Shown here piece after piece: positions 1 to 64,000 of a stretch of DNA of 64,000 nucleotides. The stretch spans positions 1 to 64,000 of the forward strand of contig JADBYQ010000002.1 in assembly GCA_020402945.1 (NCBI GenBank), written 5' to 3'. A model generated the notes under the pieces. It saw nothing but the letters and a program-made list of their open reading frames with translations. It was not told where the DNA came from and searched no databases. The position numbers and the translations under genes are program-made. The DNA comes from Cytophagales bacterium (GTDB taxonomy: Bacteria; Bacteroidota; Bacteroidia; Cytophagales; Cyclobacteriaceae). How positions within the stretch are numbered: the stretch's first letter is position 1; each line of letters starts with the position of its first letter.

Positions 1-81
1 GTAACAGATGAGGTTGTGAAAGAGTACATTGAGAAACAAGATGTCGCTACAAAGGATGACGACTTCAAGATATCTGAATGA
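1..81 (+). CDS. IS200/IS605-type transposase TnpA, C-terminal fragment
   Basis: An open frame enters from the left edge and ends at TGA 79-81, giving the last 26 residues of a protein. The stretch reading VTDEVVKEYIEKQ resembles the C-terminal helix of Y1 (HUH) single-strand transposases of the IS200 type, where a VxxEVIxxYIExQ helix carries the catalytic tyrosine. The two hairpins just downstream fit the right end of such an element. Only the tail is visible, so the start and the catalytic HUH motif cannot be checked. It could also be a domesticated REP-associated transposase. Confidence 0.6.
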   Translation, partial: VTDEVVKEYIEKQDVATKDDDFKISE

Positions 82-87
82 CTTTAG

Positions 88-131
88 AAGTCTTTAGACT
101 TTCAGCAAATCTACCGGCTTGAAGCCGGTAG
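88..131. repeat. Two hairpins, candidate right end of the IS200-type element
   Basis: The first hairpin is AAGTC-TTTA-GACTT (88-101). The second is CTACCGGC-TTGAA-GCCGGTAG (111-131), a perfect 8-bp stem. Subterminal hairpins directly after the tnpA stop are what the IS200/IS605 family uses for single-strand recognition. The cleavage site cannot be placed without another copy. Confidence 0.45.
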
Positions 132-532
132 TAATTTAATTTGTTTGGTAAAGAAGGGCATCACACGGTGGGCTATGTTGAAGGATAAAGTTACAGTTCA
201 ACTTTTGCGTGCGCAAGATGGTTTGATAGCCTATAAATACGATCCGGGGTCATTGAACAGGAGGATATCGAAAAGATCAAAAAGTGATTGAGATCGATAT
301 TTGTATACTTAGTAGGAGTACATCATACGTTTATTGAATTGCCTTACTTTGTTGGGTGTGATTTCGATTTGTTTTGGCTTACCGAATTCGCGAGGTAGGT
401 GCGCCAAGAAAGCGCGCTTCAGAAATGATAAAGCCAAACAGTGGATAATTTGTTGCGTAAAATGGTCTTCCAACGGTTATTTTCTTTGGATTAATCAAAC
501 ACACGGCTATCTTTGCGCCTCCTAAAAAGGAT
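132..532. other. Gene-free, possibly degenerate stretch before tRNA-Asp
   Basis: About 400 bp without a convincing gene. Short coding-like pieces in different frames (142-295) look like a decayed gene broken by frameshifts, but no family is recognisable. A 63-codon frame at 334-525 has unconvincing composition and no homology I can name. The stretch may be scar sequence beside the IS200-type element. Confidence 0.4.
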
Positions 533-606
533 GGTCTGGTAGTTCAGCTGGTTAGAATGCCTGCCTGTCACGCAGGAGGTCGCGGGTTCGAGTCCCGTCC
601 AGACCG
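533..606 (+). tRNA. tRNA-Asp (GTC)
   Basis: A 74-nt cloverleaf. The acceptor stem pairs GGTCTGG (533-539) with CCAGACC (599-605), with G606 as discriminator base. The D-arm contains AGCTGGTT, the anticodon stem CCTGC/GCAGG encloses CTGTCAC with anticodon GTC, and the T-arm is GCGGGTTCGAGTCCCGT. The 3' CCA is not encoded in full. A strong terminator follows within 2 bases, so it appears to be a single-gene unit. Confidence 0.97.
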
Positions 607-607
607 C

Positions 608-648
608 AAAAAGCCTCTAATTCTTAAAGAATAGAGGCTTTTTGCTTT
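608..648 (+). terminator. Rho-independent terminator after tRNA-Asp
   Basis: AAAAAGCCTCTA (608-619) pairs with TAGAGGCTTTTT (632-643) around a 12-nt loop, and the T-rich end continues to 648. The A-run on the other strand means it could also work on minus-strand transcripts. Confidence 0.85.
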
Positions 649-714
649 TGAGGTAAGTTATTTTTCCACCATTCAACTGAGAAAAACGCGAATGGCGCTA
701 CATGACAATCTGGT

Positions 715-1092
715 CTAATGCTTTACTTCCGCATTCAAATCGATTATTTCTTTCAGTAAGTCTAGTGCATTTTTTTCTGATTCCTCCACCTTTCCATCCG
801 CGTTAATCACGTCATACATGTCTGTATACACTTTGTACTTCTGTGCAAATTTAACGTGATCAAATTGTTTGAAGGTATCACGTATGATGTCCATTACTTC
901 ATTGTGTGGCAATGTCTTGTAATGTAGCAAGGCCGCATCAAACTTTTGCTTTGGGTTCGTCTCGGTCGGAAATAGCTTTGCCATCTTACCAAGGATTACT
1001 TCCTCTTCAGACGGATGTAAATAGTTATCTGCCAAAGCCATGTGGATATACAGAAACAGAACAAAGTCTTGAAAGTTGTTATGGATGACCAT
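715..1092 (-). CDS. TerB-like (TerB-N/DjlA-type helical) domain protein
   Basis: A 125-residue protein, all alpha-helical by composition. It carries the repeated acidic turn motif of the TerB fold twice: an ADNYLHPSEEE segment near residue 21 and an INADGKVEESEK segment near residue 96. In TerB and DjlA this pattern (DG.xxxxE) marks a metal-binding helical bundle. No signal peptide or membrane segment is seen, so it is probably cytoplasmic. It lies downstream of groESL on the same strand but beyond a strong terminator, so it is probably a separate unit. The ATG at 1092 starts the only frame. The role is unknown; tellurite resistance should not be assumed, because this domain is widespread in unrelated contexts. 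Confidence 0.75.
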   Translation of the reverse strand: MVIHNNFQDFVLFLYIHMALADNYLHPSEEEVILGKMAKLFPTETNPKQKFDAALLHYKTLPHNEVMDIIRDTFKQFDHVKFAQKYKVYTDMYDVINADGKVEESEKNALDLLKEIIDLNAEVKH

Positions 1093-1162
1093 AGTGTGTG
1101 TGAGTTGTTATAAATGCAAGCTAATCAAAAACTCAATTGATTGAACGATTGAAGCGGAATTC

Positions 1163-1199
1163 AAAAAAAGAACCCTTTCCAACAAGTTGGAAAGGGTTC
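1163..1199 (-). terminator. Terminator of the groES-groEL operon
   Basis: A perfect 14-bp inverted repeat, GAACCCTTTCCAAC (1170-1183) with GTTGGAAAGGGTTC (1186-1199), around a 2-nt centre. It is followed on the minus strand by seven T residues (A-run at 1163-1169). It lies 23 bp past the groEL stop. Confidence 0.92.
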
Positions 1200-1221
1200 A
1201 AAGAACATATTCTTATCAGAA

Positions 1222-2865
<1,644 letters not shown>

Positions 2866-2882
2866 TTAGTAGTGATTTTGAA

Positions 2883-3161
2883 TTAAATAGTACCGAATAT
2901 ATCGGAGTTGCGCATGATCAAATATTCTTTTCCATCAATAGTGATTTCAGTACCTGAATACTTTCCGTAAAGTACTTTATCGCCCACTTTAACAGTAACA
3001 GGCTTGTCCTTCAGCCCATCGCCAATGGCAATTACTTTTCCTTGTTGCGGTTTTTCTTTTGCGGTATCAGGTATGTAGAGCCCTGAAGCAGTCTTTACTT
3101 CTGCGGCAGAAGCTTCTACCAGCACGCGATCTTCATTAGGTTTGAAATTGATTTTTGACAT
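2883..3161 (-). CDS. groS: Co-chaperonin GroES (10 kDa)
   Basis: A 92-residue co-chaperonin that caps the GroEL ring as a heptamer. It starts with the typical KPNEDRVLVEA beta-strand. The mobile loop around residues 17-34 contains TASGLYIPDTAKEKPQQG, and the family motifs GDKVLYGKYSGTE and the terminal LIMRNSDIFG follow. It is first in the operon, with a long non-coding leader region upstream that holds candidate regulatory repeats. Start at ATG 3161. Confidence 0.98.
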   Translation of the reverse strand: MSKINFKPNEDRVLVEASAAEVKTASGLYIPDTAKEKPQQGKVIAIGDGLKDKPVTVKVGDKVLYGKYSGTEITIDGKEYLIMRNSDIFGTI

Positions 3162-3534
3162 AACTATTTTAGTTGTTTAGTTGTGAATGTGACTTATAGT
3201 CTCTCGTGGCGTAGCTACTATTATGCCAGAGGTGTTTAGTCGTTTTTTTTTGACACAATTAATCTAAAGCGGCAGCAATTGTGGATATTTTTGACAGAAT
3301 CTGTATAGGAAAATGGAATTATTGGCAGATTGGCAGTAAGTTGACGGCAGCGTAACATGGATCGCATTTTTGGGTAATCCATTAGTTGCCGTTGTTAGTT
3401 TCGTTGAAATTGTAACGCTGTGCACTTAGTAACTAAATTATGTAGGGCACCAACAACCAAGTTGCCTTTAAAAATAGAAGAGCAAAGAATAGATTTTTTC
3501 CAAAAGGACCTATCCAGACCAGGATAGGGACGCC
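3162..3534 (-). promoter_or_regulatory. groES upstream region with TGTCA-type and tandem repeats
   Basis: A 373-bp non-coding gap that must hold the groESL promoter. On the minus strand TGTCAAAAA occurs twice, at 3255-3247 and 3296-3288, 41 bp apart. Further upstream, ATTGGCAG is present as an exact tandem pair (3321-3336), followed by TTGACGGCAG. No CIRCE inverted repeat and no clear TAnnTTTG box facing groES is visible. I infer a heat-shock-responsive operator or alternative promoter; this is not shown by the sequence alone. The left part (3480-3534) holds the secG terminator. Confidence 0.4.
3494..3528 (-). terminator. Candidate terminator after secG
   Basis: A 7-bp hairpin CCTATCC (3509-3515) / GGATAGG (3522-3528), followed on the minus strand by a short T-tract and, after a gap, by another. 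It lies 7 bp past the secG stop. The T-run is weak, so confidence is moderate. Confidence 0.45.
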
Positions 3535-3873
3535 TTATTTCTTGGTGCTATCCGCTGCAGGTGCAGCCTTCTTAATATCAATTCCGGGAGCCGCTTGTTG
3601 CTCTTTTGCTCGCTCCAAAATTTCGTCAGTAACCACACCTGTGCTAGGTGCTGTAAAATTTGTTGCCAATGAAAAAACCATGATTGCAATTGCAAAACCC
3701 CAGGTAAGACGCTCTAAAACGTCACCGGTTTTTTTTACACCAATCAAATTACTTGCTCCCGATCCGCCAAACTGACTAGACAATCCTCCGCCTTTCGAGT
3801 TTTGAGCTAGTACTACCAATACTAACAATACTGCGGAAACAATCGCGAGAATAATGAATAACGTATACCACAT
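3535..3873 (-). CDS. secG: Preprotein translocase subunit SecG
   Basis: A 112-residue membrane protein of the SecYEG channel. Two hydrophobic segments (about residues 3-22 and 55-74) flank the conserved cytoplasmic loop LAQNSKGGGLSSQFGG and the following GVKKTGDVLERLTW motif, which together define SecG. The C-terminal tail, rich in Ala, Lys and Asp, is longer than in E. coli, as is common in Bacteroidota. It follows the upstream 277-residue gene by 3 bp, so the two are almost certainly co-transcribed. Confidence 0.95.
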   Translation of the reverse strand: MWYTLFIILAIVSAVLLVLVVLAQNSKGGGLSSQFGGSGASNLIGVKKTGDVLERLTWGFAIAIMVFSLATNFTAPSTGVVTDEILERAKEQQAAPGIDIKKAAPAADSTKK

Positions 3874-3876
3874 AAC

Positions 3877-4710
3877 TTATTTTTTCAGCTCTTCAATTCG
3901 GGCTGCAAAGTAAGCCTTTTTTTGTGGAAACTTCCAAATCAACTTTTTGAGCATTTCAACTGCCTTCTCCTTTTTTCCTTGCTTGAGTAGAATTTCCACT
4001 AGAGTTTCAGAAACGATGTGTGTCACTTGCAACTCAATTTTTTCTGTCAAATCGGTTGGCTCGGACACGGGCCTGAGCTTATTAATAGTGGGTTGAGTCT
4101 TGATAAAATGATCGATGATCTCCGTTTGTTCGTTTTGCTTTACGCCCTCCGACTTAATCTCCTTCGTGCTTTTTATATGTTCGATCAGGTCGGCTTCCTT
4201 TAACTCGCCCTTCTCTATGGGATGGGTAGTGATGCCATCCGAAAGGGGACGAGCAGAATGCTCCAGCTGCTCCACCACTTGTTCAAATCGATGCATGGAG
4301 TTATGGAGTTGGGCCAAGTCTTGCTCCACTTCTTCATAAATATCAACTGACTGCGAAGGTATATCGGGTAACACAGCTTCGTCCTCAATGGCTGTTGCGC
4401 GAATAGGTTGGGCTTCAATTGGTGGCGTAGAAAGCTCAACAAAGACTTCTTCTGTTCTCAATATCTGTTGCTCAACTCGGGGGGAAGTCATAATAGATTT
4501 GAGCACCGCTCGATCGGTGGCATAAATCGCACTTTGCCTAAGGGCGTTGTCTTTTTCGGATAGATTCAAATCTTGGGTCACGCGTGCTACCAAATGTCGA
4601 ATGACCTGGCTATAGGGAAATTGGCCTTCTAACTCGATCAGTTGATTGGCATCTTCAAGCAACAGAGAGTTGTAGTTTTGGACGAACCAATAAAATTTTT
4701 GTGGATTCAA
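3877..4710 (-). CDS. Conserved hypothetical protein upstream of secG
   Basis: A 277-residue soluble protein that I cannot assign to a named family. The N-terminal 80 residues are helical and contain a FPYSQVIRHLVAR stretch. The middle (90-210) is acidic, Glu/Gln-rich and probably disordered. The last 45 residues look like one TPR-type helical hairpin (LLKQGKKEKAVEMLKKLIWKFPQ). The frame opens with TTG at 4710 and has no early ATG. A promoter matching the Bacteroidota pattern lies 27 bp upstream. Tight linkage to secG suggests co-expression, not necessarily shared function. Confidence 0.7.
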   Translation of the reverse strand: MNPQKFYWFVQNYNSLLLEDANQLIELEGQFPYSQVIRHLVARVTQDLNLSEKDNALRQSAIYATDRAVLKSIMTSPRVEQQILRTEEVFVELSTPPIEAQPIRATAIEDEAVLPDIPSQSVDIYEEVEQDLAQLHNSMHRFEQVVEQLEHSARPLSDGITTHPIEKGELKEADLIEHIKSTKEIKSEGVKQNEQTEIIDHFIKTQPTINKLRPVSEPTDLTEKIELQVTHIVSETLVEILLKQGKKEKAVEMLKKLIWKFPQKKAYFAARIEELKK

Positions 4711-4736
4711 TTAAATCAAAAGTTAGGCGGTAGTAG

Positions 4737-4767
4737 TAAATGTAAAGCAAAAACAGAACTAACCAAA
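4737..4767 (-). promoter_or_regulatory. Bacteroidota-type promoter for the secG operon
   Basis: On the minus strand TTTG (4767-4764) is separated by 19 bp from TACATTTA (4744-4737), a 7-of-8 match to the -7 box TAnnTTTG. The spacing and the short leader to the TTG start at 4710 fit the known pattern for the phylum. Confidence 0.55.
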
Positions 4768-4799
4768 ATGCAACCGCCCACGGGGTGGGAATTCTTATT

Positions 4800-4807
4800 T
4801 ATCTTTG
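4800..4807 (+). promoter_or_regulatory. -7 box of the DUF1573 gene
   Basis: TATCTTTG is an exact match to TAnnTTTG, 17 bp before the ATG at 4825. No clear -33 TTTG is seen at the right distance, so only half of the promoter is supported. Confidence 0.4.
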
Positions 4808-4824
4808 TTGGTAATAAATAAAAA

Positions 4825-5913
4825 ATGAGTGTAGCGAGAGTACTGTTTTTGCAAGTTTGCATCTTCGTCTGTTATCAGGTAGGCATTTGCCAGGTAGCGG
4901 AGCCGTTGTTTTTTCAAGACAAGAGCCATGACTTTGGCGATGTTGTTGAACAAAATGGCCCTGTGATGAACGAGTTTATTTTTTTTAACAAATCCACGCA
5001 GCCTATTACAATTTTATCTGTTCAGCCATCTTGTGGCTGTACTACACCCGGATGGACAAAGGAACCTATTGCCCCAGGTAAGTCAGGATTGATTAAAGCT
5101 AGCTTTGACCCGAAAGGACGGCCAGGCTATTTCAATAAATCACTTACTGTTACTACCGACTTTGAGGGTACTGCAATCATTCTTCAGATTAAAGGAAATG
5201 TAATTGATAAGAAGGCTGAAACAGGGCCTTACGATTTGGTGGTAGAAAAGGGAAATCTACGATTTAGAAATACGTCATTTAACGTTGGCAAAGTTTTTCT
5301 CAACAAAGAGAATCCGGCTGTTGAATTCCCGCTCTATAACAATAGCAATGATTCGATCAAGATTCTGGCAGTGATAGCGCCCCCACACATTAAGTTAGTT
5401 TATCCTAAAGTGCTGCCGCCAAAGCTATTGACAAAATTCAGTATTGTTTACCGCGCCAAAGTAGAGGGTAAGTATGGATTTTGTTCTAATAGTTTAACCA
5501 TCAAAACCACCGACAAGATGCTGCCTGAAAAACAGTTTCCGGTGTACGCCACGGTCGAAGAATATTTTGCTCCGCTCACCCCCGATGAGCAGTTGGCCGC
5601 GCCTATTTTAGTCGTTAACGACTACCAATTAGATTTTGGGAAAATCAGAAACGGAGTAGAAGTGACAAGGTCGTTGAAAGCCAGAAACAGAGGGAAAAAG
5701 GACCTGATCATTCGACATATTCAAAGCAACTGCACCTGTTTGGTTGTCAATTTTAATCGTATGAAACTAAAACCAAATGAAGAAGCAACAATCGAGTTTC
5801 GCTTCGATCCGACCGGCCGTGAAGGGCTGCAAAACAAGGCACTTACCATTTATGCAAATGACCCCGTTAACCCCGTTCAACGAATACTGGTAAAAGGGTA
5901 TATCGATAATTGA
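4825..5913 (+). CDS. Secreted protein with two DUF1573 domains
   Basis: A 362-residue exported protein. A signal peptide spans residues 1-22 (hydrophobic core, cleavage near GICQVA). Two DUF1573 immunoglobulin-like domains follow, at about 28-125 and 265-360. Each carries the hallmark of a Cys-containing turn followed by a glycine-rich strand: PSCGCTTPGW near residue 70 and SNCTCLVVNF near 304, and later FDPKGRPG and FDPTGREG. The central region (135-250) looks like a third, diverged beta-sandwich. The domain is common in surface or periplasmic proteins of Bacteroidota, and its molecular role is not established. Transcribed alone, divergent from the secG operon. Confidence 0.85.
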   Translation: MSVARVLFLQVCIFVCYQVGICQVAEPLFFQDKSHDFGDVVEQNGPVMNEFIFFNKSTQPITILSVQPSCGCTTPGWTKEPIAPGKSGLIKASFDPKGRPGYFNKSLTVTTDFEGTAIILQIKGNVIDKKAETGPYDLVVEKGNLRFRNTSFNVGKVFLNKENPAVEFPLYNNSNDSIKILAVIAPPHIKLVYPKVLPPKLLTKFSIVYRAKVEGKYGFCSNSLTIKTTDKMLPEKQFPVYATVEEYFAPLTPDEQLAAPILVVNDYQLDFGKIRNGVEVTRSLKARNRGKKDLIIRHIQSNCTCLVVNFNRMKLKPNEEATIEFRFDPTGREGLQNKALTIYANDPVNPVQRILVKGYIDN

Positions 5914-5946
5914 AATTCTTCGAAAGGAAGTTTGACTCAAGAACAA

Positions 5947-7026
5947 TTAGTTGAACTTCGTTTTTAACTTCTTTACGATCAACTCTGCCGCGTTGCCTTC
6001 ACCATACAGCGCACCTGTAGTAGGAAAGAGCTCATTCTCTAGTCGATTGAACATGGAAAGAATAGCAGCTTTTTCTGAGCCCACGATATAGTTTACTTTT
6101 GCATCGATCAATTCTACCCACTCTGTCTGGTCGCGAAGAGTAAGGCAGAATTTTTGGAAGAAAAAAGCTTCCTTTTGCAGCCCACCACTGTCAGTCATTA
6201 CCAACTTACAGTTTTTCAATAGTGACAGCATATCAAAATATCCTTGCGGCTCGATAGTCGTAACGTCAAGTGAGATTGCAAGTGAATTCAGGTAGGCCTT
6301 TGTGCGTGGATGTAAGGGGAGTACCACCGGCATTTCTTTATTGATTTCATTCAATGCATCACAAATGCCTCGAAGTTTCTCCGGGTCATTGGTGTTTTCT
6401 GCGCGGTGGATGGTGCACAGAACGAAGTTATTTGGAGTGAGATTTAGCTTCTTGATAATCGTTGCTATTGTTTCTGCTTTATGCTGGTAGTAAAGAACCG
6501 CATCGTACATCACGTCTCCCGGCTGTTCAATCTCACAAGAGAAGTTTCGAAAGCCTTCTCTTTCAAGATTGGCAACTGCGGTTTCAGTAGGGCAGAATAA
6601 CAATTGGCTGATGCGGTCTGTCAGTATTCGATTGACTTCTTCCGGCATTTTCATTTCGAAACTCCGCAGCCCCGCTTCCACATGCGCTACGGGGATGTGC
6701 AGTTTAGCAGCTGTCAAAGCGCCAGCAAGAGTTGAGTTGGTGTCTCCATAAACCAATACGCATACTGGCTTTTCTTGGATCAATACATGTTCAATTTGTT
6801 CCATCATCCGCCCCGTCATGGCGCCATGGTTCAAACCTTGTATCTCGAGATTATAGTTGGGATGGGGGATCTCCATCTCATCGAAAAAAACCTGACTCAT
6901 ATTGGCATCAAAATGCTGCCCCGTGTGAACAATGATTTCCTCAATGCCAGACTTCTTCAGCGCACGCGATACTGTAGCGGCTTTGATGAATTGCGGACGA
7001 GCGCCAAGAACAGTTACGATTTTCAT
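5947..7026 (-). CDS. wecB: UDP-N-acetylglucosamine 2-epimerase (non-hydrolysing)
   Basis: A 359-residue cytoplasmic enzyme that interconverts UDP-GlcNAc and UDP-ManNAc, supplying ManNAc for surface polysaccharide. Family motifs: GARPQFIKAA at the N-terminus, HTGQHFD near residue 36, VYGDTNSTLAGALTA near 93, HVEAGLRSF near 116, CTIHRAENT near 205, and TDSGGLQKEAFF near 278, which forms the nucleotide site. Length is typical. Its neighbours are not polysaccharide genes, so the pathway it feeds cannot be told from this window. It is separated from the upstream dehydrogenase by an inverted-repeat spacer. Confidence 0.95.
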   Translation of the reverse strand: MKIVTVLGARPQFIKAATVSRALKKSGIEEIIVHTGQHFDANMSQVFFDEMEIPHPNYNLEIQGLNHGAMTGRMMEQIEHVLIQEKPVCVLVYGDTNSTLAGALTAAKLHIPVAHVEAGLRSFEMKMPEEVNRILTDRISQLLFCPTETAVANLEREGFRNFSCEIEQPGDVMYDAVLYYQHKAETIATIIKKLNLTPNNFVLCTIHRAENTNDPEKLRGICDALNEINKEMPVVLPLHPRTKAYLNSLAISLDVTTIEPQGYFDMLSLLKNCKLVMTDSGGLQKEAFFFQKFCLTLRDQTEWVELIDAKVNYIVGSEKAAILSMFNRLENELFPTTGALYGEGNAAELIVKKLKTKFN

Positions 7027-7033
7027 TGTTTGT

Positions 7034-7091
7034 TGTTCGTTGTTCGTTGTTGGTTATTGGAATACTGGTGCTCGATCAACGAATAACCAAC
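7034..7091. repeat. Short-period repeat with inverted copy between wecB and gcdH
   Basis: The spacer carries near-tandem 7-mers of the TTGTTCG type (7034-7052), followed by GTTGGTTATT (7049-7058), which is exactly inverted as AATAACCAAC (7082-7091). It resembles the short-period arrays at 41546-41612 and 48856-48887. It may fold as a hairpin in the transcript. Confidence 0.5.
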
Positions 7092-7104
7092 TACAACAAA
7101 CGAG

Positions 7105-8325
7105 TTATACAAAAGCAGGTATCCCTGTAATTTCATTTCCTAAAATCAATAAATGAATGTCGTGTGTTCCTTCATAGGTCACTACTGATTCTAAGTTCAT
7201 CATGTGGCGCATGATAGGGTATTCGCCCGTGATCCCCATGCCTCCATGCATTTGACGTGCTTCCCTCGCAATTTCTAATGCAAGATTTACGTTGTTGCGC
7301 TTCGCCAATGATATCTGAGGTGTGGTCGCCTTGCCTTCATTCATCAACACGCCCAATCGCCAATTAAGTAGTTGTGCTTTCGTGATTTCAGTAAGCATCT
7401 CAGCCAGCTTTTTTTGTTGCAATTGAAAGGAAGCAATTGGTCTTCCAAATTGAATGCGCTCAGCCGCATATCGTCTGGCGGATTCATAGCAATCCATAGC
7501 TGCGCCCAATGCGCCCCACGCTATTCCATAGCGCGCGGAATCTAAACACATCATGGGTGCGCCTAGACCATTTTTGCCTGGCAACAAGTTTTCTTTTGGA
7601 ACTTTCACGTTATCAAATACTAGTTCTCCCGTAGCACTTGCCCGAAGGCTCCACTTTCCGTGTGTTTCAGGTGTGGTAAAACCGGGCATTCCGCGCTCGA
7701 CAATAAGTCCATGAATTCGCCCCGCTTCATTCTTCGCCCACACAACAGCTACATCTGCTTTCGGTGAATTGGAAATCCACATCTTGGCTCCGTTCAGCAA
7801 GTAATGGTCGCCCATGTCTTTGAAGTTGGTAACCATTCCACTTGGGTTGGAACCGTGATCAGGCTCCGTCAAGCCGAAGCAACCCAACCATTCTCCGCTG
7901 GCCAGTTTCGGCAGGTATTTTTTGCGTTGTGCTTCATTGCCAAATTTATAAATAGGATACATCACGAGTGATCCTTGCACGGACGCAGTAGACCTCATGC
8001 CCGAGTCTCCGCGTTCGATCTCTTGCATGATAATTCCATAGGAGATATAGTCCAGGCCGCCACAGCCATATTCTACAGGCAGGGTAGGTCCGAAGGCACC
8101 CACTTCGCCAAACTTTCTCACGATTTCGTAGGGAAAATGACCACGTTGGGCCCAATCTTCTATGTAGGGACTAATCTCTTTTTTGACAAAGTCACGTACT
8201 GAACTACGGATCAATTTATGTTCTTCGGTGAGCAAGTCATCGATTTGATAAAAATCAGGGTGATCGTATAGGTCTTGCTTTAGGGACTTTTTAGCAGACG
8301 CGTTGGCTGAAGTGGTGCTTGACAT
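7105..8325 (-). CDS. gcdH: Glutaryl-CoA dehydrogenase
   Basis: A 406-residue FAD-dependent acyl-CoA dehydrogenase. The ASVQGSLVMYPIYKFG and LGCFGLTEPDHGSNPS segments, and the C-terminal YEGTHDIHLLILGNEITGI, match glutaryl-CoA dehydrogenase more closely than other acyl-CoA dehydrogenases. The catalytic base would be Glu385 in YEGT. The reaction oxidises and decarboxylates glutaryl-CoA to crotonyl-CoA and passes electrons to ETF, which is encoded at 13.8-15.5 kb. A TTG-initiated extension to 8367 exists, but the perfect -7 box at 8355-8362 lies inside it, so ATG 8325 is the likely start. It diverges from tryptophan 2,3-dioxygenase, which fits a shared role in amino-acid breakdown. Confidence 0.92.
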   Translation of the reverse strand: MSSTTSANASAKKSLKQDLYDHPDFYQIDDLLTEEHKLIRSSVRDFVKKEISPYIEDWAQRGHFPYEIVRKFGEVGAFGPTLPVEYGCGGLDYISYGIIMQEIERGDSGMRSTASVQGSLVMYPIYKFGNEAQRKKYLPKLASGEWLGCFGLTEPDHGSNPSGMVTNFKDMGDHYLLNGAKMWISNSPKADVAVVWAKNEAGRIHGLIVERGMPGFTTPETHGKWSLRASATGELVFDNVKVPKENLLPGKNGLGAPMMCLDSARYGIAWGALGAAMDCYESARRYAAERIQFGRPIASFQLQQKKLAEMLTEITKAQLLNWRLGVLMNEGKATTPQISLAKRNNVNLALEIAREARQMHGGMGITGEYPIMRHMMNLESVVTYEGTHDIHLLILGNEITGIPAFV

Positions 8326-8341
8326 GGCTTTTTGGTTATTC

Positions 8342-8362
8342 TTGGCGAAAGCGCCAAATTTA
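8342..8362 (-). promoter_or_regulatory. gcdH -7 box with overlapping inverted repeat
   Basis: On the minus strand TAAATTTG (8362-8355) is an exact TAnnTTTG box, 29 bp before the ATG at 8325. The inverted repeat TTGGCG-AAAG-CGCCAA (8342-8357) overlaps it and the expected transcription start, the usual place for a repressor site. No good -33 TTTG is seen at standard spacing. Confidence 0.45.
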
Positions 8363-8427
8363 CACAAAAGTCCAAAGTAGAGGCTATAGGAAGCCGTTAT
8401 AAAGGGCTACTATTCATCTTTTGTTTA

Positions 8428-9372
8428 ATGGAAAAGCCGCTCGATTCGAACTTAGTAGAACAGGTAAAAAAACTGCAGCAGAAGTATGCCGTGATGGGGC
8501 AAGACCTTTCTTCCTATCTGGATGGGTTGCTGCATGCTGACTATTTAACGTATTGGGATTATATCCACCTGGATACATTGTTGAGTTTGCAGAATCCCAA
8601 GACCCAGTTTCCTGACGAGAAGGTTTTTATTGTTTACCATCAGATCACGGAGCTGTATTTTAATCTGATACTATGGGAGCTTGAACAGATTTCGGAGAAG
8701 CAACCTCTAGATCAAGCTTTCTTTGTCGCACGACTTGATCGGGTCATTCGCTATTTTCAATTGTTAGAAAGTTCGTTTACCGTAATGGTCGATGGCATGG
8801 AGCGCGAGCAATTCTTGAAGTTTCGGATGTCGTTGTTGCCTTCGTCCGGCTTCCAATCTGCACAGTATCGGTTAATCGAAATGTGTGCCACCGACATGAT
8901 TAATCTGGTTAATCCACAAGAGCGTGAAGCGTTGCGGGAATACAGTGATTTTGACCTTCAGGTAGAGAAATTATACTGGCGAAGTGGCGCTACTGAGTTA
9001 GCGTCTGGAAAAAAGACATTAACACTTCAGCAGTTTGAAGAAAAATATCTGGAGATTTTTAAGTCGACTGGTATGAAGTATCGCGACCGAAATTTGTCGA
9101 GACTGTATGAACAACATTTCAAAGACTCTCCCGAAGTGGTCTCTCGTCTTCGCGAGTTTGATCAACTGGCCAACGTGTTGTGGCCGCTAGCCCATTTGAA
9201 GTCAGCAGGCCGGTACCTACAACGCGATCCGGAAGATATCAAAGCCACAGGCGGTACAAACTGGCAAAAATATTTGCCTCCGCGCTTCCAAAAGATAATG
9301 TTTTTCCCTGCGCTTTGGACAGATCAGGAGAAAGCAGATTGGGGAAAAGCGGGTGTGTTAAAGAACTTGTAG
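8428..9372 (+). CDS. kynA: Tryptophan 2,3-dioxygenase
   Basis: A 314-residue haem dioxygenase that opens the indole ring of L-tryptophan to N-formylkynurenine, the first step of the kynurenine route. Family motifs: LTYWDYIHLDTLLSLQ near residue 37, the haem-pocket helix EKVFIVYHQITELYFNLIL with the expected His near residue 71, FRMSLLPSSGFQSAQYR near 134, and the substrate loop KATGGTNWQKYLPPRF near 275. Length is slightly above the roughly 280 residues of the shortest bacterial forms. Start at ATG 8428; the longer frame from 8332 runs into the divergent promoter region. No other kynurenine genes are in the window. Confidence 0.93.
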   Translation: MEKPLDSNLVEQVKKLQQKYAVMGQDLSSYLDGLLHADYLTYWDYIHLDTLLSLQNPKTQFPDEKVFIVYHQITELYFNLILWELEQISEKQPLDQAFFVARLDRVIRYFQLLESSFTVMVDGMEREQFLKFRMSLLPSSGFQSAQYRLIEMCATDMINLVNPQEREALREYSDFDLQVEKLYWRSGATELASGKKTLTLQQFEEKYLEIFKSTGMKYRDRNLSRLYEQHFKDSPEVVSRLREFDQLANVLWPLAHLKSAGRYLQRDPEDIKATGGTNWQKYLPPRFQKIMFFPALWTDQEKADWGKAGVLKNL

Positions 9373-9447
9373 CTGCTAGTCCAATAACATGCAAAGCCAA
9401 AATAGGGCATTCGATTATTGGCAGTTATTGTGAATGGCTATCTTTAC

Positions 9448-11256
9448 AATGTGAAAAAGTGCGCTTTCTTTTTGTTGTGGATGTTTCCTCTGTTTGTCTT
9501 AGGGCAGGGCAACACTCGCACTACCTACCATGATGTCGCTAAGAAAAATGTAAAAGAAGTATACCAGGTAAAAGATACGATCAGCAATATTCTACAGGGG
9601 CGGTATATCTCTTACTTCTTGAATGGCAACATCGAATCAAAAGGTCAATTTGTAAATAATGAGACAACCGGTGCCTGGGAGTTTTATTTTGAGACGGGCA
9701 ATCTGCGAATGAAAGGAATACTTCGGGCCAATTCCAACTATGGATTGTGGGAATATTTTTATGAAAGCGGGCAAAAAAGTATGGAAGGTACCATTGACGG
9801 AAAAACAAAAGAAGGAGTTTGGAAAATTTACTATGAAAATGGAGACCTCAAAGAAACTGGCGGGTATAACGAAAATAATCGAACAGGCTTATGGAAAATG
9901 TATTTCGAAGACGGAGCCTTGCGTGGTGAGATCGAGTACAAAGATGACTATGGTAGGTTTACCGAGTATTATCATTCGGGAAAAGTAATGGGAGAAGGTC
10001 CGAAAGCAGGAGCACGCAATGTGGGGCTTTGGCGGTTCTTTGCTGAAGATGGTTCACTGGAGAGTGAAGGTAATTTTGAGAATGGGAAAAAGAATGGTGA
10101 ATGGAAGCAATTTTATCCCTCGGGCAAACTGTCGGCTTCCGGTTGGTACACGAATGATCTACCAAGTGGACGTTGGAACTATTTCTTTGAAGATGGCTCT
10201 GCACTCTCAGGAGGCGAGTTTGTTGATGGCAAAAAGAATGGTTACTGGTCAACATTCAACAAAGGAGGGAGTAAACGAAACGAGATCACTTATCAAAATG
10301 GCGTGGGAGAATACCGTGAATACTATCAAGACGGTAAGTTGCGGGTAAAAGGACAAATTGTAGACGATAAAAATCAGGGAAAGTGGCAATACTATTTTCA
10401 AGATGGCAAATTAGAAGGAGAGTGCATGTTTGATCGGGGCAAGGGTGTTTATTCAGGCTTTTTCCCCAATGGCTCTCTACAAACAAAAGGGCAAATTGAA
10501 GATGACCTACGCATTGGCACTTGGGAGTTGTATGAGCCCGATGGGAAACTGGCGGGGTACTATAAGCCATTCTATGAAGACAAGGTGCTGGCCAACGAGA
10601 TTGGTGCCGTGCTGCAAAAAACGACAAACAATACGATTGTGCTACCCAAAAAATCGAAACAAAAAGGCTTCGATTATTTTGCGCCTTTATTTCCCGAGTA
10701 CCATGGCGTGATCGTTGGGGGGAATCCGGTTTTTGCATTCATTGGAACGATCCCGCTTTCCATAGAGTTTTACAATCAAGAACGACTCGGGCACGAGTTT
10801 GCCTTTGAAGGATTACGCGATCCGTTTTTTACAGCAGACTCCGAAGTGCCTGAAAATAAAGTGTTTCAGCGGGGCAACGTTATCTCGGTACGGCAGAAAT
10901 TTTACAATCCTCTGAAGACGGGAATGTGGTACTTTGGGCATCAGGTGAGGTTCACTAATATCAGTCATTTCAACAATGTTTTCTCTCCGATCTCCCCCCA
11001 AACAAAAGTTACGGCAAGCGCATCCGAACAACGAGCAGAATGGGGTGTGTTGCTGGGGCTGCGCCTGATGGAACGAAACAACGCCAATGGATTTACCATT
11101 GATATTTTTGGTGCTTACAATATTGGGTTTAGAAATTTTGATGTAGATGATTTGTATAAAAATTCTTTTTCGTCAATCAATCAATCGTCTTTTTCCACCA
11201 GCGCTAATTTTGGGATCAACTTTGGCTATTCTTTTTCTTTCGATGGAAGAAGATAA
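9448..11256 (+). CDS. Exported YwqK-repeat protein with beta-barrel-like C-terminal domain
   Basis: About 602 residues. A signal peptide (KKCAFFLLWMFPLFVLGQG) is followed by about 14 repeats of roughly 22-24 residues with the pattern G-x-W-x-x-Y-x-x-x-G-x-L-x-x-x-G, the MORN-like repeat called YwqK antitoxin in databases, covering residues 45-380. The last 200 residues have no repeats; they are rich in aromatic and alternating residues and end NFGINFGYSFSF, resembling the terminal strand of an outer-membrane barrel. The start is uncertain: GTG 9448 gives the best signal peptide, TTG 9418 extends it, and ATG 9481 would cut it. Despite the family name there is no toxin partner next to it. Function unknown. 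Confidence 0.7.
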   Translation, partial: NVKKCAFFLLWMFPLFVLGQGNTRTTYHDVAKKNVKEVYQVKDTISNILQGRYISYFLNGNIESKGQFVNNETTGAWEFYFETGNLRMKGILRANSNYGLWEYFYESGQKSMEGTIDGKTKEGVWKIYYENGDLKETGGYNENNRTGLWKMYFEDGALRGEIEYKDDYGRFTEYYHSGKVMGEGPKAGARNVGLWRFFAEDGSLESEGNFENGKKNGEWKQFYPSGKLSASGWYTNDLPSGRWNYFFEDGSALSGGEFVDGKKNGYWSTFNKGGSKRNEITYQNGVGEYREYYQDGKLRVKGQIVDDKNQGKWQYYFQDGKLEGECMFDRGKGVYSGFFPNGSLQTKGQIEDDLRIGTWELYEPDGKLAGYYKPFYEDKVLANEIGAVLQKTTNNTIVLPKKSKQKGFDYFAPLFPEYHGVIVGGNPVFAFIGTIPLSIEFYNQERLGHEFAFEGLRDPFFTADSEVPENKVFQRGNVISVRQKFYNPLKTGMWYFGHQVRFTNISHFNNVFSPISPQTKVTASASEQRAEWGVLLGLRLMERNNANGFTIDIFGAYNIGFRNFDVDDLYKNSFSSINQSSFSTSANFGINFGYSFSFDGRR

Positions 11257-11357
11257 CGCAGATGATTTCTCAACAAGCATCATCCAGAGCCAACAATAAC
11301 TCGTAACTTGCGTCTTTATTAGTCTGTCATCCAATTGAAGGGATAACTACCTTTCCT

Positions 11358-12947
11358 ATGAACCAGAAAGTTGAAGTTAATTTAACACCCCAAGAGGCAT
11401 TTGACGAGGCGCTTGTCAAACCTGCTCTTTTTCAAAAACTACATTTAACAGATGATGGCGGACTATTTTTACAGCCATTACGTAGATCGATCGATGCCAG
11501 AGGCAGGGAAGTAATAGTAAATTTTCTGGTGGAACTTGTTCCAAAGAAAGAAGCGGGATCAAACATCACTTATGAAAAATCATATCCCGATGTGAGCCAC
11601 GCTCCCGCAGCAATTATTGTTGGATCTGGACCAGCCGGCATGTTTGCTGCCATCCGTCTAATCGAATTGGGCGTCAAACCAATTCTACTAGAGCGCGGAA
11701 AAGATGTGCAGGCACGAAGACGAGACATCGCTGCGATCAATAAAGCAAATGTCGTTAACCCGGAATCAAATTATTGCTTTGGCGAGGGAGGTGCGGGCAC
11801 CTACTCAGATGGTAAACTATATACCCGTTCAAAAAAGCGGGGCGATATCAGACGTATTTTGGAAATCCTGGTAGCGCATGGCGCCAAAGAGGAAATTTTA
11901 TATGATGCTCATCCACACATTGGCACCAACAAGCTGCCCTTGCTAGTGGCGGAGCTTCGCGAGACGATCAAGAAGGCCGGGGGAGAAATACATTTCAATA
12001 CTAAAGTAATCGATTTTATATTGAAGGGTAATGAAATGCAAGGTGTTGTCACCGAGGGTGGCACCAAATGGGAAGCTGCCTCTGTGCTACTTGCGACTGG
12101 TCATTCTGCAAGAGATATTTTTGAATTGCTCCATCAACGTGGAATTAATATAGAAGCGAAGCCCTTTGCGTTGGGTGTGCGTGTCGAGCATGCACAGTCG
12201 TTGATTGATCAGGTTCAGTATCATTGTAAAACTGATCGCGGTCCTTATTTGCCGGCCTCTTCTTATTCGCTGGTTCATCAGGCGAAAGTAAATGGCAAAG
12301 AGCGTGGCGTATTCTCTTTTTGTATGTGTCCCGGTGGCTTTATTGTTCCGGCAGCAACAGCCCCAGGTGAAGTGGTCGTCAACGGAATGAGCCCTTCAAG
12401 GCGAGACTCTAAGTTCGCCAATTCAGGAATAGTAATGTCGATTGAAGAATCCGACTACCAGAAGTTTAGCAAGTATGGTGCTTTGGCGGGCCTTCATTTT
12501 CAGTCTGAAGTTGAAAAAAGAGCATGCTCACTTGCGGGCGGAACGCAAGCCGCCCCGGCTCAACGTTTAATCGATTTTGTAGGGGGAAAGCACTCGTCTA
12601 GTTTGTTACCTACATCCTATCAGCCAGGACTTGAGAGTATCACCATGGATGATGTATTTCCGCCATTTATTGCAGAGGGTTTGAGGCAGGGGTTCAGGAA
12701 TTTTGGAAGCAAAATGAGGGGCTACTTAACCAACGAAGCACAAATAGTAGGAGTGGAGAGTAGAACATCTTCTCCTGTGCGTATTCCTAGAGACAAGGAG
12801 ACATTGGAGCATGTATCGGTCAAGAATTTTTTTCCGTGCGGTGAAGGTGCAGGGTATGCGGGAGGTATCGTGTCGGCTGCAATGGATGGTGAACGTTGTG
12901 CTGAGGCTATGGTCAAGTTGTATTACAAGAAGAACTCTTCTGAATGA
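11358..12947 (+). CDS. FAD-dependent dehydrogenase (COG2509-type)
   Basis: A 529-residue flavoprotein. A leader of about 85 residues precedes the dinucleotide-binding motif IIVGSGPAGMFAAIRLIELG near residue 87. NYCFGEGGAGTYSDGKLYTR near residue 138 and the C-terminal FFPCGEGAGYAGGIVSAAMDG near 493 are characteristic of this uncharacterised oxidoreductase family. A CMCPGG segment near residue 322 supplies conserved Cys residues. No signal peptide, so probably cytoplasmic. The substrate is not known for the family. The next gene, a CoA-binding protein, starts 30 bp downstream and may be co-transcribed. Confidence 0.85.
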   Translation: MNQKVEVNLTPQEAFDEALVKPALFQKLHLTDDGGLFLQPLRRSIDARGREVIVNFLVELVPKKEAGSNITYEKSYPDVSHAPAAIIVGSGPAGMFAAIRLIELGVKPILLERGKDVQARRRDIAAINKANVVNPESNYCFGEGGAGTYSDGKLYTRSKKRGDIRRILEILVAHGAKEEILYDAHPHIGTNKLPLLVAELRETIKKAGGEIHFNTKVIDFILKGNEMQGVVTEGGTKWEAASVLLATGHSARDIFELLHQRGINIEAKPFALGVRVEHAQSLIDQVQYHCKTDRGPYLPASSYSLVHQAKVNGKERGVFSFCMCPGGFIVPAATAPGEVVVNGMSPSRRDSKFANSGIVMSIEESDYQKFSKYGALAGLHFQSEVEKRACSLAGGTQAAPAQRLIDFVGGKHSSSLLPTSYQPGLESITMDDVFPPFIAEGLRQGFRNFGSKMRGYLTNEAQIVGVESRTSSPVRIPRDKETLEHVSVKNFFPCGEGAGYAGGIVSAAMDGERCAEAMVKLYYKKNSSE

Positions 12948-12977
12948 ATTGTCGTTACTTTTTTGAACTGAATTTGA

Positions 12978-13355
12978 ATGGATAAGATGACCAAGAAAAC
13001 GGTAATTGTAGGTGCTTCAACAAACCCGAGTAGATATGCCTTTATGGCTGCAGAAAGGCTGGTTGACAACCACCATGAAATAGTTCCGATTGGTGTTAAA
13101 TCGGGAGAAGTTTTTGGAAAATCGATTTTAGATATTGGAAGCAAACCTTCAATAGAAGAAGTAGACACGATTACACTCTACATAGGCCCGCAGCACCAAA
13201 AAGAACACTACGAGTATCTCTTAAGTCTGAAACCAAAGCGCGTTATCTTCAACCCAGGTACTGAAAATGCTGAATTTGAAAAAAAGGTAGAGGAATCGGG
13301 AGCGGAGGCACTCGAGGCTTGTACATTGGTCATGCTAAGTACAGGTCAGTATTGA
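12978..13355 (+). CDS. CoA-binding domain protein (YccU type)
   Basis: A 125-residue single-domain Rossmann protein. It begins KKTVIVGASTNPSRYAFMAAERLVDNHHEIVPIGVKSGEVFGK, the succinyl-CoA-ligase-like CoA-binding fold, and has PKRVIFNPGTENAEFEK near residue 92. Length fits the small stand-alone members of the family. The biological role of these proteins is not settled. It ends 5 bp from the convergent TPR-like gene. Confidence 0.85.
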   Translation: MDKMTKKTVIVGASTNPSRYAFMAAERLVDNHHEIVPIGVKSGEVFGKSILDIGSKPSIEEVDTITLYIGPQHQKEHYEYLLSLKPKRVIFNPGTENAEFEKKVEESGAEALEACTLVMLSTGQY

Positions 13356-13360
13356 TCACA

Positions 13361-13678
13361 TTATTCAAATAGAAGTTCATCCAAAAAGGAATGAAGTTCT
13401 TTCTCGGTTTTTAGGTTGTGCTGTTTTTTAGCAACGATGATTCCTGATTCCAGTATTTGTATTGCTTTTGGCTGGTTCCCCTGATCTAAGAAGAAACCAG
13501 CCGCGATGTAGTAGGTTGGCAGATAATCAGCATGTTGGGTCATCAGTTCCTGAAACAATAAACCAACCCGTTGAGGATCTTTGCCACTTAATTCCATCGC
13601 CAGCGCATACTTGTTGAAGGGCTCGTTAGGGTCTTCTACTATCCACTGTTCCAAGTTTTTCACCCGCTCGATGTTCAT
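13361..13678 (-). CDS. Small TPR-like protein
   Basis: A 105-residue helical protein. The pattern EDPNEPFNKYALAMEL, HADYLPTYYIAAGFFLDQG and PKAIQILESGIIVAKK reads as two to three tetratricopeptide hairpins, probably a protein-binding scaffold in the cytoplasm. No signal peptide. It is divergent from etfB and convergent with the CoA-binding gene. No specific partner can be inferred. Confidence 0.75.
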   Translation of the reverse strand: MNIERVKNLEQWIVEDPNEPFNKYALAMELSGKDPQRVGLLFQELMTQHADYLPTYYIAAGFFLDQGNQPKAIQILESGIIVAKKQHNLKTEKELHSFLDELLFE

Positions 13679-13787
13679 TTGATTTTTTCGGTTTCCAACA
13701 ACTCTTATTAAAATTTTATCCTTTATCTTGAGCCAAATTTAAGTTTCCTTTGTTAAACATTTGGTAATCATTTCCCTTTTTCCCTTT

Positions 13788-14522
13788 ATGAAGATTTTAG
13801 TTTGTATTTCTCATGTTCCTGATACCACGTCAAAGATCAATTTTACCGAAAATGGTACGAAGTTCGACACTACGGGCGTTCAATTTATAATTGGCCCTTA
13901 TGACGACTATGCGTTGGCACGTGCCATCGAATTAAAAGAAGCTAATGCCGGAACTCTGGTTACAGTAATTAATATAGGTCTTGCTGAAACAGAATCAACG
14001 ATTCGAAAAGCGCTAGCGATTGGTGCTGATGATGCGATTCGTGTCAATGCAGACCCTACAGATTCTTTTTTTGTTGCCTCCCAGATTGCAGAGCACGCCA
14101 AGGGCTTTGATCTTATTCTGATGGGAAGAGAATCAATCGACTATAATGGCGGAGTCGTTCACGCAATGGTTGGTGAGTTGTTGGGCATTCCGTCACTTTC
14201 TCCTGTAATGAAATTAGAAATCGATGGTTCGAAAGTAAAGATGGAACGCGAAATTGAAGGTGGACATGAAAATGTGGAAGCTAACTTACCTTTGGTAGCC
14301 GGCTGTCAGGAGCCTATTGCTGAATGGAAGATCCCGAATATGCGTGGAATTATGTCAGCACGAACTAAACCTCTAAAAGTGGTTGAACCAAAAGCGGTTG
14401 ATAAGACGGTTGTCGTTCAAAAATTTGAATTACCTCCGGCCAAAGGCGCTATCAGAATGATCAGCGCTGATAATGTGGCTGAGCTAGTGACTCTGTTGAA
14501 AACAGAGGCAAAAGTTCTTTAA
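13788..14522 (+). CDS. etfB: Electron transfer flavoprotein beta subunit
   Basis: A 244-residue subunit of the heterodimeric FAD/AMP flavoprotein that takes electrons from acyl-CoA dehydrogenases and passes them to the quinone pool. It starts MKILVCISHVPDTTSKI, with GPYDDYALARAIELKE near residue 36 and the family signature VEANLPLVAGCQEPIAEWKIPNMRGIMSARTKPL near 164-198 (shown here by its ends VEANLPLV and ARTKPL). ATG 13788 matches the family start; the frame opens further upstream without support. It lies 47 bp before etfA, as a standard etfBA operon. The glutaryl-CoA dehydrogenase at 7.1 kb is a plausible electron donor. Confidence 0.96.
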   Translation: MKILVCISHVPDTTSKINFTENGTKFDTTGVQFIIGPYDDYALARAIELKEANAGTLVTVINIGLAETESTIRKALAIGADDAIRVNADPTDSFFVASQIAEHAKGFDLILMGRESIDYNGGVVHAMVGELLGIPSLSPVMKLEIDGSKVKMEREIEGGHENVEANLPLVAGCQEPIAEWKIPNMRGIMSARTKPLKVVEPKAVDKTVVVQKFELPPAKGAIRMISADNVAELVTLLKTEAKVL

Positions 14523-14569
14523 TAAGTCGTTAGAAAAAAGCAGCGTTTAACAAAATTAATTTTATTGAT

Positions 14570-15526
14570 ATGTCAGTCTTAGTATTTGTAGAAGTAGGAG
14601 AAGGAAAAATTAGAAAGACCTCATTGGAAGCCATTGCGTATGCAAATGCCCTCAAAGCGGGTGATGTAGTTGCCGTGGCACTGGGTTCAATTGAAGCAGC
14701 GGAGTTGTCGTCTGTTGGAAAATATGGAGCTACGAAAGTGCTCCACGTTGCTGATGCTCGATTAGATAAGCCGGTGATTCAGGTTTATGCATCTGTGCTA
14801 ACGAAGGCTATGCAAGATGAGAATGCAGACATACTAGTACTTGCGAATTCATCACTAGGTACACCGGTTGCTGCGAAAGTCGCGATCAAAACCAACGCCA
14901 GCTTTGTATCAAATGTAGTGGACTTGCCCAATGCGGCCAATGGCTTTGTCGTAAAACGGAGCATTTATACAGGTAAAGCTTTTTCGTTCGTTGAATTAAA
15001 AAATCAAAAGAAGGTGTTGGCGCTAAAGAAGAATGCGGCAGAGGCAAAAGAAATAGGCAACACAATTGCAGTAACTCCCTACGCCATCGCATTAAATGAC
15101 GCTGATTTTAACACGACCACTACTGCCATCGAAAAAGCAACAGGAGATATTTTACTGCCGGAAGCAGAGATCGTAGTTTCTGGAGGTCGTGGTTTGAAGG
15201 GACCTGAACACTGGGGTATCCTGGAAGACCTGGCCAAAGCACTACATGCTGGTACGGGTTGCAGTAAGCCGGTGTCTGATTTGGGCTGGAGACCACATCA
15301 TGAGCACGTAGGCCAAACAGGTGTAAAGGTGGCTCCTCAGCTGTATATAGCAGTGGGTATTTCAGGTGCGATTCAGCACCTGGCTGGCGTCAACTCATCT
15401 AAAGTAATTGTAGTGATTAACAAAGATGCGGACGCGCCCTTTTTCAAAGCAGCCGATTATGGCATTGTGGGAGATGCCTTTGATATTCTGCCAAAATTAA
15501 CGGCCGCTGTCAAAGCCAGCCATTAG
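14570..15526 (+). CDS. etfA: Electron transfer flavoprotein alpha subunit
   Basis: A 318-residue partner of EtfB that carries the FAD. The N-terminal domain opens SVLVFVEVGEGKIRKTSLEA. The C-terminal FAD-binding domain contains VVSGGRGLKGPEHWGILEDLA near residue 200, then GQTGVKVAPQLYIAVGISGAIQH and INKDADAPFFKAADYGIVGD, all conserved FAD contacts. Length is typical for the subunit. Second gene of the etfBA operon. Confidence 0.97.
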   Translation: MSVLVFVEVGEGKIRKTSLEAIAYANALKAGDVVAVALGSIEAAELSSVGKYGATKVLHVADARLDKPVIQVYASVLTKAMQDENADILVLANSSLGTPVAAKVAIKTNASFVSNVVDLPNAANGFVVKRSIYTGKAFSFVELKNQKKVLALKKNAAEAKEIGNTIAVTPYAIALNDADFNTTTTAIEKATGDILLPEAEIVVSGGRGLKGPEHWGILEDLAKALHAGTGCSKPVSDLGWRPHHEHVGQTGVKVAPQLYIAVGISGAIQHLAGVNSSKVIVVINKDADAPFFKAADYGIVGDAFDILPKLTAAVKASH

Positions 15527-15584
15527 CAAAAAGAATTTCTGAATAGTTCATAATTAGTGTTGGCGAAATAGTAATTTAGATTTA

Positions 15585-16196
15585 GTGAAGAAGATTAAGT
15601 TAGAGATTTTAGGATTATCATCGAGCCAATCACAGACCGGTTCTTTTGCGTTGGTGCTAGGCGAAGTGTCAGGAAATCGCAGGTTGCCTATTATTATCGG
15701 AATGTTTGAAGCACAGGCCATCGCGATCGAAATTGAAAAGATCATTCCAAACCGCCCAATGACTCATGACTTGTTTAAGTCATTCTCGAGTTCATTTCAT
15801 TTCCATGTGGAAGAAATAATTATTTCCGATTTAAAGGAAGGCGTCTTCTTCGCAAAAATTGTTTGCAGCGATGGGTTAAATAAAACCGAAATTGATGCCC
15901 GACCTTCGGATGCGATAGCAATCGGGCTGCGGTTTGATGCCATCATTTATACGTATGAGACGATATTGGCCGAGGCAGGCATTGTATTAACAGATCAAGA
16001 GGAGGAGGAGGATAAAGAAAAAGCGCAACCAAAAGAGGCCAAACCCAAAGCAAAGAAAGAAACGGTGAAGAAGGGTAGCGATGACTACAAAAATTATAGC
16101 ATGGACAAACTTAAAGACCTGTTAAAAGATGCGCTCGATAAGGAAGATTATGAAAAAGCAGCCAAAATCAGAGATGAGTTGGGGAAGAGAAATTGA
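15585..16196 (+). CDS. Bifunctional nuclease family protein (DUF151) with UvrB/C motif
   Basis: 203 residues. Residues 1-130 form a DUF151 domain, with LPIIIGMFEAQAIAIEIE near residue 35, PMTHDLF near 57 and ARPSDAIAIGLRF near 104. A Lys/Glu-rich linker follows. The C-terminal 35 residues (KLKDLLKDALDKEDYEKAAKIRDEL) are a UVR motif like those joining UvrB and UvrC. Homologues are called bifunctional DNase/RNase, but biochemical evidence in bacteria is thin. It starts with GTG 15585, with no in-frame ATG nearby. The nucleoside transporter begins 30 bp downstream, which fits an operon for nucleic-acid degradation and salvage. Confidence 0.85.
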   Translation: MKKIKLEILGLSSSQSQTGSFALVLGEVSGNRRLPIIIGMFEAQAIAIEIEKIIPNRPMTHDLFKSFSSSFHFHVEEIIISDLKEGVFFAKIVCSDGLNKTEIDARPSDAIAIGLRFDAIIYTYETILAEAGIVLTDQEEEEDKEKAQPKEAKPKAKKETVKKGSDDYKNYSMDKLKDLLKDALDKEDYEKAAKIRDELGKRN

Positions 16197-16226
16197 CAGG
16201 TATTGAACGCACTTGAAATTGCTTAA

Positions 16227-17516
16227 ATGGACTATGTACGCGGGCTTCTCGGATTACTTTTCTTAATTGGAGTTGCATTCCTTTTATCTGGAAATCGAAA
16301 AAAAATAGATTGGAGGCTTGTTGCTATTGGCATTGCCCTTCAAATTGTGATAGGTTTGGCTATTGCAAAAGTAGGATTCGTTCGTTACGTGTTTGAGTTT
16401 GCCAGCGAGAAGTTTGTTCTTTTTCTGGGCTTCGCACGAGAAGGCAGCAAATTTGTTTTTGGTTCACTCGCCACCGATACTTCTAACACGGGTTTCATTT
16501 TTGCTTTTCAAGCATTGCCCACTGTTATTTTCTTTTCAGCTGTAACAGCCGGTCTTTACTACTTGGGGATTCTTCAAAAAATTGTTTTTGGTTTTGCCTG
16601 GGTCATGACAAAAACGATGCGGCTCTCAGGAAGTGAAAGTCTTTCCGCTGCTGCCAATATTTTCATGGGGCAAACAGAGGCGCCCTTGTTAGTGCGACCC
16701 TTTATTGCAGGCATGACAAAGTCTGAGCTCTTCTGTTTGATGGTGGGAGGGATGGCCACCATTGCCGGAAGTGTGTTGGCAACGTATGTTGGCCTGCTGG
16801 GCGGAGGAAGTGTTGAAGAGAAGACGCTTTTCGCAACGTATTTGCTTTGTGCTTCAATCATGAATGCACCTGCTGCGATTGTTTTATCGAAGATATTCTG
16901 TCCTCAAGATGAACCCGAGAAAATTGACGCGCGGCTAAAAGTAAGCAAGGAACAAATTGGTGTCAACTTGGTTGATGCGCTCGCCACGGGTGCAGCTGAC
17001 GGCTTGAAATTAGCTTTGAATATTGGCGGCATGTTGATCGCTTTTATAGCCATTATTTATGCTGTCAATTGGATACTCGTTGATTTTGTTGGTGCCGTCA
17101 CTGGGCTAAATGAATTTGTGGTATCAAGTACAAAGGGAGCATTCAATGGCTTTTCGTTGCAATACATTTTGGGTCAGGTGTTTAGAGTGTTTGCTTTTGC
17201 CATGGGGGTAGAGTGGAGCCAGACGCTGCAAGTGGGCAGTTTACTTGGCCAAAAGATGGTCATCAATGAATTTGTAGCTTATGTCGACCTGTCGCAAATG
17301 AAAGCAGCCGGTTTACTTGATGAAAAATCTATTCGAATTGCCACTTATGCCCTATGCGGATTTGCCAATTTCAGCTCTATCGCTATTCAAATTGGTGGCA
17401 TTGGCGGGATGGCTCCCGCGCGACAAGGCGATCTTTCGAAGCTAGGATTGAAAGCGATGTTGGCGGCCTCTCTCGCCACCATGATGACGGCTACTATCGC
17501 TGGGGCAATCTTTTAG
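16227..17516 (+). CDS. Concentrative nucleoside transporter (NupC/CNT family)
   Basis: A 429-residue integral inner-membrane protein with about ten hydrophobic segments. The CNT signatures are FAFQALPTVIFFSAVTAGLYYLG near residue 90, GQTEAPLLVRPFIAGMTKSELF near 150 (the substrate-binding re-entrant loop) and INEFVAYVDLS near 349. These transporters import nucleosides with Na+ or H+. It shares a transcription direction and a 30-bp gap with the DUF151 nuclease. The ATG start gives a normal N-terminal helix. Confidence 0.92.
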   Translation: MDYVRGLLGLLFLIGVAFLLSGNRKKIDWRLVAIGIALQIVIGLAIAKVGFVRYVFEFASEKFVLFLGFAREGSKFVFGSLATDTSNTGFIFAFQALPTVIFFSAVTAGLYYLGILQKIVFGFAWVMTKTMRLSGSESLSAAANIFMGQTEAPLLVRPFIAGMTKSELFCLMVGGMATIAGSVLATYVGLLGGGSVEEKTLFATYLLCASIMNAPAAIVLSKIFCPQDEPEKIDARLKVSKEQIGVNLVDALATGAADGLKLALNIGGMLIAFIAIIYAVNWILVDFVGAVTGLNEFVVSSTKGAFNGFSLQYILGQVFRVFAFAMGVEWSQTLQVGSLLGQKMVINEFVAYVDLSQMKAAGLLDEKSIRIATYALCGFANFSSIAIQIGGIGGMAPARQGDLSKLGLKAMLAASLATMMTATIAGAIF

Positions 17517-17569
17517 CCTGGTTGGAAAGCACTCCTTATTCATGAGGAAATCGAGGTCATTTCTACTGA

Positions 17570-17601
17570 CGTCTAGACGCGACAGTAATCCTATAATTTT
17601 G
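17570..17601 (+). promoter_or_regulatory. Candidate promoter and operator of the glucan cluster
   Basis: A perfect 10-bp palindrome CGTCTAGACG (17570-17579) lies 14 bp upstream of TAATTTTG (17594-17601), an exact TAnnTTTG -7 box. The ATG of the first cluster gene is at 17658. The palindrome sits where a -33 element would be, so an activator or repressor site is a reasonable inference. No regulator gene is visible nearby. Confidence 0.4.
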
Positions 17602-17657
17602 GACGAAGTACTGCTGTAATCCCCAAGTATTATTTATCTTAGAACTTTGATACGCCT

Positions 17658-19460
17658 ATGACAAAATCAAATTTACTACTCATTGGGTTGCTTATTATTT
17701 TGGCATCTTGTTCCACACGAAAAGAGAAAATCCCCGAAACACCAGCTATGCCCGGAAAATCAGAAAAGATGATCATCTATCAGATGATGACACGGTTGTT
17801 TACCAACACCAATACTACCAACAAGTCCTACGGAACTCTCCAAGAGAATGGTGTTGGAAAAATGAATGATATCAACGAGACTGCACTGTTGGGTATCAAA
17901 GAGCTGGGAGTTACCCATGTTTGGTACACCGGCATAATCGAACATGCATTGCTCACAGATTATACTGAATTTGGAATACCCTTAGATGATGCAGATGTGG
18001 TAAAAGGAAGGGCGGGGTCCCCCTATGCCATTAAAGATTATTACGATATCAATCCTGACCTAGCAGTAAATGTGAAGAACCGGATGCAGGAGTTTGAACA
18101 ATTGGTCGAGCGCACGCATCAAGCACAGATGAAAGTGATCATTGACTTTGTCCCCAATCACGTGGCACGCTCCTATAAAAGTGATGCATTACCAGAAGGC
18201 ACGAAGGACCTGGGCCTGGGCGATGACAAAACGGTTTCATTCAAGCCAACGAATAACTTTTATTACTTGCCCGGTCAATCTTTTCAGCCTCCGGAAGGAT
18301 ACAATTCGTTGGGCCCTAATACTTTTCCTACAAAGGACAAGAAATACACAGAACAGCCTGCTAAAGTAACTGGTAATGACCAATTCACTGCTACTCCGGG
18401 AATCAACGAATGGTTTGAGACCGTCAAGCTCAACTACGGTGTTGATATTCAAGATAATAGAAAAACTTACTTTGATCCCATTCCCGATACATGGATTAAA
18501 ATGAAAGATATCCTGGTCTTTTGGGCAAACAAAAAAGTGGATGGCTTTAGGTGCGACATGACTGAAATGGTTCCGGTCGAGTTTTGGCATTGGGCAGTAC
18601 CTCAGGTGAAAGCGATCAATCAAGACATCATTTTCGTTGCGGAGATTTATAATCCGAATGAATACCGTAACTATTTAATAAACGGGCATTTTGATTTCCT
18701 ATACGACAAAGTGCAGTTGTACGATATGCTTCGTTTGCTTGTCAATCAACACGCACATGCTGTTGGTATTCCGCAAATCCAAGAAAGCTTGAAAGGCGTG
18801 AACCACCAGATGTTACATTTCCTGGAAAATCATGATGAGCAGCGAATTGCTTCACCAGCCTTTGCCGGTGATCCTTGGAAGGCTGTGCCAGCGATGGTAG
18901 TTAGCGCAACGATCGATCAATCTCCGGTAATGATTTACTTTGGTCAGGAAGTGGGTGAACCCGGTGCGGGAGCTGAAGGATTTGGTGGTGAAGACGGACG
19001 CACAACTATTTTTGATTATTGGGGTGTGCCTCAACATCAAAAATGGGTGAACAATGGAAAGTTTGATGGAGGCCAGTTGAGCGTTGAGCAAAAGCAACTG
19101 CGTCAATTTTATGGTGATATTTTAAAACTCTGTTCAACCAACCAGGCGATTGCCCGTGGCAATTATTTTGACCTCACCCTTCCATGTTTACAACAGTCTG
19201 CCATTTCACCTTTTGTAAGCGTGTTCGCCAGATGGGATGGAGAAGAAAATCTTGTTATCATTTCAAACTTCAATTCAAACCTGGAGAAGGTTAAAGTTTC
19301 CATACCCGATGAGTTGGCTTCAGCCATGAAATTGGAAAAAGGAAAGGCTTATGTTGGTCGAGATTTATTGCGAAGTGGGGCTGAAATTGGATTCAATGAA
19401 TCGCTGGTTGCGGAATTCGAGCTGCCAGCCTATAGTTCATTTATACTAAAAATTAAATAG
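17658..19460 (+). CDS. Alpha-amylase family (GH13) lipoprotein
   Basis: 600 residues. A lipoprotein signal (LLIILASC, lipidation at Cys18) points to the periplasm or outer membrane. The GH13 barrel follows: DFVPNHVA (region I, near residue 162), GFRCDMTEM with the nucleophile Asp300 (region II), FVAEIY with acid/base Glu329 (region III) and ENHDEQR with Asp393 (region IV). All three catalytic residues are present, so it should be active. A C-terminal beta domain ends the protein. The substrate is not clear; a maltodextrin-releasing amylase or transferase feeding the downstream cluster is an inference. It starts a five-gene run with gaps of 3, 3, 16 and 47 bp. Confidence 0.88.
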   Translation: MTKSNLLLIGLLIILASCSTRKEKIPETPAMPGKSEKMIIYQMMTRLFTNTNTTNKSYGTLQENGVGKMNDINETALLGIKELGVTHVWYTGIIEHALLTDYTEFGIPLDDADVVKGRAGSPYAIKDYYDINPDLAVNVKNRMQEFEQLVERTHQAQMKVIIDFVPNHVARSYKSDALPEGTKDLGLGDDKTVSFKPTNNFYYLPGQSFQPPEGYNSLGPNTFPTKDKKYTEQPAKVTGNDQFTATPGINEWFETVKLNYGVDIQDNRKTYFDPIPDTWIKMKDILVFWANKKVDGFRCDMTEMVPVEFWHWAVPQVKAINQDIIFVAEIYNPNEYRNYLINGHFDFLYDKVQLYDMLRLLVNQHAHAVGIPQIQESLKGVNHQMLHFLENHDEQRIASPAFAGDPWKAVPAMVVSATIDQSPVMIYFGQEVGEPGAGAEGFGGEDGRTTIFDYWGVPQHQKWVNNGKFDGGQLSVEQKQLRQFYGDILKLCSTNQAIARGNYFDLTLPCLQQSAISPFVSVFARWDGEENLVIISNFNSNLEKVKVSIPDELASAMKLEKGKAYVGRDLLRSGAEIGFNESLVAEFELPAYSSFILKIK

Positions 19461-19463
19461 TTC

Positions 19464-21410
19464 ATGCAAGGGAAGTCGAGAGTAATTATTGAGAATGTTC
19501 AACCCATAGTAGATGGCGGATTGTTTCCCGCAAAGCGAACCGTTGGTGAATCGGTTATTGTTTCTGCTACGATTTTTGGCGATGGTCACGATCACATTCG
19601 CGCCTCTGTTCTTTACAAGAAGGCAGGTGCTAATCAATGGAAAGTGGTTGAACTGCAACCTACATTTAATGATGACTGGTCTGCGTCTTTTTTGGTAGAC
19701 GAGCAAGGCACGTATATGTTCACGATACATGCCTGGGTCGATCATTTTGATACCTGGTATGATGGATTCAAAAAGAAAGCAGCCGCCAAAATCGATGTGA
19801 AGGTGGAATTGATGGAGGGCGCCATTTTCCTAAAGACACTGGCAGAAAATGGGAAGGCGAATTTGCTTAACCTCGCCACGAAATTGGAGGACACTAGTAA
19901 ACACAAAGAAGCGGTTGACCTGGTACTCAGCGAGGGTTTTTCACAGATTGTTAAAGATTATCCCCTCAAGGAAAATGAAACACGCCTGGATGAGGAGGTT
20001 GAAATTGTGGTTGAGCATAAAAAAGCAAACTTCAGTGCTTGGTACGAATTTTTTCCGCGATCCAGCTCATTCGAACTTGGCAAGCATGGCACGTTTCAAG
20101 ATTGCATCCGGCTTTTGCCACGGGTAGCTGCGATGGGTTTTGATGTGTTGTATTTCCCACCGATTCATCCCATTGGCAAACTCAACCGAAAAGGAAAAAA
20201 TAATAATGTAAAGGCACAGAAAGGAGAGCCTGGTTCTCCCTGGGCGATCGGCAGTGACGAAGGAGGGCACAAGTCGATTCTTCCAGCGTTAGGTACGTTG
20301 GAGGATTTCAAAAAATTAATTGAGGAAGCAAAGAAACTTGGAATTGATATTGCCATGGACATTGCTTTTCAGTGTGCACCCGACCATCCATATGTAAAGG
20401 AACATCCAGATTGGTTTAAACAGCGACCAGATGGCTCTATTCAGTATGCTGAAAATCCGCCAAAGAAATATCAGGATATATATCCGTTCAATTTTGAAAC
20501 AGACGATTGGAAGAATTTGTGGGACGAACTTCGGTCTGTGTTCTTCTACTGGATAGAACAAGGTGTCACGATTTTTAGAATAGATAATCCGCATACCAAG
20601 CCGATTCCATTTTGGCATTGGGTAATCATCGAGGTGCAAAAAGTACATCCTGATGTTATCTTTCTCGCGGAGGCATTCACAAGGCCAAGGATCATGGCCT
20701 CGTTGGCGAAAGTTGGGTTTACTCAATCGTATACTTATTTCACCTGGCGAGTTAGTAAAGCCGAAATCATTGAGTACATGAATGATTTAGTTTATGGACC
20801 GTCAAGAAATTATTTCCGCCCGAACTTCTGGCCCAATACGCCTGATATTCTGCCCTATCATTTACAGATGAAAGGAGAGAATAGCTTTTTGTTTCGCTAC
20901 GCCCTTGCAGCTACGCTTTCTTCTAACTATGGCGTTTACGGACCATCCTACGAATTTCTGGAAAACATGCCGATAGAAGGCAAAGAAGAATACTATAATT
21001 CTGAAAAATATGAAGTGCGTCATTACGATTGGAAAAGAACCAATAGAATGACCGATATCATGAGCTTGCTGAACAAAGTGCGAAAAGAAAATGCGGCACT
21101 TCAATCTACCTGGAATATGCAGTTCTGCCCAATCGAAAACGATCAATTGATAGCGTATATAAAAGCCACCGATGACTTGTCGAACATCATTTTAATCGTG
21201 GTCAACTTAGATCCAAATGGAAAACAATCTGGTTACGTGCAACTGCCAAAAGCGCGTCTCAGACTCGGTGATAAGATCAATCTAAAATTGAAAGACCTCA
21301 TCACTGGCGAATATTATACATGGACACAAGAGTGGAATTTTGTGGAGCTGAACCCGAACAAAATCCCTTTTCATGTAATGCAGCTGGAAATTCACGAGTC
21401 AAACATGTAA
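19464..21410 (+). CDS. glgE: Alpha-1,4-glucan:maltose-1-phosphate maltosyltransferase
   Basis: A 648-residue cytoplasmic GH13 enzyme that extends alpha-1,4-glucans by maltosyl units from maltose-1-phosphate. The N-terminal beta domain and helical insert (1-190) are typical. YFPPIHPIGKLNRKGKNN near residue 227 and GSPWAIGSDEGGHK near 253 are GlgE signatures. The catalytic pair is Asp374 in FRIDNPHTKP and Glu403 in LAEAFTRP, 29 residues apart as in Streptomyces GlgE. It lies 3 bp from both neighbours, so it is translated from the same message as the TreS-Mak fusion that should supply its donor. Confidence 0.96.
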   Translation: MQGKSRVIIENVQPIVDGGLFPAKRTVGESVIVSATIFGDGHDHIRASVLYKKAGANQWKVVELQPTFNDDWSASFLVDEQGTYMFTIHAWVDHFDTWYDGFKKKAAAKIDVKVELMEGAIFLKTLAENGKANLLNLATKLEDTSKHKEAVDLVLSEGFSQIVKDYPLKENETRLDEEVEIVVEHKKANFSAWYEFFPRSSSFELGKHGTFQDCIRLLPRVAAMGFDVLYFPPIHPIGKLNRKGKNNNVKAQKGEPGSPWAIGSDEGGHKSILPALGTLEDFKKLIEEAKKLGIDIAMDIAFQCAPDHPYVKEHPDWFKQRPDGSIQYAENPPKKYQDIYPFNFETDDWKNLWDELRSVFFYWIEQGVTIFRIDNPHTKPIPFWHWVIIEVQKVHPDVIFLAEAFTRPRIMASLAKVGFTQSYTYFTWRVSKAEIIEYMNDLVYGPSRNYFRPNFWPNTPDILPYHLQMKGENSFLFRYALAATLSSNYGVYGPSYEFLENMPIEGKEEYYNSEKYEVRHYDWKRTNRMTDIMSLLNKVRKENAALQSTWNMQFCPIENDQLIAYIKATDDLSNIILIVVNLDPNGKQSGYVQLPKARLRLGDKINLKLKDLITGEYYTWTQEWNFVELNPNKIPFHVMQLEIHESNM

Positions 21411-21413
21411 TGT

Positions 21414-24400
21414 ATGCCGACTGGAAAAAACAACCCGCTTTGGTTTAAAGATGCCATCATTTATGAGCTGAGCGTCAGGGCATTTTATGATAGTAATAGT
21501 GATGGTATTGGTGATTTTCCAGGCCTTGTTCAAAAGCTCGATTACCTTGAGGATCTTGGCATAAACACCATTTGGCTCTTGCCGTTCTTTCCTTCTCCGT
21601 TGAAGGATGATGGCTTCGATGTAAGCGAGTACTGTGATATTCATCCGGACTATGGCACGCTGGCAGACTTCAAATTATTTTTGAAAGAGGCCCATCGCAG
21701 GGGACTCAAAGTTATCACTGAGCTGATATTGAATCATACATCCGATCAGCATCCATGGTTTCAGAAGTCGAGAAAGGCACGATCGGGTTCGAAATACAAA
21801 GATTACTACGTTTGGAGCGATACGACCGATAAGTACAAAGAAGCACGCATCATGTTTCAAGATGATGAAGCTTCTAACTGGGCGTGGGACAATGAAGCAA
21901 AAGCCTACTTCTGGCATCGCTTCTATCGACACCAGCCCGAGTTGAATTTCGACAATCCAGAGGTACAGTTGGAAATGATTAAGGTGGTTGATTTTTGGAT
22001 GAAGATGGGCGTAGATGGATTTCGGTTGCCCTCAGTACCATTTTTATTTGAAGAGGAAGGAACAAATTGTGAGAACCTCCCGCAAACGCATGCCTTTCTA
22101 AAACGTCTGCGCTTGCACATCGACAAGCATTACGAAGATCGTGTACTAATCGCTGAAGCAAACCTATGGCCTGAGGATGCTGCGCAATACTTTGGGGAAG
22201 GCCAAGAGTGTCACATGAGCTTTAATTACCCATTGATGCCTCGGCTATTTCTTGGCTTACGTACAGAAGATAGTTATCCGATCATTGATATCATTGAACA
22301 GACACCTCAAACACCACCCAATAGTCAGTGGGCTCTTTTTTTAAGAAACCATGATGAGATTGGTCTGGATATGGTGACCGAAGAGGAAAAAGACTACCTG
22401 TTTAAAGCGTACGCAAAAGATCCAAATACAAAACACAATGCAGGTATCCGAAGGCGACTTGCACCTTTGCTTAATAATGATAGACGCAAAATAGAATTGC
22501 TCTACACGATTATGTTTTCGTTGCCGGGCACTCCTGTTTTATACTATGGCGATGAGATTGGTATGGGTGATAATGTCTACTTGGGCGATCGATTTGGAGT
22601 GCGAACACCGATGCAGTGGAATGTTAACATCAATGCAGGGTTCTCAGACGCCAACCCACAGCGACTATTCTTGCCGGTAATCACTGATCCCGTTTATCGA
22701 TATGAATCGCTTAATGTTGCTACGTTAGAAGAAAATCCTTCCTCACTAGTGTGGTGGGTGAAAAATGTGCTGGCCATGCGCAAGCGATTAAACGTGTTCG
22801 GGCGCGGTGATTTAAAATTTATTGAGAGTTCCAATGCGAAGGTTCTATCTTTTGCAAGGACCTATCAAGATCAAAAAATCATTGTGGTTGCGAATTTGTC
22901 CCAGTTCTCCCAAGCGACAACGCTTAACCTTTCCGATTATAAGGATTGTGACGTTACCGAGGTTTTTAGCCAAAACAGATTTTTGAATGTGGGGGATGGC
23001 GAATATCCGATTACCATTGGCCCCTACGGTTACTTTTGGTTTCAGGCAGATGTGTCGGAAAAGAAAAATATATCTAACACCAGTACTGAATTATTTCTAT
23101 TCGAGACGGACATCTCTTGGGAGAAGTTGTTTAATAATTACAATGAGGTAAGAGTACTTGAACGAAAAATTTTACAACCGTTCATGAAAAAGTGCCGTTG
23201 GTTTGGCGGCAAAGCGAAGGTCATCAGCAAGATGAACATCCACAAAGTTATACCGGTGAAGGTGGATGGGGAAACTCATTTTATGACCATTATTCAAGTT
23301 GACTATGTGCAACGCTTGCCGGAATTGTATTTTTTGCCGATGTGTTTTGTCCCTACAGACAGCATGTTTGACAAGGTAGAGTACACTGCTCAGAGCGTAA
23401 TCAGCAGAGCCGAGATACAGGGTAAAGCCGGGTTTATATTAGATAGCAGCTACGACCGTACGTTCCGCGATTTCTTGTTCGGAAGTATGGATCGCAAAGT
23501 AAGAATCAAAGACGAGGGCGGCACACTCGAATTTAACTCAAGCATCTATACCAAACTGAATGCCGACAAGATAGAATCAAAAATTTTGAAAGCAGATCAG
23601 AGCAACACCGCCATTATTTACAATGATCAGTTCTTTTTCAAGTTCTATCGAAAGATTGAAAACGAGATCAACCCCGATTTAGAGATTGTTAGGTTCCTTT
23701 CAGAAAACACAAATTTTAGAAACGCGCCAAAGTATGCAGGAAGCATCGAGTATCGCGACAATGAAGGGAAGACAACGGTGTTTGGACTCTTGCAAGAGAA
23801 AGTAGAGAATCAAGGAGATTCATGGGTAATGACTATTGATTCAGTAGGCCGTTTTTACGAACGAGTAATTGCGAAAGCAAAGAAAGAAAAGTTGCCCAAG
23901 CTAATCAACCGGGACGCAATTAAGTTTGAGGAAGCTCCGGAATTGATACAAGAGTTTATCGGGCGAGGGTTTTATGAGAGAGTAGTACGGCTGGGTCAGC
24001 GAACTGCCGAAATGCATTTGGCGCTCGCTTCCGACAGTGTGACGCCTGCCTTTTCTCCGGAGTACTTCACTGCAAACTACCAACGTTCTCTTTACTCAAC
24101 CTTGCGAAAGTTATTGCGCGATCGATTTAAACTTTTAGAGCAAACAATGCCCAAGTTAGATCTTGAGACGCAAAAATTAGGTAAAGAAGTATTGGAAATG
24201 GAAGACACCATTTTGGAATGCTTTAGCCTTATTTATCAAACCAGAATTAATGCGATAAAAACCCGTATCCATGGAGATTACCATTTAGGGCAGGTACTTT
24301 TTACAGGCAAAGATTTTATTATCATTGATTTTGAAGGCGAACCGGGATTTAGTTTTAGTGAACGAAGACTTAAAAAGAGTCCGCTGAAAGACGTTGCTGG

Positions 24401-24740
24401 CATGATGCGCTCATTTCATTATGCTGCCTTTGGAAAAATTCTACTCAACGAAAACTATAGAGAAAAAGACATTGAATTTTTAGAGCAGTGGGCCGAGCAG
24501 TGGCAGCATTATGTTAGTCGTTTTTATCTGGGCGCCTATCTCGAAAAAATGGGAATGGGAAAATCTCTTTCACCGGAGGGTGAGATATTAATTCGAACGT
24601 ACCTGTTAGAAAAAGCGGTCTATGAATTAGGCTATGAATTAAACGGCCGCCCGGATTGGGTAAATATTCCACTGCGAGGTATTCGCTATCAGATGCGAAG
24701 GTATCTGGAAGCGAAAGAATTAAGCAAGAAAAAGAAATAG
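21414..24740 (+). CDS. treS: Trehalose synthase / maltokinase fusion, nucleophile missing in the TreS domain
   Basis: 1108 residues. Residues 1-545 are a GH13 TreS domain that would isomerise trehalose and maltose; residues 570-1108 are a maltokinase (Mak/Pep2) that makes maltose-1-phosphate for GlgE. The kinase part is complete: HGDYHLGQ near residue 954 and IDFEGEP near 970. In TreS, region I (LNHTSD), acid/base Glu248 (LIAEANLWPED) and Asp314 (RNHDE) are present. Region II reads VDGFRLPSVPFL where the family has VDGFRLDAxPYL: the nucleophile Asp is Pro206 (CCC, 22029-22031), which needs two base changes, and the next Ala is Ser. The rest of the domain is well conserved with no frameshift. 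The isomerase is therefore probably inactive or altered, with the domain kept as a partner of the kinase. Confidence 0.93.
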   Translation: MPTGKNNPLWFKDAIIYELSVRAFYDSNSDGIGDFPGLVQKLDYLEDLGINTIWLLPFFPSPLKDDGFDVSEYCDIHPDYGTLADFKLFLKEAHRRGLKVITELILNHTSDQHPWFQKSRKARSGSKYKDYYVWSDTTDKYKEARIMFQDDEASNWAWDNEAKAYFWHRFYRHQPELNFDNPEVQLEMIKVVDFWMKMGVDGFRLPSVPFLFEEEGTNCENLPQTHAFLKRLRLHIDKHYEDRVLIAEANLWPEDAAQYFGEGQECHMSFNYPLMPRLFLGLRTEDSYPIIDIIEQTPQTPPNSQWALFLRNHDEIGLDMVTEEEKDYLFKAYAKDPNTKHNAGIRRRLAPLLNNDRRKIELLYTIMFSLPGTPVLYYGDEIGMGDNVYLGDRFGVRTPMQWNVNINAGFSDANPQRLFLPVITDPVYRYESLNVATLEENPSSLVWWVKNVLAMRKRLNVFGRGDLKFIESSNAKVLSFARTYQDQKIIVVANLSQFSQATTLNLSDYKDCDVTEVFSQNRFLNVGDGEYPITIGPYGYFWFQADVSEKKNISNTSTELFLFETDISWEKLFNNYNEVRVLERKILQPFMKKCRWFGGKAKVISKMNIHKVIPVKVDGETHFMTIIQVDYVQRLPELYFLPMCFVPTDSMFDKVEYTAQSVISRAEIQGKAGFILDSSYDRTFRDFLFGSMDRKVRIKDEGGTLEFNSSIYTKLNADKIESKILKADQSNTAIIYNDQFFFKFYRKIENEINPDLEIVRFLSENTNFRNAPKYAGSIEYRDNEGKTTVFGLLQEKVENQGDSWVMTIDSVGRFYERVIAKAKKEKLPKLINRDAIKFEEAPELIQEFIGRGFYERVVRLGQRTAEMHLALASDSVTPAFSPEYFTANYQRSLYSTLRKLLRDRFKLLEQTMPKLDLETQKLGKEVLEMEDTILECFSLIYQTRINAIKTRIHGDYHLGQVLFTGKDFIIIDFEGEPGFSFSERRLKKSPLKDVAGMMRSFHYAAFGKILLNENYREKDIEFLEQWAEQWQHYVSRFYLGAYLEKMGMGKSLSPEGEILIRTYLLEKAVYELGYELNGRPDWVNIPLRGIRYQMRRYLEAKELSKKKK

Positions 24741-24756
24741 TGTTAAATCCAATTTT

Positions 24757-26721
24757 ATGAGCAAAAAAGTAGCATCAAAAAGCAAGACTGAAAAACCGAA
24801 ACACTTCAGTTTATTGACTGATTTTGACATTCATTTGTTCAGATCCGGTAAACACTTTAAGTTATATGAAAAGTTTGGTGCGCACACGGCCACCTTCAAC
24901 GATCAGCCAGGTACCTACTTCGCAGTCTGGGCACCCAATGCAAGAGTTGTTTCCGTTATTGGAAATTTTAATCAGTGGACAGATAATAAGCATAAACTTA
25001 CTCCTCGTTGGGATGAGTCGGGAATCTGGGAAGGTTTTTTCGCGGGCATTGGCAAAGGTGAAGCCTACAAATATGCCATTCACTCAAACACAGGTGAGTA
25101 TTTGGAAAAAGCTGATCCCTTTGCTTTTTATGCGGAGATTGCTCCGGCCACCGCTTCTATCGTGTGGGATCATGAATACAAATGGAAAGACAGCGTGTGG
25201 ATGGATGAACGAAAAAAATCGATTGGAAAACCGAAGCCGTACTCCGTTTATGAGGTGCATTTGGGAAGTTGGAGAAGGAAAGTAGAGGATGGAAATCGTT
25301 CATTAAGTTATAAGGAGCTTGCCGATGAACTGGTCTATTATGTGAAAGAAGCAGGCTACACGCATGTCGAACTACTGCCAGTGATGGAGCACCCGTTTTT
25401 TGGCTCATGGGGCTATCAACTGACGGGTTATTTTGCTCCGACCAGTAGATTTGGAAATCCTCAGGAATACATGGAGCTCATAGATACTTTCCACAAAGCT
25501 GACATCGGAGTGATATTGGATTGGGTGCCTTCGCATTTTCCAGGGGATGCACATGGCTTGTACAAATTTGATGGCACCAACTTGTACGAGCATGCTGATC
25601 CACGAAAAGGATTTCATCCAGATTGGAGCAGTTACATTTATAACTATGGACGAAACGAAGTAAAGTCGTTCCTGATCAGCAATGCTTTATTTTGGATAGA
25701 TGTATTTCATGCCGATGGGTTGCGTGTTGATGCTGTGGCCTCGATGCTGTATCTGGATTACTCCAGGAAAGCAGGGGAGTGGATCCCCAATCAATATGGT
25801 GGCAACGAAAACCTGGAAGCGATTTCGTTCTTGAAAGAGTTCAATGAAGTAGTTTACGCCAATCATCCTGATGCCGTAACGATCGCGGAAGAGTCAACGG
25901 CATGGCCCAGCGTTTCAAAGCCGACCTATTTGGGAGGATTAGGATTTGGACAGAAATGGATGATGGGATGGATGCACGATACACTCCGCTATTTTAAGTT
26001 AGACCCCATACACCGTAAGTATCATCAGGACGAGATTACATTCAGTATTATCTACGCGTTCACCGAAAACTTCATGCTGCCATTGTCACATGATGAGGTA
26101 GTCCATGGAAAAGGTTCATTGTTGGGCCGTATGCCCGGTGACGAATGGAGAAAGTTTGCCAATTTACGATTGATGTTTTCATACATGTTTACTCACCCTG
26201 GCACTAAATTGGTTTTTATGGGGGGCGAATTTGGTCAGACCTCTGAATGGAATCATGACCGAAGTATCGATTGGGATGCATTAAACTATGCTCCGCATCA
26301 GGGCACTCTTAAGCTAACCAAAGATTTGAATGCTCTTTACAAGAATGAAACGGCACTGTATAAATATTCATTTGATGGAAAAGGTTTCGAATGGTCAGAC
26401 TATGGAGATCGTGAAAATAGTGTGATCGTTTATATCCGGAAAGCGGATAGCAAAGAGGAGTTGATGATGGTGGTTTGTAATTTCACACCAGCCACACGAC
26501 AACTTTATCGGATTGGGGTTCCCTACCGTGGCACCTGGAAAGAAGTATTTAACTCAGACGATAGCAAGTATGGAGGCAGCGGAGTATTAAACGCTGGGTT
26601 ACTGTATACAACACCTGTTAAGTATCACGGTAAAGATAATTCGGTTGCCATCACCCTGCCACCATTGGGCATGACGATTTTAAAGCTCAATGAGGAAATG
26701 GCTGAATTCGATTTAGATTAA
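24757..26721 (+). CDS. glgB: 1,4-alpha-glucan branching enzyme
   Basis: A 654-residue GH13 enzyme that adds alpha-1,6 branches to the glucan made by GlgE. Order of parts: a CBM48-type domain with TYFAVWAPNARVVSVIGNFNQW near residue 50, the barrel with VYEVHLGSWRR near 165, GSWGYQLTGYFAPTSRFG near 218, nucleophile Asp325 in DGLRVDAVASMLYLDY, acid/base Glu378 in IAEESTAWP, and LPLSHDEVVHGKGSL near 446. All catalytic residues are intact. Residues 1-25 are Lys-rich and divergent. Length is typical of bacterial GlgB lacking the extra N1 module. Fourth gene of the cluster. Confidence 0.97.
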   Translation: MSKKVASKSKTEKPKHFSLLTDFDIHLFRSGKHFKLYEKFGAHTATFNDQPGTYFAVWAPNARVVSVIGNFNQWTDNKHKLTPRWDESGIWEGFFAGIGKGEAYKYAIHSNTGEYLEKADPFAFYAEIAPATASIVWDHEYKWKDSVWMDERKKSIGKPKPYSVYEVHLGSWRRKVEDGNRSLSYKELADELVYYVKEAGYTHVELLPVMEHPFFGSWGYQLTGYFAPTSRFGNPQEYMELIDTFHKADIGVILDWVPSHFPGDAHGLYKFDGTNLYEHADPRKGFHPDWSSYIYNYGRNEVKSFLISNALFWIDVFHADGLRVDAVASMLYLDYSRKAGEWIPNQYGGNENLEAISFLKEFNEVVYANHPDAVTIAEESTAWPSVSKPTYLGGLGFGQKWMMGWMHDTLRYFKLDPIHRKYHQDEITFSIIYAFTENFMLPLSHDEVVHGKGSLLGRMPGDEWRKFANLRLMFSYMFTHPGTKLVFMGGEFGQTSEWNHDRSIDWDALNYAPHQGTLKLTKDLNALYKNETALYKYSFDGKGFEWSDYGDRENSVIVYIRKADSKEELMMVVCNFTPATRQLYRIGVPYRGTWKEVFNSDDSKYGGSGVLNAGLLYTTPVKYHGKDNSVAITLPPLGMTILKLNEEMAEFDLD

Positions 26722-26768
26722 GCAAAAACGTCATTTTTGGTAGTGTTTTCACCTAATTGATTTTACGA

Positions 26769-29180
26769 GTGGCTTCCAATAAATTTATCTGCATACATGG
26801 GCATTTCTATCAACCGCCTCGCGAAAATGCTTGGTTAGAGGTAATTGAGATTCAAGATAGCGCACATCCCTATCACGACTGGAATGAGCGGATTAGTGCA
26901 GAGTGCTATGGCCCCAACACAGCTTCCCGAATTCTGGATAAAGAAGGGGGTGTGATAAAGAATATCACCAACAATTACGCGCGCATCAGCTTTAACTTTG
27001 GACCAACACTTCTCTCTTGGATGGAAGTGTATGACAAAGAAACATACGAGGGCATTTTAGAAGCGGATCGAGAGAGCATCGAACGTTTCGATGGGCATGG
27101 TTCAGCGATGGCACAGGTATTTAATCACATGATTATGCCGCTCGCTAATCGAAGAGATAAGGAGACCCAGGTGATTTGGGGTATCCGCGATTTCGAGAAG
27201 AGGTTTAAACGGAAACCAGCAGGTATGTGGCTGGCAGAAACCGCGGTTGATACGGAGTCACTGGAGATTTTGGCAGAGCAGGGTATTTCATTTACTGTCC
27301 TTGCTCCACGGCAGGCAAAGGCATTCAGGAAAATAGGAGATAAAGATTGGATAGGCGTAAATGATCAGACCGTTAACACACGCAAGTCCTATCGTTGTCA
27401 CCTGCCTTCAGGTAAAAGTATTATCCTCTTTTTTTATGACGGAAATATCTCTCAGTCGGTTGCGTTCAACGGATTGCTAAACGATGGGAGGGGTTTTGCA
27501 GAGCGATTGATTAACGCATTGGATCAAAGCGATCAATCTCATCAACTGGTACACATTGCTACGGATGGTGAAACATATGGTCACCATCATAAGCATGGGG
27601 AAATGGCGCTTGCTTTCGCGCTCGATTTTATTGAAAAGCATAAAGATGTAAGTTTAATCAACTACGCATCTTATGCCGCCCAATTTGAGCCGGAATTAGA
27701 AGCACAGATCATTGAAGATAGTTCGTGGAGTTGTGTGCATGGCGTAGAGCGTTGGCGCGAAAACTGTGGATGCAACTCAGGAAAGCCAGGGTATACACAA
27801 ACGTGGCGAAAGCCGCTGCGGGATGCGCTCGATTGGTTGAGGGATACTCTGTGTGTTATTTTTGAGTCTGAGGCGAGCAACTTTTTTAAAGATCCCTGGG
27901 AAGCCCGAAATGAATACATCAAAGTTGTATTGAAGCGAACCGATGAGAACGTCAACCGATTTATTCGATTGCAGGGTCTCAACGAACAGATTGATGTGAA
28001 TAAAGCACTGCGATTGATGGAGCTCCAGCGTCACGCGATGCTGATGTACACGAGCTGCGGTTGGTTCTTTGATGAAATTTCGGGTATTGAAACCGTGCAG
28101 GTTATTCAATATGCCTGTAGGGCGATTCAGCTTTCCAAGCAGCTTACCGAAAAAGACTTAGAGGCTGAATTTTTAACACGGTTAGAGTTGGCTCCAAGTA
28201 ATGTGGCCACCTACGAGAATGGTGGAAACGTTTTTCGCAAACTGGTATTACCTTCAAAGACAAATTTGACAAGAGTGGGAATGCACTATGCCGTTTCTTC
28301 TATTTTCGAAGATGACCCTGAAAACCTTCCCTTATTTAATTACAAAGCAACCAATGAGTTTTTTGTAAAAAAGGAAGCTGGAGAACAGAAGCTCGTTACG
28401 GGTATAACCAAAGTACAGTCGCTGGTAACACGGTCCGAAAAGAAATTTGCGTTTGCCGTAATCTATCTTGGCAAGCACGATCTGATAGGTAACCTTTCGC
28501 TTGATATTGAACTGGACAATTTCTTTGGGATGCAGTTTCGGATGGTGAACGCATTCGAGGAAGGGCGCTTGGCGGATGTAATAAGCATTATGCAAACCTA
28601 TTTCGGATCGGAGAAATATTCGATCTGGTCATTATTTAAAGAAGAGAAGCGAAAAATCCTTGATGCCATTTCCCATCAGGGGATGGAAGATTTAGAAAGT
28701 TCTCTTCGTAGAACGTATAACAGAGATTACCCTTTGGTCAATGCGCTATCAAATAATGATATTCCTATTCCAAAAGCTTACCGCACAACTTTTGAGTATA
28801 TTCTCAATGCAGATCTATTGAGATGTTTTCAACCTGATAAAATAAATGTAAAATCGGTGGAGAGAATAGTTACTGAGCTGGATCATTGGAATTTAAAAAT
28901 TGAAGACACAGACAAAGTCGAACGATTGGCTGGCGATAGTATCTTTAAAGAGATCAAAAGAGTAAGAGCTGAGCGCCATAATGTGAAAAGAATTGAGCGG
29001 CTAAACCGACTTTTCCCAGTGATGAGAAAATTTAAACTCGACCCTAATCTTCATCAAAGCCAGAATCTCTATTTTGAAATGTCTGTAGAAAACAAGGGTA
29101 GTAAGATGCAAGATCTTCCAGAAGAATGGATCAGTCAATTCAATTTACTGGGCGATAACTTGGGAGTAAAAGTAGAGTAG
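26769..29180 (+). CDS. GH57 family glycoside hydrolase with DUF3536 domain
   Basis: About 803 residues. The N-terminal half is a GH57 barrel: CIHGHFYQPPRENAWLE at the start, the nucleophile Glu157 in MWLAET and the likely acid Asp266 in ATDGETYGHHH. The C-terminal half (about 350-800) corresponds to DUF3536, an all-helical region found with this GH57 type. No signal peptide, so cytoplasmic. Known GH57 enzymes act on alpha-glucans as amylases, amylopullulanases or branching enzymes; the exact reaction here is not known. GTG 26769 is chosen over TTG 26757 because homologues begin close to the KFICIHGH strand. Last gene of the glucan cluster. Confidence 0.88.
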   Translation: MASNKFICIHGHFYQPPRENAWLEVIEIQDSAHPYHDWNERISAECYGPNTASRILDKEGGVIKNITNNYARISFNFGPTLLSWMEVYDKETYEGILEADRESIERFDGHGSAMAQVFNHMIMPLANRRDKETQVIWGIRDFEKRFKRKPAGMWLAETAVDTESLEILAEQGISFTVLAPRQAKAFRKIGDKDWIGVNDQTVNTRKSYRCHLPSGKSIILFFYDGNISQSVAFNGLLNDGRGFAERLINALDQSDQSHQLVHIATDGETYGHHHKHGEMALAFALDFIEKHKDVSLINYASYAAQFEPELEAQIIEDSSWSCVHGVERWRENCGCNSGKPGYTQTWRKPLRDALDWLRDTLCVIFESEASNFFKDPWEARNEYIKVVLKRTDENVNRFIRLQGLNEQIDVNKALRLMELQRHAMLMYTSCGWFFDEISGIETVQVIQYACRAIQLSKQLTEKDLEAEFLTRLELAPSNVATYENGGNVFRKLVLPSKTNLTRVGMHYAVSSIFEDDPENLPLFNYKATNEFFVKKEAGEQKLVTGITKVQSLVTRSEKKFAFAVIYLGKHDLIGNLSLDIELDNFFGMQFRMVNAFEEGRLADVISIMQTYFGSEKYSIWSLFKEEKRKILDAISHQGMEDLESSLRRTYNRDYPLVNALSNNDIPIPKAYRTTFEYILNADLLRCFQPDKINVKSVERIVTELDHWNLKIEDTDKVERLAGDSIFKEIKRVRAERHNVKRIERLNRLFPVMRKFKLDPNLHQSQNLYFEMSVENKGSKMQDLPEEWISQFNLLGDNLGVKVE

Positions 29181-29190
29181 ATAGGGCAGA

Positions 29191-29658
29191 CTACTCTTTA
29201 GGGTAACGAGCGATAGCGGCCACGCAAATTACTTTCCATCCCTCTTTCGTCTTCTCCAATACCCGCATTTGCGAGGTCTCATCCCGATCGATATCGTCTT
29301 TCACCCGTTGAATAAAACGGACGTAAGCACCATTTCCATATATTCTCACTTCCTGCCACTCATTGGTGATAATGGCACGAGAAGGTTTTGAATTCTTGAA
29401 GTAACTTGTCTTACTTTTATTGAGTGCATCCCATCCCTCAACAAAACTTGTATTTGTAGAATCCGAATAAGACCAATAGGCATAAGGAACCTTTAGCCAG
29501 GTGTCTGCCCACCCTTTATAATCCACATTGAAATAGGAAGACGTTTCTTTCGCAATTACCGCCTTAATGGCTTCCGTCTCTTTAGGCTGGGAAAAGGCCT
29601 GAGGCATTCCGCAAATTATCAAGAAGACTAAAGTGAAGAATTTTGTATAAGGTTTCAT
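29191..29658 (-). CDS. Small exported NTF2-like protein
   Basis: 155 residues from ATG 29658 (a GTG 9 bp upstream is less likely). A signal peptide ends near MPQAFSQ (residue 23). The remaining 130 residues have the helix-then-curved-sheet pattern of NTF2/SnoaL-like domains: ETEAIKAVIAKETSSYFNVDYKGWADTW split around residue 40, then strands ending GWKVICVAAIARYP. This fold binds small ligands or forms dimers, and no catalytic residue can be named. It is convergent with the GH57 gene, 10 bp apart, and transcribed alone. Confidence 0.65.
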   Translation of the reverse strand: MKPYTKFFTLVFLIICGMPQAFSQPKETEAIKAVIAKETSSYFNVDYKGWADTWLKVPYAYWSYSDSTNTSFVEGWDALNKSKTSYFKNSKPSRAIITNEWQEVRIYGNGAYVRFIQRVKDDIDRDETSQMRVLEKTKEGWKVICVAAIARYPKE

Positions 29659-29809
29659 ATGGCACACGGGTTATTTTGGTAGACCAAAGAAATGTAGTGA
29701 AAAACCTATAATTTGACTAGTCCTAAATTCAAAACTTTTAAGAAACTGACAAATCTCATATGTGTGTTAAAACAAAATGTATAGCTTGTACCTACTAAAC
29801 GAAATAATT

Positions 29810-30760
29810 ATGGCAGAGGGAAGCAAGGTTGTAATCAAAGATCATCAGGTGATCCCGGGTAAAAAGGTGAAACTAAAAGATTTTCCCACCAAGTACGAGC
29901 GGAAAATTCTGTCCAAACAAGAGGCGGAAGAAATGTTGGATGCCAGCCGAAAGCACTTGGCTGAGGTGCAAGACAAATTGTATGCCCATAACAGATATAG
30001 CGTCTTAATTATTTTACAAGCTATGGACGCAGCCGGGAAGGATGGGGCAGTCAAACATATCATGTCTGGCTTTAATCCGCTGGGTGTGAAAGTATATAGT
30101 TTCAAGGCGCCTAATTCTGCAGAACTGGATCATTACTATCTGTGGCGACATCAGCTTGCTCTACCTGCTCGTGGAGAGATAGCCATTCATAACCGGTCTC
30201 ATTATGAAAACGTGTTGGTTACAAAAGTTCATCCGCAGTGGATATTGAATGAAAACATCCCGGGCGTTGAATCGGTCAAAAATGTTGACGATGATTTTTG
30301 GAGTATGCGCTACAAGCAGATCAGGCGATTCGAAAAAAACCTCGCTGAAAATGGGACAGTGATTATGAAATTTTTCTTGCATGTTTCTAAAAAAGAGCAG
30401 AAGAAACGCTTTTTAGAACGTATCGATGACCCCTCGAAGAACTGGAAGTTTTCATTGAGTGATTTGAAAGAGCGAGCGTTCTGGGATGATTACCAAAAAG
30501 CATATGAAAAAGTACTCTTTGAGACTACGACAGATAGTGCGCCTTGGTTTGTCATTCCAGCTGATGATAAGTGGTATGCTCGCCTTGCAATTGCAGAAAT
30601 TATTGCTAAAGAGTTTTCTAAGTTAGATGCAAGCTACCCCACCGTTAGCCCTGCTCAAAAAGAAGAACTACAAAAGGCAAAGGTGCAGTTGCTGGCTGAA
30701 GATGGAGGCTCAGAGGACAACAAGAAAGTGGTAAAGAATAAGGTGCTATTGAAAAAGTAG
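29810..30760 (+). CDS. ppk2: Polyphosphate kinase 2 family protein
   Basis: A 316-residue P-loop kinase that transfers phosphate between polyphosphate and nucleotides. Walker A is MDAAGKDGAVKHIMSGFNP near residue 72, followed by NRSHYENVLVTKVHP near 133 and the lid region RFLERIDDPSKNWKFSLSDLKERAFWDDY near 204-232 (ends shown: RFLERIDDP and FWDDY). The NRSHYE.VL motif and length resemble class III PPK2, which can phosphorylate both AMP and ADP; this is inferred from sequence only. ATG 29810 is preferred over the extension from 29777. A Lys-rich tail ends the protein. ppk1 and ppx lie 4-7 kb away. Confidence 0.92.
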   Translation: MAEGSKVVIKDHQVIPGKKVKLKDFPTKYERKILSKQEAEEMLDASRKHLAEVQDKLYAHNRYSVLIILQAMDAAGKDGAVKHIMSGFNPLGVKVYSFKAPNSAELDHYYLWRHQLALPARGEIAIHNRSHYENVLVTKVHPQWILNENIPGVESVKNVDDDFWSMRYKQIRRFEKNLAENGTVIMKFFLHVSKKEQKKRFLERIDDPSKNWKFSLSDLKERAFWDDYQKAYEKVLFETTTDSAPWFVIPADDKWYARLAIAEIIAKEFSKLDASYPTVSPAQKEELQKAKVQLLAEDGGSEDNKKVVKNKVLLKK

Positions 30761-30772
30761 CTGCGGAATCGT

Positions 30773-32275
30773 TCAATCGCCAATCTCGCCAAACGTGGTC
30801 AGGTTAACAATAGTGCCACGTTCGCGGAATTTGCTGGCAATCGAATCAAGTCGTTTTATCGCTTCAGTATCCCACGGGTTGGCAACAAGCGAAAGAATTT
30901 TCAGTTTTTGAAATTGAAAGAACTTTTCAGGTGTCTCCGTAAGGTTATTGTTTGAAATATCTAGGTTTTCTAATAAAGCCAGTTGAGATAGTGATGGAGG
31001 TAGATTGGTCATCAGATTGTTGTTAATCCGTAGTACCTTCAATCGCTCTAACTGCCCCACGCTTGTAGGTACTTCACTTAGACGATTGTTGTGTAAGTAT
31101 AACTCTTCGAGCGTCTGAAGTTCTCCCAGATTTTCGGGTAACGAATAGAGTTGATTGAATGCCAAGTATAACACTTCCAATTTTTTCCATTGACTTACCT
31201 CGGAATCCAACCTTTTCAACTGGTTGTAATACAAATCAATTTCTTTCAGAGACGTAAGTTGGTAAATGCCTTTCGGTAGCGCAGCTACCTGATTATTGTA
31301 GAACGACAACTGTTCCAATTTCTTTAGATTTCTGATCTCCTCTGGTATCGTTGAGATGCTGTTATTGTTGAATTTCAATTGTTTCAGTCCAATAAACCCA
31401 CCAATGGTGTGAGGAAGTATTTTAATATGATTTTTGCCTAAGTCTAATTTTTCAAGTGATGGGTAAATAGGCAGCGACTGCTCTTCAAGAGTGAGTGCAT
31501 TTTCGGTCAGAATCAGTTCTCTTAGATTTCTATTTTTGGCAAGTCCCTTCGGAAAGTAAATCAATGTATTCTTAGCCAAATCAAGTTTTGTAAGCTCTTG
31601 CAAAGGGCTAAAGTCTTTCGGCAAACTCAAAGAATTGTTTCCTCTAAAAATCAAATTTTTGATATTCGCATTTTTTCCCAGCTTAAGCGGTTGCCTCGCC
31701 TTGTTGTTGATGACATAGATGGTTTGAAGGTGCGGCAATTTTCTCAACTTTCGCTGGATACGGGAGATGTCTGTATTTACCAGCTCCAATTCTACCAGAT
31801 TTTTGCAGGTCAGCACATCAGCAGGAACACGATTTGATTTTAATTTACCGATGCTCAATCTGGTAATGGACGATCGATCTTTGATCTGCGCAAGACTGTC
31901 ATAGGAGAAAAATGACCAGTTAGCATGATAGACTTTTCGAAAGCCAATGGTTCCTGTCTGGTACTGCTTTCGCAACAATTCAGAAAGACTATCAGCCGCT
32001 TTCGCATCCATCTTATCAATGCTTTCGTGAAAGGCTTTTTCTATCAAATGAAATTGAATCGAGTCTGAAGCGGTTTTAAAAATTGGCTGTTCGCTGGAAG
32101 ACGGGTTAGCAGTTTGAAAAACCTCAGTTCCTGTCCTGATCAATGTATCCGGACGATTTGTTTTGATCGACCTTTTATTGCCTTTTTCGTCTACAGAAAT
32201 AATTTCAACCACCGACTGCGAATAGCCATAGGCAAAAATGAGTAGCCCTATAACAAGGGTTGAAAATTGCTTCAT
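30773..32275 (-). CDS. Exported leucine-rich repeat protein
   Basis: 500 residues. The signal peptide is MKQFSTLVIGLLIFAYGYSQ. Residues 20-140 are a non-repeat region. From about 145 to 480 there are some 13-14 leucine-rich repeats of 22-24 residues with the pattern LPxxLxxLxxLxxLxLxxNxL, for example LPENLGELQTLEELYLHNN. The consensus fits bacterial or Ras-group LRRs, which form curved protein-binding surfaces. It has no anchor, kinase or enzyme domain, so it is probably periplasmic or secreted and interacts with other proteins. It is convergent with ppk2 (12-bp gap) and divergent from gyrB. Confidence 0.85.
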   Translation of the reverse strand: MKQFSTLVIGLLIFAYGYSQSVVEIISVDEKGNKRSIKTNRPDTLIRTGTEVFQTANPSSSEQPIFKTASDSIQFHLIEKAFHESIDKMDAKAADSLSELLRKQYQTGTIGFRKVYHANWSFFSYDSLAQIKDRSSITRLSIGKLKSNRVPADVLTCKNLVELELVNTDISRIQRKLRKLPHLQTIYVINNKARQPLKLGKNANIKNLIFRGNNSLSLPKDFSPLQELTKLDLAKNTLIYFPKGLAKNRNLRELILTENALTLEEQSLPIYPSLEKLDLGKNHIKILPHTIGGFIGLKQLKFNNNSISTIPEEIRNLKKLEQLSFYNNQVAALPKGIYQLTSLKEIDLYYNQLKRLDSEVSQWKKLEVLYLAFNQLYSLPENLGELQTLEELYLHNNRLSEVPTSVGQLERLKVLRINNNLMTNLPPSLSQLALLENLDISNNNLTETPEKFFQFQKLKILSLVANPWDTEAIKRLDSIASKFRERGTIVNLTTFGEIGD

Positions 32276-32365
32276 GTTTTGTTTGTTTATAATGAAATTT
32301 ATTGAGTTAAAAGCACAATTCCAAGTGGTCGTTCCCTCGTTGAAATTGGCCTCGAAAATCTCCTG

Positions 32366-32414
32366 TTTTAGCGCTAAAAAAATGCGGTAAATACTATTAA
32401 AAAACGTATTTTCG
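32366..32414 (+). promoter_or_regulatory. gyrB upstream palindrome and -7-like box
   Basis: TTTTAGCGCTAAAA (32366-32379) is a perfect 14-bp palindrome. TATTTTCG (32407-32414) is a 7-of-8 match to TAnnTTTG, 22 bp before the gyrB ATG. No clear -33 element is seen. Supercoiling-sensitive or repressor control is possible but unproven. Confidence 0.35.
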
Positions 32415-32426
32415 CGGGTATTTTAA

Positions 32427-34397
<1,971 letters not shown>

Positions 34398-34503
34398 AGA
34401 AGGATGGAGATTGAAAAAGAAGTTCTCCATTCGGTAACATTCGAAATCTTATTTTAATTGGAAAAATCTTCATCTTTGGAGGTAAAAGCTTTGTGGTAGA
34501 ATT

Positions 34504-36642
34504 ATGGAAAGTGTGCCTCTAACCGGACAAAATGAAACGTCCATTGTCAATCAGATTTTTGAGAGTCGTTTCATAAGCCGCGATTTGAGTTGGCTTCAGT
34601 TCAACTATCGGGTTTTAGACCAGGCAAAGCACATTGACCGAAGTATTTTTGATCGCTTAAAGTTTTTGGCCATTACCGCTTCTAACCTAGATGAGTTTTG
34701 TACAATCCGGCTCGGCAGTCTCTATAACTATTTAGATTATGGCAAAGAGCGCTTCGACTATAGCGGCTTGCGGGAAACGCCATTCCGCGAGTATCTCTTA
34801 AGCGAAATACACAAATTCGTAGATGAGCAGCATGACTATTTTATCAAGAAGTTAAAACCTTTATTTGAAAAAAATAATTTTAAGATATCAACCTACCCAT
34901 CGCTTTCAAAAGAAGATCAAGATCGGGTAGATCAATACTTTCAGCGTACCATCTATCCGATGCTGACGCCCATGTTGTTTGATAACTATCATACGTTTCC
35001 TGTACTTAAAAATAACCGCCTTTTGTTTGGTGTGGTGACGGTAGCACCTCAAGACGTAAATAATCAGCTGCGTGTTTCTTTCATTCAGGTACCCAGCAAT
35101 ATCCCGAGGTTTTATGAAATACTGAGTTTCGATAATGTGTTGCAATTTGTTCCTGTTGAGGAAATAATCAGAAACAATATCCACCACCTTTTTCGAAACG
35201 TTGAGATCAAAAGCATCAACCTTTTTCGGATTAATCGCAATGGCGATTTTACTCTGGAAGAAAGCGAAGACATAGAATCTAACTTTCTGGAAGAGTTAAA
35301 ACGAAAATTACAAACCAGAAGATCTGGCCGAGTAGTACGAATGGATATTCAGGAAAATCCCGATCCTTGGCTGATAAGGCTTTTGAAGATACAGTGGGAT
35401 TTAGACGACCTTAATATCTTCAAGATTCCTGGTGATGGGATGATCGACTATGCTGGCCTCAACCAAGTAGTGGGGCATCCTGAGTTCAAGAGTAAACGAC
35501 TTCAACTTCCTCCTCAAGTCAAACCGGTTTCGTTTCCTGAACTAGGCACCCGAGATTTATTTGAGGTACTGAAGGAACGCGACATTCTGATGCATCATCC
35601 CTACAACTCCATGGAACCCGTATTGGAGTTGTTGGAAAAGGCCGGTGATGATCCATTTGTGCTTTCCATTAAGATTACCATCTACCGATTAGCCAAGGGA
35701 GATTCCAGAGTGAGTGCCGCTTTGCTTAAAGCCGCTGAGAATGGTAAACATGTATCTGTTCTTTTTGAAGTAAAAGCCAGGTTTGACGAAGAGAATAATA
35801 TTCGGGAAGCAAAGAAATTGCAACAGGCGGGTTGCTTTGTGATCTATGGAGTTAGCAGTCTCAAGACGCATACAAAGTTATTGTTGATCGTTCGAAATGA
35901 ACCGGATCGTGTGTATCGGTATGTCCATCTCTCCAGCGGGAACTACAACGAGACAACTTCGCGCTTTTATACTGACGTAGGAATTTTGAGTACCAACGAT
36001 TCATATGCTAATGACGTATCGGAGTTTTTCAACGTCATAACGGGTCATTCCCATCCAACTACTTACAAAAATCTGATTACATCGCCACGCGATATGCGCA
36101 ATCAACTAATGTACTTGGTTCGCTGCGAAGCAGAGAATGCCCGAAATGGAAAAACAGCAGGCATTATCATCAAACTCAATTCAATACAGGATAACGACTT
36201 TATCAATTGCTTGTATGAGGCATCAATAGCAGGAGTTTCAATCAAGCTGATTGTGCGCGGGATGTGCTGCTTGCGACCAGGAAGAAAGGGACTGAGTGAG
36301 AATATCGAAGTTGTTTCAGTGGTGGGTGAGTATTTAGAGCACTCTCGGATCTATTATTTCCATAACGATGGTGCCCCTAAAGTGTACGTGGGCAGTGCCG
36401 ATGCGATGGTGCGAAGTTTTGACAGAAGAATTGAGTCTCTTTTTCGTCTTGAATCGGACATGCTTCGTAAACAAGCGATGAATATCCTACGATATAACTT
36501 GAAAGACAATGTCAATTCGTATGTGATGTGCGAAGATGGTACCTACAAGATCAAGGAATTAAACGGTGAACCACCTTTCAACATCCATAAAGAGTTCTAT
36601 AAAGTTACAAAAGAGATATTTCAGGATGTAAAGTTGTTCTAG
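34504..36642 (+). CDS. ppk1: Polyphosphate kinase 1
   Basis: A 712-residue enzyme that polymerises ATP gamma-phosphate into polyphosphate. The N-terminal FISRDLSWLQFNYRVLDQA near residue 23 and FLAITASNLDEFCTIR near 54 are family hallmarks. The phospholipase-D-like half contains SLKTHTKLLLIVR with the autophosphorylated His456 and FHNDGAPKVYVGSADAM near 619. Length fits the family (about 690-730). It follows gyrB by 106 bp and converges on ppx, so synthesis and breakdown of polyphosphate are encoded tail to tail. Confidence 0.97.
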   Translation: MESVPLTGQNETSIVNQIFESRFISRDLSWLQFNYRVLDQAKHIDRSIFDRLKFLAITASNLDEFCTIRLGSLYNYLDYGKERFDYSGLRETPFREYLLSEIHKFVDEQHDYFIKKLKPLFEKNNFKISTYPSLSKEDQDRVDQYFQRTIYPMLTPMLFDNYHTFPVLKNNRLLFGVVTVAPQDVNNQLRVSFIQVPSNIPRFYEILSFDNVLQFVPVEEIIRNNIHHLFRNVEIKSINLFRINRNGDFTLEESEDIESNFLEELKRKLQTRRSGRVVRMDIQENPDPWLIRLLKIQWDLDDLNIFKIPGDGMIDYAGLNQVVGHPEFKSKRLQLPPQVKPVSFPELGTRDLFEVLKERDILMHHPYNSMEPVLELLEKAGDDPFVLSIKITIYRLAKGDSRVSAALLKAAENGKHVSVLFEVKARFDEENNIREAKKLQQAGCFVIYGVSSLKTHTKLLLIVRNEPDRVYRYVHLSSGNYNETTSRFYTDVGILSTNDSYANDVSEFFNVITGHSHPTTYKNLITSPRDMRNQLMYLVRCEAENARNGKTAGIIIKLNSIQDNDFINCLYEASIAGVSIKLIVRGMCCLRPGRKGLSENIEVVSVVGEYLEHSRIYYFHNDGAPKVYVGSADAMVRSFDRRIESLFRLESDMLRKQAMNILRYNLKDNVNSYVMCEDGTYKIKELNGEPPFNIHKEFYKVTKEIFQDVKLF

Positions 36643-36682
36643 AAAATCGTGTCAGGTTGAGCTTGTCGAAACCTAGATTTTC
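36642..36682. repeat. Hairpin with TTCGACAAGCTCAACCTGAC-type repeat between ppk1 and ppx
   Basis: GAAAATC (36642-36648) and GATTTTC (36676-36682) flank GTCAGGTTGAGCTTGTCGAA (36651-36670) and ACCTA, so the whole gap can fold into one hairpin. The core is a widespread intergenic repeat motif known to me from several bacterial phyla. The first 10 bases recur at 56551-56560, also between convergent genes. It may act as a bidirectional terminator. Confidence 0.5.
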
Positions 36683-36737
36683 AACTTAAATTGCCTGGAC
36701 AGAAAGTTTTTTGAGATGACTTTTAGTAAGTTCTGTC

Positions 36738-37637
36738 CTACTTCTTGAACTCAATTTTTTTCTGCTGGATATTTCTCTCCAGTACGTGAAGAAGGATACC
36801 ATCTTTCAATCCTACATCAGGAACAATGATACTGTTGGAGTGAGCCCACTCCATCACTTTGATATAAATACCGCTCGCAGGAACGATTACGTCTGCCCGA
36901 TCGGGATTCATTTGAAGTTGATAAATTCGCTGATCAATCGTAAGCGACTCAATCTCCTCTTTAATGGCTTTCACCTTTTTGAGTGATAATGTGGCACCGG
37001 GCTTCTTTTGCGCTAGTTCAAAAATTTTAGATATGTTTCCGCCCGTTCCAACGGCCGTCACTTTTCCATATGCAGGTTTTACATTTTCCCTTACCCAATG
37101 CTCCATGTCTTCCCACATCACTGGTGAATCATGATGCTCGAGTATCCTTACGGAGCCGATTTTAAACGACCGTGTTTTTATTTTCTTTCCTTTCACAAAA
37201 AGATTCAACTCGGTACTTCCACCGCCCACATCAATGTGTAGGTAGGTCTCATTCCCCAAATAGGAGAAGATTGCCTTGTTAATGAATTCCGCCTCCATGT
37301 GGCCATCGATAATGTTGATGGTTACTCCCAACTCTTCTTTCACTTGCCGTGCTACCTCTTCTCCGTTCTCCGATTCACGCATGGCTGAAGTTGCGCAAAA
37401 CATATAATCATCTACTTCATATAGCTCTAGCAGAAGTTTATATGCCTTCATCAGCTTTTTAAACTTAGCTATGCTGCCATCGCTAATGCGATTGGTAGTG
37501 AAGACGTCATGTCCAAGACGAAGAGGAAAACGAACATACTCCAATTTCTTAAAAAGCATTTTCTCTCCCCCTTCTAGTATAGTCGAGATTTGAAGCCTGA
37601 TGGCATTGGATCCGATATCGATGGCGGCAAGCTTCAC
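36738..37637 (-). CDS. ppx: Exopolyphosphatase / Ppx-GppA family phosphatase
   Basis: A 299-residue ASKHA-fold enzyme that removes terminal phosphate from polyphosphate or converts pppGpp to ppGpp. Motifs: AAIDIGSNAIRLQI (phosphate 1) at the N-terminus, CATSAMRESENG near residue 81, YLHIDVGGGSTELNLF (phosphate 2) near 131 and TAVGTGGNISKIFEL near 193. It is the short, two-domain form without the C-terminal HD-like extension of E. coli Ppx. It starts with GTG 37637. Convergent with ppk1 and divergent from the riboswitch-controlled met operon. Confidence 0.9.
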   Translation of the reverse strand: MKLAAIDIGSNAIRLQISTILEGGEKMLFKKLEYVRFPLRLGHDVFTTNRISDGSIAKFKKLMKAYKLLLELYEVDDYMFCATSAMRESENGEEVARQVKEELGVTINIIDGHMEAEFINKAIFSYLGNETYLHIDVGGGSTELNLFVKGKKIKTRSFKIGSVRILEHHDSPVMWEDMEHWVRENVKPAYGKVTAVGTGGNISKIFELAQKKPGATLSLKKVKAIKEEIESLTIDQRIYQLQMNPDRADVIVPASGIYIKVMEWAHSNSIIVPDVGLKDGILLHVLERNIQQKKIEFKK

Positions 37638-37701
37638 AGGCTAAGGTTGTTTGAGTCGGCAAATTAAGCATTATGGCTTTTTAATTACTACAAGATTGCT
37701 T

Positions 37702-37845
37702 TTCTTTGCACCGCTTATCCAGAAAGACCGAGGGACAGGGCCCGATGAAGTCTTAGCAACCTTGCCAATAACTTGGTGCTAACTCCCTTCTGCGAAATGC
37801 GGAGAAGATAAGTGGCCATTCACTAAGGCTCTTTCTGGATTAAGC
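37702..37845 (+). promoter_or_regulatory. SAM-I (S-box) riboswitch upstream of metH
   Basis: The aptamer core is unmistakable: AGGGACAGGGCCCGATGAAG, then AGCAACC, GGTGCTAACTCCC, and AGATAAG before the closing strand. P1 pairs 37713-37727 with 37830-37845, about 14 bp with one bulge. A TTCTTTG box (37702-37708) sits where a promoter -7 element would put the transcript start at the foot of P1. No terminator hairpin with a U-tract follows, so control is probably at translation. An 8-base stretch by the start codon (AGAAAGAG, 37862-37869) can compete for CTCTTTCT (37829-37836) in P1. Confidence 0.95.
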
Positions 37846-37868
37846 ACGAAACTAAATCGTGAGAAAGA

Positions 37869-38870
37869 GTGAAGAAAATTGAAGACATTTTAAAAGAACG
37901 AATCCTCATTTTGGACGGTGCCATGGGCACGATGATCCAGCGCCACAAATTAGAAGAAGAAGATTTTCGGGGCGATCGTTTCAAGAATCATTCGCATTTA
38001 TTGAAGGGCAATAATGATTTGTTATCCATTACGAGACCGGACATTATTAAAGGCATCCATGCTCAATATTTTGAGGCCGGTGCAGACATAGCTGAAACAA
38101 ATACGTTCAGCGGAACAACTATCGCACAGGCTGATTATCATTTAGAGCATATCGTTTACGAACTAAATTTCCAATCCGCTAAAATTGCCAAAGAGGTTGC
38201 AGTGGAATTTACTAAAAAGGAACCCGACAAGCCCAGATTTGTGGCGGGTGCAGTTGGCCCCACAAACAGAACTCTTTCTATTTCTCCCAATGTGAATGAT
38301 CCGGGGTATAGAGCCGTAACATTTGATCAGCTCAAAGTGGCCTACAAAGAGCAAGTGAAGGGACTGATGGATGGAGGTGCAGATCTCCTTTTAGTAGAAA
38401 CTATTTTTGATACCTTAAATGCGAAAGCAGCGCTCTTTGGTATTCAAGAACTTTTTGATGAAGAAGGTAAAACATTACCCATCATGGTTTCAGGAACCAT
38501 TACTGATGCAAGCGGACGAACTCTTTCGGGGCAGACTACCGAGGCATTTTTAATCTCTGTCTCTCATGTGCCTTTATTAAGCGTTGGCTTGAATTGCGCC
38601 TTAGGAGCAAAGCAATTAAGACCTTACTTACAGATTTTGAACGAGCAAGCACCGTTTTTCGTGAGCGCTTATCCTAATGCCGGCCTTCCCAATGAGTTTG
38701 GGCAATACGATGAGGGTCCGGAAGAAATGGGAAGTCAGATTGATGAATTCCTGAAAGAAGGGTTGGTAAATATTCTTGGCGGATGCTGTGGCACAACGCC
38801 TGCCCATATTAAAGTGATTGCGGAGTTAGCAAAGAAGTATAAACCAAGGGAGGTGGTAGTCAATGCCTGA
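37869..38870 (+). CDS. metH: Methionine synthase, homocysteine-binding part (split MetH)
   Basis: A 333-residue homocysteine S-methyltransferase domain, the first module of cobalamin-dependent Met[12 protein letters not shown] near residue 15 and [15 protein letters not shown] near 76 are family motifs. The zinc ligands are the Cys in [12 protein letters not shown] near 241 and the pair in [14 protein letters not shown] near 308. GTG start at 37869. The stop overlaps the next start by 8 bases, and the two genes together rebuild a full-length MetH, so I read this as a natural split rather than a frameshift. Under SAM riboswitch control. Confidence 0.94.
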
Positions 38871-41547
38871 TCATTTTCTTAAACTCAGTGGACTGGAAGC
38901 AGTAACTGTTTCCCCTGCGTCTAACTTTGTTAATATTGGTGAACGAACCAATGTTACGGGCTCGGCCAAATTCCTAAAATTAATCAAAGAAGATAAATTT
39001 GATGAGGCGCTGTCTGTCGCTTTAGATCAAGTAAGGGGTGGGGCACAGGTAATTGATGTAAACATGGACGAAGGCATGTTGGATTCTGAATCTGCCATGG
39101 TGCGGTTCTTAAACCTGATGGCTTCAGAGCCAGAAATAAGTCGAATCCCTGTAATGGTCGATTCATCGAAGTGGGAGGTAATCGAAGCTGGATTAAAATG
39201 TTTGCAAGGGAAAAGCATTGTGAATTCCATCAGCTTAAAGGCTGGTGAAGAAGAGTTTCTTCGTCAGGCAAAATTGGTGAAGCGATATGGTGCCGCAACG
39301 GTGGTTATGGCTTTTGACGAAGTGGGCCAGGCAGATACCTACCAACGAAGAATTGATATTTGTAAAAGAGCGTATGATATTCTCACACAGAAAATAAATT
39401 TCCCTCCACAGGATATCATTTTTGATCCAAATATTTTCCCGGTAGCAACAGGAATTGACGAGCATCGAAATTATGCACTCGATTTCTTCAAAGCAACTAA
39501 GTGGATTCGTACCAACCTACCGCATGCACACGTGAGTGGTGGAGTAAGCAATGTGTCGTTTAGTTTTCGGGGAAATCAGTTAGTCCGCGAAGCGATGCAT
39601 TCTGTCTTCTTGTATCACGCCATCAAAGAAGGCATGGATATGGGCATTGTCAATCCGGCTATGCTTGCTGTATACGATGATATTCCTAAAGATTTGCTTG
39701 AACGTGTCGAAGACGTTCTGCTCAATAGGAGAGAAGATGCCACCGAGCGCCTGCTTGAGTTTGCTGAAACTGTAAAAGGTTCAGCCAAGAAGAAAGAGCA
39801 AGATGATGAGTGGAGAAAAGGAACGGTTGAAGAACGATTGACACATTCGTTGGTGAAAGGGGTAATTGAATTTATTGAAGCTGACATCGAGGAAGTCAGG
39901 CATAAATTTGATAAACCACTGCATGTAATCGAGGGGCCATTGATGGATGGTATGAATGTGGTGGGTGATTTGTTTGGTGCGGGAAAAATGTTTTTGCCGC
40001 AGGTCGTGAAGAGTGCCCGAGTCATGAAGAAGGCGGTAGCCTACCTGACACCATTTTTAGAGGAAGAAAAAATTAGAAGTGGCCAGGTTGGAAAGGCAGC
40101 AGCCAAAATACTCATGGCCACCGTAAAGGGAGATGTTCATGATATTGGAAAGAACATTGTAGGAGTTGTATTGTCGTGTAATAACTACGATGTAGTTGAT
40201 CTTGGAGTGATGGTGCCCACTGAAAAGATCATTGAGGCCGCCAAGCGTGAGAAAGTGGACATCATAGGATTGAGCGGTCTAATTACGCCCTCACTAGATG
40301 AAATGGTCCATGTGGCCAAAGAGATGGAGCGAGAAGGAATGGTTTTGCCGTTGCTAATAGGTGGGGCTACTACTTCGCGGATTCATACAGCCGTGAAAAT
40401 TGATCCTGTGTATAGTGGCCCCGTGGTTCATGTATTAGATGCTTCTCGTTCCGTCCCTGTTGCGAGCGAGTTTATCAATCCCGAAACAAGAGGTGCATTT
40501 AAATCCCGCGTCAAAGAAGAGTACGTCAAATTGAGAAGTGAGCATGAGGGCAGGCAACAAGCTAAGAACTACATCTCACTCCCAGAAGCAAGAAAAAATA
40601 AAGTCAAAATAAACTGGAGTAATACCTCCATTAGCAAGCCGAGCTTCTTGGGTAAAAAAGTACTGGTTAACTATCCGCTCGAAGAAATAGCAAAATACAT
40701 CGACTGGACTCCTTTCTTTCAGACATGGATGTTGTTCGGTCAATATCCAGATATCTTCAAAGACGAAAAAGTAGGAGTGGAGGCGCAAAAGCTTTTTGAC
40801 GATGTACAAGTGATGCTGAAAAGAATTGTAGCCGGAAGGAAACTTTCAGCAAACGGAGTATTGGCTTTTTATCCCGCCAATAGTACCGAGACGGATGACG
40901 TGCAGTTGTATGCAAAAGACGGTTTGAATCAGCTTGCAACTCTTCATTTTTTGCGCCAGCAGAATAAGAAAGCTAAAGACTTACCAAATTTTTGTCTTTC
41001 AGATTTTGTTGCTCCGCAGAGTTCTGGAAAAGAGGACTATATTGGGATGTTTGCAGTGACAACCGGTATTGGTTTAGAAAAATTAGTGGAAGAGGCCAAA
41101 GCAAAACAGGACGATTATTCCGAGATTATGGCAAAGGCGCTCGCTGATCGGCTAGCTGAGGCATTTGCCGAACTGTTGCACGCAAAAGTCAGGAAAGAGT
41201 ACTGGGGATATGCTGCCAATGAGAACCTTACCGCGGAAGAAATGATCAAAGAAACCTATCAAGGTATTCGTCCTGCCCCGGGTTACCCCGCTTGTCCTGA
41301 CCACACTGAAAAGCGAACAATTTTTGAATTGCTGGAAGCCGAAAAGGAAGTGGGTATCACGTTAACGGAATCATTCGCCATGTTTCCAACTGCGGCAGTA
41401 AGTGGCTATTATTTTTCACACTCCGAATCAAAATATTTTGGACTGGGGAAGATCGAGAAAGACCAAGTGGCAGAATACGCTCAGCGTAAGGGGATGAGTT
41501 TAGAGGAAATCGAGAGATGGTTGTCACCAAATTTAGCATACAATTGA
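38863..41547 (+). CDS. metH: Methionine synthase, folate-, cobalamin- and SAM-binding part (split MetH)
   Basis: 894 residues holding the remaining three MetH modules. The pterin-binding domain starts [16 protein letters not shown] near residue 23 and includes [15 protein letters not shown]. The cobalamin domain has the cobalt-ligand motif [10 protein letters not shown] with His426, then LGVMVP and [13 protein letters not shown]. The C-terminal reactivation domain has [17 protein letters not shown] near 806 and [17 protein letters not shown], used to bind SAM during reductive reactivation. Together with the preceding gene it transfers methyl from methyl-THF to homocysteine. metF, the methyl-THF source, follows 76 bp later. 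Confidence 0.96.
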
Positions 41548-41612
41548 TTCGATGATTCGGTAATTCGTTAATAGAATCACCGATCCTCAAATCAACAAAT
41601 CAACGAATCAAC
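41546..41612. repeat. 8-bp-period repeat array between metH and metF
   Basis: Two arrays in opposite sense. GATTCGAT, GATTCGGT and AATTCGTT run from 41546 to 41569. AAATCAAC, AAATCAAC and GAATCAAC run from 41589 to 41612. The second set is close to the reverse complement of the first, so the spacer can fold. It begins at the metH stop codon. Confidence 0.6.
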
Positions 41613-41623
41613 AAATTAGAATC

Positions 41624-42580
41624 ATGAAAGTAATCGATCACATAAAGAACGCCAACGGCAGAACTCTTTTTAGTCTTGAAATTCTTCCGCCTTTGAAGGG
41701 AGAAAATATCAGAACCTTGTTTGATAACATGGATCCATTGATGGAATTCAAACCTCCGTTCATTGATGTGACGTATCACAGAGAGGAGTATGTGTACAAG
41801 AAAAAGGAGAACGGGCTGTTAGAGAAAAGATCAACACGCAAGAGACCGGGGACGGTGGGCATTTGCGCAGCTATTCAAAACCATTATAAAGTAGATACGG
41901 TTCCCCATATTATTTGTGGCGGCTTTAATAAAGAAGAGACGGAAAATGCTTTGATTGATTTGCAGTTTCTAGGAATCGATAACGTACTCGCTCTCCAGGG
42001 CGATGCCATTAAATCAGAAGCCAAGTTTATGCCTGAGCCAGATGGCCACCGCTATGCATCCGAGTTGGTAGAGCAAATTGTGAACATGAACAACGGCAAG
42101 TTTATTGATGAAGACTTGCAGCACGCCACGCCCACTAACTTTTGTATAGGTGTGTCCGGCTATCCTGAAAAGCACTTTTCCTCTCCGAATCTGAAAACGG
42201 ACTTAAAATTTTTAAAGAACAAGGTGGACTTGGGCGCAGAGTACATTGTTACTCAAATGTTCTTTGATAACAAAGCCTATTTTGAGTTTGTAGACAAGTG
42301 CCGAGAAGCGGGGATCACTGTCCCTATTATTCCAGGCATTAAGCCAATTACGGCCAAGGTTCAAGCCAACGTGCTCCCAACTATTTTCCACATTGACCTG
42401 CCTGAAGAACTTGCCGATGAAATAGAGAAATGCAAAGACAATGCAGCGGTTAAGCAATTAGGAATAGAGTGGTGTGTAAATCAGTCTAAAGAACTGATGA
42501 AATTTGGTGTGCCGCTCGTGCATTTCTACTCGATGGGAAAGTCAGATCCGATTTATAAGATTGCTAGGCGGTTGTTTTAG
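41624..42580 (+). CDS. metF: 5,10-methylenetetrahydrofolate reductase
   Basis: A 318-residue FAD enzyme that reduces methylene-THF to methyl-THF, the methyl donor for MetH. FSLEILPPLKGENIRTLF near residue 17 carries the catalytic Glu region. FIDVTYHREEYVYKK, LALQGDAIKSE near 125, and FCIGVSGYPEKH then GAEYIVTQMFFD near 205 are family motifs, and PIIPGIKPI near 231 follows. Length is typical. It is third in the riboswitch-led met operon. Its last 4 bases overlap the convergent ATPase gene. Confidence 0.96.
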   Translation: MKVIDHIKNANGRTLFSLEILPPLKGENIRTLFDNMDPLMEFKPPFIDVTYHREEYVYKKKENGLLEKRSTRKRPGTVGICAAIQNHYKVDTVPHIICGGFNKEETENALIDLQFLGIDNVLALQGDAIKSEAKFMPEPDGHRYASELVEQIVNMNNGKFIDEDLQHATPTNFCIGVSGYPEKHFSSPNLKTDLKFLKNKVDLGAEYIVTQMFFDNKAYFEFVDKCREAGITVPIIPGIKPITAKVQANVLPTIFHIDLPEELADEIEKCKDNAAVKQLGIEWCVNQSKELMKFGVPLVHFYSMGKSDPIYKIARRLF

Positions 42581-43767
42581 AACAATTCGGCAGGACGCAT
42601 TCGTAAAAATTCTTGCCATGGCATACCTCCGCTGCCGATCAAAAAGACTTTGTCGGGCTTCATTTCCTTTTGAAAGGCTGCCATCCCAGAGGTTTTTTGT
42701 TTTGCGCCACTTTTGATCTCCAATCCAATTACTTTGCCACGTTGTTCCAGCACAAAATCCACCTCGTGATTCCGGTGCCGCCAATAGTGCACATTGAACT
42801 TGTCGCGAAGCGATTCGTTGATCAGAAATGCTCCGATGGAAGACTCTACAAAGCGGCCCCACAATTCAGGTTTTGCAAGAGCTTCGGCTAGTGTTTCGGA
42901 GCGTTGCACAGTTAATAGGGCATTATTGTGAACTTGAAATTTCGGGCTGGAGCTACGCACAGACAATTTGTTAGAAGAAAATTTTTCAAGCCCTCCTAGT
43001 AACCCTGCCGTATCAAGTAGGTGCAGATAGTTGGCGAGTGTAGTAGTATTTCCAGCATCTTGCAATTGTCCTTGCATTTTGGTGTAAGACAAAATCTGAC
43101 CGGAATACGTGCATCCCAATTCAAAGAGCTTCCGCATCAAGGCGGGCTTGTTAACACGTGTGAGCATTAGTATGTCGCGTGAAATACTGGATTCTATGAG
43201 GGAGTCCAAAACATAGTTTCTCCATCGTTCTGGGTCATTGATCAGCGAGGCAGCTCCCGGATAGCCTCCAAACCAAGTATATACATTGGCATCCCAGCCA
43301 AAAGCTGCATTCATTTCTGGGAACGTCCAATGCCCCATAAAAATGGTTTCGAAGCGACCTGCCAATGACTCAGTGAGACCTTGTTGCAATAGCAACCGCG
43401 AAGAGCCCAGCAACAAAACTTTGACTTGTGTTCCTTGCTGCGTATCCAAGTCCCAATTCTTTTTAATCACCTCGCTCCAATTGCCAATTTTTTGAATTTC
43501 GTCAATCACCAATATAAAATCAGCTGACTCCAATTGCTTGACGCGCTCACGAGCAACATTCCATTGCTGGTCAATCCATACAGGATTAGAGTTGGTGTCA
43601 TCGGCTGAGACAAACAAATACGGATTTTTTAAGTCTCTTAAAACTTGTGTCACTACAGTGGTTTTTCCCACTTGACGCGGGCCATAGATAGCCTGAATGA
43701 GCTTTCTTGGTTCGTTGAGCCTATCTGTAACTGTTTGATAATGAGTACGAATGAATGATTTTGACAT
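42577..43767 (-). CDS. AAA ATPase with DUF4143 domain
   Basis: 396 residues. The N-terminal AAA_14 domain has Walker A YGPRQVGKTTVV near residue 28, a sensor-like LVIDEIQKIGNW (Walker B) near 86 and LLLGSSRLLLQQG near 118. The C-terminal DUF4143 region has HYWRHRNHEVDFVLEQRGKVIGLEIK near residue 330-355 (core HRNHEVDFV and IGLEIK), resembling a PD-(D/E)xK nuclease-like core. These stand-alone ATPases are common and often variable between strains, and their function is unknown. It is transcribed opposite metF with a 4-base overlap and bounded upstream by a strong terminator, so it is its own unit. Confidence 0.85.
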   Translation of the reverse strand: MSKSFIRTHYQTVTDRLNEPRKLIQAIYGPRQVGKTTVVTQVLRDLKNPYLFVSADDTNSNPVWIDQQWNVARERVKQLESADFILVIDEIQKIGNWSEVIKKNWDLDTQQGTQVKVLLLGSSRLLLQQGLTESLAGRFETIFMGHWTFPEMNAAFGWDANVYTWFGGYPGAASLINDPERWRNYVLDSLIESSISRDILMLTRVNKPALMRKLFELGCTYSGQILSYTKMQGQLQDAGNTTTLANYLHLLDTAGLLGGLEKFSSNKLSVRSSSPKFQVHNNALLTVQRSETLAEALAKPELWGRFVESSIGAFLINESLRDKFNVHYWRHRNHEVDFVLEQRGKVIGLEIKSGAKQKTSGMAAFQKEMKPDKVFLIGSGGMPWQEFLRMRPAELF

Positions 43768-43838
43768 TTTGATCAGTGTGTTGAGTAAAAATACTCAAAG
43801 TATTGAGCAAAACGTAATTGACGTGAAAATAGTTGAGC

Positions 43839-43869
43839 AATAAAAAAAGGGCCGAAGCCCTTTTTTATT
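43839..43869 (-). terminator. Terminator after the SGNH hydrolase gene
   Basis: AATAAAAAAAGGGC and GCCCTTTTTTATT pair around a CGAA loop (GC core at 43849-43860). On the minus strand the hairpin is followed by a T-run. It lies 15 bp past the stop of the SGNH gene and separates it from the ATPase. The symmetrical A/T flanks allow bidirectional use. Confidence 0.85.
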
Positions 43870-43884
43870 GATGTTGCGTGGTGA

Positions 43885-45561
43885 TCAAGGATTGATTGGT
43901 AAGTATGTTCCATTGTACTGTGAGAGGTTAGCGCGAGGAACAGTTGCGTTAAACTTACTATTGATGGCATCTATAAAAATGTTCGCCAGGTAAGCTGATC
44001 CTCTATTGTTAGGATGAACGCCATCCTCAGAAAAGCCCCCTGTTGGGGGAGCAAAACTAGGAGAGATTGCCACTCCGTCAATAATCTGAAGTCTATCGGT
44101 GATCAGTTTTGTGAACGCAGCATTTACATCTGCTAAAGCGATCCGATTGTTACTATTATCCGCAGCTGCTTTGATAACATTATTGAACTCGGCAGTTCTT
44201 GTAAGAATAGCTTGTATCTCAGAGGGTATCAAAACAAACTGATCCGCCAGAGGCACTGAAGTTCCTATAATTGCAGTTGGAATATTATTAAAGCATGAGC
44301 CGAGAACGGCCCCAGCCGAAAGAGTAATTAAATCAGTGGCTGTGGCTTGTCTTACTCTCCTGTATGGCTCCAGGCCGGCTCTTTGAGTAGCTGTGATTCC
44401 TCCTCCAGCTAGTAGTGCATCGAAAGTAGCTCCTAGATCAGGAAACTCAGGAGATTTTTCTGAGATGAGGATTCTGTTGCCTGCCCCTGCGGTATAAGTA
44501 ACTTTTCGAGCGTCTAAGTTTGCTGCGGTCGAACCGGATAATGCTAGTAGACTTGGGTTGCCTTTAATTGCATCAAGTACTGAGTTATATCCAGCAAAAC
44601 CTCCATTTAGAGCTGTAGCCTGCTCTGCGGTAATTGTGATGGCATTAAATAAAACAGTAATAAAGAAAGGTATGGTTGTTATATTAGGGATGTTGCCCAC
44701 AACTCCCTTTGAATTTGGATTGGCGGCAAGCAGTGTACCAATAGCGGATTGATACGCAGCCTGAAAACCCGTTCCTGGTCCTGGAGCGCCTCCAAGTGTT
44801 GTTAATGGGATAGCACCTGATCCGCCAGTTGTAGCGTATCCAAGTATATCATTATTACCCAAGAAGAACATGAAAAAAGAGCCATTTGCCGCAACAGCAT
44901 CTCCTAAAATTGTTGAAGTTCCAGGATTTGTAGCAAATCGCTGATAAAATGAATTGAAGGCGGGATTTCCAGAAGAGGGCCCACCTGTTTGTGGAATCAA
45001 CGCCTGTATGAGCTGTATTCCCGGCACTCCAAAATTGTTTAAGGCAGCCTTGTTTCCCGTAAATGCAGAAGGTAATTCACCACCGCTGCCTGGTACTGCG
45101 GGGGTAGTTACAGTCGAGGGGCAAGTGACCGTTCTGGCGGGCGTTCCCAAGGCTGCTGGCCCGGGTGTTCTTGGTCCAGCGCCATCTGGATCAAATAAGA
45201 TCAACCTGCCTAAAATTGGTCCGCCCGGAACTGGTGGATTTGTAGTAGTCGTGTTAAAACCATTTACTGAATTGATGTCTGGTTGATTAAATGCACCTCC
45301 ACCTACAGTTGCAAACTGCTTTGCCAAAATGGCTCCAAGCGAATTTTGTTGACCATTGGTATATAGTGCCCCTGCTTGGTAGCCTGCCGTAATCGAATTA
45401 CCGATAGCTACAAACTTTGTGAAGTCAGCTGTACCCTTTGAAGGTATTACGACTGGTGGTGTCACAACCTCCGGAGGAGTTAGTTTGATTGGCTCTTGCT
45501 TGCATGACCCAACGATGAATGTCGCTGCTAGTGCGATGTATATAATTTTAGTCTTTTTCAT
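43885..45561 (-). CDS. SGNH/GDSL-type hydrolase lipoprotein
   Basis: 558 residues. The lipoprotein signal ends TFIVGSC, with lipidation at Cys20, followed by a Pro-rich linker to residue 40. SGNH blocks: AIGNSIT with nucleophile Ser56 (block I), FFLGNNDILGY near residue 230 (block III), and SEDGVHPN with Asp513 and His516 (block V). The protein is rich in Gly, Pro and Ala. These enzymes hydrolyse esters of lipids, acetylated sugars or similar compounds; the substrate here is unknown. It lies 22 bp downstream of a TonB-dependent receptor in the same unit, suggesting cell-surface hydrolysis coupled to uptake, like a SusC partner with an esterase in the SusD position. Confidence 0.85.
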   Translation of the reverse strand: MKKTKIIYIALAATFIVGSCKQEPIKLTPPEVVTPPVVIPSKGTADFTKFVAIGNSITAGYQAGALYTNGQQNSLGAILAKQFATVGGGAFNQPDINSVNGFNTTTTNPPVPGGPILGRLILFDPDGAGPRTPGPAALGTPARTVTCPSTVTTPAVPGSGGELPSAFTGNKAALNNFGVPGIQLIQALIPQTGGPSSGNPAFNSFYQRFATNPGTSTILGDAVAANGSFFMFFLGNNDILGYATTGGSGAIPLTTLGGAPGPGTGFQAAYQSAIGTLLAANPNSKGVVGNIPNITTIPFFITVLFNAITITAEQATALNGGFAGYNSVLDAIKGNPSLLALSGSTAANLDARKVTYTAGAGNRILISEKSPEFPDLGATFDALLAGGGITATQRAGLEPYRRVRQATATDLITLSAGAVLGSCFNNIPTAIIGTSVPLADQFVLIPSEIQAILTRTAEFNNVIKAAADNSNNRIALADVNAAFTKLITDRLQIIDGVAISPSFAPPTGGFSEDGVHPNNRGSAYLANIFIDAINSKFNATVPRANLSQYNGTYLPINP

Positions 45562-45583
45562 AGCTTAATTTTTTCTACGTGGA

Positions 45584-48406
45584 TTAATTTAAAAATTCAT
45601 CAAACGTAATGGAGATGTAGTACTGTTGCCCCACAAAAGGAGAACCCAAATTGGTTCGGTAGTCGCCACCTCCGAGGTTTGTTGCTCCCAGTTTTATCAT
45701 AGACTTGATAGCCGAAACTTTGTAGTTTACTTGGGCATCTAAAACTCCAAACGAAGGGATTACAGCAGGCAAGTTGTTTCCAAATGAAGACACCCAGATG
45801 AAATCTTCTTGCCACCTATAGTTGATATTGAAGCCTAAATTTTTTGCCACTTTTCGGTTGCCAATTCCAACACTAAAGCGGTTGTTTGGTGTATTGAAAC
45901 CGGCATTGAACTCAGCTGTTTCTTCTGCATCAAGATCTGCCCAGTTGTAATTTCCATTCACAATAAAATTTTTGGGAAGGCTATAAGTTAATCCAAGACC
46001 AACGCCATAAGATTCAATTTCCTGTGGTGAATTGTTGTAGAGAGAGAAGAGCCTGCCTGGAGCAGATACTACGTTCTGATGGGTAGTTGGCAGTTTGGCG
46101 GCCACAATCTGAGATCCTAAGAAATTAGTATATGATGTATAATAGCCATTCAAATCAACAAGTAGTTTTGAAAAAACAAGTCCTTTGTAACCTAATTCAA
46201 ATGATCGAAGTTGTTCAGGTTGTACATAAGCCACATTTGCTGTTTCAAGTAAAGCGATTGCTGTGGCACTTCCTGTTGGAGTACCGTCTGCGGCAAGAGT
46301 GCCGCCCGCATTTCTGAACGCTGTGAATGAACTTTGAGTCCACGACCCACCATTATGCACTCCATATCTTCCTGCATTTTTCTCGGCACTACCAAGAAGT
46401 GTAGGTCCTGCAGTTGGGAAGAAAATGAACTGTGCTTGCGTATCAGGATTTCTGAAGCCAGTTTGGAACGAAGCGCGTAAGTTGTTGTTTTTATCAAGCT
46501 CGTAAACAGCTGACAAACGTGGCGACAACTGGCCGTTAAAGTTTTCATTTTTATCATACCGCAAAGAACCAGTGATCTTTAGTTTCTCTGCAAACGTTTT
46601 GGCAATTTGAGCATATCCGCCAAACTCGTTGATTACCACCCTAGAGAAATTTACACCGTCAGAGGGTGCTTCATTGAAGATTGTGCCATTAGAAAACAAA
46701 TCGTATTGACGGAAATTACCACCAATTTGGATTTCGGCCCATTTAATTTGGTTGAAGAACTTATAATTACCCTCGATGTGGTTCAACTTTGAGTTATCAA
46801 AAAATGACGCTCCACCTCTTGCAACACGAGCTATTCCATCCTGCACTCCTGAAAACGTGCCGGTTGGCGTTTTTTGGAAGAAGTTAGCCTTGATAAGGTC
46901 TACCAAGTTCGTAAACTCGGGAGTTCCTGGGGTGGGTCTATTTCTATCCGCGAATGCACGTGCTGCGTTAACGTCAGCTGCTCCAACTCCAGGAACAGAT
47001 CCCTGAAAAGCGGAAATAAAAGATGGAACCCATTCTGTGCCAGATGGGCTGTAGGTTTCGTTCATGAATGTGCCAAGCGCTGTAAGGTTATACGATTTGC
47101 CTGCATCTGTCGCAGATTGGTAACCGCGTAGGAAGAAGTTATCTCCTTTAAATTCAATCTTATGAAACTGTTGGTTGAAATCGCGGAGGGCATACTTTTC
47201 CGCGCCTTGATAGATGGAGCTTCCACCACCATAGCGATAAGTGTAAGAAACTTCTATCTTATCGGTAATTCTGTAGTGCAAAGCAGCATCAAGCTTAAGC
47301 GTTCTTGCATCGCGATTATCGACTAAATCCTGCTCGCGAAAGCCAGTACGTGTAACTGTAGGTAAATTAGGTAACCCTGCGAGAGCAGCCAATGCAATTT
47401 GATTTTCGTCTCCATATAAGTTAAGTCCGTCAAAATTTGGACGCCCACTTAGATCGGTGGTCGATGCGGTGTTTATTCTATCTGTTTTATAGTCGTTCCC
47501 CAGCCAATCCTTTGCTTGCAATAATGATGCTCCTATTTTAAAGGCGAATTTATTATTGAATGCCTTTGCATATCGTATGCCATATTGAGTCATAGGATCA
47601 CTCCCAGCGGCTGTTGAATTGGTGATACCCGCTTTTACCTGTGCACTAAGGCCCTGATAGTCAAAAGGATTTTTACTATTCATTATTAAAATCCCATTGA
47701 AGGCATTGGGTCCGTATAGCGCAGATGCTGCACCTGGTATCAACTCTACGCTTTCAGCATCAAGTTCACTCACTCCCATAATACTACCTGTTGGGAAGTT
47801 CAACAACGGAGCTTGTGTGTCCATTCCATCCACCCATTGTACAAATCGGGTGTTTGCAATGCTGGCAAATCCGCGGGTATTGACAGCCGTAAAATTCAAA
47901 CTTCCAGATGCTGTTTGTACGCCTTTTACGTTCGCTAACGCGTCATAAAAATCGGGGGCAGCAGACTGTTTGATCGCTAAAATATCCATCTTTTCAATAG
48001 TTACAGGCGATTTTAGGATACTTTCTTCAATGCGCGAGGCGGCTACCACAACCTCTTGCCCAAGAAGCGATTCTTCTTCCATTGTTATTTCAAGCCCAGT
48101 TGTAGCGGTTCCATTTGCTTCGCCAGCCGTACCGCCTTTTATCTCAAGTTCTTGCGTCCGAAACCCTATAAATGAGAACACCAGCGTAAGGGGCGGTGCC
48201 TGATTGAGTTTTAGATTGAATTCGCCCTTCACATCGGAAATTGTGCCGATCACTTTGCCTTTAACCACCACGTTTACACCCGCTAACTTTTCCTTAGTAG
48301 TACCATCCGTTACTTTGCCCGATATGGTCGTTTGTGCCATGAGGCTGGCCGAACCGAACACCATAAAAAGTAGTGGCACAACTGCTTTATAGTAGATTTT
48401 ATTCAT
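45584..48406 (-). CDS. TonB-dependent outer-membrane receptor
   Basis: 940 residues. A signal peptide ends near SASLMAQ (residue 25). A carboxypeptidase-regulatory-like domain (ISGKVTDGTTKEKLAGVNVVV) spans about 26-110, then a plug with VVVAASRIEESILKSPVTIEK near 120 and GAASALYGPNAFNGILIMNSK near 230. The rest is the 22-strand barrel, ending in an aromatic residue-rich strand (QQYYISITFDEFLN). It imports a bulky substrate through TonB energy. A Bacteroidota-type promoter lies 23 bp upstream of the ATG. It is first in a two-gene unit with the SGNH lipoprotein. No SusD gene is adjacent. Confidence 0.93.
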   Translation of the reverse strand: MNKIYYKAVVPLLFMVFGSASLMAQTTISGKVTDGTTKEKLAGVNVVVKGKVIGTISDVKGEFNLKLNQAPPLTLVFSFIGFRTQELEIKGGTAGEANGTATTGLEITMEEESLLGQEVVVAASRIEESILKSPVTIEKMDILAIKQSAAPDFYDALANVKGVQTASGSLNFTAVNTRGFASIANTRFVQWVDGMDTQAPLLNFPTGSIMGVSELDAESVELIPGAASALYGPNAFNGILIMNSKNPFDYQGLSAQVKAGITNSTAAGSDPMTQYGIRYAKAFNNKFAFKIGASLLQAKDWLGNDYKTDRINTASTTDLSGRPNFDGLNLYGDENQIALAALAGLPNLPTVTRTGFREQDLVDNRDARTLKLDAALHYRITDKIEVSYTYRYGGGSSIYQGAEKYALRDFNQQFHKIEFKGDNFFLRGYQSATDAGKSYNLTALGTFMNETYSPSGTEWVPSFISAFQGSVPGVGAADVNAARAFADRNRPTPGTPEFTNLVDLIKANFFQKTPTGTFSGVQDGIARVARGGASFFDNSKLNHIEGNYKFFNQIKWAEIQIGGNFRQYDLFSNGTIFNEAPSDGVNFSRVVINEFGGYAQIAKTFAEKLKITGSLRYDKNENFNGQLSPRLSAVYELDKNNNLRASFQTGFRNPDTQAQFIFFPTAGPTLLGSAEKNAGRYGVHNGGSWTQSSFTAFRNAGGTLAADGTPTGSATAIALLETANVAYVQPEQLRSFELGYKGLVFSKLLVDLNGYYTSYTNFLGSQIVAAKLPTTHQNVVSAPGRLFSLYNNSPQEIESYGVGLGLTYSLPKNFIVNGNYNWADLDAEETAEFNAGFNTPNNRFSVGIGNRKVAKNLGFNINYRWQEDFIWVSSFGNNLPAVIPSFGVLDAQVNYKVSAIKSMIKLGATNLGGGDYRTNLGSPFVGQQYYISITFDEFLN

Positions 48407-48428
48407 ACAGTATATTTGGTTTAGTGCC

Positions 48429-48458
48429 TAAAACTACAAGAAAAACGATACATACAAA
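48429..48458 (-). promoter_or_regulatory. Promoter of the TonB receptor operon
   Basis: On the minus strand TTTG (48458-48455) is followed after 18 bp by TAGTTTTA (48436-48429), a 7-of-8 match to TAnnTTTG. The ATG at 48406 is 22 bp downstream. Confidence 0.6.
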
Positions 48459-48517
48459 CGATTGATATTAACTTTTTTTTAAATCGTTTGCGAGAAAATG
48501 TTAAGACGATATAGCAA

Positions 48518-48850
48518 TTAGGCCTTCTCGGCAGAAACTTGTTTGGCTAATCGTTCACATAAGGCATTAATCTCTCCACACATTTGCTCATCGCCCGTTG
48601 AACTCAAGATGCTCTGTGCCAGACCGCCCAAGCAATCAATGTAGAACCGTTTCATTTCTTCCACCGGCATCTCTTTACTCCAAAGATCTATGCGCATAGT
48701 ATTTTTTTGAACGTGATCCCAAAGAGAGATGCTGATGGCCTTGGTTTCACTTAGCCCCGGATCGGGTTTTTCAGTAGCATCCCACCAAATTTTTTCCGGT
48801 ATGTTATTATTATCCAGTTCGACTTTAAAATTGATTTCTGAGGTTTTCAT
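48518..48850 (-). CDS. gldC: Gliding motility protein GldC
   Basis: A 110-residue soluble protein. SEINFKVELDNNNIPEKIWWDA at the N-terminus, KAISISLWDHVQKNTMRIDLWSKEMPVEEMKRFY in the middle (shown here by its ends KAISISLWD and DMP-like KEMPVEEMKRFY) and a helical tail match GldC, a protein associated with gliding in Flavobacterium and conserved in most Bacteroidota. Its exact biochemical role is not settled. GldC alone does not prove that the organism glides, since the core GldK-N and SprA genes are not in this window. It lies downstream of the nucleotidyltransferase pair with a repeat-containing spacer. Confidence 0.88.
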   Translation of the reverse strand: MKTSEINFKVELDNNNIPEKIWWDATEKPDPGLSETKAISISLWDHVQKNTMRIDLWSKEMPVEEMKRFYIDCLGGLAQSILSSTGDEQMCGEINALCERLAKQVSAEKA

Positions 48851-48855
48851 TCTAG

Positions 48856-48887
48856 TTTGAAAATTTGAAGATTCTATGATTTGAAGA
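48856..48887. repeat. 8-bp-period repeat between gldC and the nucleotidyltransferase
   Basis: TTTGAAAA, TTTGAAGA, TTCTATGA and TTTGAAGA follow one another without gaps. The period matches the array at 41546-41612 although the unit differs. Confidence 0.55.
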
Positions 48888-48906
48888 TGTAATATCCTGC
48901 TTGAAT

Positions 48907-49386
48907 TTACCTGTTCTTTTTTTGGATGATTTTTTTCAATACTTCCGCATCGTATTTATCCAATAATGCCTTTTCGTCTTCTCTGTTTAAGGCCTCTTTA
49001 TTTCGTATCAAGTCTCGAATGTCGATCATTGGTATATTTAATCCTGAAAAATCAACTGTAATGGAGTTCTTGTAAACAGTTTCGAATTCAATTCCTGGTG
49101 TATAGTTGAGAATATCTACCGCATCGGGCTCAAAGCCAAACGACAGAATAAGATTTGAGGAGAATTCTTCGGGACGGATGTCAGGCACTTCAAGACCTAG
49201 GTTCACAAAAGCTGACAACAGCCTTTCGCCATTTGTCATGGTCGGCTCTATCAAAATATCCAAATCACTGGTTGTTCTTCTTACTCCGTAGTGAATAGAG
49301 GCATGGCCTCCAACAATCAAAAATTTGACCTTGAATTTTAATAGAGACTTAAGAAAACGAAGATGTTCTGCGCTATGCAAGCTCAC
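48907..49386 (-). CDS. Nucleotidyltransferase-fold protein (DUF6036/AbiEii-like), module copy 1
   Basis: 159 residues. FLIVGGHASIHYGVRRTTSDLDILIEP near residues 22-48 (core VGGHA and TSDLDI) gives the GG...DxD metal-binding signature of minimal nucleotidyltransferases. A third acidic residue is likely in DAVDIL near 90. The C-terminal DLIRNKEALNREDEKALLD completes the fold. It starts with GTG 49386, whose TGA overlap with the small upstream gene (49383-49559) implies coupled translation. The same gene pair recurs at 63.3-64 kb. Relatives include toxin and antitoxin nucleotidyltransferases (MNT, AbiEii), so a toxin-antitoxin-like role is possible but unproven. Confidence 0.8.
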   Translation of the reverse strand: MSLHSAEHLRFLKSLLKFKVKFLIVGGHASIHYGVRRTTSDLDILIEPTMTNGERLLSAFVNLGLEVPDIRPEEFSSNLILSFGFEPDAVDILNYTPGIEFETVYKNSITVDFSGLNIPMIDIRDLIRNKEALNREDEKALLDKYDAEVLKKIIQKKNR

Positions 49387-49559
49387 GAGAGTCTTGTTAT
49401 TTTAACTTTCAAACCCTTGTAGGAGTAATTGATCGCAGGATCGCGCGTACTATTGATTATTTTGTAGGCAATCTCCCAGCGTTTAGTCGGTGAAAGCTTT
49501 AGCCAAGCTTCTTCTTTTTCTTTTTGTTCTTGCTCAAAAGTGGTTTTGATTACCTTCAT
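49383..49559 (-). CDS. Small partner protein of the nucleotidyltransferase, copy 1
   Basis: A 58-residue charged protein from ATG 49559 to TGA 49383. The N-terminal half is Lys/Glu-rich helix, then LKLSPTKRWEIAYKIINS, then a basic tail (GLKVKITRLS). Its stop shares bases with the GTG start of the nucleotidyltransferase. The second copy at 63289-63486 has the matching motif SLTPSQRFVRMFDLIEF in the same place and the same 4-base overlap, which supports this as a real gene. It starts 20 bp after scoB, and a TAAATTTG box lies at 49574-49567. Family not named; possibly an antidote or cofactor of the enzyme. Confidence 0.7.
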   Translation of the reverse strand: MKVIKTTFEQEQKEKEEAWLKLSPTKRWEIAYKIINSTRDPAINYSYKGLKVKITRLS

Positions 49560-49579
49560 CTTAATGCAAATTTAAGAAA

Positions 49580-50239
49580 TCATTGCAACTTCATTTCAGG
49601 TATATTTCCATCTATAATCAACTTACCTTCTGTGGCATTTTTTATTTGTTCTATAGATACTCCGGGTGCTCTTTCTAGTAGCTTAAATCCGCCTGAAGGA
49701 AGAACATCAAGTACAGCCAAGTCGCTGACAATTTTCTTCACACAACCTAACCCCGTGATAGGTAAGCTACATTTTCGTAATAACTTAGATGCACCCTCCT
49801 TACTACAATGCTGCATGGCTACTATTATGTTTTTAGCCGAAGCGACCAAGTCCATAGCGCCACCCATGCCTTTCACCATTTTACCTGGTACTTTCCAATT
49901 AGCGATGTCACCCATTTCAGATACTTCCATGGCGCCAAGAATGGTAAGGTCTACTTTTCCACTTCGGATCATTGCGAAACTCTCTGCGGAACTAAACAAG
50001 GCTGAGCCAAGCATCATGGTGATGGTTTGTTTGCCCGCATTAATCAAATCGGGGTCAATATTTTTTTCTAGTGGAAATGGCCCGATGCCGAGTAGCCCAT
50101 TTTCCGATTGCAGAACTACATTCATGTTTTTCGGGATGTAGTTTGCGACCAATGTCGGAATACCGATCCCCAGGTTGATGTACATTCCGTCTCGCACTTC
50201 TTGTGCGATTCTTTTTGCAATCCCAACTTTGTCCAACAT
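49580..50239 (-). CDS. scoB: 3-oxoacid CoA-transferase subunit B
   Basis: A 219-residue catalytic subunit that moves CoA from succinyl-CoA to acetoacetate or related 3-oxoacids. GMYINLGIGIPTLVANYIP near residue 18 and the active-site SENGLLGIGPFP with Glu46, which forms the thioester intermediate, are diagnostic. GAMEVSEMGDIANWKVPGK near 132 and GMGGAMDLV follow. It begins 1 bp after subunit A. This route supports ketone-body or fatty and amino-acid catabolism, in line with gcdH and etfAB in the same window. Confidence 0.95.
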   Translation of the reverse strand: MLDKVGIAKRIAQEVRDGMYINLGIGIPTLVANYIPKNMNVVLQSENGLLGIGPFPLEKNIDPDLINAGKQTITMMLGSALFSSAESFAMIRSGKVDLTILGAMEVSEMGDIANWKVPGKMVKGMGGAMDLVASAKNIIVAMQHCSKEGASKLLRKCSLPITGLGCVKKIVSDLAVLDVLPSGGFKLLERAPGVSIEQIKNATEGKLIIDGNIPEMKLQ

Positions 50240-50240
50240 A

Positions 50241-50939
50241 TTAATTTTCGATTATCGTCTTTTGTTCAATCCGTTTCTCGTAGTTAGCGCCCTGAAAAAT
50301 CCGATGTACATAAATACCCGGTGTATGAATTTCGTTCGGGTCTAATTCGCCAACTTCAACCAGTTCTTCGACTTCCGCTATTGTCATGTTGCCTGCCGTG
50401 GCCATCATCGGATTGAAATTTCTAGCCGTTCCTTTGTAGACCAAATTTCCAGCCGCGTCTCCCTTCCACGCTTTCACAATCGCAAAATCAGCCTTAAGCC
50501 AATTTTCCATCAAGTAGGTTTTGCCTTCAAATACTCGCGTCTCTTTTCCTTCCGCTACTTCCGTGCCTACACCCGCTGGTGTGAAGAACGCGGGAATACC
50601 TGCGCCACCGGCTCGCACTCTCTCTGCAAGCGTACCTTGTGGTATCAATTCAACTTCTAATTCACCTGACAAGAGCTGCCGTTCAAATTCTGCATTTTCA
50701 CCCACGTAAGATGAAATCATCTTTCGTACCTGTCGGGTCTTCAGCAACAAGCCAATACCGAAGTCATCTACGCCAGCATTGTTTGAAATACACGTGAGAC
50801 CCTTGATCCCCTTTCTAAGAAGTGCCGAAATGCAGTTTTCCGGAATGCCGCACAATCCAAAACCTCCTAACATGAGAACAGCATTATCAGGAATATCTCG
50901 AACGGCCTCGTCCGAGTTCAATACACGTTTGTCAATCAT
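50241..50939 (-). CDS. scoA: 3-oxoacid CoA-transferase subunit A
   Basis: A 232-residue subunit. [20 protein letters not shown] near residue 22, the family glycine-rich CoA-binding motif near the N-terminus, is followed by [17 protein letters not shown] and by [16 protein letters not shown] near 112. It pairs with scoB in the usual A-B order. A TAATTTTG box (50979-50972 on the minus strand) lies 32 bp upstream of the ATG and may be its promoter. The divergent gene at 51.0 kb shares this upstream region. Confidence 0.95.
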
Positions 50940-51048
50940 AGATTATAGTAATAACGAATCTTTAACACCGTCAAAATTATCAATAATTATGATGCTGCGG
51001 AATCTTGGTCTAATTTGCAGTTTTGAAATCATTAGTTCTATGTTTCCG

Positions 51049-51534
51049 ATGGGTCGTTTGAAAATGAATGTGGTCTTCATGGCATTTTGGAGCCTGACTT
51101 CTCTTGTTCTTTTCGCGCAAGATGATGTTCCTTTTATGCCAGCTGATCAATTCGAATCAAAAATTGAGATGGCGTTCAAAAAGAGGGTGTCGGGAGACCC
51201 CAATACCTATACATTTTCAGATGGAACTCAACCAAAGAAGACGACCGATAAACCCATTGCCTTCTTAGTGATCAATTTTGAGCTGTTGAGGGCGGCTGGC
51301 GAAGTAAAAGTGAAAGTGATAAATGGCCGATCAGAAAGAGTCAGTAGGATAAATGCAGGCACCACGATGAAATTAGAAATTGGATTTATTGAGGACGTTA
51401 CAAATGGAAGCGAAGGAGTAGAGCGTGTGTTGCTCTTTTTAAACGATGAAAAAAAGCCCATTCGAAAAGTTGTTTTTAAAATTGCAGAAGATGGATCCTA
51501 CTTCGTGAATGGCGAGAAACGAGGAAAGTTCTAA
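51049..51534 (+). CDS. Small exported hypothetical protein
   Basis: 161 residues from ATG 51049 (ATG 51040 and 51064 are alternatives; the frame opens far upstream over scoA, which is not coding there). A signal peptide (NVVFMAFWSLTSLVLFAQ) is followed by a 135-residue domain with alternating strands such as KPIAFLVINFELLRAAG and RVLLFLNDEKKPIRKVVFKI. It resembles a small beta-sandwich, but I recognise no family. Preceded by TAATTTGC (51010-51017), a partial -7 box. PIG-L follows 79 bp downstream. Confidence 0.6.
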   Translation: MGRLKMNVVFMAFWSLTSLVLFAQDDVPFMPADQFESKIEMAFKKRVSGDPNTYTFSDGTQPKKTTDKPIAFLVINFELLRAAGEVKVKVINGRSERVSRINAGTTMKLEIGFIEDVTNGSEGVERVLLFLNDEKKPIRKVVFKIAEDGSYFVNGEKRGKF

Positions 51535-51613
51535 ACAAATAGCTTGGCGGTTCTTAAGTCACTTTCTTAATTTCGCCCGGTTTTAAAAAACGAGTATAAC
51601 CCGCTTAATTATT

Positions 51614-54133
51614 ATGAGATTTCTATTTATCGCATTCGAATTGGTTTCTTTCCAATTGATGTTTGCACAGCACCAAAAACAACCTAGCGCAGCGGAGATC
51701 AAACTCAAACTCAACAAGCTGAATTTTTTAGGATCCGTTCTTTATGTCGCGGCTCACCCAGATGATGAGAACACAAGGGCAATAGCTTTTCTAGCAAACG
51801 ATCGGATGGCTGCCACAGCATATCTCTCGATGACCAGGGGAGATGGTGGCCAAAACTTAATCGGTTCAGAAATACGTGACCAATTGGGCTTGATTCGCAC
51901 GCAAGAACTTTTGGCAGCCAGACGAATAGACGGTGGGCAACAATTTTTTACCAGAGCAAATGATTTTGGGTTTTCAAAAAATGCGAAAGAGACATTTGAG
52001 ATTTGGAATAAAGAGGAAATCCTTTCAGACGTGGTGAAGGTGATCCGGCAGTTTCAACCCGATGTTATTCTTACTCGTTTTCCACCCGATGAGCGGGCAG
52101 GCCATGGACATCATACTGCATCCGCAATCCTAGCACAAGAAGCTTTTGATTTATCCAATGATGCAACGAAATACCCAACGCAGGTCGAAGACTATGGAGT
52201 ATGGCAAGTGAAGAGAATGTACACCAACACAGGACGCTGGTGGAATCAAACCATTAATGAAAACACACCCGGAATACTGGCAGTAAATGTGGGCGGCTAC
52301 AACATGCTGCTCGGTAAATCTTATGCTGAGATAGCAGCTGACAGTCGCACACAACACAAGAGTCAGGGATTTGGCTCACCCGGCAGAAGGGGAGACGCAA
52401 TGGAATTTTTTGAATTCGTAAAAGGTACTCCTTCCACTAAAGATTTTTTTGAAAATGTAAATACAACTTGGAGTAGGTTGAAGGGAACTGAGAAGATTCA
52501 ACCACTGGTAGATAAAGTTATAGCAGAGTATAAATATGAGAACCCATCGGCTTCACTCTCATTGCTCGTACAAATCAGGAAAGAAATTAGCGCTCTGCCT
52601 TTTTCGGTCTGGCGTGATAGAAAGTTGAAAGAGGTGAATCAGCTCATTCAAGACTGTGCCGGATTGTATGTGGAAGTAGTGGCAGGCACGTATTGGGGCA
52701 CCTCTGGCGAATCGACAACTGTTAATTTTGAAATCATTAATCGGTCACCAGCCGAGGTTACGATGACAGGGATTCATTCCGATGCGATATTGTACGATAC
52801 CACATTCTCGACAGTCCTTAAAAACAATGTTCCTTTTGTTAAGAAGTCAACTCACTCACTGGCTGCCACATTGCCTTACTCAAGTCCATATTGGTTAAAG
52901 GAGCATCACTCAATCGGGTTGTTTACCGTGAATGATCCCAAAATGATTGGCAAGCCTGAAAACGATCCTGCAGTTGTTTTCAATGTTAGGTTTGTTATTA
53001 ATGGCGAAGCAATCAATATTCCTGCCCCTTTGGTTTACAAGTGGACAGATCCTGTAAAGGGCGAACTCATGAGACCATTTGAAATTGTACCTCCGCTGTT
53101 TGTCAATCTTACCAAGCCGGTCTATATTTTCAAAAATCAAGATCCACAAGAAGTTACGGTGCTATTGAAAGCAACCAAAGATGGCCTAGACGGAAAGATT
53201 AAACTGGAGTTGCCAAAAGGGTGGAAATCAGTGCCTACCTCGATACCCATAGACTTGGCAAAAAGAGGACAAGAACAGTCGGCAACCTTCCGTGTAATTG
53301 CCAGTAAGGACGAATTGAATGCAACCTTGAAAGCAGTCGCAGAGATCAACGATAAGTCGTACGACTATTCCCTCCAATTGATCGAATACGATCACATTCC
53401 TATGCAGACACTTATGCCAAAGGCTGAGGCAGAAGCATTGCGCATAGATTTGAAAAAGGAAGGGTCGGTTGTCGGTTACATACGCGGGGCTGGTGATGAT
53501 GTACCGGGAAGTTTGCGCAATATGGGCTATGAAGTATGGGAGATGAAGAACGAAGAAATAACCGCAGCAAATCTGAAAAAAGTAGACGCAGTAGTGTTGG
53601 GCGTTCGAACGTTGAACACCAACGAACGCATCAAGTTCTTCATGCCTGAATTGTTGGATTATGTGAAAGAGGGAGGCACGTTGGTGGTTCAATACAATAC
53701 GAACACTGACTTTGAAATAGAGAAAGATAAATTTGCGCCATACCCTATTACGCTTTCGCGCGATCGTGTGACAGAAGAAAACAGTGTGGTGAGAATTCTA
53801 AAGCCCGATCACCCAGCACTAAATTATCCGAACAAGATAACATCCAAAGACTTTGAAGGTTGGGTGCAGGAGCGTGGGCTATATTTTCCCTCTAATTGGC
53901 ATGAGAACTACGATGCACTGCTCTCTTGTAACGATACCGGGGAGCCAGCTAAGAATGGAAGCTTGCTAATCACCAACTACGGACTGGGACACTATGTGTA
54001 CACAGGTCTTTCCTTTTTTAGAGAGTTGCCTGAAGGTGTGCCGGGCTCTTATAGGCTATTTGCAAATTTGGTGTCATTAGGGAAGCCTAAACAGCCAATG
54101 GGCAATGTAAAAGCTAAAAGAAAGTCGAAGTAA
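51614..54133 (+). CDS. Exported PIG-L (LmbE-like) deacetylase, large form
   Basis: 839 residues. The signal peptide ends near LMFAQ (residue 18). The PIG-L domain (about 35-300) has the zinc site AAHPDDENTRAI near residue 46, TRGDGGQN near 74 and AGHGHHTASA near 170, the second metal-binding motif. The middle region (about 350-610) contains a NEW3-like beta-sandwich. The C-terminal 200 residues resemble a glutamine-amidotransferase-like flavodoxin fold (VDAVVLGVRTLNTNERI). PIG-L enzymes remove N-acetyl groups from sugars or glycolipids. The natural substrate of this large form is unknown. A sodium symporter lies downstream, separated by a toxin-antitoxin pair. Confidence 0.88.
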   Translation: MRFLFIAFELVSFQLMFAQHQKQPSAAEIKLKLNKLNFLGSVLYVAAHPDDENTRAIAFLANDRMAATAYLSMTRGDGGQNLIGSEIRDQLGLIRTQELLAARRIDGGQQFFTRANDFGFSKNAKETFEIWNKEEILSDVVKVIRQFQPDVILTRFPPDERAGHGHHTASAILAQEAFDLSNDATKYPTQVEDYGVWQVKRMYTNTGRWWNQTINENTPGILAVNVGGYNMLLGKSYAEIAADSRTQHKSQGFGSPGRRGDAMEFFEFVKGTPSTKDFFENVNTTWSRLKGTEKIQPLVDKVIAEYKYENPSASLSLLVQIRKEISALPFSVWRDRKLKEVNQLIQDCAGLYVEVVAGTYWGTSGESTTVNFEIINRSPAEVTMTGIHSDAILYDTTFSTVLKNNVPFVKKSTHSLAATLPYSSPYWLKEHHSIGLFTVNDPKMIGKPENDPAVVFNVRFVINGEAINIPAPLVYKWTDPVKGELMRPFEIVPPLFVNLTKPVYIFKNQDPQEVTVLLKATKDGLDGKIKLELPKGWKSVPTSIPIDLAKRGQEQSATFRVIASKDELNATLKAVAEINDKSYDYSLQLIEYDHIPMQTLMPKAEAEALRIDLKKEGSVVGYIRGAGDDVPGSLRNMGYEVWEMKNEEITAANLKKVDAVVLGVRTLNTNERIKFFMPELLDYVKEGGTLVVQYNTNTDFEIEKDKFAPYPITLSRDRVTEENSVVRILKPDHPALNYPNKITSKDFEGWVQERGLYFPSNWHENYDALLSCNDTGEPAKNGSLLITNYGLGHYVYTGLSFFRELPEGVPGSYRLFANLVSLGKPKQPMGNVKAKRKSK

Positions 54134-54134
54134 A

Positions 54135-54163
54135 TTGTTGATCGATTAAAATAAGTAACTTTA
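54135..54163 (+). promoter_or_regulatory. Promoter of the RelE/ParE-type pair
   Basis: TTG (54135-54137) and TAACTTTA (54156-54163, 7 of 8 to TAnnTTTG) are spaced by 18 bp, 21 bp before the antitoxin ATG. A private promoter fits an independently inserted module. Confidence 0.45.
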
Positions 54164-54184
54164 ACTTCGAAAAAACTCACGCAG

Positions 54185-54415
54185 ATGGATATTACCACTG
54201 AAAAAGCGGAAATTTTGAAGCGCCTTGATCAAGTCAATGACCTTTCCTTGGTAAGCGCGATAAGAAACCTTCTTGATTTCGGTCTAAGTAAACAAAACTT
54301 GGAAAACAATGAGATGGAAAATTCTATCAACCGTGGCCTTCAGCAGGCGGAAAGAGGCGAGTTAAGACCTCATGAGGAAGTAATCGCAGAAATTAGGGAT
54401 CGCTATAAGTCGTGA
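54185..54415 (+). CDS. Antitoxin of a RelE/ParE-type pair
   Basis: A 76-residue acidic helical protein. An N-terminal coiled segment (EKAEILKRLDQVND) is followed by NEMENSINRGLQQAERGELRPHEEVIAEIRDRY, given here by its parts NRGLQQAERGELRP and HEEVIAEIRDRY, the typical toxin-neutralising tail seen in many Bacteroidota antitoxins. It ends with a GTGA overlap to the toxin. Such antitoxins also repress their own promoter as a complex. Confidence 0.82.
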   Translation: MDITTEKAEILKRLDQVNDLSLVSAIRNLLDFGLSKQNLENNEMENSINRGLQQAERGELRPHEEVIAEIRDRYKS

Positions 54416-54711
54416 GTTTTTCTTTGCGATGGACTCCTGAAGCAACAAAAACGCTTCAACAAAATGCCGACTATCTGTTTGAAGAGTGGGGCGATCAGGT
54501 TGCCAATGATTTTTTAGATCGAGTAGAGGGGTTGCTAGATTTAATTAAGCAAAACTCTCGTATTTACCCACTACACAGTTCATCAAAGACTGTACATAAA
54601 TGCATCGTCAACAAACGAATTATTTTGTTTTTCGAAATCAAGAGCGATAACTTCATCAACTTGCTTACATTCTGGAACACCTACCCGGATCCGGAGAAAT
54701 TAAAATTATAG
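54412..54711 (+). CDS. Type II toxin, RelE/ParE family
   Basis: A 99-residue toxin. WTPEATKTLQQNADYLFEEWG at the N-terminus, then FLDRVEGLLDLIKQNSRIYP and the strand-rich CIVNKRIILFFEIKSDNFINLLTFWNTYPDP, with ends CIVNKRIILFFEI and LLTFWNTYPDP, match the RelE/ParE fold. Family members cleave mRNA at the ribosome or inhibit gyrase; the sequence does not decide which. It starts with GTG 54412 inside the antitoxin stop. The pair sits between a PIG-L gene and a symporter and looks inserted. Confidence 0.85.
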   Translation: MSFSLRWTPEATKTLQQNADYLFEEWGDQVANDFLDRVEGLLDLIKQNSRIYPLHSSSKTVHKCIVNKRIILFFEIKSDNFINLLTFWNTYPDPEKLKL

Positions 54712-54718
54712 TTCTTTT

Positions 54719-54832
54719 ATGGAAGAAAAGCCCCCGGTCTTTACCTCTTGGAATAGCTGGTACTGGTTAGTGCTCGCGGTGATGGCGTTTCAGGTGGTAC
54801 TATTCTATTTCCTTACCCAGTCTTTCAAATGA
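54719..54832 (+). CDS. 37-residue membrane protein overlapping the symporter gene
   Basis: ATG 54719 to TGA 54830-54832. It encodes MEEKPPVF, then a single hydrophobic span of about 20 residues rich in Trp, Tyr and Val (WYWLVLAVMAFQVVLFYFL), then a short basic tail. The TGA overlaps the ATG of the symporter (ATGA), a standard sign of translational coupling. Small one-span proteins such as YhdT and DUF3311 members often precede solute:sodium symporters, so it may be an accessory subunit. I recognise no named family. Confidence 0.72.
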   Translation: MEEKPPVFTSWNSWYWLVLAVMAFQVVLFYFLTQSFK

Positions 54833-56547
54833 ATGTAGTTGATTGGATTGTTCTTTTCGGAACTATTTTTTCCATCGTACTATATGGCGTTTGGAAAACA
54901 AGAGGATCAAGAAATATTGAAGGCTATCTTAAGGGAGACAACACCATGAAGTGGTGGATGATCGGAGTATCCATCATGGCTACCCAGGCAAGTGCAATTA
55001 CTTTTCTATCTACTCCAGGTCAGGCCATCGAAGATGGGATGCGTTTTATTCAATTCTATTTTGGCTTACCACTCGCGATGGTAATCATTTCCGTTACAAT
55101 GGTTCCTATTTACTATCGACTAAAAGTGTATACGGCCTATGAATATTTAGAAACACGTTTTGACTTAAAGACTCGGACCTTAGCGGCAATCTTGTTCTTA
55201 ATGCTTCGAGGATTGTCGGCAGGAATTACTCTGTTTGCTCCTTCACTTGTACTCTCAACGATATTGGGCTGGAATATTTTCCTCACTACTTTCCTGATTG
55301 GCGCACTGGTTATTATTTATACGGTATCGGGAGGAACCCGAGCCGTGAGTCTTACTCAACGGCAGCAGATGACGGTGATAATGGGCGGGATGATATTGGC
55401 AGGAATCATTGCTTATCGGCTCTTGCCAGATCATGTTTCGTTTGGCGACACTATTCAGATTGCAGGGGAGTTGGGAAAGCTCAACATCATCACCACTAAT
55501 TTCAGCTGGAACGATCGCTTTAATATGTGGTCGGGACTAATTGCATCGACCTTTTTGTTTCTGTCTTATTTTGGCACCGATCAATCACAAGTAGGGAGAT
55601 ATCTCGGTGGTAAGTCAATTCGCGAAAGCCGAATGGGGCTCATCATGAATGGCCTGTTGAAGATCCCCATGCAATTTGTAATTCTATTTATCGGAGTGTT
55701 GGTTTTTGTATTCTATCTCTTCGTTCAACCACCTGTTTTCCACAATCAAACTTTAAAAGGTCAGGCAATGCAAACAGGGCAAGCAGACTCACTTCGTTTG
55801 CTAGATATGCGATATGATGAATTGTATAGTAGAAAGCAGGTTGCTGTAAATGGTTTGGTTCAAGGTATTCAGGAAAACGATCTTAAAAGAAAGGAAGAAT
55901 CGAAATTGGTGTATCAATCCATCAAAGAAGAAGAAGCCCAAATCAGAAAAGAGGTGAAAGCGAAAATCGCTGCGGCTATTCCCGGAGCCAAGACACAAGA
56001 CCGCGACTATATTTTTCTAAACTTTGTACTCAATTATCTGCCGCATGGAATTATCGGTTTACTACTGGCGGTCATGTTCTCAGCGGCCATGTCTTCCATG
56101 GCGTCAGAGTTGAATGCGCTTGCCTCAACGACTACTGTTGATATTTACAAACGATCTTTCAAGCCAGAAGCATCGGCCTTACATTACCTAAATGCATCTA
56201 AGTATTTTACCATTTTGTGGGCCGTCATTGCCATGGTTTTTGCGGCATTGGCCAATTTTGCCGAAAACCTCATTCAGTTTGTGAACATTGTGGGTTCACT
56301 CTTTTACGGAACGATCCTCGGAATCTTTTTAGTCGCTTTCTATTTAAAGCATGTCAAGAGTAACGCTATTTTCATTGCTGCGCTAATAGGCGAATCGTGT
56401 GTGCTCGTATGCTACTTTTATTTCTATGAAGAAATCGCTTTTCTATACTACAATATCATTGGCTGTGTAGTAGTGGTAACACTTGCTTTGTTAATTCAAG
56501 TCGCCTCTAAAAAAGAAAACCTCTCTGAGCATCTCAAAGGGGTTTAA
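54829..56547 (+). CDS. Sodium:solute symporter (SSS family)
   Basis: A 572-residue integral inner-membrane carrier with about 13 hydrophobic segments. SIMATQASAITFLSTPGQA near residue 49 and LPHGIIGLLLAVMFSAAMSSMASELNALAS near 404-433 (core LLLAVMFSAAMSSMASELN) contain the sodium-binding helix motifs of the LeuT-fold SSS family. A soluble insert rich in Lys and Glu (about 315-390) sits between late helices. The substrate is not known; proximity to an N-deacetylase hints at sugars. It is coupled to the 37-residue gene by ATGA. Confidence 0.92.
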   Translation: MNVVDWIVLFGTIFSIVLYGVWKTRGSRNIEGYLKGDNTMKWWMIGVSIMATQASAITFLSTPGQAIEDGMRFIQFYFGLPLAMVIISVTMVPIYYRLKVYTAYEYLETRFDLKTRTLAAILFLMLRGLSAGITLFAPSLVLSTILGWNIFLTTFLIGALVIIYTVSGGTRAVSLTQRQQMTVIMGGMILAGIIAYRLLPDHVSFGDTIQIAGELGKLNIITTNFSWNDRFNMWSGLIASTFLFLSYFGTDQSQVGRYLGGKSIRESRMGLIMNGLLKIPMQFVILFIGVLVFVFYLFVQPPVFHNQTLKGQAMQTGQADSLRLLDMRYDELYSRKQVAVNGLVQGIQENDLKRKEESKLVYQSIKEEEAQIRKEVKAKIAAAIPGAKTQDRDYIFLNFVLNYLPHGIIGLLLAVMFSAAMSSMASELNALASTTTVDIYKRSFKPEASALHYLNASKYFTILWAVIAMVFAALANFAENLIQFVNIVGSLFYGTILGIFLVAFYLKHVKSNAIFIAALIGESCVLVCYFYFYEEIAFLYYNIIGCVVVVTLALLIQVASKKENLSEHLKGV

Positions 56548-56560
56548 CTTGTCAGGTTGA
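56517..56560 (+). terminator. Hairpin at the symporter 3' end plus shared repeat piece
   Basis: AAACC...GGTTT with an inner TGAG-CAT-CTCA (56517-56545) folds over the symporter stop. GTCAGGTTGA at 56551-56560 repeats the motif in the ppk1/ppx gap. The T-tract is poor, so termination is only likely. Confidence 0.4.
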
Positions 56561-56565
56561 ATAAA

Positions 56566-57414
56566 TTACTTCAATGACTTTTGAAGCTCTTCGTTCATTT
56601 TTTGATAGTCAGCATTTTTTGCTTTGATTGATTCTTCCAAAGAAACTTTAGATGTGGCCAAAGCACCTGCTTTGTCATTCAGTCCTTTTTGGATGCGGGC
56701 TTTTTGGTAAAGGATCCAGAAAGCTGTTGGGTCAGCTTCCACTGCCTTATTCACAAAAGCTAACGCCTGGTTCAGATCTTTTCCGTTTTCTAAATAATAC
56801 ACGGCAGCATTAAAGTAGTTGTTTGGATTAACCTTTGTGTTAGCTTCGATGGACTTCATCACTTTGGCATCGAAATCGACTGTGATCGGCACCTTTACAG
56901 AGGTATTTTCCCACATGATTTGAAGGTTAGCTGACTTACTGTTTTCTGCGAAGTCGGCAATCTCAAGTGTAAACGTTTCTACTTTCTCAGTTAACTTTTC
57001 AGACTTAACTACCACGCGAGCTTGATCTTTTGTTTGATCATAACGTTCAGTACTGCCGCCCATAGCCACATCTTTGTAAAGAATTACAGTCCATTCAGCA
57101 GCGCCAGGAATAGAAAGCAACAAATAGGTTCCTTTGGGAACATCAACACCGCCAAATTTCACATCATCGCTAAATGTTACTTTTGATCCGGTGTTGGCAG
57201 CTGTGCGCCACAATTTCCCGTAAGGAGTTAAAAAATCACCCGTAGCTCCAAAAATCTTGCGGCCTTTTGCTTTAGGGCGTGAGTACTCAATTTTCACCTC
57301 GGTAAGACCGACTACGTTAGTAACTGTAGAGGCTGTACTAGGCTGCGGAGTTTGCACTTGTGCCTGAGCAGCTAAGCCAACCACCAGTAATGCAATCACT
57401 AAAATGTTTTTCAT
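56566..57414 (-). CDS. Exported DUF2911 protein
   Basis: 282 residues from ATG 57414 (the frame extends upstream but without a signal peptide there). The signal peptide is KNILVIALLVVGLAAQAQ. DUF2911 covers about residues 30-175, with VKIEYSRPKAKGRKIFGATGDFLTPYGKLWRTAANT (ends VKIEYSRPK and GKLWRTAANTG) and TYLLLSIPGAAEWTVILYK. The C-terminal 90 residues form a TPR-like helical region (NYFNAAVYYLENGKDLNQAL). The family is nearly confined to Bacteroidota and has no known function. Convergent with the symporter and divergent from the glycosylase gene. Confidence 0.88.
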   Translation of the reverse strand: MKNILVIALLVVGLAAQAQVQTPQPSTASTVTNVVGLTEVKIEYSRPKAKGRKIFGATGDFLTPYGKLWRTAANTGSKVTFSDDVKFGGVDVPKGTYLLLSIPGAAEWTVILYKDVAMGGSTERYDQTKDQARVVVKSEKLTEKVETFTLEIADFAENSKSANLQIMWENTSVKVPITVDFDAKVMKSIEANTKVNPNNYFNAAVYYLENGKDLNQALAFVNKAVEADPTAFWILYQKARIQKGLNDKAGALATSKVSLEESIKAKNADYQKMNEELQKSLK

Positions 57415-57466
57415 ATAAGTTTGTGTGTTTAATTTGAGTCGCAAATTTATAAGAATTACTTTATCA

Positions 57467-58054
57467 ATGGCCAAACTAACCAACTCCTTTTACCAGCGGC
57501 AAGACGTTGTGGAGATCGCGCGCGAGTTAATAGGTAAAGTGTTGGTAACCAACGTTAACGAAACGTTAACAAGTGGTGTAATTGTAGAGACCGAAGCCTA
57601 TTCAGGCAACGAGCGTGGTTGCCACGCCTACAATGGCATGACGGAACGGAACAAAGTGATGTTTGACGTGGGTGGTAGAGCATATATTTATTTGTGTTAT
57701 GGCATCCATCAAATGATGAATGTGGTGACCAATGAGAAAGGAAAAGCAGACGCGGTGTTAATCCGAGCACTGAAGCCGTTGGCAGGTATTGACCGCATGC
57801 TGGAAAGAGCGAAAGCAAATTCAATCAAGAGACTAACGAGTGGCCCAGGAAAACTGACGAAAGCATTAGGCATTGGTCGAAAGTTGAATGGACAATCATT
57901 AAAAGGTTCCGAAATTTGGATTGAAGATCAAGGAATCACAATTGCAAGACAGCACGTTGTATCTTCGCCTCGGATTGGTATTGACTATGCGGGAGAAGAT
58001 GCTCTTTTACCCTGGCGATTTTCTTTAAAAGACAGTGAATGGGTAAGCAGGTAA
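57467..58054 (+). CDS. 3-methyladenine DNA glycosylase (AAG/MPG type)
   Basis: A 195-residue base-excision repair enzyme that removes alkylated purines and hypoxanthine. IVETEAYSGNERGCHAYNGMTERNKVMF near residues 40-67 (core ETEAYSG) holds the catalytic Glu. GGRAYIYLCYGIHQMMNVVTN near 69 is the Tyr-containing recognition loop, and SGPGKLTKALGI near 124 is family-typical. Start at ATG 57467. An upstream TTTG (57434) spaced 20 bp from TACTTTA could be its promoter. The OmpA-like gene starts 4 bp after its stop. Confidence 0.93.
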   Translation: MAKLTNSFYQRQDVVEIARELIGKVLVTNVNETLTSGVIVETEAYSGNERGCHAYNGMTERNKVMFDVGGRAYIYLCYGIHQMMNVVTNEKGKADAVLIRALKPLAGIDRMLERAKANSIKRLTSGPGKLTKALGIGRKLNGQSLKGSEIWIEDQGITIARQHVVSSPRIGIDYAGEDALLPWRFSLKDSEWVSR

Positions 58055-58058
58055 AAAA

Positions 58059-59636
58059 ATGAAGGGAAAAATGGTAAGTGGTGAATGGTTGAATGTTAGT
58101 TGGAGATCGACCTCTTTATTGGGAATGTTACTTTTTCACTTATTGCAGTCGGTAAGCGCACAAGAATTAAATCCGTTTAAGCTAGTCAATTCCGTTTATG
58201 ACGAGCAAAGCCCGGTGATTAGTCCCGATGGGAAAGTGCTTTACCTAACGCTTGCAAAACACCCACAAAACGTTGGAGGAAATAAGGACCCCGGAGATAT
58301 TTGGGTTTCGCTAAATTTAGATGGGGTATGGCAGGCGCCTATTCACGGAGGCACTGAAATAAACAACGAGAACTATAACGCGGCAATAGGCTTCAATCAA
58401 GATGGTACCAAGTTGTTTTTAGCTGGGCATTATTCAAAAAATGGCGTTGTCAGCACTCAGGGTATTTCGTTTAGTGAAAAAGCGAGTAGTGGGTGGTCGA
58501 TTCCAAAAAATATCTCGATACCCTATTTTCTAAATAAATCGGATCAATTTAGCGCAGCGATTAATGATGATCAAAGTATTCTTGTTTATTCTGCTGTATC
58601 GTATGTAACGACAGGAGCCGAAGATATTTACATCTGCACCCGTCAAAATGGTAAGTGGAGTGAGCCTGTGAATGTTGGAAAGCAAATCAATACGGCTCGA
58701 CAAGAAGTAACTCCATGGCTCAGTGCCGATACTAAGACTATTTATTTTGCATCCAATGGTTGGCAAGGCTTCGGTAGTTTTGACATTTTTAAATCGGAAA
58801 GACTAGATGATACATGGAAAAATTGGTCCACCCCAATCAAGTTAGGCAGTGCAATCAATTCTGAAGCGCGTGAACTTTTCTATCGAGACATCAATGGAAA
58901 AACCCTATTTACAACTACCCGGGATAGCGATGGGTATGGCGATATTCGTCAACAGTTGGCTGCCAACGAGCCACTGATTGTAGATACGGTGAGAAAAATA
59001 GTGGAGCAAAAGTACGTGCCCACAAGCTCAAAATACGTATCGATCTCCGGTAGTGTTACCAATGTCAAGGGTGGCAACGGACTAGCAGCCAAGCTTATCT
59101 TTAAAACCGATTCAAGCTTTGTCGTTAGCTCTGCCAACAGTGGGAAATATCAAATTCAAATCCCAACCACTAGAACCTACACGATTGAAGTTCAAAAAAA
59201 GGGGTTTGTAAATGTAGTGGAGCGATTGGATCTTAACTCGATGAAGGTAAACTCACTTCAAATGAATTTTAGATTGCAACCCATCGAAGTAGGGACGGTC
59301 GTTAATTTAAAAAGTGTATTGTTTAACACAGGTACCACAACTTTGCTGGAAGAGTCGTACCCCGAGCTTGATGCGGTGGTTGATTTTCTCGATGAAAACG
59401 CAAAAGTGGAAATTCAGTTAGAGGGTCACACGGACAATAGAGGAGACGCCAAGAAAAATTTGACTTTGTCGCAAGAGCGTGTAGCTAGAATCAAGTCCTA
59501 CTTGGTCTCAAAAGGAATTTCAGGAAAACGTGTAAAAGGCAAAGGCTTTGGAGGCACGAAACCAATAGCCACAGGGGACTCTGAAGAATCCAGAAAACTC
59601 AACAGGCGGGTGGAATTCCTGATTGTGAAGAGTTAG
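58059..59636 (+). CDS. OmpA family protein with PD40 repeats
   Basis: 525 residues. The signal peptide ends near SVSAQ (residue 34). WD40-like PD40 beta-propeller blades fill residues 40-300, with repeated DEQSPVISPDGKVLYLT-type strands. A carboxypeptidase-regulatory-like Ig domain (VSISGSVTNVKGGNGLAAKL) sits near 325-410. The C-terminal OmpA domain has LEGHTDNRGDAKKNLTLSQERV near 450 and ends with NRRVEFLI, the peptidoglycan (diaminopimelate)-binding signature. The architecture is common in Bacteroidota cell-envelope proteins. Probably anchored at peptidoglycan in the periplasm. Confidence 0.9.
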   Translation: MKGKMVSGEWLNVSWRSTSLLGMLLFHLLQSVSAQELNPFKLVNSVYDEQSPVISPDGKVLYLTLAKHPQNVGGNKDPGDIWVSLNLDGVWQAPIHGGTEINNENYNAAIGFNQDGTKLFLAGHYSKNGVVSTQGISFSEKASSGWSIPKNISIPYFLNKSDQFSAAINDDQSILVYSAVSYVTTGAEDIYICTRQNGKWSEPVNVGKQINTARQEVTPWLSADTKTIYFASNGWQGFGSFDIFKSERLDDTWKNWSTPIKLGSAINSEARELFYRDINGKTLFTTTRDSDGYGDIRQQLAANEPLIVDTVRKIVEQKYVPTSSKYVSISGSVTNVKGGNGLAAKLIFKTDSSFVVSSANSGKYQIQIPTTRTYTIEVQKKGFVNVVERLDLNSMKVNSLQMNFRLQPIEVGTVVNLKSVLFNTGTTTLLEESYPELDAVVDFLDENAKVEIQLEGHTDNRGDAKKNLTLSQERVARIKSYLVSKGISGKRVKGKGFGGTKPIATGDSEESRKLNRRVEFLIVKS

Positions 59637-59648
59637 TTGTAGTCCTTG

Positions 59649-59683
59649 AACCCCAATTTTGCAGCCAACTGCAAAATCTGGGT
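59649..59683. terminator. Hairpin between convergent genes
   Basis: AACCCCAATTTTGCAG and CTGCAAAATCTGGGTT pair around CCAA (perfect 8-bp inner stem TTTTGCAG/CTGCAAAA). It lies 12 bp after the OmpA-like stop and faces the convergent DUF3667 gene, so it may serve both strands. Confidence 0.6.
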
Positions 59684-59740
59684 TTAAAGAACACCATCGT
59701 TTGTTCAACGGGTGAGTTAAGTTTGTTTCCCGGTTAAGCG

Positions 59741-60565
59741 TCACAATGACCAAATCGTCACAAAGAACAAGATCGCCCGGTACACCTCAAGAGCAACCTT
59801 TAGAAACAAAATCATAAGACCTGCTTTTATAAAAAGCCGCCATCCTTGCTCTCCATAGAATACACCTCCGGAACGGAGTAGAAAATAGAGATTGGTAGAA
59901 ATAAAAATCGCTGTAAGTATTTCCTCATTAAGGAAACGGCCTAGTCCAAAAAAAGCCGCTAAAAGAGAGAGTACAATTGCATTTACAAAAAGATTGAAGC
60001 AGGCCAATTCAACGAGGTACCCCACATGATCTGTGAAGAATCGATTCCTCTTCTGATACAAGAGATTTAATGGAAGAGAGCCGATAAACACAAAAATCAT
60101 TACCATTAGCTTTGCAAATCCGGTTGTCTTAAGGTTATATACCAGACTAAACGAACTTAGTTCCATGCCCAGGCTAACTATTTTATGCGCAATAATTGGT
60201 TGATAGAAACCACGAAAGGGCGATAGCAATTGTGTGTTAAGTGACGCATTGAACAACTGAATCAGCGGAAAGAAAAAATAAATAAGGTTTAAGACAAAGA
60301 ACAGGGAAGTGGGATTAAGATACTTTACCCGTCTTCCTTCAGCAAATTCCCTCGAAATGAATCCCGGCTTTTTCAAGACAAGCCAAAGCGTCTTGATCAT
60401 TTTGCTATCGGCAAACGTGATGGCAACCAGTAGGTTGCTCAAGAACGTTTTGAACGACCGATCAGAAGCCCTTATCACTTTCTCGCCACACTGATTACAG
60501 TAGTTTCCGGTAAATACAGTGCCACAACTTTTACAGGTTATTGAAGAAGTATCAGATGAATTCAT
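59741..60565 (-). CDS. DUF3667 zinc-ribbon membrane protein
   Basis: 274 residues from ATG 60565 (a TTG 15 bp upstream is possible). The N-terminal zinc ribbon CKSCGTVFTGNYCNQCGEKV sits near residue 11, with four Cys in two CxxC pairs. About five hydrophobic segments follow from residue 75 to the end, with FLNPTSLFFVLNLIYFF-like helices. DUF3667 proteins of Bacteroidota have this arrangement and an unknown role. The gene upstream on the same strand ends 17 bp away, so the two are probably co-transcribed. Confidence 0.85.
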   Translation of the reverse strand: MNSSDTSSITCKSCGTVFTGNYCNQCGEKVIRASDRSFKTFLSNLLVAITFADSKMIKTLWLVLKKPGFISREFAEGRRVKYLNPTSLFFVLNLIYFFFPLIQLFNASLNTQLLSPFRGFYQPIIAHKIVSLGMELSSFSLVYNLKTTGFAKLMVMIFVFIGSLPLNLLYQKRNRFFTDHVGYLVELACFNLFVNAIVLSLLAAFFGLGRFLNEEILTAIFISTNLYFLLRSGGVFYGEQGWRLFIKAGLMILFLKVALEVYRAILFFVTIWSL

Positions 60566-60582
60566 AGTTTGACTCGCCAAAG

Positions 60583-61098
60583 TTATCGCTTTAATTCGTT
60601 CAATACGCGGATGCCACGAGATCGGAATCCTGCGCTTGCAAAGGGCAATTGGTCTTCAATGAGCGGAATGATTTCGTTCTTTAGTTCCGGGTTTTCTTTC
60701 GCCAGATTGCTTAACACAGTCATGGAAAAAACGCGCACCGCAATTGGCTCCTTTGGATTAGCAAGACAACGGAAGCAAAAATCAAAAACCTTACCCTGTA
60801 GATTTCTCGGTATAGCAACAAACTGCAACAATCTGATCGTATTTCTTTTCACGGCAACGTGCGCTGCTGGCAATTCGGCAAAGTCAATCAATTTTTTTAA
60901 ATGTCCCTTGATCAATGCAGGATGGTTTTGTACGCAATAACTAATCGGCCAGGCAGCCCGTTGCGTTACCCGATAGGGGCCCTTCAAGAAAATAGACACC
61001 AATAATTGGAAACGTGCAGGATCATACCCCACGTAGTCGACAATCCTGCTCGTAGTGGCTTTTGAATGTTCCCTTAGAATCAATTTTAACAAATTCAT
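60583..61098 (-). CDS. HEAT-like helical hypothetical protein
   Basis: 171 residues from ATG 61098 (a TTG 6 bp upstream is possible). The sequence is all helical with HEAT-like hairpins. ASRI-type N-terminal helices are followed by QRAAWPISYCVQNHPALIKG, AVKRNTIRLLQFVAIP and AVRVFSMTVLSNLAKENPEL, typical of armadillo or HEAT repeats that bind proteins or DNA. I cannot assign a named family; DNA-alkylation-repair-like HEAT proteins are one loose similarity. First gene of a likely pair with DUF3667. Confidence 0.6.
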   Translation of the reverse strand: MNLLKLILREHSKATTSRIVDYVGYDPARFQLLVSIFLKGPYRVTQRAAWPISYCVQNHPALIKGHLKKLIDFAELPAAHVAVKRNTIRLLQFVAIPRNLQGKVFDFCFRCLANPKEPIAVRVFSMTVLSNLAKENPELKNEIIPLIEDQLPFASAGFRSRGIRVLNELKR

Positions 61099-61104
61099 TA
61101 TCAA

Positions 61105-61382
61105 TAATTTACATCATTTAAATCATTATAACTAACTGATTATTAGGTTTTTTATATTGTATCGCTTAAGTTTAAATTCAATTTAACCGGTGTGTGCTAT
61201 GCAGCTATTTTTTACCATCGCTTCTATTACCTGTTTTCAACTAGGCCTTTGCTTTTTTTGTTTTTACAAGAAGCAATATAAGCTAGCGTAAGAGAGGTTA
61301 ATCGAAGTATTCCATTTTTAAAACAGCCAACTAGTGATGGCATGGATAGGTTCTGCTAACTTGCAGGCTTAATTTTTTATTA
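61105..61382. other. 278-bp spacer upstream of the ABC-F gene
   Basis: AT-rich non-coding stretch. The only coding candidate is a 30-codon hydrophobic frame at 61199-61291. Upstream of the ABC-F start, TAATTTTT (near 61371) resembles a -7 box. A leader this long before an ABC-F gene could hold attenuation control, as known for antibiotic-resistance ABC-F genes, but no clear terminator pair is visible. Confidence 0.35.
61199..61291 (+). CDS. Possible 30-residue hydrophobic peptide upstream of the ABC-F gene
   Basis: ATG 61199 to TAA 61289-61291. The peptide is one hydrophobic span (LFFTIASITCFQLGLCFFCF) followed by a basic tail (YKKQYKLA), the inside-positive pattern of a small membrane peptide. 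There is no homology I can name and no overlap with a gene. It could be chance; AT-rich spacers often yield such frames. Confidence 0.25.
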   Translation: MQLFFTIASITCFQLGLCFFCFYKKQYKLA

Positions 61383-63245
61383 GTGAACTACCTATCTGCT
61401 GAATCACTCTCCAAATCATATAATGATCGCTGGCTTTTCAAAGACATAACCCTCGGCATCGCCCAGGGTGAGAAAATTGCTTTGGTTGGCGAGAACGGAA
61501 CGGGCAAAACTACGCTCATTAAGATCCTCACCGGCCAGGTAAAACAAGACGATGGCGTAGTCAGCCTGAGAGACGGCATTAAGTTGGGATACCTCACCCA
61601 GCAGCCGCAGGTGGCCCCTCAACTGACCGTCAAAGAAATCCTGTTTGATGACAAGAATAAAATTGCCAAGGCAGTAGGCGAATACGAAGAATGCATTCAT
61701 GATCCCAACACCACCCCTGAGCGAATGCAGCACGTCCTCGAATTGATGGAGGAACTCAATGCCTGGGATTACGATGCCAAGGTTCAAGAGATCACTGGAA
61801 AGCTAGGTATTACTGACTTAGATCAGAAGTTTAAGGAGTTATCAGGCGGTCAGAAGAAAAGAATATTTCTTGCTCAAATGCTTTTAACGGAACCCGATCT
61901 GATTGTCATGGATGAGCCAACGAACCACCTTGATCTGGAAGCGATCGAATGGTTGGAATCGTACCTAAGTGGGCAGAACATCACCTTGCTTATGGTGACG
62001 CACGATAGGTACTTCCTGGACAATGTCTCCAAATCGGTTTTAGAACTTGACCGAGGTAAACTTTATAGGTACAATGGCAATTACGCCTACTTTCTGGAAA
62101 AGAAATCGGAGCGGGAGGAGATGTTGAAAACGGAGGTCACGAAAGCGCGAAACCTATTAAAAAAAGAACTGGAATGGATGCGCAAGCAGCCACGGGCAAG
62201 GGGAACAAAAGCAAAGTATCGCATCGAAGCGTTTTACGAACTGAAGGATGTCGCATCGCAAAATCTGAAGCGCGACAAACTAGAGTTGGACATTCAGGAA
62301 GCCCGGCAGGGGGGCAAGATTATGGAACTCCATCATCTTACTAAAAGCTATGGCGACCGCAAAATGGTCGATAACTTTTCCTATGTATTTAAGAAGAAAG
62401 ACCGCATTGGCATCGTTGGGAAAAATGGGATCGGCAAATCCACATTCCTTGATTTACTTACCAGCAAGACGAAGCCAACAAGTGGCGAGATGATTCCGGG
62501 CATCACTACCAAGATAGGATATTTTACCCAGGAAGTTGAGACACTCAACCCCACTCACCGTGTGATTGAGGAGATAAAAGAAATAGCCGAGTACATTACC
62601 ATGTCAGACGGTACTCAAATGTCGGCATCGAAATTCTTAGATACTTTCTTGTTTCCACCGGAAAAGCAATACAATTACATTGAGAAATTAAGTGGGGGAG
62701 AGAAGAAACGATTACAACTGATGAAGGTGTTGATCACGAATCCTAACTTCTTGATTCTGGATGAGCCAACCAACGATTTTGATATTGACACACTCAATGT
62801 CTTAGAAGATTTCTTGGAAAAATTCACCGGATGTTTGTTGTTGGTATCACATGATCGCTACTTTATGGATCATCTGGTCGATCAATTATTTATTTTTGAA
62901 GGAGATGGAAAGATTAAGCCTTTCAATGGAAATTATTCAGACTATCGTACCTGGCTGGAAGAAAAAGAAGAAGCCGAAAAAGCCCCGGCTGTTACAAAGA
63001 AAGTAACTGAGGAGAAAAGTGGTGGGAAGAAGAAAGTAACTTTTTTGGAGAGAAATGAATTTGATCAGCTTCCATTAGAGATTGAACATTTAGAGCTTCT
63101 AAAATCGGAGTTCGAAACTTTGCTGAACGCTGGTAGCACCAATCATCAGCAACTTGCAGATTGGTCAACAGAAATTGGTAAACTTAACGAGCAGATTGAA
63201 CTGAAAACACTTCGTTGGATGGAGCTGGGCGAGTTGGTAAATTAA
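61383..63245 (+). CDS. ABC-F family ATPase (Uup-like)
   Basis: 620 residues, two ABC cassettes without membrane segments. Cassette 1: Walker A GENGTGKTT near residue 36, signature LSGGQKKR near 153, Walker B LIVMDEPTNHLD. Cassette 2: GKNGIGKST near 345, LSGGEKKR near 439, FLILDEPTNDFD. The linker has the positively charged ARNLLKKELEWMRKQPRARG helix. The C-terminal 75 residues are a coiled coil as in Uup. ABC-F proteins act on the ribosome or, for Uup, may be linked to DNA metabolism. It starts with GTG 61383. Confidence 0.92.
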   Translation: MNYLSAESLSKSYNDRWLFKDITLGIAQGEKIALVGENGTGKTTLIKILTGQVKQDDGVVSLRDGIKLGYLTQQPQVAPQLTVKEILFDDKNKIAKAVGEYEECIHDPNTTPERMQHVLELMEELNAWDYDAKVQEITGKLGITDLDQKFKELSGGQKKRIFLAQMLLTEPDLIVMDEPTNHLDLEAIEWLESYLSGQNITLLMVTHDRYFLDNVSKSVLELDRGKLYRYNGNYAYFLEKKSEREEMLKTEVTKARNLLKKELEWMRKQPRARGTKAKYRIEAFYELKDVASQNLKRDKLELDIQEARQGGKIMELHHLTKSYGDRKMVDNFSYVFKKKDRIGIVGKNGIGKSTFLDLLTSKTKPTSGEMIPGITTKIGYFTQEVETLNPTHRVIEEIKEIAEYITMSDGTQMSASKFLDTFLFPPEKQYNYIEKLSGGEKKRLQLMKVLITNPNFLILDEPTNDFDIDTLNVLEDFLEKFTGCLLLVSHDRYFMDHLVDQLFIFEGDGKIKPFNGNYSDYRTWLEEKEEAEKAPAVTKKVTEEKSGGKKKVTFLERNEFDQLPLEIEHLELLKSEFETLLNAGSTNHQQLADWSTEIGKLNEQIELKTLRWMELGELVN

Positions 63246-63253
63246 AAATATTT

Positions 63254-63261
63254 TAAATTTG
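63254..63261 (+). promoter_or_regulatory. -7 box of the second nucleotidyltransferase module
   Basis: TAAATTTG is an exact TAnnTTTG match 27 bp before the ATG of the small gene. A TTG at 63234-63236, 17 bp upstream and still inside the ABC-F 3' end, may be the -33 element. The same TAAATTTG box precedes the small gene of copy 1. Confidence 0.5.
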
Positions 63262-63288
63262 TTCTATCAAAGCGATTAAGATCAGAAA

Positions 63289-63486
63289 ATGATTAAGATT
63301 CAAATAATAGATAAGGACAAAAAGAAAGACGCACAGGTACTTCAAGATCTTTCATTGACACCCTCGCAACGATTTGTACGGATGTTTGATCTTATCGAAT
63401 TTTGCGTAGTATTTTCTAAAAGTGATGTAGCACCTTTGAACAACTCAGATTATCATGTAATAAATCTGAAAAAGAAGGTAGCATGA
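63289..63486 (+). CDS. Small partner protein of the nucleotidyltransferase, copy 2
   Basis: A 65-residue charged protein. The Lys/Asp-rich start (IDKDKKKDAQVLQDL) is followed by SLTPSQRFVRMFDLIEF, then a short basic tail (VINLKKKVA). It shares the L-[ST]-P-[ST]-[KQ]-R-[WF] motif with the 58-residue protein at 49383-49559, and its TGA overlaps the ATG of the enzyme gene (ATGA, 63483-63486). The paired layout in both copies argues for a functional two-gene unit. Family not named. Confidence 0.72.
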   Translation: MIKIQIIDKDKKKDAQVLQDLSLTPSQRFVRMFDLIEFCVVFSKSDVAPLNNSDYHVINLKKKVA

Positions 63487-63986
63487 ATAAGTATCTAGTT
63501 GAATCTATTAGATTTCTAAAAGGTCTTGAAAAAGAGCCGGTAGAATACTTAATAATTGGAGGTGTAGCAGTAAACATCCATGGATTTCAGAGAGCTACTG
63601 GTGATCTTGATATCTGGTTTAATCCTACTAAAGATAACTTTCAAAAACTCTTAGCCGCTTTTGTTCAACTCGGATATGATATAAGCGAATTTGAAAGTTC
63701 AACCAAGAAATTAGCAGAAGTGTTAATACGACTCCCATTAGAATCGTTTTACATCGAATTGCTACCTTTTCTCGATGGGAGAGGAGATTTTAAAACGATC
63801 AAAGAAAGAGCTGATTCAATAACTGTAGAAGGGTTAAAAATACCAGTGATTTCATACGGTGATTTAATTGCTTGCTAAGCAAATGTCCACAGGGCAAAAG
63901 ACTTGGAAGATATAGCCCAGCTTGAAAGAAGAAAGCAAGAACAAACAAGAAACATTCAAAAAGACCATGGCCAGGAAAGCGCTTGA
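63483..63986 (+). pseudogene. Nucleotidyltransferase-fold protein, module copy 2, with internal stop
   Basis: The fold signature is intact: YLIIGGVAVNIHGFQRATGDLDIW near residue 19-42 (cores IIGGVAVNI and TGDLDIW) and the Gly-Leu-Lys-Ile-Pro segment near 120. Codon 132 is TAA (63876-63878). Downstream, the same frame stays open to 63986 and reads ANVHRAKDLEDIAQLERRKQ, the conserved C-terminal helix with the KDLEDI motif, where copy 1 has Lys at the position of the stop. A single base change from a Lys codon explains it. The gene is therefore probably a recent nonsense pseudogene, or the 131-residue product lacks its last helix. Confidence 0.7.
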
Positions 63987-64000
63987 AAATTTAGTGGCAA

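Follow-up and report, generated by a model that had tools for sequence, protein, structure and literature searches.

What does a trehalose synthase (TreS) domain do in a GlgE-pathway protein when its catalytic nucleophile is gone? The question is raised by a gene in a 64,000-nucleotide stretch of forward-strand DNA from a Cytophagales bacterium (positions 1 to 64,000 of contig JADBYQ010000002.1, assembly GCA_020402945.1), hereafter called the window. A reading of the sequence alone had described this gene as a fusion of TreS and maltokinase (Mak) with an intact frame, a proline at the nucleophile position and otherwise conserved catalytic residues. We examined the protein, its relatives and its genomic surroundings.

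A TreS-Mak fusion with proline at the nucleophile position

The treS*-mak gene (21414–24740, + strand) is open over 1108 codons, as had been stated, and encodes a protein of 1108 aa. This protein scored above the NCBIfam cut-offs for both TIGR02456 (TreS; 830 bits, cut-off 678) and TIGR02457 (kinase half; 436 bits, cut-off 375), which match residues 10–544 and 577–1091 respectively. The TreS domain covers residues 1–546 (21414–23051, +), and the maltokinase (Mak/Pep2) half approximately residues 580–1108 (23151–24737, +). We take the TreS domain to be of GH13_16 type. This label has been used for a predicted TreS (PMC11206854). By sequence, the nearest solved relatives of the protein are trehalose synthases, with 5x7u ranking first.

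GH13 region II (22011–22046, +) consists of the codons GTA GAT GGA TTT CGG TTG CCC TCA GTA CCA TTT TTA and reads VDGFRLPSVPFL in place of VDGFRLDAxPYL. Codon 206 (22029–22031, +) is indeed CCC, placing Pro at the position of the catalytic nucleophile, and codon 207 (22032–22034, +) encodes Ser; in the column aligned to codon 206, the two solved relatives shown residue by residue both have Asp. The other elements expected to be conserved were all recovered, namely the acid/base Glu248 (22155–22157, +), the transition-state stabiliser Asp314 (22353–22355, +) and the motifs of the kinase half, including the putative catalytic base Asp955 of the HGD motif (24276–24278, +).

A sequencing or assembly error at codon 206 was rejected. 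Two fusions from other assemblies, 99.9% and 99.5% identical to the window protein (L034 and L035), share the Pro-Ser pair, and the Asp is likewise absent from the whole set of 65 distinct full-length fusions, which come from many assemblies. The window's own genome yielded no second TreS; the next best match there was a normal GH13 glucosidase-like protein (L002). An apparent lack of the Asp in this paralogue was an alignment gap artefact, since it reads RLDVISAISK at this place.

Asp206 is missing from one clade of Cytophagales

Region II was read in three sets of loci: those of the window's own genome and 58 relatives; those from a scan of 84,980 species, one genome each, which gave 310 confirmed stretches of which the best 80 were used; and those of every one of the 83 genomes with a match in an order-level sample of 390. 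After removal of duplicates, 157 distinct fusions were retained, 152 of them full length. Asp206 was absent from 65 of these 152, the window's own included, and was replaced by Pro (29), Ala (20), Ser (10) or Gly (6); it was also missing from the 5 partial fusions. The remaining 87 full-length fusions have Asp-Ala at positions 206–207 and are referred to as Asp-type. Position 207 separates the two groups as well, being Ala in 87/87 Asp-type fusions and Ser (54) or Asn (11) in the 65 others. The identities to the window protein do not overlap, ranging from 73.1 to 100% for Asp-less fusions and reaching at most 53.9% for Asp-type ones.

The Asp-less clade includes named isolates of Chryseolinea, Ohtaekwangia, Chryseosolibacter, Dawidia, Parachryseolinea and Pseudochryseolinea together with many metagenome bins. 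When a phylum-wide sample of 395 genomes was searched with TIGR02456, 103 gave a match, 4 of which are clade members; loss of the nucleophile was seen at none of the 50 places read among the matches outside the clade (one of them a repeat, L199), all of which keep Asp. Other phyla are represented by a few named Asp-type loci among the best 80 of the 310 stretches. Across the fusions read, loss of Asp206 is thus a trait of one clade of Cytophagales. The initial description of the loss as a feature of a single protein was right about the residue and too narrow in scope, since the whole clade is affected.

A single loss followed by strong purifying selection

On a FastTree tree built without the region II columns, a single change between Asp and non-Asp was found, with support 100, and separate trees of the TreS and Mak halves also gave one such change each. 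At the level of sequence, these trees place a single loss of the covalent nucleophile from the TreS half ahead of the diversification of the sampled clade. Residue 206 then changed at least 16 times within the clade and every state is Pro, Ala, Ser or Gly. In a rough tally based on the observed codons, 39% of single-step amino-acid replacements would be expected to fall among these four residues and 4% on Asp. Residue 206 seems to be held small and non-acidic.

Purifying selection on the TreS domain, which the sequence-only reading had proposed to look for, proved to be strong in the 7 close pairs available. In these clade pairs the median dN/dS was 0.012 (TreS half) and 0.016 (Mak half), against 0.061 and 0.133 respectively in 48 Asp-type pairs of the same dS range (0.15–1.2); the two pair sets are small and differ in composition. 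Decay of the TreS half as a pseudogene is rejected by these values and by the open frame. The TreS/Mak distance ratio is about 0.83 in the clade and 0.33–0.45 in other fusions (Mak distances over 0.1), a difference of about twofold. Relaxed selection on TreS is disfavoured as its cause because dN/dS is low in both clade halves, and we hence read the high ratio as reflecting a slower Mak half.

The kinase half is intact in the clade and degenerate in other fusions

Kinase residues were equated with their mycobacterial counterparts by motif rather than by alignment, using the roles given in PMC4306142 for the HGD Asp, the DFE Asp and Glu (Mg site) and the Lys, Tyr and Tyr of the maltose site. 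The corresponding D955, D972, E974, K1067, Y1070 and Y1074 are each present in 65/65 clade fusions. A degenerate kinase motif was found in 26 of the 87 Asp-type fusions, having arisen through at least 3 changes on the tree. Over nine kinase-site positions, these 26 fusions keep 105/234 cells, versus 546/549 in the other 61, and their TreS triad is intact in 26/26. It thus seems that a fusion can persist after loss of the active site in either half. The two cases differ in extent: identity to consensus is 48% for the degenerate kinase halves and 63% for the clade TreS half. Judged on these sequences, the degenerate kinase halves are eroded and more diverged overall, whereas the clade TreS half keeps its core. 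Together, the degenerate-kinase and the Asp-less fusions provide natural candidates for separation of function of both kinds.

A conserved cluster that has lost its trehalose-forming genes

In the window, the fusion lies within a row of genes on the + strand. It is preceded by a gene for an alpha-amylase-family GH13 lipoprotein (17658–19460; lipobox LASC, recognised by eye), whose catalytic triad is present and which is a candidate maltose source, and by glgE (19464–21410), encoding the maltosyltransferase (PF11896, PF21702; triad D374, E403 and D461 placed by motif). It is followed by glgB (24757–26721), encoding the branching enzyme (NCBIfam GlgB models above cut-off), and by a gene for a GH57-DUF3536 protein (26757–29180; PF12055, PF03065). 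A 4-alpha-glucanotransferase activity has been suggested for the GH57-DUF3536 protein of a Pontibacter GlgE locus (PMC11206854).

This arrangement was surveyed in 65 named clade loci, a set which includes partial loci and is not the same as the 65 full-length fusions. glgE lies directly upstream of the fusion in 64/65. Where the contig leaves room, the GH13 lipoprotein gene is found upstream of glgE in 52/53 clade loci (the exception being L086) and in 0/9 Asp-type loci, and an ORF with the GH13 lipoprotein as best hit is absent from all 15 named Asp-type loci. Downstream, 54 clade loci have room; glgB is present in 53 of them and the GH57 gene in all 54. Among Asp-type loci, glgE adjoins the fusion in 11/15, and the GH57 gene is downstream in 1/12 with room and upstream in some others. 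glgB was considered as a mark of the clade and rejected: L098, L100, L104, L105 (cut), L106 and G404/L248 have it beside an Asp-type fusion, and given these further loci the strict count of 2/12 is too low.

Two loci are informative for comparison. In the Asp-type genome G404, from the same family, one side of the cluster holds malQ, treY, the GH57 gene and treZ, and the other holds glgE, treS-mak and glgB. When set against G404, the clade cluster is one from which the trehalose-forming genes are gone. G268, which branches off by itself at the clade's unresolved root, carries a homologue of the GH13 lipoprotein (59% identical), a second GH13, glgE, treS*-mak, glgB and the GH57 gene. The joint occurrence of glgE, mak and glgB in the clade is what the GlgE glycogen pathway requires.

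Clade genomes lack TreY and MalQ and nearly all lack OtsA

We compared 57 genomes, 27 Asp-less and 30 Asp-type, after reading region II in each. TreY was above cut-off in 0/27 Asp-less and 29/30 Asp-type genomes, OtsA in 2/27 (G031 and G268) and 30/30, and the GH77 enzyme MalQ was found in 0/27 and 30/30, which led us to reject MalQ as the maltose source of the clade. GlgE is present in all 27 Asp-less genomes. Full-length GH65 was detected in 26/27 Asp-less versus 20/30 Asp-type genomes and DUF3536 in 27/27 versus 17/30. As regards the GlgC-GlgM route to maltose 1-phosphate, which calls for a full-length GT5 synthase (GlgM/GlgA), GT5 matches were obtained in 57/57 genomes, the strong ones in frames of about 270–320 aa and, in some genomes, weaker ones in longer frames. 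The loss of OtsA is not specific, since OtsA is missing from 14/24 genomes of the same family without a detected fusion (present in 10/24). Judged by OtsA, TreY and the TreS nucleophile, the TreS-Pep2 route, which calls for trehalose from OtsA or TreY/TreZ and a TreS with its Asp, is not complete in the clade. The gene losses and the nucleophile loss are inherited in about one lineage, which brings their correlation close to a single evolutionary event and limits its weight for the reading below.

A GlgE pathway that may bypass trehalose

TreS acts by double displacement, an established mechanism in which the covalent intermediate needs the Asp (PMC4257617). Without it, trehalose/maltose isomerisation would naturally be expected to be lost, and the clade fusion would be unable to convert the two sugars into each other in the way TreS does. 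Taken with the genome content, this suggests that the bacteria of the clade may build glycogen from maltose, bypassing trehalose. We consider it probable that the Cytophagales of this clade have a GlgE glycogen pathway no longer coupled to trehalose and that their fusion is a maltokinase with a non-isomerising, sugar-binding TreS partner of structural or regulatory function.

The proposed pathway would run as follows. Maltose would be released from alpha-glucan by the lipoprotein GH13 enzyme or enzymes and the GH57 glucanotransferase-like protein of the cluster. The fusion would work as a maltokinase without isomerising by the TreS mechanism, its Mak half presumably converting maltose to maltose 1-phosphate, which GlgE would polymerise before GlgB branched the product. 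The TreS domain might be kept as a docking and oligomerisation partner needed by the kinase, and its retained pocket could perhaps bind glucose or maltose and so tune the kinase; of these last two steps we are less certain. The earlier expectation that maltose would be drawn from another source agrees with a genome content in which TreY and MalQ are absent and OtsA nearly so, and with the conservation of amylase-family and GH57 genes near the fusion.

There are precedents for parts of this proposal. In P. aeruginosa, MalQ is described as able to feed maltose to TreS/Pep2, bypassing TreS (PMC8084333), and M. tuberculosis TreS is reported to raise Pep2 activity without a channel (PMC6509496). 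The TreS-Pep2 route is described in a review as starting from trehalose (PMC11046441).

Since the GH13 protein looks like a lipoprotein, an extracytoplasmic location is expected for it, and Mak is presumably cytosolic; this runs counter to the proposal. The same holds for the lack of growth on D-maltose given in PMC9296434 for Chryseosolibacter histidini, C. indicus and Dawidia soli, although for two of these three species no growth on glucose is given either.

The pocket of the nucleophile-free TreS half

The fate of the remaining pocket bears on what the domain is retained for. Residue roles were taken from the Deinococcus enzyme (PMC4257617) and mapped onto the clade by motif; an AlphaFold model of the fusion was weak near the TreS pocket (mean pLDDT 73.8, pTM 0.50, with pLDDT <50 at residues 140–158, 310–352 and 378–441). 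The -1 glucose site and triad network, minus the nucleophile, keep 645/650 cells in the clade. The closure network keeps 309/390 and the +1 subsite 148/325, against a background of 11074/12545 cells in 193 other conserved TreS columns. Relative to these columns the +1 site is changed, with a p value of 0.005–0.06 that varies with the threshold chosen. Within this subsite (Ile150, Ala210, Tyr213, Glu320 and Glu324 in Deinococcus numbering), only Glu320 is invariant. Compared with the D. radiodurans trehalose synthase, the clade shares the -1 and triad-network residues other than Asp209 and the closure residues Arg148, Glu223 and Asn253; it differs in the replacement of Asp209 and Ala210 (65/65), Tyr213 (61/65, by Phe) and Ile150 (42/65), as set against the residues described in PMC4257617. 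On sequence evidence, the catalytic core has changed at the nucleophile and where the leaving glucose sits, and is otherwise preserved.

A 13-residue list (844/845 cells) had indicated enrichment of the -1 site (Fisher p 0.04, 0.01) and was rejected because it had been chosen post hoc. With the paper-derived list, conservation of the -1 site did not significantly exceed that of the 193 other conserved columns (Fisher p 0.29–0.69), and the enrichment was dropped. This result, the higher TreS/Mak distance ratio of the clade and the persistence of OtsA in two clade genomes run counter to our proposal, and the column test leaves room for a structural reason for the conservation of the -1 site.

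Such a reason is central to the view that the TreS half is a passive pseudoenzyme scaffold, which would only dock and stabilise the kinase and whose functionless pocket would be conserved for folding. This is compatible with the column test and with the docking of the mycobacterial kinase on the C-terminal domain of TreS (PMC6509496), and the 26/87 Asp-type fusions with a degenerate kinase motif suggest that dead partner halves are tolerated. We nevertheless regard it as somewhat unlikely, because the acid/base, the stabiliser, His108, Arg204 and Arg393, whose known job is catalysis or sugar binding, are kept in 64–65 of 65 clade fusions (acid/base 64, stabiliser 65), because the degenerate kinase halves, though more diverged overall, retained so few of their active-site cells, and because residue 206 stayed small throughout its many changes. 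The earlier suggestion of a retained scaffold or allosteric partner is thus upheld as regards retention of the domain, and a purely passive scaffold is the less supported part, given the 645/650 cells of the -1 site against the 105/234 of the degenerate kinases.

It is improbable, in our view, that the TreS domain is still an enzyme which works without a nucleophile, either as an inverting phosphorylase or synthase using phosphate or a small nucleophile beside the unpaired Arg204, or by slow inverting hydrolysis. In the laboratory, retaining glycosidases mutated at the nucleophile can carry out such chemistry, and the GH65 family includes maltose phosphorylases that make beta-glucose 1-phosphate. 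The restriction of position 206 to small residues, the conserved acid/base, Arg204 and stabiliser, and a +1 site altered as for a new reaction would all agree with it, as would full-length GH65 in 26/27 clade genomes, although 20/30 Asp-type genomes have it too. Against it, no clade-specific conserved basic residue was recognised beside the nucleophile in the site list, which was read without a structure, four residue types at 206 would be unusual for a catalytic position, and we know of no natural GH13 enzyme with a nucleophile-free mechanism. In its most specific form, phosphate or beta-glucose 1-phosphate would occupy an anion site beside Arg204, and maltose would be made or split by inversion and handed to the kinase; we hold this to be quite improbable. 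If true, evolution would have produced a natural equivalent of the glycosynthases made in the laboratory.

Most improbable is a domain that continues to isomerise by using a different side chain as its nucleophile, as the otherwise intact triad and the OtsA of 2/27 clade genomes might allow. None of the clade-specific conserved acids of the TreS domain (D75, D79, E176 (from D), E183, E323 (from D), E440 and D546) falls in region II. The Deinococcus enzyme is inactive when its +1 Tyr is changed to Ala (PMC4257617), and this Tyr is mostly Phe in the clade; in addition, TreY is absent and OtsA rare.

Comparison with known systems

The GlgE pathway is described as leading from trehalose to glycogen, and the clade seems to run it without trehalose or a working TreS. 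The reading we prefer, a maltokinase with a sugar-binding, non-isomerising partner, differs in this respect from the TreS-Mak proteins PA2152 of P. aeruginosa (PMC8084333) and of Estrella lausannensis (PMC11046441). Domain order, TIGR02456 and TIGR02457 matches, the glgE neighbour and the kinase motifs are alike. Those two proteins are described in these sources as active on trehalose, whereas the clade has Pro, Ala, Ser or Gly for the Asp, and those of its genomes that were tested are largely devoid of genes for making trehalose. The mycobacterial TreS:Pep2 complex (PMC6509496) likewise uses TreS as a physical partner of maltokinase; there the two are described as separate proteins, and in the clade they form one chain with a nucleophile-free TreS. 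The MalQ route of P. aeruginosa to maltose 1-phosphate (PMC8084333) resembles the clade pathway in that maltose would reach the kinase without the action of TreS; it is described as a second route, using a GH77 MalQ, beside an active TreS, and the clade candidate is the GH57-DUF3536 protein.

TreS-Mak fusions themselves are already known. A search of titles and abstract openings, mostly of non-subscription papers, found no report of a nucleophile-less TreS or TreS-Mak, and such a fusion in the GlgE pathway appears to be new. The amino-acid transporter heavy chain 4F2hc keeps the GH13 fold and has lost glycosidase function along with most of the catalytic site. The clade TreS half differs from it in being changed at one catalytic residue and the +1 site, with the rest kept. 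The clade also makes it possible to test for what reason TreS should be joined to Mak, by fusion or in a complex, and whether Mak is controlled by TreS beyond substrate supply. If our reading holds, the NCBIfam name maltose alpha-D-glucosyltransferase would be wrong for its members.

Degenerate kinase halves in Asp-type fusions

Among the 87 full-length TreS-Mak fusions that keep Asp206 (Asp-type fusions), 26 have a degenerate kinase motif while retaining the TreS triad, the mirror image of the loss seen in the clade without this nucleophile. These 26 proteins (L032, L103, L166-L168 and L170-L190; L169 is not among them) carry HGN/HGQ changes, replacement of Gln960 by Lys or Asn, and DFE altered to DFG or SFE. 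On the tree, at least three changes account for the degeneration. In the 22 kinase-degenerate fusions of family f11, glgE is unlinked, as judged by coordinates. For the others of the 26, glgE was not found in G052, G189 and G238; it was likewise not found in G214, which holds L169.

Residue and cluster variation within the clade

In the window, codon 176 (21939-21941, forward strand) changes the motif QPDLN to QPELN. This position is Asp in all 87 Asp-type fusions and Glu in 64 of the 65 full-length clade members. The acid/base Glu248 is replaced by Asp in L082 (VADANQWPEE), the sole case among these 65 proteins.

In 28 of the 65 named clade loci, a set that includes partial loci, an extra GH13 gene of about 515-545 aa separates the GH13 lipoprotein gene from glgE (for example in L040, L056 and L058); L249 of G268, a clade member on its own branch, has one too. 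It is absent from the subclade of the window's own locus. In the three proteins read (L040, L056 and L058) its product is lipoprotein-like and has the Asp nucleophile; it is 29-31% identical to the TreS half. L045 (genome G035) is the one named clade locus whose fusion has no adjacent glgE; in G035 that gene is on a different contig (C24).

Stand-alone TreS-like proteins and GT5 matches

Four TreS-like proteins stand alone (L228-L231, from genomes G593, G064, G626 and G555), with frames of 572-628 aa that score under the TIGR02456 cut-off. They carry the motifs RVDAVPF/RLDAVPF, GEANV and NHDE(L/I)DLG, and are perhaps a distinct TreS-like family of their own.

A strong GT5 match (glycogen synthase N-terminal, PF08323) was detected in all 57 genomes searched (for example G000, contig C105, 8033-8695), and the frame that holds it is short, at roughly 270-320 aa. 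Judging from these frames, a half-length GlgA-like protein would seem to be the rule in the 57 genomes.
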